Shown: positions 1-26,390 of the stretch, one piece after another | Layout of the letters: every line of letters begins with the position of its first letter | Position numbering within the stretch: the stretch's first letter is position 1 | IMG/VR virus record: IMGVR_UViG_3300000117_000182 | Coordinates: 1 to 26,390 of that record | Direction: 5' to 3' (one strand) | DNA length: 26,390 bases | Origin: a virus | Notes under the pieces: generated by a model | The model's database searches: none | The model's input: only the letters and a program-made list of their open reading frames with translations | Told to the model about the DNA's origin: nothing | Program-made: the position numbers and the translations under genes

Positions 1-57
1 AAGGAAATCGTCTTGACTCTGTAGTGTTACTTCAACGAGAGATTCTACCGCACTCAT
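1..57 (-). CDS. regA: RegA-like translational repressor, N-terminal fragment (cut by window edge)
   Basis: Only the first 19 codons are present. The ATG at 57 follows the gp62 stop by two bases, with an AGGTGG ribosome site overlapping the end of gp62. The visible residues include LVEVTLQSQDDFL, which lines up with the start of T4 RegA (IEITLKKPEDFL). In T4 and in marine T4-like phages regA directly follows gene 62 and precedes DNA polymerase gene 43, so position and sequence agree. RegA binds early phage mRNAs near their start codons and represses translation. The identification rests on a very short match plus synteny. Confidence 0.62.
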   Translation of the reverse strand, partial: MSAVESLVEVTLQSQDDFL

Positions 58-59
58 AG

Positions 60-449
60 TTAACCACCTTTTTCTAATTTTTCTTTTATTATTTTTATTT
101 GCTCATTAGACAGGATAGTTAGTGCTTGTGCGGCTCTTTCATTACTATAGCCATAGAACTCTGCAATTGCTTCAACGTCACTGTCTTGCTCTTTTTTAAA
201 CCACTTAGAGAACCTTTTTCGTGGCCTAATAATATTTATAAGAAACTCGTATTGAAGAAGATGATCGAGCTCATGATGAATATTCATCTCGTTTGCAACG
301 GTGACAGTGTCTTGGAAGTATGATAGTCCGCGATTAACGATGAAGGCGTTGTAGTCTTTCTCGGCAAGTGTATCGTTCTCGGTATCACGCATCATATTTT
401 TCTTTGTGACATTGATGGAGTTCAGATAGTCAAATGGACTCGTCGCCAT
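60..449 (-). CDS. 62: Clamp loader small subunit gp62
   Basis: Small subunit of the gp44/62 clamp loader, which loads the gp45 sliding clamp on primer-template DNA. The 129-residue protein has the marine T4-like gp62 pattern: FDYLNSINVTKKNMMRD near the N-terminus, AEKDYNAFIVNRGLSYF around residues 29-45, an RPRKRFSKW basic stretch, and a C-terminal YGYSNERAAQALTILS segment. It is shorter than T4 gp62 (187 aa), as is usual in marine relatives. The start has a clear GGAGG site eight bases upstream of the ATG. It overlaps the preceding small gene by 20 bases and is followed at once by regA, the T4 order 44-62-regA. Confidence 0.88.
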   Translation of the reverse strand: MATSPFDYLNSINVTKKNMMRDTENDTLAEKDYNAFIVNRGLSYFQDTVTVANEMNIHHELDHLLQYEFLINIIRPRKRFSKWFKKEQDSDVEAIAEFYGYSNERAAQALTILSNEQIKIIKEKLEKGG

Positions 450-609
450 AGTGCTCCTCCGTTTTCTCTTGTATAATATCCATCAACTTCTCACACTCTT
501 CACAAACATCGAACGCATACTCACCTACATATATTATAGCAGGTTCTTCTGGTAGTACATTGCTACAGTTCGGTGTTTGGCATGTTCTCTTTGGTTTTCT
601 CCTAAGCAT
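430..609 (-). CDS. Small four-cysteine (zinc-ribbon-like) protein
   Basis: A 59-residue protein of unknown role between gp44 and gp62. Its cysteines are spaced like a treble-clef or zinc-ribbon site: CQTPNC near the N-terminus and CEEC about 20 residues later, which suggests one bound zinc. I chose the ATG at 609 rather than the in-frame GTG codons at 618, 615 and 612. The ATG forms a TGATG overlap with the stop of the upstream small ORF and has an AGGG site eight bases before it. The gene overlaps the start of gp62 by 20 bases. No function can be assigned; a nucleic-acid or protein-binding zinc knuckle would fit its size and place among replication genes. Confidence 0.7.
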   Translation of the reverse strand: MLRRKPKRTCQTPNCSNVLPEEPAIIYVGEYAFDVCEECEKLMDIIQEKTEEHYGDESI

Positions 610-767
610 CACCACCACCCTAAATTATGACCATTATGTACGATTATAAAGAAACAGGTAATCACATGGAGGAGCCACCAGAAAGTCCTGATGATAGCTA
701 CAGCATCTGCTTGTGAATCTGTTTCGCCTACTTTTTCTCCGAGTGATTTGGCCCAAATTCTCCACAT
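609..767 (-). CDS. Small single-helix membrane protein between gp44 and gp62
   Basis: A 52-residue ORF beginning MWRIWAKSLGEKVGETDSQ, followed by one strongly hydrophobic stretch (roughly residues 23-44) consistent with a single membrane helix. Its ATG overlaps the gp44 stop as TAATG and its TGA overlaps the next start as TGATG, so it is stitched into the 44-62 operon at both ends. From memory, marine T4-like phages carry a similar small protein starting MWRIWAKALGEK at this place, which supports it being real. Function unknown. The chained start/stop overlaps are the main evidence seen here. Confidence 0.75.
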   Translation of the reverse strand: MWRIWAKSLGEKVGETDSQADAVAIIRTFWWLLHVITCFFIIVHNGHNLGWW

Positions 768-1705
768 TACGAGAACTCACAATTGACCATGATTTCGGTG
801 AGGCATGCAGTCATGTTGATCTCATGATCAGCAACGAATGCATCCTTGTATTGATAATCGGCGAGGATGAGAACGAGTTGAGGCACACTGCCAGGTTTTA
901 GAAAGTCAGAACACTTGTTATAGATCTGACGGAAGATGGTAGCTGCTTCTACGTCTGAGTTGTCTGCGACCCACTTTCGGACGGTGGTAAAGTCTTTGTC
1001 TCGTAAAGCTCCAACAAGATTTTGTAGTGTAGTCTCATGTAGATTAGCGAGTACACCAGTGTCAATCCTGCCTGTAGCAGAGTATCGTTGTAGTTCATTT
1101 AGAATCCTTCGATTATCTGGAAAATATTTACTAATTACTTCGGCAACGGCTTTTTGATCGAAGTCAACATTTTCAGTCTTGAGAATTTTCATGACTCGCT
1201 TGAAGAGTTGAGCTGCCATATCTGGCTTATCTTCTTTGGCGATCTTAAACTCGATCACACTACATCGAGAATGGAGAGGTTCGATGATCTTATTCTTGAA
1301 GTTACAAGTCAGAATAAAGCCACAATTCTTGGAGTATTCTTCCATGAAGTTGCGAAGTGCTGGTTGAGTAGAGTTTGGATTGAGGTAGTCTGCTTCATCG
1401 AGGATGACGTACTTACGACCGCCGCTGAGTGAGACTGCCGAAGCAAACTGTTGTATTTCTACACGAAGTGTATCGATGTTACCATTCATCGAGCCGTTGA
1501 TGACGATGTAATCACAGTCAAGTTGTTCTAGCATTGCTCGAGCGACAGTAGTTTTACCTACACCTGGGCCACCAGATAGAATAAGATTTGGTATATCGTC
1601 TTGAATGACGAACCGATTAAATGTTTTCTTTAGATTTTCAGGAAGTATTGTTTCGCCAATAGTTTTAGGACGATACTTCTCGACCCATAAAAAATCATCA
1701 CGCAT
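767..1705 (-). CDS. 44: Clamp loader large subunit gp44 (AAA+ ATPase)
   Basis: ATPase subunit of the sliding-clamp loader. The 312-residue protein starts with the clamp-loader signature WVEKYRPKTIGE. It has Walker A GGPGVGKT (45-52), Walker B ILDEAD (101-106), sensor 1 LTCN (132-135) and the SRC motif (146-148) that supplies the trans-acting arginine finger. The C-terminal part is the helical collar region. Length matches T4 gp44 (319 aa). Start is an ATG with AGGTGAT just upstream. The stop overlaps the next ORF as TAATG. A GC-rich structured spacer separates it from gp45 upstream. Confidence 0.96.
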   Translation of the reverse strand: MRDDFLWVEKYRPKTIGETILPENLKKTFNRFVIQDDIPNLILSGGPGVGKTTVARAMLEQLDCDYIVINGSMNGNIDTLRVEIQQFASAVSLSGGRKYVILDEADYLNPNSTQPALRNFMEEYSKNCGFILTCNFKNKIIEPLHSRCSVIEFKIAKEDKPDMAAQLFKRVMKILKTENVDFDQKAVAEVISKYFPDNRRILNELQRYSATGRIDTGVLANLHETTLQNLVGALRDKDFTTVRKWVADNSDVEAATIFRQIYNKCSDFLKPGSVPQLVLILADYQYKDAFVADHEINMTACLTEIMVNCEFS

Positions 1706-1722
1706 ATATCACCTATTTTCAT

Positions 1723-1786
1723 AAAATAAAATGCCAGTCGCCCCAATCCCTTCGCGCATGGCAGACACGTCAAGCTGTTCCGTGCC
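1723..1786 (-). terminator. Tandem hairpins with T-rich tail between gp45 and gp44 (possible attenuator/terminator)
   Basis: The gp45-gp44 spacer is clearly more GC-rich than the flanking genes. On the minus strand the first hairpin pairs GGCACG (1781-1786) with CGTGTC (1764-1769) around an 11-base loop. The second pairs TGCCA (1759-1763) with TGGCA (1732-1736), with an inner GCG/CGC pairing beyond two mismatches, and is followed by TTTTATTTTAT. This could be a leaky intrinsic terminator or RNA-processing site setting the gp45:gp44 ratio. The inner stem is imperfect, so termination is not certain. A 16-codon frame (1709-1759) also lies here. Confidence 0.4.
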
Positions 1787-1800
1787 CCCTTTTGATCGTA

Positions 1801-2457
1801 TTACTCGAAGGTTGAGTTTGCTTCAAGGCTGATCCAATACTCTACATCGTCGGACACAAAGTGAGAAATGCCTTTCGAGGAAAGACTAACCGTGTAGGAG
1901 GACGGTAAGATCTTAACGTTTTCTGTTTTGAAAACTGCGGTAAAGGTACGATCGGTAGATCCAACTTCAATATCATATTTATCAGAAGAAGGATTTTTTG
2001 TGTCAGTTGCACGAAGAACAACTTTACCGTCTTCGCCAACGACTACAAGATCAGGAAATGACATGACGCCAAGTGCTTTCATGATCTCAGCAAAGTTTTC
2101 TTGCTTAAGTTCGAACACAACGTCAGGATCTTCCAATACGATCTCTCGATCTGGAGGTGTGATGATGGTAGAAGGATCAGCAAACGTATAACTAACCTTT
2201 CGACCTGGTGATGCGATGTTAACCATTCGCTCGTCGATCTGATATTCAGGATCTTCAAACAATGATACAACACCGAGAAAACGAGACAAATCATAGATTG
2301 CAAAAGTCGAAGGAATTATATCTTCGAGTTTGGCTTTTGCCATCATCGTCTTGTTTGGTGAGATGGTCTTTAAATTCGTACCTTCAGAGAACTGAATGGA
2401 CGGGTTAATAGACGCAAAGTTTTTGAGTACTTGAATAGTACGTGTATTGAGTTTCAT
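1801..2457 (-). CDS. 45: Sliding clamp gp45
   Basis: DNA polymerase processivity clamp and, in T4-like phages, the mobile activator of late transcription with the gp55 sigma. The 218-residue protein has the T4 gp45 layout of two similar domains: it opens MKLNTRTIQVLKNFASINPS, shows the DLSRFLGVVSLFEDP segment, and ends with a strand-rich domain including SSKGISHFVSDDVEYWISLE. T4 gp45 is 228 aa. ATG start with TAGGAAACTATATT upstream. Its place just before gp44 and gp62 confirms the assignment. Since gp55 is also in this window, both partners of the sliding-clamp late-promoter mechanism are encoded here. Confidence 0.94.
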   Translation of the reverse strand: MKLNTRTIQVLKNFASINPSIQFSEGTNLKTISPNKTMMAKAKLEDIIPSTFAIYDLSRFLGVVSLFEDPEYQIDERMVNIASPGRKVSYTFADPSTIITPPDREIVLEDPDVVFELKQENFAEIMKALGVMSFPDLVVVGEDGKVVLRATDTKNPSSDKYDIEVGSTDRTFTAVFKTENVKILPSSYTVSLSSKGISHFVSDDVEYWISLEANSTFE

Positions 2458-2468
2458 AATATAGTTTC

Positions 2469-3431
2469 CTACTTTTTCTTACCAATTTTAGATGGATCTG
2501 CTGTTGCTGATGCACCAATTTGTGCAATATGTGCTAGAGAGCCGCCGAAGATGTATGATCCAACATGTTTAAGTTGCATCCACGGACACATCCATACTTT
2601 GCGACCCATGCGAATTACATTATAACAAAACATATAATCTTCGGACAAATATCTATTCGAATATTTTTCGGTGTGTATGCCTGTCGTCTTATCGGACAAA
2701 AATTTAATGACTTCTTGTTTAGACGCATCGGGATTTTTGTCATAAAATGCAGTAATTTCGTTCATCAAGTTTTGTGACTTATCATCAATCAATGCATCAA
2801 AGTAAGCCATGATTTCACGACTACCATCAAAGTTTGCAGTACGTACATGATCTGGTTTATAATAGAATTGAGGATACTTATTAGCATACTCTTCGAACAC
2901 ACGCTTTTGAATCATCATAAAACCAGTGCCGCCTTCACCTACTTCCGCGGGTTCAGAAATCTTGATACCACCACTTTTTCTCGGATTTAATACAAAATCA
3001 CCAACATAATTTTCGAGTGTATTAGGATCTTCATCGGCTACACCCGAATTGACTGCTTGTACAATCTTTTCCCATGAAATTGTCTTTTTAGGATATGGAC
3101 CGCACATCACATCATACTTTTCTGGTTCTTGTATCATCAGTCCCATCATTGCTAATACATCGTCTGATTTAAAACCAATGTCAGAGTCAATAAACATGAG
3201 ATGTGTACAGTCTGACCTCATAAACTCATCAACACAATAGTTACGAGCACGAGTAATTAATGACTCATTGAAAAGGTAATAAAATTGCAATGGAATTTGA
3301 TACTTAGCCATTTTCGCAGAGAGATCTGCCATAGCCCGCGTGTACATGCCAGCGCACATACCTCCATACATTGGAGTTGCAATAAATAATTTATGTTTAC
3401 GTAACTCTTCTATAGAAACATTGATTTCCAT
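2469..3431 (-). CDS. Glycosyltransferase-like protein with DxD motif (GT-A type)
   Basis: A 320-residue protein resembling family 2-like (GT-A fold) glycosyltransferases. The N-terminal third has ATPMYGGMCAGMY, a segment rich in small residues after the first strand, then LITRARNYCVDEFMRSDCTHLMFIDSD. The acidic DSD (82-84) fits the metal/nucleotide-sugar site. Later GGTGFMMIQKRVFEE and LSEDYMFCYNVIRMGRKVW resemble the acceptor-side region and the ED motif of GT-A enzymes. Similar proteins occur in marine T4-like phages. The acceptor (DNA base, capsid or host glycan) cannot be told from sequence. It is the last gene of the accessory block before gp45 and has its own TTTACA/TAGAAT promoter, so it may be expressed early together with the replication genes. 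Confidence 0.68.
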   Translation of the reverse strand: MEINVSIEELRKHKLFIATPMYGGMCAGMYTRAMADLSAKMAKYQIPLQFYYLFNESLITRARNYCVDEFMRSDCTHLMFIDSDIGFKSDDVLAMMGLMIQEPEKYDVMCGPYPKKTISWEKIVQAVNSGVADEDPNTLENYVGDFVLNPRKSGGIKISEPAEVGEGGTGFMMIQKRVFEEYANKYPQFYYKPDHVRTANFDGSREIMAYFDALIDDKSQNLMNEITAFYDKNPDASKQEVIKFLSDKTTGIHTEKYSNRYLSEDYMFCYNVIRMGRKVWMCPWMQLKHVGSYIFGGSLAHIAQIGASATADPSKIGKKK

Positions 3432-3455
3432 AATATATCCTCACTTTGAAATACT

Positions 3456-3484
3456 ATTCTACCATGATTCTACATAAATGTAAA
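3456..3484 (-). promoter_or_regulatory. Sigma-70-type promoter upstream of the glycosyltransferase gene and gp45
   Basis: On the minus strand a -35 TTTACA (3479-3484) is separated by exactly 17 bases from a -10 TAGAAT (3456-3461). The -10 starts about 25 bases before the ATG at 3431. The leader ends GAGGATATATTATGG. The same -35 hexamer, spacing and AGGATATATTATG leader occur upstream of uvsY, which makes chance less likely. Confidence 0.6.
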
Positions 3485-3507
3485 CAGGTAAATTATTGAT
3501 TGTTACT

Positions 3508-4605
3508 TTACTCAAAGAAATTATCCAAAGAATTAATTTTCTTTTTACTTTCGGGTATAGGTGTATATTCGATGAATGGAGCGTGGCTATACTCGTAACC
3601 TTGCCAATGTGGATACCATCGACGAGAAAGATGTACAGACTGGGGCTTTTCCATATATTCAAAGTCTAACTCACCTTGACTATTTATCATCTCTCCCACC
3701 CACTCATATAATTGAACACCGCCTCCTTGATTTTTACGAATTTCTTCACGAAAGAGTTTACGAATAAAGTTACGTGATACCCAATCACCATAGAATGGTG
3801 TTCCCTTATACCAACCCGTTTTTGGTATTTTACGACTAGGATTTTCTATGGGTAATGGTTCATATAGTTTTATATCAGCATTATAAAACTCTGAAAGGCC
3901 TCTTGCCTGTTCAATATACTTACGTGCGAGTTCTTTTGTTGCCTCTTCTGGATTATCTTGTCGACAAAGATGATGGCGAATATCAATATTGCCAAAATAA
4001 AATTCGATATCAACGTAATTACCTTGAGGGATAAAACTATCTAATCCTTCTTTCAATGCGCCATGCAATGTTTTAAACGGTATTGATATATTGCTCCAAC
4101 CTCTTCGATACATACATATGGCATGACTATCACCGATAGCTATTTTATTATGATCATTTAAATTATTTGGTTCTATTAAAGTGGCTTCTTTACAAATTCT
4201 TTTTAAATTGTCCCAATCGACTTCATTCCATTCAGGATCAAACCATTGACCTTTTTCTTTTGCCTTATCTAGCTTTTCTTTCATGATAGCATAATAATCT
4301 ACCATCGGTATAGCAAGAGAATACACCATACCTTTAAATTTAGAGAAGTTAACGAAATTATAGATGCCACTATAATTTTGTAAACCACCAAACAAATTTA
4401 ATGATCCGCCCCAGTCATTACCATGATATATGAACAGAGCACCATATTCATCCCAATCTTCTTTATAAAGTTGACCAGACATACACACTTCAACATTAAA
4501 ACCAGCTTCATTCAGCTGATCTGCATAGATGACACCTTGTGCGGCACGATGGCTGTCCATTGATTTGGACATCACATTGAATGGACATGCAACTAAACCT
4601 TTCAT
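3508..4605 (-). CDS. Two-domain protein: GT-B-like N-terminus and SGNH-hydrolase-like C-terminus
   Basis: A 365-residue protein. Residues about 155-330 show the blocks of SGNH/GDSL-type hydrolases or acyl-transferring esterases: IAIGDSH with the candidate nucleophile Ser160, FGNIDIRHH (204-212, matching the FGEIDxRxH form of block III), and a late SVHLS with candidate base His325. The Asp that usually stands three residues before that His is Gln322 here, so a Ser-His dyad or altered chemistry is possible. Residues 1-150 look like a Rossmann-type domain, with NDWGGSLNLFGG (63-74) and KFKGMVYSLAIPM (89-101) faintly resembling the N-terminal half of T4 beta-glucosyltransferase. It begins one base after the methyltransferase-like fragment, with a GAAGAG ribosome site. 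A role in trimming or transferring a group on a sugar or modified base is inference only. Confidence 0.5.
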   Translation of the reverse strand: MKGLVACPFNVMSKSMDSHRAAQGVIYADQLNEAGFNVEVCMSGQLYKEDWDEYGALFIYHGNDWGGSLNLFGGLQNYSGIYNFVNFSKFKGMVYSLAIPMVDYYAIMKEKLDKAKEKGQWFDPEWNEVDWDNLKRICKEATLIEPNNLNDHNKIAIGDSHAICMYRRGWSNISIPFKTLHGALKEGLDSFIPQGNYVDIEFYFGNIDIRHHLCRQDNPEEATKELARKYIEQARGLSEFYNADIKLYEPLPIENPSRKIPKTGWYKGTPFYGDWVSRNFIRKLFREEIRKNQGGGVQLYEWVGEMINSQGELDFEYMEKPQSVHLSRRWYPHWQGYEYSHAPFIEYTPIPESKKKINSLDNFFE

Positions 4606-4606
4606 A

Positions 4607-4813
4607 TTAAGCTCTTCTAAAAATTTCTAATAACATTTCATATTCTAATCTTTGTAACTTTGGCAATGTAGGAGCTCTATGACGTAATTCTAAATAGCTT
4701 TCGTAATTAGGGCAACATGTTTCAATAGGCCAAAACCAAGATGTACTACATTTTATATTTTGCAAACACTTGATAAAAGTATCAACAAAACTATCAAATT
4801 CTAAATGATCCAT
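4607..4813 (-). CDS. C-terminal fragment of a frameshifted methyltransferase-like gene
   Basis: From the first available ATG this is a 68-residue ORF, but the same frame is open back to a TAA at 4883-4885. Read from there it encodes EIVNCDANEFIGSCDTFLMDH. That is the D-a-x-x-F ... C-D-x-x-L-x-D-H pattern expected after the second and third strands of a Rossmann methyltransferase or spermidine-synthase-like fold. It therefore looks like the missing second half of the upstream 4858-5178 gene, displaced by a -1 shift. No good ribosome site precedes the ATG at 4813, which lies in the middle of the conserved stretch. The real unit is probably 4607-5178 with a frameshift. Confidence 0.55.
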   Translation of the reverse strand: MDHLEFDSFVDTFIKCLQNIKCSTSWFWPIETCCPNYESYLELRHRAPTLPKLQRLEYEMLLEIFRRA

Positions 4814-4857
4814 GAGAAAAGTATCACAACTACCGATAAACTCATTAGCATCACAAT

Positions 4858-5178
4858 TTACAATTTCTCCATTATACCACGATTATGTATATTATGATAC
4901 TCTATTAACTCCGATGATTTTTCTAATACTTTTATATGACTAACATCGGGATTCTCTAATAACATTATTTCTCTTAACAAAAATCCAAGGCCAGATGCTA
5001 TTACATGACCGTGAGCAAAATGAGTGTGAGAATACAATTCATAGAATTGAGAATAATTTCCATAAGCATAAGTCATTTGTCGTTTTGATTCGATAAACAA
5101 CTCAAAACCACCGCCAACACTTATGACTTCAAAACTACCATTTTTATATTCGACCAAATTAGGTCTATTAAAATTCAC
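4858..5178 (-). CDS. SAM-methyltransferase/spermidine-synthase-like protein, N-terminal part (frameshift truncated)
   Basis: Residues GHVIASGLGFLLREI and the following VSHIKVLEKSSELIEYH form the glycine-rich loop and the acidic end of strand 2 of a class I SAM-binding (Rossmann) domain, similar to spermidine-synthase-like proteins. The ORF then stops at TTG TAA (4858-4863), before the rest of the fold; the continuation is found in the -1 frame downstream. I chose the GTG at 5178 because it forms a GTGA overlap with the PLP-enzyme stop and follows a purine-rich GGGAAAAGG; an in-frame GTG at 5193 would add five residues. A methyl or aminopropyl transfer in the nearby base-modification cluster is possible but unproven, and the gene may be inactive. 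Confidence 0.6.
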   Translation of the reverse strand: MNFNRPNLVEYKNGSFEVISVGGGFELFIESKRQMTYAYGNYSQFYELYSHTHFAHGHVIASGLGFLLREIMLLENPDVSHIKVLEKSSELIEYHNIHNRGIMEKL

Positions 5179-6050
5179 GCTGCCTTTTCCCACTGACGAT
5201 ATGAATCTATTCTATCATAAATCGTCTCATCTTGTAAAACTGGTTCTGTACCTACGTTCCAGAAAAGTATATCCTGACTAGTATTTTTAGGTATATACTT
5301 CCACACTTTTCCGTCATATGTATCGATAGTGGGAAATGGAGGTAGATTTTCTTTCTTCTCTGATTGAGTAAACTGTAGAGGTTCTGATATGACTTTAGCT
5401 CTACCTAATTCTCCAGCTTTTAGGTTGCGAGCAACAGCAACGCAACGAAACTCAGCTCGAGGCCATGCAATTTGAAGAGCTCGAGCAAGAACACCGGTCG
5501 AGATAGCAACGTATACCACTTCAGGCTCAGGTATTCGAGAAGCTGTGTAAACAATTCCGGCGGTGGCGAGCTCATGTCTGAGACCAAGCGGAATGAAGTA
5601 GTGACCTTCTTTTTCTGCATATTCTTTTGCCTTCTTATTTAGGTTTGGCATCGCAGCAATACGATGAAATTGTACATCTGCTCCTCGTTCAATACAACAA
5701 GCTTGATGTAACGACACTCTTTTTGAAGATGGCATAAACAACGTCACCTTCTTATTGTGATGTTTAGCTACGTCAAGAAGAGATACGCCGGCAAGACCAG
5801 TCCGAGGCTGACAATACACCATGGTATCAGTCGGGCAACGAGCAGCAAGAAGATCACCCGCTCGAGTTTTGGTTCCAACGGTAAGGTCGTCCCTGACAAC
5901 TCGCACTCCATCGTGTACTTTGACGATAGGGTCATTATTGTATGGTGTCCATCCATCACACATCTCCAAAAAATAATCACGAGCATATTCATAACCGAAT
6001 ATACCCACATCTTTATTTACCCCGTCAATAATATGGTTATTGTGACTCAT
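5175..6050 (-). CDS. PLP-dependent enzyme, fold type II (ACC deaminase/threonine synthase-like)
   Basis: A 291-residue protein with the layout of fold-type II pyridoxal-phosphate enzymes. VRVVRDDLTVGTKTRAGDLL carries the candidate Schiff-base lysine (about Lys61), in the place of the R-E-D...G-N-K-T-R motif of ACC deaminase and D-cysteine desulfhydrase. Next come a GLAGVSLLDVAKHHNKKVTLFMP segment (helix and strand of the small domain), RGADVQFH, and a small-residue YVAISTGVLARAL loop likely to hold the phosphate. I chose the ATG at 6050; a TTG at 6062 would add four residues. It overlaps the upstream membrane-protein gene and the downstream methyltransferase-like gene. PLP enzymes accompany amino-acid:DNA transferases in known thymidine hypermodification clusters, which is why its position next to two such candidates matters. 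The substrate is unknown. Confidence 0.7.
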   Translation of the reverse strand: MSHNNHIIDGVNKDVGIFGYEYARDYFLEMCDGWTPYNNDPIVKVHDGVRVVRDDLTVGTKTRAGDLLAARCPTDTMVYCQPRTGLAGVSLLDVAKHHNKKVTLFMPSSKRVSLHQACCIERGADVQFHRIAAMPNLNKKAKEYAEKEGHYFIPLGLRHELATAGIVYTASRIPEPEVVYVAISTGVLARALQIAWPRAEFRCVAVARNLKAGELGRAKVISEPLQFTQSEKKENLPPFPTIDTYDGKVWKYIPKNTSQDILFWNVGTEPVLQDETIYDRIDSYRQWEKAA

Positions 6051-6261
6051 ATCTTTTCTCAAAATATAAACGCAGATATACCTTACGGCTTACTGCAAAG
6101 ATAAACATTATACCAGTTTGTATAAGCATTGTAACTGTTGGACCCCAATAGTATTGGAATGCAAACCATAAAATTACCCAACTGATCAACATATTGAGTG
6201 GAGTAGCGAGCAAAGTATCAGTTATTGCTTCTATCAATGCTCTACGTACTCGTTCTGTCAT
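6037..6261 (-). CDS. Small two-helix membrane protein
   Basis: A 74-residue protein with an amphipathic N-terminus (MTERVRRALIEAITDTLLA), two hydrophobic segments at about 20-38 and 42-58, and a basic, aromatic tail (SRKVYLRLYFEKRYES). Two membrane helices with both ends inside would follow the positive-inside rule. Small phage membrane proteins with a similar R-x-Y-x-x-R tail are common, but I cannot give a function. It overlaps its upstream neighbour by 20 bases and the PLP-enzyme gene by 14, so it is co-translated with the cluster. Confidence 0.72.
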   Translation of the reverse strand: MTERVRRALIEAITDTLLATPLNMLISWVILWFAFQYYWGPTVTMLIQTGIMFIFAVSRKVYLRLYFEKRYESQ

Positions 6262-7234
6262 ACTTATTTGTCTTTAGTGACCAGTTTTGTGGATAAACCC
6301 AATCATATGGGATCATCTTCGTTTGTTTCTTCTCACCAAGTTTCATTGACATAAACTTATAATGCATGCACAGTTTGTCTTCTAAGTTGAGATACTGATG
6401 AGTATGGATTGGATTGTTTGGATGGTCTTTCAAGTAGTTCATGTGTTTTACTTGCATCTCTGCCCATTTATTCATAGGCACATATTGACCATCATCGTCG
6501 ATCTCATACTTCGACTTACTCATTAGATGAGGACAGTCAAAGATTTGTGATAAGCCATCAAAATAACCTGTACCGCCATGTAGAAATGAATCGGGATCAA
6601 CAAATTTAGAGTGTGTCATTGCAATATGACGAGCTGTATTCTTTGATGGATACATCGCATTACGAAAACCAAAATCTCGTACCATAATGATGTTCATCTT
6701 CTTAGCAAACTCCATCATAGTAAACGGCCGTTTTGCATTTTCAAATAGCTTGTCAATCTCAAGCGCAGCATGCTTTGGTGTATCGATCAACCAATCTTTG
6801 ACCTTTGTATCTTTTGGATAGTATATCTGGAATAGATCAGAACGTGCGTGGCGATAGTTCGAGAACCGTACCTTCATGCCATCATAGCCATGATCTCGCC
6901 ATGCTCTGAACGTTTGCCAATGTTCGTTACTAAACGAGAACAGGACACAAGCCTCGATCAGCTTGCGTCTGTCAGTTTCTTTCTTCATTTCGTCGACAAA
7001 CGGACACTCATGCCAATGCAAGCGATGTGAGAACTGTTGATAGTTATTTTTAAGTAGGAAATCTTTGCGCTCGTCATAGGCACGACAAAACTCGAAGAAC
7101 TTATTCGTTCGAGCCTCTTGACACCAATCTTTCATCCAACTCTCGGTTGGTTTGCCGTTTTTGAGTTCTACGTCGGCAATATTCTGATATTGAATGTCGT
7201 GTTCGTGTTCGCCTAAGAAGTGAGTGAGCGACAT
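6242..7234 (-). CDS. Putative amino-acid:DNA transferase-like protein (second of a pair)
   Basis: A 330-residue protein I recognise only at a distance. Around 170-228 it has FAKKMNIIMVRDFGFRNAMYP and, after an ARHIAMTHSKF helix, DPDSFLHGGTGYFDGL. This resembles the helix-hairpin-like core and the G-x-G-x-x-x-G-L turn of DNA-glycosylase-related alpha-glutamyl/putrescinyl-thymine pyrophosphorylases, which attach amino acids to activated 5-hydroxymethyl bases. Near the C-terminus, LEDKLCMHYKF (284-294) fits the family's D-x-E-x-x-L-C-x-x-x-K-Y pattern. It overlaps the preceding, similar gene by 22 bases, which suggests a duplicated or heteromeric pair. The family call is inference; an uncharacterised marine-phage family is the alternative. 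Confidence 0.42.
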   Translation of the reverse strand: MSLTHFLGEHEHDIQYQNIADVELKNGKPTESWMKDWCQEARTNKFFEFCRAYDERKDFLLKNNYQQFSHRLHWHECPFVDEMKKETDRRKLIEACVLFSFSNEHWQTFRAWRDHGYDGMKVRFSNYRHARSDLFQIYYPKDTKVKDWLIDTPKHAALEIDKLFENAKRPFTMMEFAKKMNIIMVRDFGFRNAMYPSKNTARHIAMTHSKFVDPDSFLHGGTGYFDGLSQIFDCPHLMSKSKYEIDDDGQYVPMNKWAEMQVKHMNYLKDHPNNPIHTHQYLNLEDKLCMHYKFMSMKLGEKKQTKMIPYDWVYPQNWSLKTNKYDRTST

Positions 7235-8379
7235 AGTTTTTGATATTCAGTCACGTTCATATTATTTGCCTTGAGGACAGCGTCATCTGATGGATGATTT
7301 TTCATACCATTAAATGTGTCGACAAGACCGAGTTCAAGCATATATTTTTGTCTACCATACGGATGGTCTTTGATGCCGCATGATGACCACAGATTGTCAT
7401 AGTCGAGATGATCGTAGTCCGGACCTGGGCGTACATAGTTCTCAACATAACGAATGAAGTCACAACATACATCTTCAGCATTATATGGTACACTTCCTGT
7501 ATCTTTATATATCTTTTCCATCACAGCGTCGAGAAAGACTTCCTTCTTCATCTTCTGTGTTGGCTTAGCAAGATATGAGATACATTCTACCGCATTTGTA
7601 CCATAATAGAACATGCTTTCTAAATTGACATACTGTGGATACCAATCTGCAATGTCAGCTACGACTGCTGCATATTGGAACTGATACTTACGCAATCCAT
7701 TCTTGACATTCCACTCAAGCATGAAGTCACCAATCTCTCGTAGATCACGTTTACCACCAGATTCTAGCCACTCTGCCAATTCTCTTGCCAAACGAGGTGC
7801 ATACTCGCCGAGGAAATAATCACCGCCTTTTTTGTAACCATCTTGTGGTTTAGGGAATGCAGGAAACTGATAACCTACACTCGTATAGAATGGTGCAGGA
7901 TAATGACGCATCAGTCCGACCATTTGTTCAATGTCTTTACACTGATGCAGATTGAATAGAATAGTGTTATGATAACCTGAAGGTTTGGTTGCGTAGTTGA
8001 TCGCAGAGCCTGTCACACGATGCAGGATGAATACGTAGAGCCATTCAGGTAAACCGAAGTCAGCATGTTTGCCTGTCCAGTCTTTCGCGACCTGCTCACG
8101 CTGGCGTGTCACCATACCAGCTTCCATCTTCTTCCAATATGGATGCTTATCAGTCCAACCATAGAACACATCATTGACGATCTGAGAGAAGCCAGCGTAC
8201 TTACGTTCAACTACATCGTATAACTCAACATGTTCCATGAGATCATCTCCCATGTTACTCTCAGCATGTTTGATCATACCAAACGGAGCGCCTTCTGATA
8301 CGTTACACTTTTTCTGTTGACTGAGTGCTAGATCAAAATACTTGAGGAACTCATCATAATATCGAGTTGGTTCAATCAT
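7213..8379 (-). CDS. Putative amino-acid:DNA transferase-like protein (first of a pair)
   Basis: A 388-residue protein downstream of dCMP hydroxymethylase. The middle (about 112-270) reads like the DNA-glycosylase-related fold of alpha-glutamyl/putrescinyl-thymine pyrophosphorylases: EWLYVFILHRVTGSAINY, then NGLRKYQFQYAAVVADIADW (227-246, compare G-x-G-x-F-x-A-x-Q-x-x-x-D), and YYGTNAVECI (258-267) where the family has a GPGA-x-x-G-L turn. Near 301-318, AEDVCCDFIRYVENY fits the family's E-x-x-L-C-E-F-x-K-Y motif. Start is an ATG in an ATGA overlap with the previous gene. Known relatives replace a pyrophosphorylated 5-hydroxymethyl group on DNA with an amino acid or polyamine. If this is one, the substrate here would be hydroxymethylcytosine. 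The match is remote and rests on motif recall. Confidence 0.45.
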   Translation of the reverse strand: MIEPTRYYDEFLKYFDLALSQQKKCNVSEGAPFGMIKHAESNMGDDLMEHVELYDVVERKYAGFSQIVNDVFYGWTDKHPYWKKMEAGMVTRQREQVAKDWTGKHADFGLPEWLYVFILHRVTGSAINYATKPSGYHNTILFNLHQCKDIEQMVGLMRHYPAPFYTSVGYQFPAFPKPQDGYKKGGDYFLGEYAPRLARELAEWLESGGKRDLREIGDFMLEWNVKNGLRKYQFQYAAVVADIADWYPQYVNLESMFYYGTNAVECISYLAKPTQKMKKEVFLDAVMEKIYKDTGSVPYNAEDVCCDFIRYVENYVRPGPDYDHLDYDNLWSSCGIKDHPYGRQKYMLELGLVDTFNGMKNHPSDDAVLKANNMNVTEYQKLCRSLTS

Positions 8380-8606
8380 TTCTTTTTCGCTTCATGATAT
8401 TCTTTGCATACCGTTTCGAAAGTAGCCCACATTTGATTAAACTTAAGCTCGTATAATTCTTTGATGGCAAAATACTTATTCATAACATCATCATCGGTAT
8501 AACCATCTGAATCATCTACTAGATACTTAGTTACCATGTCAATATCATCTGTGACTTTCCAGCATTCTTGAATTTGTTGTTCTAAATCAAAAATTGCATT
8601 ACTCAC
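8376..8606 (-). CDS. Conserved hypothetical acidic helical protein
   Basis: A 76-residue, acidic, all-helical protein (SNAIFDLEQQIQECWKVTDD near the start, KELYELKFNQMWATFE near the end). Proteins of this look are frequent in marine T4-like phages and have no known role. I prefer the GTG at 8606, which has AGAGG nine bases upstream and only an 8-base overlap with the previous gene. The in-frame ATG at 8636 would add ten residues (MQAAEQRNWA) and a 38-base overlap. Its stop forms an ATGA overlap with the transferase-like gene downstream. Confidence 0.7.
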   Translation of the reverse strand: MSNAIFDLEQQIQECWKVTDDIDMVTKYLVDDSDGYTDDDVMNKYFAIKELYELKFNQMWATFETVCKEYHEAKKK

Positions 8607-8904
8607 AGCCCAATTCCTCTGCTCGGCCGCCTGCATAATAGTACAACTCTCTCAAACTTTCTAGCAGTCGTTTGACATCTTCTTTATGATATTCTGCAAT
8701 AGACCCAGATTTGGTATCATCGGACCCAGGAATAACACCAGGAATCATACCTTCTAGCTCACGATCTACTAACTCTTTTAGACTTACCTTCGAAGTATGA
8801 TTTGGTTCGCATGCTTCTCCAAGATACACACTAACTTCGATGTCACCGTCGCAAGTCAACCATGGACCTGCATCAATTTCTATATAGCTCTTTTTCATAA
8901 TCAT
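8599..8904 (-). CDS. Hypothetical protein downstream of dCMP hydroxymethylase
   Basis: A 101-residue protein that I do not recognise. The N-terminal half looks strand-rich (IEIDAGPWLTCDGDIEVSVY) and the C-terminal half helical (KEDVKRLLESLRELYYYAGG). The ATG at 8904 forms a TAATG overlap with the hydroxymethylase stop and has a GGA six bases before it, so it is translationally coupled to that gene; a later in-frame ATG at 8898 is also possible. No membrane segment or known motif is visible. Confidence 0.65.
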   Translation of the reverse strand: MIMKKSYIEIDAGPWLTCDGDIEVSVYLGEACEPNHTSKVSLKELVDRELEGMIPGVIPGSDDTKSGSIAEYHKEDVKRLLESLRELYYYAGGRAEELGCE

Positions 8905-9584
8905 TACCAATCCACTAAATGAAAGTGTTTCTCATACACATGCAGATTTTGCACTTGCCAAAAGATATCGCCGACTTCTACGTGATCAAAGTTCTTGTGA
9001 TTATATCCTTCGACTAGTTGTTCGAGGATGTGTTTTTGCCATGCGTAGTCATTTCTGTAACCGAAGATGACGTCATTGGAACGCATCTGTACACAGCAGT
9101 AGAGCTTATCCCTTCGGATATAGTAGGTGACGGCGTTCGTACATATGAAATCACTTTTACCATTTTCATTGTACTCGGTCCAGATGCTTGGTCGGTTGTA
9201 CACGATGCATGCTCGGCGGGTATCTCGATTTGCCACGAGTTCGGCCAAACATCGTTGATATTGGTTGTAGTATTGGTCGGAAAAGATAAGACGTCCATAA
9301 TTTGAATTGATTTCTCCATGTGCATTCGCGGCGTATTGCCATGCTTTTGGTGGTTCTTTGAGGTTGGCATAGATATCGTCGATGTTATTCGACTGCGAGT
9401 AGTACCATCCGAGTTCGGCCTGGATGTACTCTTCATTTGGTTCACCAAAGATTGCAGGTTCATCGGCGAGAAACGAAGCTCCGATCAACTCGATAGTCTT
9501 ACTACCAAGTCGATCTTCAGTGAATCGTTCTGCTTTGAGTTCGTCGAGAAAGTGTTGACGAATATCATTCACTGTCTGATGCAT
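8904..9584 (-). CDS. 42: dCMP hydroxymethylase (T4 gp42 family)
   Basis: Converts dCMP to 5-hydroxymethyl-dCMP with methylene-tetrahydrofolate; the product, once phosphorylated, lets the phage build hydroxymethylcytosine into its DNA. The 226-residue protein aligns clearly with T4 gp42: KTIELIGASFLADEPAIFG (29-47) against KTIEIIGASFVADEPFIFG, EINSNYG (91-97), SDFICTNAVTYY with catalytic Cys148, and SNDVIFGYRNDYAW with Asp179. Those two residues carry the same numbers as in T4. Asp179 replaces the Asn of thymidylate synthase and selects dCMP over dUMP, so this is not a ThyA. It lacks about 20 C-terminal residues relative to T4 (246 aa). ATG start with AGGA upstream. It heads the candidate base-modification cluster. 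Confidence 0.9.
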   Translation of the reverse strand: MHQTVNDIRQHFLDELKAERFTEDRLGSKTIELIGASFLADEPAIFGEPNEEYIQAELGWYYSQSNNIDDIYANLKEPPKAWQYAANAHGEINSNYGRLIFSDQYYNQYQRCLAELVANRDTRRACIVYNRPSIWTEYNENGKSDFICTNAVTYYIRRDKLYCCVQMRSNDVIFGYRNDYAWQKHILEQLVEGYNHKNFDHVEVGDIFWQVQNLHVYEKHFHLVDW

Positions 9585-9912
9585 AATTTTTCCTATTCAA
9601 GAAGTCACGATTCGGATCTTGTCCGTCCATCTTACCACGAGAGTAAGCAACTACGAACGATGCATAGTTGATTAAGTCTTTAGCTGAGTCTTCGATTGAC
9701 TCGAAGTTAGGTTCATAATTGGGATCATGCTCGCTAGCTTCGATTACAGACTGCATACGTAAGACTTTTGCATAGATGAGATCTACGATGGTCGCGATGC
9801 CACGAGGATAGTAATCTGCTTGACGGATGCGAGAGTGGTCATTCTGATAGTCATTAGACTTTTTGACTTGTACTTCTGCACATTCTTGCAGGACTTTAAG
9901 CGACTCTTTCAT
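9565..9912 (-). CDS. DUF1599/Nmad1-like protein (nucleotide-modification associated)
   Basis: A 115-residue helical protein resembling the DUF1599 family, also named nucleotide modification associated domain 1. It has an N-terminal ECAEVQVKKSNDYQNDHSR, where the family has C-x-x-x-x-x-x-K-x-x-DYG, then DLIYAKVLRMQSVIE, and a later SIEDSAKDLINYASFVV matching the E-S-x-x-D-x-x-x-D-x-x-N-Y-A motif. The domain is often found near phage base-modification genes; its chemistry is not established to my knowledge. It overlaps the dCMP hydroxymethylase start by 20 bases and is joined to the upstream gene by an ATGA overlap, supporting a shared role in nucleotide metabolism. Confidence 0.65.
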   Translation of the reverse strand: MKESLKVLQECAEVQVKKSNDYQNDHSRIRQADYYPRGIATIVDLIYAKVLRMQSVIEASEHDPNYEPNFESIEDSAKDLINYASFVVAYSRGKMDGQDPNRDFLNRKNYASDSE

Positions 9913-10268
9913 ACTTCTGTCTCATATTGTACGACGAATTGAAAATTATTTTCATCATTAGTACAGCCAAATTCTTCCTTAGCATCATATAAAATACCAG
10001 CCAAAGTATTTTCTACAGCTTTTTGATCTATTACGTAATCTAAGGCCGCAATACTTTTAATATTTAAAGGTATAGAATTACGTAACTTTTTAACTACACG
10101 ACCAGTCTTGCGACTAATAACTCTTACGTTGGTCGCTTCAACAGTATATAATCCGACTGACAAAGATTTGTCTATTAATCGTACTACATCACCTGGTAAA
10201 TACTTCCAATGTGAAGTTAAATTAGTAAGATTTTCAATTGTAACTGTTTGCTTCATTTTAGGTTTCAT
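9909..10268 (-). CDS. Hypothetical protein
   Basis: A 119-residue protein without a recognised family. It looks strand-rich and could be a small beta-barrel: LPGDVVRLIDKSLSVGLYTVEATNVRVISRK resembles SH3-like or KOW-type segments, but the likeness is general. Start is an ATG at 10268 overlapping the upstream stop; an in-frame ATG at 10256 (MKQTV) is an alternative. Codon phase and chained overlaps with both neighbours support it being a real gene. Confidence 0.65.
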   Translation of the reverse strand: MKPKMKQTVTIENLTNLTSHWKYLPGDVVRLIDKSLSVGLYTVEATNVRVISRKTGRVVKKLRNSIPLNIKSIAALDYVIDQKAVENTLAGILYDAKEEFGCTNDENNFQFVVQYETEV

Positions 10269-10735
10269 ACTCTTTCTTCGTCTCCTTCGACTTCTTCATA
10301 TCTCTGTATTTGGTCATTCCATTCGAATAAACCATCTACCTCGTAATATTCATCATATCTTACCATAAAAATCACCCGGTTGTCAATATCTTTTTTCCAA
10401 AGAACTTTTCTTTCCCACAGGGATGCTACTCTACCTTTTGGGCCATCATATCCGTTATGCAAAACATTTTGTTGATGTGCATCGGCATCGCGATGTTCAC
10501 CATATGTTTTGATTTCAGTTGGAACGCCATCAGGACTTTTTAAATCTTTAAACTTTTTTGGAAAATCTACATATCCGCGAGAATACATCATATGTTCGGC
10601 CATCAATCCATTGTTGGTATTTTGCCAACTAGAGTATTCTGGTTGATATTCTTCAGACAGATGTTTATCAAATGCCTGCAGATCAACATCTCGAATATAA
10701 AATCGATCGCCACGTTTTACATACCAAGGTTTCAT
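10265..10735 (-). CDS. Hypothetical protein, possibly PD-(D/E)xK nuclease-like
   Basis: A 156-residue protein. A weak nuclease-like pattern is visible: a glutamate in a helix (GLMAEHMMYSRG) followed by SPDGVPTEIKTYGEHRD, where D...E-I-K has the spacing and hydrophobic setting of a PD-(D/E)xK active site. The rest has no recognised features and an acidic tail. I chose the ATG at 10735, in an ATGA overlap with the metalloprotease stop and with GAGAGAAG before it; an earlier in-frame ATG at 10780 would add 15 residues. The nuclease idea is inference from one short motif. Confidence 0.6.
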   Translation of the reverse strand: MKPWYVKRGDRFYIRDVDLQAFDKHLSEEYQPEYSSWQNTNNGLMAEHMMYSRGYVDFPKKFKDLKSPDGVPTEIKTYGEHRDADAHQQNVLHNGYDGPKGRVASLWERKVLWKKDIDNRVIFMVRYDEYYEVDGLFEWNDQIQRYEEVEGDEERV

Positions 10736-11349
10736 AGCTTCTCTCGCATTTCTTCCATTCGTTTGTAAGATTTGTACCATGATTCTGGTGAACGAGGTTG
10801 AGGCATAGACATCTTCAGCTTTCGCTCTTTGAACTGTGCTTTCAATTCTTTAGCAGCGTCTGTACCCATAAATCTAGATACTAATCTTACCACATTAATA
10901 CGGAATTGTACACCGTGATGCATCGCATTTGGTGTTTGATGTGCTAGTTCGTGAATCAATGTATACTCATCTAGACCTGAATTGGCAAGCTTGATTTTGC
11001 CAGTCCAGTATGCCATGCCAGCATATCGCTTCATACGACCAGAGTGATGCAGAGTAGTTGTTTTGCCTTTTAAGTCAGACCATAGCTTACTGCTAGTGAT
11101 CTGCTTCATGCGCTTCTCAGCTTCTCTGATGTCTTTGAACTTTGTGATGTCTACTTTCTTTTGAAATTTCCATTCAGCATCGTAGACTTTTTGCTTCTCG
11201 CTGTCCACAGAAGCTTGTTTGCCTGTACGCAATACCTGATTCTTTTTGAGCCAGTAGGTTTCATACTTGAAAATCTCTAGCTCATCCATACCGAGTCCTT
11301 TGCACTCGGCCCGTAGCTGGTTAGGTAACGCGTAGTAATTCGTCTTCAC
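10732..11349 (-). CDS. HExxH zinc metalloprotease-like protein (SprT/metallohydrolase type)
   Basis: About 205 residues. Near the middle LIHELAHQT supplies an HExxH zinc site (about 133-137) and HHGVQFR, eight residues further on, offers the third ligand. This HELAH...HG-x-x-F arrangement is seen in SprT-like and small actinobacterial/phage metallohydrolases. Both ends are basic, with a Lys-rich segment before the catalytic part. A GTG at 11349 forms a GTGA overlap with the previous stop and has GGAG six bases upstream; the ATG at 11355 would add two residues but has no spaced ribosome site. Substrate unknown. Confidence 0.7.
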   Translation of the reverse strand: MKTNYYALPNQLRAECKGLGMDELEIFKYETYWLKKNQVLRTGKQASVDSEKQKVYDAEWKFQKKVDITKFKDIREAEKRMKQITSSKLWSDLKGKTTTLHHSGRMKRYAGMAYWTGKIKLANSGLDEYTLIHELAHQTPNAMHHGVQFRINVVRLVSRFMGTDAAKELKAQFKERKLKMSMPQPRSPESWYKSYKRMEEMREKL

Positions 11350-11672
11350 TTCCATCTCCGATCGTTGTGAATGTAGATGTCGAGGCGACGGCAGATTTCA
11401 TATTTATTACCGGCCGCAGCGATATCACCTGAGTAGGTGTACTTACGACCATTTCTCAAAAACTTCGGGTCGCGACCTTTAATAGTCACACGCTTACACT
11501 TTTTTATAGCACGATAGCCGGGATCACCGTCAGGATTCATTACTTGCCAATTGATATAAGCATTCGCAGCTTTAACACTGCGCTTAATGGCTTCGAGAAT
11601 TTCTAAATCCACGAGTGACTGAGGATCAATTGAGCAAACATAGTATTCACTTCTGCCTTCACGAATTTCCAT
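11346..11672 (-). CDS. Hypothetical protein
   Basis: A 108-residue protein with no recognised family. It contains NGRKYTYSGDIAAAGNKYEI and a basic KKCKRVTIKGRDPKF patch that could contact nucleic acid. I chose the ATG at 11672, which has GGAG six bases upstream; an ATG at 11684 would add four residues and deepen the overlap with the upstream gene. The stop overlaps the metalloprotease start, so the pair is translationally coupled. Confidence 0.65.
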   Translation of the reverse strand: MEIREGRSEYYVCSIDPQSLVDLEILEAIKRSVKAANAYINWQVMNPDGDPGYRAIKKCKRVTIKGRDPKFLRNGRKYTYSGDIAAAGNKYEICRRLDIYIHNDRRWK

Positions 11673-11889
11673 TATATTCTCCATCTAAGAGGGCTTCAAG
11701 GTTTTGAATTGTTTGATTAAGACCGTTACGAAACTCGAGGGTCTTTTTCAGTTGGTTAAACAATTGCAAGCGAGTAGGATTGCGATCCTTAGGCTGATAG
11801 CCTATAGTTTGAAAATCATTCTCACGAAAGCTGTACAGTTTGACACCGGTAATATCAATCCGATCTTCTAGCCAATCGTAATTACACAT
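11659..11889 (-). CDS. Hypothetical helical protein
   Basis: A 76-residue protein of unknown function. The second half (RLQLFNQLKKTLEFRNGLNQTIQNLEALL) has heptad-like hydrophobic spacing and probably forms a coiled coil. ATG start with GAGGAG eleven bases upstream. It lies two bases after the preceding gene and overlaps the following one by 14 bases. Confidence 0.65.
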   Translation of the reverse strand: MCNYDWLEDRIDITGVKLYSFRENDFQTIGYQPKDRNPTRLQLFNQLKKTLEFRNGLNQTIQNLEALLDGEYNGNS

Positions 11890-11891
11890 GG

Positions 11892-12113
11892 TTAATAGAT
11901 CTCCTCGTTTTCTTCAGAGATAGACTCGAGCAGAGACTCGATAGTCACATCATATGGGTTCGAACTACCAGTGATATCAAATACATCGTAAGCACTACCC
12001 AGATAGAACTGATCAGGAAACAACTTACGCATGATTGAGCGGAGCTCGCTAGCGTGTTCTTCCATCATATTTTTGATGATGCACATTTCTTCAAAAGCTT
12101 CTTGCTTACTCAT
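11892..12113 (-). CDS. Hypothetical small acidic protein
   Basis: A 73-residue protein of unknown role, helical at the start (KQEAFEEMCIIKNMMEEHASELRSIMRKL) and acidic at the end (SISEENEEIY). Its ATG overlaps the stop of the upstream gene as TAATG, so the two are coupled. Confidence 0.65.
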   Translation of the reverse strand: MSKQEAFEEMCIIKNMMEEHASELRSIMRKLFPDQFYLGSAYDVFDITGSSNPYDVTIESLLESISEENEEIY

Positions 12114-12409
12114 TAGAGTACCTCCAACTTGTTGAAACCGTCAAAGCTCACCATCCAAAACGCATGCTCATCGGTATGAGTCTCGATGATGTCACCAATG
12201 CTGGTAGAATGACCTTGATCAATACGAAGTACACGATCTTCGTCACTCCAATGGTTAGTTAGTGCAAAGACGTGATTAAGATCATCAGCATCTACACGAA
12301 AAACTGGAGTGTAGTGATCGAAGTCACCAGCTGAGTACATATCATTGAAGATAAGGCCTTCAGGAGCGTTACGCTTGTTTTGGATTTGATGTACAGTGAA
12401 TGTTGCCAT
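12113..12409 (-). CDS. Conserved hypothetical protein, first gene of a small operon
   Basis: A 98-residue acidic protein. Segments GLIFNDMYSAGDFDHYTPVFRVDADDLNHVFALTN and STSIGDIIE give the impression of a small alpha/beta fold seen in many phage hypothetical proteins. No function can be given. It has an AGGAAAAAACAT leader and is preceded by a 164-base spacer with a perfect TATAAT, so it probably starts a transcript that runs through 12409-9565 and perhaps into the modification cluster. Confidence 0.7.
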   Translation of the reverse strand: MATFTVHQIQNKRNAPEGLIFNDMYSAGDFDHYTPVFRVDADDLNHVFALTNHWSDEDRVLRIDQGHSTSIGDIIETHTDEHAFWMVSFDGFNKLEVL

Positions 12410-12446
12410 ATGTTTTTTCCTAGTTAATCTCTATTTGACAAGGACC

Positions 12447-12452
12447 ATTATA
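12447..12452 (-). promoter_or_regulatory. Probable -10 element (TATAAT) for the 12409-to-9565 operon
   Basis: A perfect TATAAT on the minus strand, preceded directly by CTG, lies 38 bases before the ATG at 12409. The matching -35 is weak (GTGTAC at 17 bases or TGTACT at 16). The weak -35 and the direct repeats just upstream suggest an activated promoter. Confidence 0.45.
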
Positions 12453-12477
12453 CAGCAGGCACAGAAAAAGTACACCT

Positions 12478-12541
12478 CTAAGTCTTTGATTTTATTGGAC
12501 TTTTTGGGCGTACCTAAGTTACTGATTTTGTTAGAGTTTTT
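12478..12541. repeat. Two imperfect 28-base direct repeats in the spacer upstream of 12409
   Basis: Copies at 12478-12505 and 12514-12541 match at 22 of 28 positions (CTAAGT, TGATTTT, TT and TTTTT are shared blocks on the plus strand). They are offset by 36 bases. They lie directly upstream of the TATAAT at 12447-12452 relative to transcription. The spacer 12410-12573 holds no gene of its own. A paired binding site for a transcription regulator is one reading; a decayed duplication is another. Confidence 0.5.
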
Positions 12542-12573
12542 CTTAGACTATTTTTGTATAATATTTACAGTTT

Positions 12574-12999
12574 TTAGAACTGATTAGGATCTGAGTACGG
12601 CATGGCGCCCAGGAGACCATGATTGTTCTTATGGGATGGATTTCGCCAGCCTTTAGGCTTCACCAGATCAGGTAGTCCAAGGGGATTAGGTCGACTGTCT
12701 TTAGTACCGACCTCTTTGCGCATGTTCGCTTTATAGACACGATCCCATGCTTTGTTAGCATCAACACCAAATGCGTCGAGTGTACCGATAGCGACAACAC
12801 AGATGTCGATCAGACCATCAACAATTTCTTCAGCATCGCGGGCATCAACAGCGAGCGATGTTTCATTAGCTTCTTCGTAAAGAAATCGCAAACGAAAATC
12901 GAGAAACTGCTTGAGTTGGTGTTGATTGTTCTTTATCCACTCATGAACGCCATACTTCTCGTGCATCTTGTTGATGTCTTTAACCCAATTCTTACTCAT
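12574..12999 (-). CDS. mazG: MazG-like nucleotide pyrophosphohydrolase
   Basis: A 141-residue member of the all-alpha NTP pyrophosphohydrolase group common in marine T4-like phages. The magnesium-binding helices are visible as YEEANET (41-47, E-E-x-x-E) and AEEIVDGLIDICV (56-68, E-x-x-D). The C-terminal tail RPNPLGLPDLVKP...NHG is typical of the phage MazG subgroup. It hydrolyses dNTPs or related nucleotides to monophosphates; in cyanophages a role in nucleotide or alarmone metabolism has been proposed. I chose the ATG at 12999 with GGAG seven bases upstream; a start at 13035 would add 12 unlikely residues. A spacer with repeats follows. Confidence 0.85.
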   Translation of the reverse strand: MSKNWVKDINKMHEKYGVHEWIKNNQHQLKQFLDFRLRFLYEEANETSLAVDARDAEEIVDGLIDICVVAIGTLDAFGVDANKAWDRVYKANMRKEVGTKDSRPNPLGLPDLVKPKGWRNPSHKNNHGLLGAMPYSDPNQF

Positions 13000-13198
13000 T
13001 GCTATTCTCCGTATTAGATGTATCCATCCTATCATTATTTAAGGGAAATGTACATGCTGGATATCGTTTTATGTAAACTTTCTCGTAGCCGTACCACCAC
13101 TGTCCATCTATTAGACGTGGTATATGATAATCTTTAATAGTTGGTTTTTTCTTTGGTTTCTTTTTAAAACCAAAAAATTCTGTTAGATTATCAAGCAA
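12992..13198 (-). CDS. Hypothetical basic small protein
   Basis: A 68-residue protein with a Lys-rich N-terminus (FFGFKKKPKKKPTIKD), an aromatic GQWWYGYEKVYIKRY segment and a polar tail. No family recognised. The only available start is a TTG at 13198 with GAGA seven bases before it, overlapping the deformylase stop by eight bases. An 8-base overlap with the MazG start follows. The weak start makes this less certain than its neighbours. Confidence 0.55.
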   Translation of the reverse strand: MLDNLTEFFGFKKKPKKKPTIKDYHIPRLIDGQWWYGYEKVYIKRYPACTFPLNNDRMDTSNTENSNE

Positions 13199-13709
13199 GC
13201 TGCATTCTCTTCAGTTTGCGATCAATAAGTTTTTGTTTTCTTTTTGCCTGATCCATATGAATTTTCTTGGCGCGAGTCATATAACTAATACCATCGAGAT
13301 GATCGAGTTCATGTTGAAATGCTCTACCCGTCAGACCGTTTAAAGTTTCTGTTTGAATCAAACCTGAAGTATCATAAAAGCGAGCTCTAATCCATTCTGG
13401 CCTTCTTATTTTTACAAATAGACCGGGAAATGTCAAGCAACCTTCTTCATGAACAGCATATTTCTCGCTATAATGAACAATTTTAGGATTGAAACAAACA
13501 AGTGGATGTGGCTGCGTATTTAAAACAAATACACGATGATCCAAACCCAATTGATTTGCTGCTAGTCCTGCAGCACCGGCTTTTTGCATCATCTCAATCA
13601 TTTTTTCTGCGAGTTCATTTGTATTGACTTTATTATCAAATACAAATGGATCTAATTTTTTGTTGAAAATAGGATGAGATGGTGGAACGATGTGAAATTT
13701 ATCTGACAT
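13191..13709 (-). CDS. def: Peptide deformylase
   Basis: Removes the N-formyl group from new polypeptides; many marine phages carry a copy. The 172-residue protein has all three signature motifs: GAAGLAANQLG (45-55, the GxGxAAxQ motif), EEGCLTF (88-94, with metal ligand Cys91) and QHELDH (132-137, ligands His133 and His137, catalytic Glu134). Unlike very short cyanophage forms, it keeps a charged helical tail after residue 140. It overlaps the upstream small gene by 11 bases. Confidence 0.95.
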   Translation of the reverse strand: MSDKFHIVPPSHPIFNKKLDPFVFDNKVNTNELAEKMIEMMQKAGAAGLAANQLGLDHRVFVLNTQPHPLVCFNPKIVHYSEKYAVHEEGCLTFPGLFVKIRRPEWIRARFYDTSGLIQTETLNGLTGRAFQHELDHLDGISYMTRAKKIHMDQAKRKQKLIDRKLKRMQLA

Positions 13710-13911
13710 CTTCTAGCGCCGGTGCTTCTTCAATCTTGAATTTACGAGAGTAGCTTCCTTCTTCAGACTTTGGTTGTTGATCAATATAATATTGAGCAGC
13801 TTCCTCATCGATAAAAAGTCGTGGCACAATACGAGAACGACTTCGTTTCATATCGAGAACTGGATCCCAATCACCACCTTCATATACTTGCACTAAAACT
13901 TTGTATGCCAT
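13699..13911 (-). CDS. Hypothetical small protein between gp46 and peptide deformylase
   Basis: A 70-residue protein of unknown role: MAYKVLVQVYEGGDWDPV then FIDEEAAQYYIDQQPK, a strand-strand-helix pattern. It has a near-ideal GGAGG ribosome site just before its ATG and begins eight bases after the gp46 stop, so it is translated from the recombination operon transcript. Confidence 0.7.
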   Translation of the reverse strand: MAYKVLVQVYEGGDWDPVLDMKRSRSRIVPRLFIDEEAAQYYIDQQPKSEEGSYSRKFKIEEAPALEDVR

Positions 13912-13919
13912 ATTTCCTC

Positions 13920-15620
13920 CTACGCAGCAATCTGCGAGAAATTCTTGACCTTCTCAAACTTGATATTACTGTGGAACTTATCAAAGAGTTGGTCACCTTT
14001 GTGAGAGATGACAAAGACATTCGTATCTTGTGTCAACTGTGTAATTAATTTTAAGAACTCATCGGTGCCTGTTGTATCGAGGGAGGAGTCAAATACTTCA
14101 TCCATGATCAAAAGGTTAGTCGTTACAGAGTTTCTTAGCTTGGCGACAGCGCGCCATGTGAAAAGGAGTGAAAGATCAATACGCATCTTTTCGCCTTCTG
14201 AGAACGAGTCGTATGTAAATTCATCCCTGAACCTCGACTTGATCTTTTCGTTAAATTGTTCATCTAGTTCGAACTGTACGAAGAACTCCATTGCAGCGAG
14301 ATACTTATTCATCAACTTGTTGATGATAGGCACATACTGTTTGATAATCTTCGACTTAATACCACCATCTTTGAGTAGAGACGACGCAATCTCGTATCTC
14401 TCTTTCTGTCTTAGTAATATTTCGTGTTTTTCTTTGTTCTTGCTCAATGTGCTATTTAGTTCATCGAGGTCATCGGTCTCTTGCACTTGTGGTACTTGTT
14501 CGAGCGTTTGATTGAGTTCTTTGATACCGTTCTGTGTAGATGTCATCTCACTATTAAGATTCATTATGATCTGATTGATATCGTTGATAGTATCTTGTAC
14601 TGCTGAGATCTCGTTCAATCTGTGTTCGACCTCAGTAAAGTGCTCGTTCATCTTATCGATACCATCTTTGATTTCGAGTTGCTTCTCTTGCTGTTCACAG
14701 ATATGATCTTCTTTGAATTCTTCATCGATAGATTGATGACATGTAGGACAATCGTCATGATCTTTGAAAAACTCGATCTGTGATTGTATATTTTGTACCT
14801 TCGAAGAGAGTTGCATCTTTAGCTCGTTCAACTTACGTTGCTTACCTTTAATGGTGTCTCTGTCTTTGATACTATCATGAAGATGTTTGACGTGATTTGC
14901 CTTGCCTTCATATTGTAGACGAAGATCGTCGAGTCTTGTTTCGAGTTCTTCTATTTTCTTTAACTTCGCATCACGATCTGACTTTTGCATTGACATGATT
15001 TCGTTGAGATGTTTCTTCGTCAATGTGATACGTTGCTCGAGCATGTCGATCTGATACTTGGCATCGATGACATCATCTTTATTCTTGTTGATCTTCTCTT
15101 TGAGTAGGTTGTTCATCTTCGTAAAGATTTCGATGTCGAGTAGATCTTCGATGACATCACGACGTTCCCACACTTTCATCTGCATAAATGGAATAAAGTT
15201 GGCAGAACCGATCACCACAATCTGTGTGAATGACTTATGATTTAATTTAAGTACATTCTTCTCGAGATATTCTTGATATTCACGTACAGATGCATTTTGA
15301 TCAACGAGTTTGCCATCACAAAAAATCTCGAATATATTTGGCTTGATACCACGACGAATGAGATATTCTTTGCCTTTCGAAGAAAACTCTACCTCAACAA
15401 CACATCGCTTAGACGTAATACTGTTGACGAGCTGTGGTTTGTTGATGTTACGATATGGCTTACCATATAAACCAAACGAGATCGCATCGAGCATGGTAGA
15501 TTTACCAGCTCCGTTCTCACCGACAATGAGAGTGGATTGGGCTTTGTTTAGTTGGATCTCTGTCCACTGATTACCCGTCGACAAGAAATTTTGCCAACGT
15601 ACAACTTTAAAATGTAACAC
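13920..15620 (-). CDS. 46: Recombination endonuclease subunit gp46 (SbcC/Rad50-like)
   Basis: ATPase subunit of the gp46/47 nuclease complex, which resects DNA ends for recombination-dependent replication and helps degrade host DNA. The 566-residue protein has Walker A GENGAGKS (34-41), a long coiled coil broken by a zinc-hook CPTC (291-294), the ABC signature SFSEGEKMRID (472-482) and Walker B LLIMDE with the D-loop SSLD (about 503-515). T4 gp46 is 560 aa. Start is a GTG at 15620 sharing bases with the gp47 TAG (TAGTG), so the two subunits are translationally coupled. Confidence 0.96.
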   Translation of the reverse strand: MLHFKVVRWQNFLSTGNQWTEIQLNKAQSTLIVGENGAGKSTMLDAISFGLYGKPYRNINKPQLVNSITSKRCVVEVEFSSKGKEYLIRRGIKPNIFEIFCDGKLVDQNASVREYQEYLEKNVLKLNHKSFTQIVVIGSANFIPFMQMKVWERRDVIEDLLDIEIFTKMNNLLKEKINKNKDDVIDAKYQIDMLEQRITLTKKHLNEIMSMQKSDRDAKLKKIEELETRLDDLRLQYEGKANHVKHLHDSIKDRDTIKGKQRKLNELKMQLSSKVQNIQSQIEFFKDHDDCPTCHQSIDEEFKEDHICEQQEKQLEIKDGIDKMNEHFTEVEHRLNEISAVQDTINDINQIIMNLNSEMTSTQNGIKELNQTLEQVPQVQETDDLDELNSTLSKNKEKHEILLRQKERYEIASSLLKDGGIKSKIIKQYVPIINKLMNKYLAAMEFFVQFELDEQFNEKIKSRFRDEFTYDSFSEGEKMRIDLSLLFTWRAVAKLRNSVTTNLLIMDEVFDSSLDTTGTDEFLKLITQLTQDTNVFVISHKGDQLFDKFHSNIKFEKVKNFSQIAA

Positions 15621-16669
15621 TACTCAGTACTCAATGCTTCATGGTATAGATCATAGAATAGATCATTCATGGGTTTATTATCACTTAACTGTAGATTATC
15701 TATATACTTTCGAATGATGGTAATGGTGTCTTCAGCTTCGTCTACAATATTCTCATCATCTTCGAGATCAAGATTGAAGTTGTCTTCAACTACTTGCATA
15801 TGTGCGGGATTTGCTGCGTTTAACTTATCGATATACAAATCGAACAAATATGGATTGTCCTTATTTTTGACAACTACCTTTACATGTGTATCTTTCAATT
15901 TTGCAAAATCTTGTTTTAATATATCCTCGCCTTGATTATCGTCATAGAAAACCTTATGGAACATTATAAACGGATTTTGAAAATATTGTAACTCTTTTGT
16001 TTCGGTATCAAGGACATGAAATCCTCGAGGGTCATCATAGTCAGACCATGTCATCTCGTATGGCGCACCTAAATAATTGATATTGTCTTTCGTAGACTTA
16101 TGATGAAAGTGACCTGAGCATACCATGTCGAACTTCTGAAATGCCTTGTGTGATAGACCATGATCGATCACTGCACCACGATACATTTCAAAGCCTTGAA
16201 ACTCCAGATGACCGAGACAAATATCTGATTTTGATTGATCGATGGCGTACATCGCGACATCATAGTTCTGACTGTTAATCCATGGCATCATTAGAATAGA
16301 TGTGTCATAGAAATCTATTTCAGTCGGTTCAGAATACACATGTAGATCAAACTCACCAAGCAAAAGTTCAGGTGCATTGACTCGATTAGTATTCTTAAAA
16401 TAGATGTCGTGATTGCCTACGATACAATGTAGACTTAACCCATCACGCGCGATAGGATCAAAAAAGTAATCACGGCAACGAGACAAGGTGTCAAAATTAA
16501 CATACTTGCGCCTGTCGAAAATATCCCCGAGCTCGATGATATCTCTGATGCCCATTTCTCTAAGAGTGGGAAAGAAGAATTGTTCATAGAATTTTCTGTA
16601 GTATTCGTGGAATTGGATGCTGTCATTACGTACTCCGAAATGTTGATCGGTAATCAATGCAAGTTTCAT
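15620..16669 (-). CDS. 47: Recombination endonuclease subunit gp47 (SbcD/Mre11-like)
   Basis: Metallophosphoesterase partner of gp46. The 349-residue protein has the family motifs in order: TDQHFG near residue 7, ELGDIFDRR (about 46-54), VGNHD (about 84-88) and CSGHFHH (about 183-189), which bind the two manganese ions. T4 gp47 is 339 aa. Start ATG overlaps the gp55 stop (ATGA), and the stop overlaps the gp46 GTG start. Confidence 0.95.
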   Translation of the reverse strand: MKLALITDQHFGVRNDSIQFHEYYRKFYEQFFFPTLREMGIRDIIELGDIFDRRKYVNFDTLSRCRDYFFDPIARDGLSLHCIVGNHDIYFKNTNRVNAPELLLGEFDLHVYSEPTEIDFYDTSILMMPWINSQNYDVAMYAIDQSKSDICLGHLEFQGFEMYRGAVIDHGLSHKAFQKFDMVCSGHFHHKSTKDNINYLGAPYEMTWSDYDDPRGFHVLDTETKELQYFQNPFIMFHKVFYDDNQGEDILKQDFAKLKDTHVKVVVKNKDNPYLFDLYIDKLNAANPAHMQVVEDNFNLDLEDDENIVDEAEDTITIIRKYIDNLQLSDNKPMNDLFYDLYHEALSTE

Positions 16670-17184
16670 TCAGTAAATTTCTCCAGGCCTTTTGGCTCTG
16701 CTGTCTTTTTCTTCTTCTGTCTGTTTTCAAATTTATCGATGATAGGCTTCATCTTTTCGTTTGCAATATCATAGTTCTTATATGCGTCTGAGCCTTCATC
16801 ATCGAGGAGTTCTGCATCGACTACTAATTGTTCGAGTGATTTGTATTTGACGTATGTTTGTTTCTTCTCTTTCTCGATACGTCGAAGGAATGCATACCAA
16901 ATAATCTGTGTAAAGTATGCAAATGGATTCTTGGATTTTTCTGGATTAAAGCTATGTACAGCTACTACACAATTTTCGAGTGAATCGCAAATCATTTCGT
17001 CTTTATATGTGTATCCAGAGAAGTTAGCCTTTGTAGCCAACTTTGTAGCGATCATCATAAAACATTTGCCAATATCTTCTGGAACTCTTGGTGCTGGATC
17101 TCCATTTTTTTCAGCAGCTGCGCAGTCTAGTTTAAATTGTTGTAAAAGAGCATAGAACTCTTTATTATTGATATAGTTAGCCAT
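16666..17184 (-). CDS. 55: Late-transcription sigma factor gp55
   Basis: Phage sigma factor that directs host RNA polymerase to TATAAATA late promoters, activated by gp45 sliding clamp. The 172-residue protein contains the conserved sigma-2-like stretch FMMIATKLATKANFSGYTYKDEMICDSL followed by FNPEKSKNPFAYFTQIIWYAFLRRIEKEKK, where aromatic residues contact the -10 element. The C-terminal end is basic and hydrophobic (GLEKFTE), as expected for the clamp-binding tail. T4 gp55 is 185 aa. Five late promoters matching its T4 target are visible in this window. Confidence 0.93.
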   Translation of the reverse strand: MANYINNKEFYALLQQFKLDCAAAEKNGDPAPRVPEDIGKCFMMIATKLATKANFSGYTYKDEMICDSLENCVVAVHSFNPEKSKNPFAYFTQIIWYAFLRRIEKEKKQTYVKYKSLEQLVVDAELLDDEGSDAYKNYDIANEKMKPIIDKFENRQKKKKTAEPKGLEKFTE

Positions 17185-17555
17185 CAGTGTACCTCATAAT
17201 CGCCTCTTAGCATTTCCATCATAGCTACCAAAGATTCATCTTTCTCATACTTCTTGTTTGATTTAGGTTTCTCGAGATAGCTTTTCTTACAGTCGATCAG
17301 TTCAGTCTCATAAAATTTTACAAGATTATCAACCGGATCTTTAAATATGTGCATAATACAATCATTAGGTATAGTAACATCAAATGACTCAGTAAAGATA
17401 CTATATTTTGTGAAGTACATCACTGGAGCGCCAGTTTCGTCGTTAAAGTGATAGCGTATTCTCATAGCATCATTTAGATCTATATTATTTTCATCGGTGA
17501 TGTTCATCCTACCGAAAACTTCTTCGCCATTTTTAAGTTTTACGACTACGTGCAT
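17184..17555 (-). CDS. LSm-like conserved protein between uvsW and gp55
   Basis: A 123-residue protein starting VVVKLKNGEEVFGRM and continuing with short strands up to NDCIMHIFKDP, which is the strand-bend pattern of an Sm/LSm-type beta-barrel, then a charged helical tail. A protein of this kind commonly sits between uvsW and gene 55 in marine T4-like phages; its function is unknown. Its ATG overlaps the uvsW stop (TAATG) and its stop overlaps the gp55 start. Confidence 0.72.
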   Translation of the reverse strand: MHVVVKLKNGEEVFGRMNITDENNIDLNDAMRIRYHFNDETGAPVMYFTKYSIFTESFDVTIPNDCIMHIFKDPVDNLVKFYETELIDCKKSYLEKPKSNKKYEKDESLVAMMEMLRGDYEVH

Positions 17556-19003
17556 TAGTTAATTCCTATGCTGTATAGTTTGTAGTCAAACTTTTCTTCA
17601 TCATAAATCTTCACTCTCTCCATCAGATGTTTCAATGTAAAGTTTGATGTTGACTTCCATGATAAGTCATCTGCTATATCATAGAGTACTGCCGAATCTT
17701 TTGTATCTGACTTTCTCAATCCTCTTCCGATTGATTGTAAATTACGTATCTTCGACTTAGAAGGGCTTGCAAAAATAATTGAATGCAAGTTCTTTATATT
17801 TACCCCTGTTGAAAACGTACCGTATGAGGCCACAATAATTGCATCATTCTCTTTCTCTACAATACCACGAATGTCATCACGCTCTTCACCTTTGACTCCG
17901 CCGTGTATAAAGAATACCTTACGATCACCTGCTTCTTCTTTTATCATCTCTTCCAGTATTCTACCATGTTTTTCAACATATTGAAACAGTAAAAGAGTAT
18001 TACCATCTAACGAAAGCGTGAGGTTCTTGATAAACTTATTACGACCTTCGTGCGACACAAGAAAATCCATTTCATCTTGATAATTCATCTTAGATACAAT
18101 CTTGCGAATCTCGTCATGGTACTTCAACGCAAGTATCTTAATCTTAAAATCTGCTAATGTACCGCTGTCCATCAACTCTTTCGTCGTAATAACTTTTTGC
18201 GCGGGACCAAACAAACCTTCGAGTACAAGTTTATGGGTCTGTGTACCGTCTAATGTACCTGTAAAACCAAAGCGATACTCTGTATCTTCCATCTTTTCTA
18301 AAATAGATGTTAATGACTTGGCTTTGAAGAGGTGTGCTTCGTCACCAATCACTACGTCAAACTTCTTAAACCAATCTTTACGTAACTTATAGATAGACTG
18401 CCATGTTGTGATGACTACTGGTTTGTCTGTATTCTTATCTTTGCCACTAAATATCTTATGACAGTATTTCTCACTATTGAATCCATACTCTTCGAAATCA
18501 GAGTACATCTGATGTACCAGTGTAGTCGTAGGTACAATAATAAGTGTCTGTCGTAGTAACTTACGCATGATCATATAGATGATGAAGGACTTACCAGAAG
18601 CTGTGGGTGAGATGAATAGGCCACGCTTATATCGTATTGCGTCTACATATGCCTCAAGCTGATAGTCGCGAGGTGTCATCGTAAACTTTTCTTCTTCAAC
18701 AAACTTCTTTGCTTCTACTACAGAATAGTTGTCTGCTGAATTATCATACTCAAACTCTACTTCATAACCTCGTTCTTTCGCGAACATAGTAACATAGTTA
18801 TTGAGACCAGAGTATAACATCTGAGTTGATGTATTGTATAAACGGATCTGACCATCCCAAAATTTATTACGATATGCAGGCATAAACTGATAACCTGGCA
18901 CTTTGAATGTAAAGTACGCAGACAGTTCTTCGGCAATGCCACGATCATCAGTGGCTACCTTATTATACACCTCATTGATTTTTGAGATTCTTAAAATATC
19001 CAT
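17555..19003 (-). CDS. uvsW: UvsW recombination DNA/RNA helicase
   Basis: Superfamily 2 helicase that remodels branched DNA and R-loops and shifts T4 from origin- to recombination-dependent replication. The 482-residue protein carries motif I SPTASGKS (132-139), motif II DEAH (221-224), motif III FTGTL, and motif VI-like QSIGRGLRK near the C-terminal domain. The N-terminal domain has FWDGQIRLYN, matching the NWDGRIRLL of T4 UvsW. Length and order agree with T4 (503 aa). The gene overlaps galE upstream by 32 bases, an unusually long overlap. Confidence 0.95.
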   Translation of the reverse strand: MDILRISKINEVYNKVATDDRGIAEELSAYFTFKVPGYQFMPAYRNKFWDGQIRLYNTSTQMLYSGLNNYVTMFAKERGYEVEFEYDNSADNYSVVEAKKFVEEEKFTMTPRDYQLEAYVDAIRYKRGLFISPTASGKSFIIYMIMRKLLRQTLIIVPTTTLVHQMYSDFEEYGFNSEKYCHKIFSGKDKNTDKPVVITTWQSIYKLRKDWFKKFDVVIGDEAHLFKAKSLTSILEKMEDTEYRFGFTGTLDGTQTHKLVLEGLFGPAQKVITTKELMDSGTLADFKIKILALKYHDEIRKIVSKMNYQDEMDFLVSHEGRNKFIKNLTLSLDGNTLLLFQYVEKHGRILEEMIKEEAGDRKVFFIHGGVKGEERDDIRGIVEKENDAIIVASYGTFSTGVNIKNLHSIIFASPSKSKIRNLQSIGRGLRKSDTKDSAVLYDIADDLSWKSTSNFTLKHLMERVKIYDEEKFDYKLYSIGIN

Positions 19004-19841
19004 AAGTCGACTTGCACATATCCCACAATGTTTTTTGTGGATCTAAATATTGTGAAACTTCAGGAACAACGAGGCGCGCTGCATCACCATCTCTACGCGG
19101 GCCATAATCAAAGTCGATATGTTTTCCGATCACTGATTCCATTGTATGTAACACTGCTTTGTTTGAATAACCTATCGCTTGACCTAGACATTCATATTCA
19201 GTGTTGGCAGGTTTATTTATGGCCTTCACAATTGCTTCTACTAGGTCGTTAACATCTACGTAGTCTCGTACACATGTCCTATCAGGTGTATCAAAGTCAT
19301 AGCCATTCATGATAAACTTTGTTTTATTGACGGCGCATTCAGCTAGCTTGCTGATGATATGTGTGGTAGGATTGACATAGTAATGACCTTCGTTAATACC
19401 AGCCACATTAAAGAAACGAAAGATAGTATAGTTAGGAACTATCGCTCTAATTGCCCACTCACATGCGAGCTTTGATTTGGCATAATGAGATATTGGATCA
19501 AAGCATGCTGCCGTTGAGGCGAAGATGACATTATCCCATTTGTATTCTTTCAATAATCTAATAGTCTCAGAAGTATTTCCTTGATAATACTTAAGAGGCT
19601 CTGACATTGATTCTTCTACTGATATAAACCCGCCGAGATGTATGAGTGTATCTGATTGATCAAGATACATGTCATGTTGTTGACCGTCATTCATTCTTAC
19701 AACATAAGAATGCTTTTTAACCAGCTCATAATTTTCAGTAAAGTTATTTGTAACAGATATAATTTTGTGACCCAATTCGGCGAGTCGTACTACAAGATGT
19801 GAGCCTATATAACCACAGGCTCCAGTCACAACTATCTTCAT
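18972..19841 (-). CDS. galE: UDP-glucose 4-epimerase-like SDR enzyme
   Basis: Short-chain dehydrogenase/reductase of the GalE group, expected to interconvert UDP-glucose and UDP-galactose or a related nucleotide sugar with tightly bound NAD. It has the Rossmann motif TGACGYIGSHL (6-16), the catalytic residues Ser109/Thr110, Tyr120 and Lys124 (YAKSK), and the late GalE motifs TPDRTCVRDYVDVNDL and GPRRDGDAA. At 289 residues it is shorter than typical GalE (about 330). Its ATG overlaps the uvsY stop (ATGA), and it sits between uvsY and uvsW, which are normally neighbours. Paired with the glycosyltransferase at 2469-3431 it could supply sugars for DNA or virion decoration. Confidence 0.85.
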   Translation of the reverse strand: MKIVVTGACGYIGSHLVVRLAELGHKIISVTNNFTENYELVKKHSYVVRMNDGQQHDMYLDQSDTLIHLGGFISVEESMSEPLKYYQGNTSETIRLLKEYKWDNVIFASTAACFDPISHYAKSKLACEWAIRAIVPNYTIFRFFNVAGINEGHYYVNPTTHIISKLAECAVNKTKFIMNGYDFDTPDRTCVRDYVDVNDLVEAIVKAINKPANTEYECLGQAIGYSNKAVLHTMESVIGKHIDFDYGPRRDGDAARLVVPEVSQYLDPQKTLWDMCKSTYGYFKNLKNQ

Positions 19842-20272
19842 GCTCCTACCTTAAATCTTTCCCATTCAATAGCAGACTTGATATGAAATCCACGATTAGA
19901 AATTGTTTTGATAATATCTGCCAGGAGTTCTAGCTTTTCTTGTTGATATGCAAGCTTAAGATTAAGTGCGATGATGTCAGAGTCTGCATCGACATATTGA
20001 CCAGCATCTGATTTAAGAATACGACCTTTTGGTGGTAGCTTCCAACCTTTTGCAATATGTTCTTCTGTTGGACCATCTACGAAAAACTCATACTTATCAA
20101 GCTTCAATTGTTTCATATCAGCTTCAAGTTTTTTGTGTAAGAGTCTTTCTTGAGAGAATATACGATAGTACTTGTGATGTAGCTTTGCAAGTTCAAGAGC
20201 CGCATTACCAAGTTCAGTACGATCGATCTGTGTATCGTCTGACCATAAGTCAAAGATTTCATCAAGAGTCAT
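19838..20272 (-). CDS. uvsY: UvsY recombination mediator
   Basis: Loads UvsX recombinase onto single-stranded DNA coated with gp32. The 144-residue protein has the UvsY plan: an N-terminal helical region (LDEIFDLWSDDTQIDRTELGNAALELAKLH), a basic middle, and a C-terminal NRGFHIKSAIEWERFKVG that matches SRGFAIKHIQDMRAFEAG of T4 UvsY (137 aa), the part that forms the hexamer. Served by the TTTACA/TATAAT promoter at 20294-20322 and an AGGATATATT leader. First gene of the recombination operon. Confidence 0.88.
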   Translation of the reverse strand: MTLDEIFDLWSDDTQIDRTELGNAALELAKLHHKYYRIFSQERLLHKKLEADMKQLKLDKYEFFVDGPTEEHIAKGWKLPPKGRILKSDAGQYVDADSDIIALNLKLAYQQEKLELLADIIKTISNRGFHIKSAIEWERFKVGA

Positions 20273-20293
20273 AATATATCCTGCAAAAGAACT

Positions 20294-20322
20294 ATTATAC
20301 TACAAAATTATACTGGTGTAAA
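20294..20322 (-). promoter_or_regulatory. Sigma-70-type promoter upstream of uvsY
   Basis: On the minus strand -35 TTTACA (20317-20322) and -10 TATAAT (20294-20299) are separated by exactly 17 bases. The -35 lies within the last codons of the tail-tube-like gene. The transcript would begin about ten bases before the AGGATATATTATG leader of uvsY. Probably an early promoter read by host polymerase. Confidence 0.68.
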
Positions 20323-20814
20323 TGTATATTTTAAGAAGCGAAATGATGCAGTGGCTTCAATATAGTCTATTTGCGTGTCACGTGAATCCATAGTCAAATC
20401 AGATAATGAAATTGGGAAAATATCTTCGAAGTCAATACGAATTATTGGTTGCATGTTACTTGACATAACCATCAGATAACTATCAGATTCGAGACCGTCA
20501 CCTGTCAATTGTTTTCCTTCTTCAGCAAGAGATTTATATTGATCGAAATTATCAGGAAATGATAGACCAACTAACCAATTGTATATTTCAATATAATTGC
20601 CTAGATCTTCATTGACTTTAAATGAAACATTAAGCTCACCATATACGAGATGATCGCCATAACGAGGAATAGTTTTTAATGGTGTCGGCTGGTCAATAAC
20701 AGGGAAACTAACACCAGGAACTGTAACGTTCTGAACAAAAAAGTTGAACTCTGGTAGTTTCTTAATGTGGAAACTAAAGCCTACTGGCGATAGCATATTC
20801 TTATTCATTGACAT
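20308..20814 (-). CDS. Tail-tube-like structural protein (gp3/gp19-type fold)
   Basis: A 168-residue protein with the look of T4-like tail tube family members: FSFHIKKLPEFNFFVQNVTVPGVSFP, then IPRYGDHLVYGELNVSFKVNEDLGNYIEIYNWLVGLSFP, and a strand-rich end (FPISLSDLTMDSRDTQIDYIEATASFRFLKY). The V-x-x-D/N-E-x-x-N-x-x-E-I-x-N-W-L motif is typical of tube and tube-initiator proteins. In marine T4-like phages the gene after gp23 is usually annotated as gp3, the tail completion and sheath-stabilising protein; position supports that, but gp19 or a baseplate tube protein is possible. It is preceded by a TATAAATA late promoter. Confidence 0.62.
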   Translation of the reverse strand: MSMNKNMLSPVGFSFHIKKLPEFNFFVQNVTVPGVSFPVIDQPTPLKTIPRYGDHLVYGELNVSFKVNEDLGNYIEIYNWLVGLSFPDNFDQYKSLAEEGKQLTGDGLESDSYLMVMSSNMQPIIRIDFEDIFPISLSDLTMDSRDTQIDYIEATASFRFLKYTFTPV

Positions 20815-20838
20815 AAAGTATTATACCATGTTTTCTAT

Positions 20839-20846
20839 TATTTATA
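20839..20846 (-). promoter_or_regulatory. T4-type late promoter of the tail-tube-like gene
   Basis: TATAAATA on the minus strand, 25 bases before the ATG at 20814. It overlaps the T-tract of the terminator just upstream, so termination and late initiation occur at adjacent sites. Confidence 0.75.
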
Positions 20847-20870
20847 AAAACGGGGACCGAAGTCCCCGTT
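20846..20870 (-). terminator. Intrinsic terminator with UUCG tetraloop
   Basis: On the minus strand a nine-base stem (AACGGGGAC with GTCCCCGTT) closes a TTCG loop and runs straight into TTTTT. It follows the small membrane peptide stop by 13 bases. Confidence 0.9.
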
Positions 20871-20883
20871 GCTCATGACTAGA

Positions 20884-20976
20884 TTACAACAAAATTGCGA
20901 GTACTAAGACCACTCCACCTCCTAGGAGCAGTGACGGCCAGTGGATTTTACCAATAAGTGGTAGGTTAAGGTCCAT
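20884..20976 (-). CDS. 30-residue single-helix membrane peptide downstream of gp23
   Basis: A short ORF, MDLNLPLIGKIHWPSLLLGG continuing into ten more hydrophobic residues and a stop. It has an excellent AAGGAGGG ribosome site seven bases before the ATG, its own TATAAATA late promoter 36 bases upstream, and a strong terminator just after the stop. Residues 14-30 form one hydrophobic helix with a GGG hinge. It is too short for routine gene callers. Late timing suggests a role in lysis, membrane remodelling or virion assembly, but no family is recognised. Confidence 0.72.
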   Translation of the reverse strand: MDLNLPLIGKIHWPSLLLGGGVVLVLAILL

Positions 20977-21011
20977 AGTTTCCCTCCTTTGTTAGGCTCT
21001 TATGAGCTTAT

Positions 21012-21019
21012 TATTTATA
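21012..21019 (-). promoter_or_regulatory. T4-type late promoter of the 30-residue peptide
   Basis: TATAAATA on the minus strand directly after the gp23 terminator T-tract and 36 bases before the ATG at 20976. Confidence 0.75.
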
Positions 21020-21022
21020 TAC

Positions 21023-21048
21023 AAAAAAAAGGGGCGCAAAGCGCCCCT
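21023..21048 (-). terminator. Intrinsic terminator after gp23
   Basis: On the minus strand an eight-base stem (AGGGGCGC with GCGCCCCT) closes a TTT loop and is followed by a run of eight T. It starts about 30 bases after the gp23 stop. A weaker four-base TCCC/GGGA hairpin lies in between. Confidence 0.92.
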
Positions 21049-21077
21049 CAAAAATGTCCCTATCGGGATTCTTTTTA

Positions 21078-22379
21078 TTACAACAGGTTGCTGACCGTAG
21101 ACATACGATAGTATGCGTTGGTACCGTTGGTGATTGCACCGTCGGATACAGCAGGAGTACCTTGTACTGAGTGAGCAAAAGGATTCTCAACAAGACCGTA
21201 ACGAGTCTTGAAGCCAATCTTCGGCTGGAAGGTATCCTGATCGACAGCACGTACCATCTGCAGAGGAACATAAGGGCAGTAGAAGATGCCAGCGTCAAAT
21301 GCGCCTGCACCTTTGTAGCCGATGTTCATGTAGTTAGTAGTTGCGTAAGGATCGATGTATACGCGATACCGACCGTTCAGTACACCAGCGAAGGTGTTAC
21401 CAGTGTCGTCTACTGCCAAAGAATTGCTGTTCAGAGCAGGCGTATAATCAAGAACACCAGCCATCTGAAGTGCAGAAGCGACATCAGAAGAACAGATGAT
21501 CAGGTTAGCCTTACCACGTCGAGTATCTTTAGCTACTTTGTTAGCTTCGCGCTCGATGTGGAACATGAGGCCCTTGAACTTTTCAACTGACCAACGACCT
21601 GAAGCGTCAGTGTCAAGATCGAAAGTACCGTTAGTAGTAACAGTGCCTTGCGAACCAGCTACAGCGGCAAGGTTGATCGTACGAATAACTTCGCGGTTGA
21701 TTTCAGCCAAGATCTCAGCAGCAAGGATGTTGCTGAGTTCAGCTTCAGCGTCAAGACCGTGTACTGCTTTCAAGTCTTGAGCGAGTTCAAGCGAGTAATC
21801 CGCCTTCAGCGCACGTGACTTAGCAGTTACAGTGACTTTGTCGATCTTCATCGCCATCTCACCGAAAGCAGTTCCACCAGTTTCGCCAAGTGATTCAGCA
21901 GCGGAAGTGGTCATACCAGTACCTTTGCCACCAGTCTGAGAGTTACCAGAATGGGTGCCAGTACCAGAGAAGTCGGTGTCGGCTTCGTCGTACATAGCTT
22001 CGGTACGAGGAGTGGTGTTAGCACCATCCGGAGCGTACTGAGCGCTAAGAGCGAAGATCAAACCAGTCGGTCCAGTCATGGGCTGAACGCCACAAACATC
22101 ATAAGCCATCAAGTTCGGCAAAGTACGTCGAACAAGGCTGATAAGGATAGGATCAAAACCAGCGAACTCGCCGCCGAAGTTGTCACCAATGGTGTTTGAA
22201 GGTGCTTCAGAAAGAAGCTGTTGGCTAGCGCCCTGTGATGCAGCCTCACGAAGAGCACGCTCGGTGTTTTCGAGGACCATGGCCGTAACCATTTTCTTGT
22301 GGGAATCAGCGATTTCAGGAAGATCAGGGTGAGAGATCACTGGTGCCCACTTGTTGCGAATTTGTTCATTTAAATTCAT
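21078..22379 (-). CDS. 23: Major capsid protein gp23
   Basis: HK97-fold major head protein of T4-like phages. The 433-residue precursor opens MNLNEQIRNKWAPVISHPD, followed by a helical N-terminal prodomain. A likely gp21 cleavage site of the L-x-E type is at LLSEAPSN (about 55-62), close to T4 gp23 cleavage at residue 65. Conserved stretches include RRTLPNLMAYDVCGVQPMTGPTG (about 84-106), MAMKIDKVTVTAKSRALKADYS and RRGKANLIICSSDVASAL. T4 gp23 is 521 aa; marine forms are usually shorter. AGGAG ribosome site ten bases before the ATG, a TATAAATA late promoter 41 bases upstream, and terminators after the stop. Confidence 0.97.
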   Translation of the reverse strand: MNLNEQIRNKWAPVISHPDLPEIADSHKKMVTAMVLENTERALREAASQGASQQLLSEAPSNTIGDNFGGEFAGFDPILISLVRRTLPNLMAYDVCGVQPMTGPTGLIFALSAQYAPDGANTTPRTEAMYDEADTDFSGTGTHSGNSQTGGKGTGMTTSAAESLGETGGTAFGEMAMKIDKVTVTAKSRALKADYSLELAQDLKAVHGLDAEAELSNILAAEILAEINREVIRTINLAAVAGSQGTVTTNGTFDLDTDASGRWSVEKFKGLMFHIEREANKVAKDTRRGKANLIICSSDVASALQMAGVLDYTPALNSNSLAVDDTGNTFAGVLNGRYRVYIDPYATTNYMNIGYKGAGAFDAGIFYCPYVPLQMVRAVDQDTFQPKIGFKTRYGLVENPFAHSVQGTPAVSDGAITNGTNAYYRMSTVSNLL

Positions 22380-22419
22380 GTTAGTGTTACTCCTGTTTAT
22401 TATTTTGGATATACTTATC

Positions 22420-22427
22420 TATTTATA
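22420..22427 (-). promoter_or_regulatory. T4-type late promoter of gp23
   Basis: TATAAATA on the minus strand 41 bases before the gp23 ATG, in the short gp22-gp23 spacer. Confidence 0.85.
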
Positions 22428-22433
22428 AAAAAG

Positions 22434-23498
22434 TTAACTTCTATGCGTTCTAGAAATTGCTTGGAAGTAATGCTTCATCTCTTCGGGAATTACCTTAGCT
22501 TCTCCCTCTTCAGACTCATCATTAGAACCAACAGAAACTTCTTCATCAATTAGACCAGTATGTCCTTCGTTTTCTTGCTTAGACTCAGTGAAATACTGTT
22601 CCTTAATGATCTTCAGTTTTTCTGCATACTCTTCAGCGTCGGCATATTCAATACCTTCGGCTAATGAGCGAAGCTTTTCAACTTGCGTTTCGACCAGATC
22701 TTCAGATACCTCTTCGAAGGCAGCTTCAACGCTTGCTTCACTAATCATAGCATTCAGCTTCAGGTTTTCGGCCTGTACTGATTCCAATGACTCTTCGAGC
22801 TCAGCGACTGACGTTTGAAGGTCAGCGATGAGATCAACCTTTTCTTCAGGAACTTCTACGTAGCTCTCTGCAAAAAGGCTTTTCAGACCATCGATGAATT
22901 GCTCGGTTGCTTGAACACGGAAGTTAGACTCGATAGCCACTTCGTTTTCTTGCATCCACTGTTCAACAACGTAGTCCATATACTGTTCTACTTGTTGATG
23001 CAACTCGTCAATAGACTGAGTAACTTGCTCTTCAAGCTTTTGCTCGGCTTCTTCTTCGAGGCGTGCTACTTCAAGAATCACACGATTCTGAACAGCGGCT
23101 TCAAAAAGAGTACCAGCTTTTGCTTTGAAATCTTCTGACAAATCTTCTTGATTAGCAAGAAGCTCGTCCATATCTTCCTTCATTGCCTTAGCGGGAACAG
23201 CAACACGAGGAGAAGGCGTACCTGCACCAGAAGTTGCAACACTTGCTTTGTTCTTACCAGACGTATCAGGAACCGAATCAGCCTCTTTACCAACTTGGGC
23301 AAGAGTCTTATCGAGGAAAGCAGAAAGGTCCTGCTTGGTCATGCCAGCAACTTTAGACATCAGATCACCGAGCATCTGAGTTTTGGTCGCTGAAGGCTTT
23401 AAAGTTTCAGCTGCGGCGGATGAAGCTTCTTCAAGAGATTCCTCTTGCTCAACTACATCTACTGCCTCTTCAACTTCAACTTGATTTTCTTCAGACAT
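22434..23498 (-). CDS. 22: Prohead core scaffolding protein gp22
   Basis: Main internal scaffold of the prohead, later degraded by gp21. The 354-residue protein is very acidic and almost wholly helical, with long coiled coils (EEEAEQKLEEQVTQSIDELH, LQTSVAELEESLESVQAENL). It ends YFQAISRTHRS, the hydrophobic/basic tail expected to contact the shell. Ala/Ser/Thr-rich low-complexity stretches lie in the N-terminal third. Several L/I-x-E sites could serve gp21 cleavage. Between gp21 and gp23 as in T4; preceded by a late promoter. Confidence 0.9.
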   Translation of the reverse strand: MSEENQVEVEEAVDVVEQEESLEEASSAAAETLKPSATKTQMLGDLMSKVAGMTKQDLSAFLDKTLAQVGKEADSVPDTSGKNKASVATSGAGTPSPRVAVPAKAMKEDMDELLANQEDLSEDFKAKAGTLFEAAVQNRVILEVARLEEEAEQKLEEQVTQSIDELHQQVEQYMDYVVEQWMQENEVAIESNFRVQATEQFIDGLKSLFAESYVEVPEEKVDLIADLQTSVAELEESLESVQAENLKLNAMISEASVEAAFEEVSEDLVETQVEKLRSLAEGIEYADAEEYAEKLKIIKEQYFTESKQENEGHTGLIDEEVSVGSNDESEEGEAKVIPEEMKHYFQAISRTHRS

Positions 23499-23535
23499 TA
23501 GATATATCTCCCTAGATTATTTTACTAGTGTTTAG

Positions 23536-23543
23536 TATTTATA
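23536..23543 (-). promoter_or_regulatory. T4-type late promoter of gp22
   Basis: TATAAATA on the minus strand 38 bases before the gp22 ATG, in the 49-base spacer after gp21. Confidence 0.82.
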
Positions 23544-23547
23544 TAAA

Positions 23548-24213
23548 TTAAACTTTTGAAATCTCGTTAAGAAATTTTTCAAACATGTGCAGCTTTGCTT
23601 GCTCGCTCAATTGCTTGCTACGAACAGCTTTTTGAGCTTCACGCTCGATTTCTTCTACTCGCATTGCTACAGCTTTACCTTGATCCCACACCCATTCGAC
23701 ACCTTCCATGATACCATTTACGAATGCGTCGGGTGCAGATGGATCAGCAACGATGTCAGCGGCAGTCGCGAGATAAAAATCTTCTTGAACTTCCATCACA
23801 CCGTCTTTTCCTTCTTTAAGAGAACCCATTCCCCTCGATGATACACCAAGTTGTGCTCCGTCAGAAAGCAGACCTTCGACGATTTTACCCATCGGTGTAG
23901 AAGAAATTTTGGCTTTACCGATAAAGTTGTCACCTTCGCGACGTAGTTCGGTAATAATATGAGATACACGGTCAAGATTAATAGAAGGACCGTCAGGATG
24001 ACCAAGCTCACCATAAGCTCGACCCTTTGTTACGTTTTCGTTTACGTAACGACCAACTTCTTTCTCAAGGATGTCAGAGTTATAACGTCTGCCGTTACGA
24101 TTTGGAATATTGCCTTGAAGAAAAATACCTTCAATGAACAAACTTTTTTTACCGTCAGCATTCTCTTCTGTCAATACTTTGACTGATTCAGTTATTTCTG
24201 TAATAAGTTTCAT
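23548..24213 (-). CDS. 21: Prohead core protease gp21
   Basis: Serine protease that matures the prohead by cleaving scaffold and capsid proteins at L/I-x-E sites. The 221-residue protein has the herpes/T4-type protease features: IPNRNGRRY early on, GELGHPDG with candidate catalytic His72, GVSSRGMGS with candidate Ser125/126, and ADIVADPSAPDA (152-163) with the acidic member. T4 gp21 is 212 aa. AAGGA ribosome site before the ATG. It follows the 79-residue gene by nine bases. Confidence 0.93.
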   Translation of the reverse strand: MKLITEITESVKVLTEENADGKKSLFIEGIFLQGNIPNRNGRRYNSDILEKEVGRYVNENVTKGRAYGELGHPDGPSINLDRVSHIITELRREGDNFIGKAKISSTPMGKIVEGLLSDGAQLGVSSRGMGSLKEGKDGVMEVQEDFYLATAADIVADPSAPDAFVNGIMEGVEWVWDQGKAVAMRVEEIEREAQKAVRSKQLSEQAKLHMFEKFLNEISKV

Positions 24214-24222
24214 GTCTTGTCC

Positions 24223-24462
24223 TTACGAGATATTGAATGCGACGCTAACTGCTTTGACTGTGTCTGATGATACTAAATTTTCATCAGAAACTTTTTGTAC
24301 AAAAGTAATTGCACCATTTGGCAGAGTAAATCCAAAACCAGATTCTTGATTAGTAATCAAAACATCTGCGCCTGAATCATTGTAGATTCTGACACATGTT
24401 GCATCACTTACTGTATTTGCTGTCGATAATGCAATTTCTACCGATTTAGGTTTAACAATCAT
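24223..24462 (-). CDS. Conserved hypothetical beta-rich head-module protein
   Basis: A 79-residue protein that looks like a small beta-sandwich: VRIYNDSGADVLITNQESG, then TLPNGAITFVQKVSDENL and AVSVAFN. Similar small proteins (N-x-x-G-x-D-V-L-I-T pattern) occur in structural modules of many marine phages, possibly as a head decoration or fibre-associated piece; that role is a guess. Its ATG overlaps the upstream stop as TAATG. Confidence 0.68.
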   Translation of the reverse strand: MIVKPKSVEIALSTANTVSDATCVRIYNDSGADVLITNQESGFGFTLPNGAITFVQKVSDENLVSSDTVKAVSVAFNIS

Positions 24463-25184
24463 TATTCGCTCCGCTTACTTATTTCTGTTTCAGCTCGCTG
24501 CTTTCGAAAAACAACTTTTCCTTCAGGTGTTTTTACTTTAACCATTTTTACATCAGCATGTCGCTCGATATCTTCTTTGGTCATTTGACCTTTGCCATCA
24601 GCTGATCTGTCTTTACCATCGCCCTTCGCTTTCTTACCTTTTAATTTAGGATTCGCGTCGATAACTTCATCATCTCCACCTTCATCAGCTATACCCATTT
24701 TACCTTCAAAGATCGTGTCAATAAATTCAATATAACCTTCATCTGTAGCAAGCATCTCGTCTAGCATTGCTTTTTCTTCTTCGTCAGCTTCTTCATTATA
24801 GAACTCTTCGACTACTTCGTCGATAAGCTTCATGAAGAATGATGCGTCTTCTTGCAAAACATCTTCTTCGATCATGAGATCGTCGTCGTCATATTCCATA
24901 CCAGCCAACTCTTCAATATCGTCAGCGTATGTCATGTCAATAGACTCATATACATCAGAATCTGTATCGACTTCGTAGCCATGATTATCATCGCCACGTT
25001 TTTTGTGGGAAACAGCGGCAACAGCAGCATCGATCTCTTTCATGCCAGGACCATCAAAGGTTTCAACATTATCAGTGTGTTTACCAATAAAGTCGTTCTC
25101 TTTGCCGTCTGCACCAGAACGGTCGATGTCGAGCGTACCCGCTTTCTTGTACTTTTCTAAAATATTACTAAGTATGTCAGACAT
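24462..25184 (-). CDS. Acidic putative prohead core protein (gp68 position)
   Basis: A 240-residue, strongly acidic protein with a DDDDL-rich middle, a helical DEVVEEFYNEEADEEEKAML segment and a basic Lys/Gly-rich stretch before the C-terminus (KLKGKKAKGDGKDRSADG). It occupies the place of T4 gp68 between gp67 and gp21, but is longer than gp68 (141 aa) and I see no firm sequence match. A scaffold or core role is inferred from position and composition. It overlaps the gp67-like stop by eight bases. Confidence 0.55.
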   Translation of the reverse strand: MSDILSNILEKYKKAGTLDIDRSGADGKENDFIGKHTDNVETFDGPGMKEIDAAVAAVSHKKRGDDNHGYEVDTDSDVYESIDMTYADDIEELAGMEYDDDDLMIEEDVLQEDASFFMKLIDEVVEEFYNEEADEEEKAMLDEMLATDEGYIEFIDTIFEGKMGIADEGGDDEVIDANPKLKGKKAKGDGKDRSADGKGQMTKEDIERHADVKMVKVKTPEGKVVFRKQRAETEISKRSE

Positions 25185-25428
25185 TTTGAGGTTCTTCCAT
25201 TTCTGTTTCTAATTCGGCTTCTGGGTTTTCAACATCCATATCGAGTTCATTCATTTCAGCTTCATCATCTTCTTCGACTTGTGGGTTGAATACCTGATTT
25301 GATACTTCAGAATAACGTGAATCTAAAGCATCGGAAATTTTAGGTTCCATGGCCGCAGAAAAAGCTTTTAATGCTGCGACTGGTTTGTCTGCTACAGCAG
25401 AACCAATAAAGTCAGTTACATCTGTCAT
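25177..25428 (-). CDS. 67: Prohead core protein gp67-like
   Basis: An 83-residue protein with a helical N-terminal half (TDFIGSAVADKPVAALKAF) and a highly acidic C-terminal half (VEEDDEAEMNELDMD, EAELETEMEEP). This is the plan of T4 gp67, the precursor of internal peptides that controls head shape. Position right after portal gp20 agrees. GGAG ribosome site and a TATAAATA late promoter precede the ATG. Confidence 0.72.
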   Translation of the reverse strand: MTDVTDFIGSAVADKPVAALKAFSAAMEPKISDALDSRYSEVSNQVFNPQVEEDDEAEMNELDMDVENPEAELETEMEEPQNV

Positions 25429-25455
25429 ATTATATCTCCAATTATATTACACCTT

Positions 25456-25463
25456 TATTTATA
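25456..25463 (-). promoter_or_regulatory. T4-type late promoter of gp67 and the prohead core genes
   Basis: TATAAATA on the minus strand 28 bases before the ATG at 25428, in the spacer after the portal gene. Confidence 0.8.
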
Positions 25464-25475
25464 AAGAAAACGTCT

Positions 25476-26390
25476 TCATGCTGCATCGTCTTCTTTTTTG
25501 CTATCGTCAGGTACAAGTTTGTACGTAGGCGCAGGAGGTGCTGGTTCTTCTTCTGGTTCATCCTGTTGTAATTCTTCAGGATCAACATATCTTTCATCTG
25601 TTTTTTCATCAGCGATTTGTTTGTCAATCTCTTCTATCTCTGATTCAGAATGTTGTAATACGTATCGCCTCATATATTCATGCGAATAGTATTTACCAAC
25701 ATACTCTTCCATTTCTCTTGCCAAACCAACACGATCGCGATTCAATTCAGCAAGCTTGAGTTCTTCGAAGTAGTTATCGACAGCAAAATTAAAATCAATC
25801 TGCTGTTTCCACTCCGTCCAATCTTCGGCCGTACATACACCTTTGAGAATTAATTGACGCTCGAGCAACTTCATAAAAAGCTCGGAGAACTTATTACGCA
25901 GACGAGTAATAAACTTACCGAACTTTACTTCGTCGCGAGTGATCTCAGTAGCTCTGCCAAGAGAGAAGGTAGTTTCTGGTTGTAGACGAGAGATAGGTAC
26001 ATTGAGAGAACGATACAAATTGTTTTGGAAATAAACAACATCATCGATATCTCCTAAATTTTGGCCGCCAGGCAATGTAGTGATTTCAGTACCACGTCCA
26101 CCTTCACGCCGAGGAAGCCAGAAATCTTCGAGCATTGTCATGAACTTACGATCATCTCTAATTTCACCAGTCGATGAATCATAGACGACCTTATTCTTAA
26201 ATTTCGTCATGATATCGGCGAGGTATTGTTCTGCTTTAGCTTTAGGCAAACCACCAACATCTACATAAAAGATTCGGCGCTCTGGTGCTCGCGAGATACG
26301 ATAGATGACTAGTGAATCTTCTAACGAACGCAATTGATTGAGTGGTCGAATAGCTTTTTGTAAGTAAGAAAGAATGAGTTTGTTGTCGAG
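25476..26390 (-). CDS. 20: Portal vertex protein gp20, C-terminal part (cut by window edge)
   Basis: The reading frame is open to the window edge, giving 304 residues of the C-terminal portion; the full protein is usually about 520-570 aa. Conserved portal sequence is obvious: LILSYLQKAIRPLNQLRSLE at the edge, YRISRAPERRIFYVDVG, RDDRKFMTMLEDFWLPRREG, TTLPGGQNLGDI and RLQPETTFSLGRATEITRDE. The tail is acidic and proline-rich (EEEPAPPAPTYKLVPDD). An internal TTG at 26333 is not the start because conserved sequence continues upstream of it. gp20 forms the dodecameric DNA channel and nucleates head assembly. Confidence 0.96.
   Translation of the reverse strand, partial: LDNKLILSYLQKAIRPLNQLRSLEDSLVIYRISRAPERRIFYVDVGGLPKAKAEQYLADIMTKFKNKVVYDSSTGEIRDDRKFMTMLEDFWLPRREGGRGTEITTLPGGQNLGDIDDVVYFQNNLYRSLNVPISRLQPETTFSLGRATEITRDEVKFGKFITRLRNKFSELFMKLLERQLILKGVCTAEDWTEWKQQIDFNFAVDNYFEELKLAELNRDRVGLAREMEEYVGKYYSHEYMRRYVLQHSESEIEEIDKQIADEKTDERYVDPEELQQDEPEEEPAPPAPTYKLVPDDSKKEDDAA

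Follow-up and report, generated by a model that had tools for sequence, protein, structure and literature searches.

A probable accessory late gene for a 30-residue membrane micropeptide in a cassette at the gp23-gp3 junction of marine T4-like phages

Organization of the gp23-gp3 junction

The window, by which we mean the whole 26,390-nt stretch of viral DNA analyzed here, carries on its minus strand the gene for the major capsid protein gp23 (21078-22379; PHROG 138, E 5e-157) and, downstream of it, the gene for gp3, a protein of the tail completion / tail-tube family (20308-20814; PHROG 45, E 5e-30; 542 phage records). Between the two genes, in 5' to 3' order, lie a terminator, the motif TATAAATA, a leader, a start context of the form AAAGGAGGGAAACT-ATG, 30 codons, a UUCG terminator and a second TATAAATA, all on the minus strand and at the coordinates of a preliminary description of this DNA. 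The gp23 intrinsic terminator (21021-21049) has a 9-bp stem (21049-21029) and a T-run, with a folding energy of -17.1 kcal/mol and a z score of -4.0, and a hairpin with T-run occupies the same position in relatives. It is followed by the T4-type late promoter of the unit, a perfect consensus TATAAATA (21012-21019), by a leader hairpin, GCUC-AUAA-GAGC, at the predicted 5' end of the transcript (20996-21007; recognized by covariation), and by the Shine-Dalgarno sequence AGGAGGG (20982-20988), which is conserved in homologues. The micropeptide gene itself (20884-20976), characterized below through its homologues, their dN/dS and AlphaFold, encodes MDLNLPLIGKIHWPSLLLGGGVVLVLAILL, a peptide of 30 residues predicted to form a single membrane helix. 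The UUCG intrinsic terminator comes next (20846-20869; stem 20869-20850; -16.4 kcal/mol, z -4.5), and the second TATAAATA (20839-20846), identified as the gp3 promoter by alignment with relatives that do not have the unit, begins with the last T of the terminator's T-run. An 11-bp direct repeat, TATAAATAATA, bounds the cassette, one copy lying at 21009-21019 and the other at the gp3 promoter.

The preliminary description, in which a hydrophobic ORF of 30 codons has an ideal ribosome site and a late unit of its own between terminators, is thus borne out, including a TATAAATA right after the gp23 terminator (21019-21012), a UUCG terminator of its own (stem 20869-20850) and the overlap of the T-tract with the next late promoter, at the shared base 20846. 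Other genes identified in the window with profiles are those of a gp22-type scaffold, UvsY and a UvsW-type helicase, together with the late sigma factor gp55 (PHROG 234, E 2e-57) and the sliding clamp gp45 (PHROG 223, E 6e-74). In gp23 the nearest named phages, namely Stenotrophomonas DLP6, Pelagibacter Mosig and phages of Sinorhizobium and Methylophilales, are only about 60% identical. The gp3 gene has no clear Shine-Dalgarno sequence, and a TATAAT box is conserved a few bases 5' of its ATG (20814-20830 in the window and likewise in L005-L013), so placed that a leaderless start, or a double-promoter start using TATAAT besides the late promoter, is possible.

Conservation of the 30-codon gene

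Homologues of exactly 30 residues were found in 12 other viral contigs, all carriers being environmental and partial contigs, and this number is a minimum, since the scans relied on degenerate motif patterns. The sequences form four groups and are 57-100% identical to the window peptide. Back-translated DNA patterns recovered the window-type peptide in L087, L088, L089 and L090 (97-100% identical in L087, L089 and L090), a 77% identical 30-mer occurs at the gp23-gp3 junction of the five contigs of the L110 group (L105, L107, L108, L110 and L111), and L118, L119 and L120 carry 30-mers in another genomic setting (L120 67% and L119 57% identical, the L118 and L120 copies being identical to each other). 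In genome searches the L120 peptide matched a copy in the 160-kb relative G014 at E 4e-8, and the family profile gave matches at E 9e-17 and 5e-19.

The homologues are free of internal stops in all four groups, and 15 of the 30 columns are invariant (M1, L5, P6, G9, K10, H12, P14, S15, G19-G21, L24, L26, L29 and L30). Variable sites are distributed 18/6/27 over the three codon positions, and among the close copies 8 of the 10 differing sites lie at third positions. The dN/dS ratio of the window is 0-0.06 against close copies and 0.18-0.25 against distant ones, the window-L120 pair being saturated in synonymous change; simulated neutral change never kept the distant peptides as well as observed. 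Mononucleotide shuffling of the 166-nt unit did not yield, in 20,000 trials, a single ATG ORF of at least 30 codons with a Shine-Dalgarno sequence and a membrane-like 18-mer. Judged from these sequence comparisons, the ORF is a real gene, coding and under purifying selection. The coding function claimed at the outset thus holds, the frame being conserved in four groups at dN/dS values of 0-0.25. The motif put forward for recognizing relatives did so in part: 30-codon homologues were indeed found, with K-[I/L]-H-[W/L]-P rather than strictly K-I-H-W-P.

The peptide has no match in Pfam, PHROGs, NCBIfam or PDB (none of six family members matches any PHROG), and comparison with the T4 t holin family PF11031 gave no Pfam family above its cut-off. 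A Pfam hit to Orthoreo_P10 (E 0.14) was below the family cut-off and was rejected as mere hydrophobic similarity; a fold search with the lone helix was also without match. Among named phages tblastn of the peptide found nothing, a result in which low-complexity masking may hide matches, and DNA patterns and the profile were used instead for this reason; the profile did not match any of 15 named T4-like phages. Two further sets of candidates were discarded, one of them named phages whose DNA resembles the unit only in terminator and promoter letters, the other five pattern matches in genome contigs, located within longer frames and not homologous.

Leader hairpin and predicted peptide structure

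A stem of 4 bp, capped by a tetraloop, stands just 5' of the ribosome site in every group, the stem being GCUC/GAGC, GCCC/GGGC, GACC/GGUC or GCCA/UGGC. Across these four independent groups three of the four pairs show double compensatory changes, and pairing is 100% versus 82% in shuffles. The stability of the hairpin is not unusual by itself (z -1.0), so that the evidence for it is the covariation; a leader dyad for a protein is the alternative to an RNA hairpin.

AlphaFold, run with an alignment of six sequences, predicts one helix from residue 5 to 29 with a mean pLDDT of 81. In every group residues 13-30 form a strongly hydrophobic stretch (mean hydropathy 2.1-2.3), and the peptide has the makeup of a single-pass micropeptide, namely a hydrophobic helix long enough to span the membrane and little else. 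Since K10 and H12 precede the hydrophobic stretch and nothing comes after it, the simplest topology would have the N-terminus in the cytoplasm. On the basis of sequence and model, we infer that the peptide inserts in the host inner membrane with residues 13-30 spanning it, in which case K10 and H12 would lie on the cytoplasmic side and the GGG of residues 19-21 would serve helix packing.

Late promoters and terminators among relatives

The TATAAATA motif 5' of the micropeptide gene is kept in the window, L087, L089 and L090. In the window it lies on the coding strand within the 30-45 nt before the start that are expected of a late unit (21019-21012, with the ORF starting at 20976), a spacing similar to that of late genes in G014, and the presence of gp55 and gp45 in the genome is as expected for T4-type late transcription. 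Terminators are found on both sides in the gp23-gp3 setting, and in the L118-L120 setting a terminator follows the gene. G014 has 22 intergenic NATAAATA sites on the late strand, only two of which stand directly 3' of a terminator hairpin, and these two flank the micropeptide unit. Adjacent TATAAATA pairs elsewhere in G004, G014 and G015 do not enclose similar cassettes.

The gene of the L110 group is preceded by a terminator but by no TATAAATA, so that not every copy has a dedicated late promoter; late expression in this group may come from read-through of gp23 or from another promoter. Contigs L118-L120 have CTAAATA at the position of TATAAATA, a motif also present before gp3 in that contig, and CTAAATA would be the late promoter there. 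G066 (L173, 6954; L172, 16530) has CTAAATA, not TATAAATA, before both gp3 and the micropeptide gene, which suggests a variant late promoter consensus; a related variant has been described in phage Aeh1 (PMC2988020).

A conserved non-coding element of about 75 nt lies just 5' of the micropeptide unit in L120 (8525-8608), L119 (4213-4283) and L118. About 100 Synechococcus phages also have the element, mostly unannotated, in or near their tRNA clusters (for instance HQ317290, 17877-17915, and OQ984149, 55420-55493), and it may be a small structured RNA encoded on the same strand as the tRNAs.

Presence, absence and exchange of the cassette

The gap between gp23 and gp3 measures 263 nt in the window versus 91-93 nt in L005, L006, L008, L009 and L012, contigs in which gp3 is 78-83% identical at the DNA level and the gap holds a single terminator and a single TATAAATA-type promoter. 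The extra DNA of the window, about 172 nt, sits between the two TATAAATAATA copies. Overall the unit is precisely absent, with the junction otherwise shared, in L005-L009, L012, L131, L132 and L135. L131 and L132 differ from L090 by exactly the micropeptide unit, with the boundary at TATAAATA, ahead of another small late unit. The latter, which precedes gp3 in L090 (3990-4450, minus strand) and in the gap of L131/L132, has its own terminator and late promoter and contains a 111-aa ORF with a signal peptide (MKYVLAFAMFLSASVVA...), which matches nothing convincingly in PHROGs, Pfam or named phages.

Identity among the window, L087, L089 and L090 is 93-97% in the unit and 94-97% at the end of gp23 versus only 70-77% in gp3, a difference indicating that exchange has joined one gp23-unit block to different gp3 alleles. 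The alignments place the break of this exchange near the second promoter, with junctions at late promoters. In L004/L086, the nearest relative of the window (gp3 100% identical), 65-70 nt are lost at the junction (around 7710), including the end of the helix and the terminator stem, leaving a truncated peptide of 23 aa (MDLNLPLIGKIHWPSLLLGGFYK) and the next promoter; the gene is thus dispensable there, if the assembly is right. In G004, a relative of 163.7 kb, the profile did not detect the micropeptide. Named phages have unrelated genes between gp23 and gp3, such as an annotated exonuclease in DLP6, a phytanoyl-CoA dioxygenase in P-SSM2 and hypothetical ORFs in others, so that the junction is a common insertion site.

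Alternative explanations and possible roles

Our reading is that the unit is quite probably an accessory late gene for a single-helix membrane micropeptide, carried at the gp23-gp3 junction of marine T4-like phages in a cassette of about 172 nt that is bounded by late promoters and terminators. Against this, the ORF might have arisen by chance between two regulatory signals of an intergenic region, as the shorter ORF-free gaps of close relatives and the broken copy of L086 could suggest; practically no credence can be given to this explanation, already refuted by the conservation of frame and length in four groups, with mostly synonymous change (dN/dS 0-0.25), and opposed also by the homologue in a different genomic setting. 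That the unit functions instead through its RNA, a short non-coding or regulatory species made late, and that the peptide is incidental, would fit the covarying leader and the short terminated transcript, but it is highly improbable given that codon-position bias and amino acid conservation span the whole ORF. The required late function proposed in the preliminary description did not survive the comparison. Strong signals and purifying selection speak for it; however, many relatives share the junction precisely without the unit (L005-L009, L012, L131, L132 and L135), the copy in L004/L086 is truncated, none is detected by profile in G004 and the L110 lineage has the gene with no TATAAATA in front, so that we regard a required protein as very unlikely. 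Because close relatives have or do not have the unit as a whole, the data suggest an optional helper of late infection rather than an essential part. A more serious contender concerns history: an old, vertically inherited gene, repeatedly lost by recombination between the flanking TATAAATA repeats, could take the place of a moving cassette. The homologue of the distant L110 group at the same junction and the 11-bp direct repeat around the block favour such losses, against which stand the other setting in L118-L120 and the different divergence of unit and gp3; we consider this history a substantial possibility, though short of an even chance, and loss and cassette movement can act together.

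For the accessory gene, the proposed course of events would start with late transcription dependent on gp55 and gp45, the two terminators insulating the unit from gp23 read-through, after which the peptide would insert in the host inner membrane and might modulate it late in infection, the effect on the host being a guess. Among putative roles we favour lysis timing, in the manner of a holin or antiholin, or weakening of the envelope, a tentative assignment suggested by the late expression signals, by the membrane helix with GGG and, weakly, by the fact that the T4-type holin PF11031 was not found in the four large relatives G014, G004, G066 and G007. Phages without the unit must lyse too, however, and the family matches no known lysis protein. 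Next in rank comes superinfection exclusion, with a late inner-membrane peptide blocking DNA entry or adsorption of competing phages; it would explain the patchy presence and exchange of a gene that is accessory, polymorphic, swapped between related phages and membrane-only in its product. Yet a late promoter is less expected in this case, T4 Imm being made early and larger than the micropeptide, and no sequence link exists, so that this role seems rather unlikely. Binding of a host membrane protein, ranked last, is likewise doubtful. Two other readings were dropped, that of a type I toxin, as no antisense partner was seen, and that of a capsid component, for which a nearly all-hydrophobic peptide is a poor fit.

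It is conceivable, if speculative, that the accessory gene stands for a new family of phage membrane micropeptides, expressed late and transferred among marine T4-like phages in a self-contained cassette of promoter, gene and terminator that moves at late promoters, with an optional advantage to the carrier in lysis timing or competitor exclusion. A 30-codon gene under clear selection is missing from the protein-family libraries searched, and T4-like phages can swap very small genes at the promoters of their late structural block, often regarded as a stable core. The unit, being minimal and self-contained, allows its effect to be tested with the addition or removal of about 170 bases.

Comparison with known systems

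Bacterial single-pass micropeptides such as KdpF, CydX, MgtS and TisB have about 30 residues and one membrane helix, and the phage peptide resembles them in these features as well as in having almost no soluble part, but bears no detectable sequence relation to them in PDB, Pfam or NCBIfam. With MS2-L, the T4 t holin and similar late or lytic membrane-active peptides it shares a transmembrane helix; it differs in having no sequence match and in being of only 30 aa, without soluble domain, accessory and polymorphic. The promoters correspond to those of the gp55/gp33/gp45 system of T4 (PMC2988020, PMC2984593), given the exact TATAAATA consensus before late genes and the gp55 and gp45 homologues in the window. 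Here, however, two copies are merged with terminators 173 nt apart, whereas in the relative G014 no other late promoter follows a terminator.

The closest parallel is with the promoter-early stem-loop (PeSL) elements of T4-like phages, which, as outlined where PMC4503421 cites Arbiol 2010 and Comeau 2014, are promoter-terminator composites mediating gene shuffling. On that outline, both arrangements combine terminator hairpins with promoter motifs at the borders of small accessory genes, providing homology for shuffling between related phages. A terminator stem-loop with a promoter stands at both borders in the window, L087, L089 and L090, and presence or absence is precise at the motif (L005-L009 and L012 versus the window; L131/L132 versus L090). 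The promoter, in contrast, is the late TATAAATA rather than an early, sigma-70-like one, and the site is the late structural block between gp23 and gp3 rather than an early hyperplastic region. Since the early promoter is absent, we do not classify the cassette as a PeSL but as working like one, and by this analogy it is best read as the late-gene counterpart of PeSL shuffling in T4-like phages.
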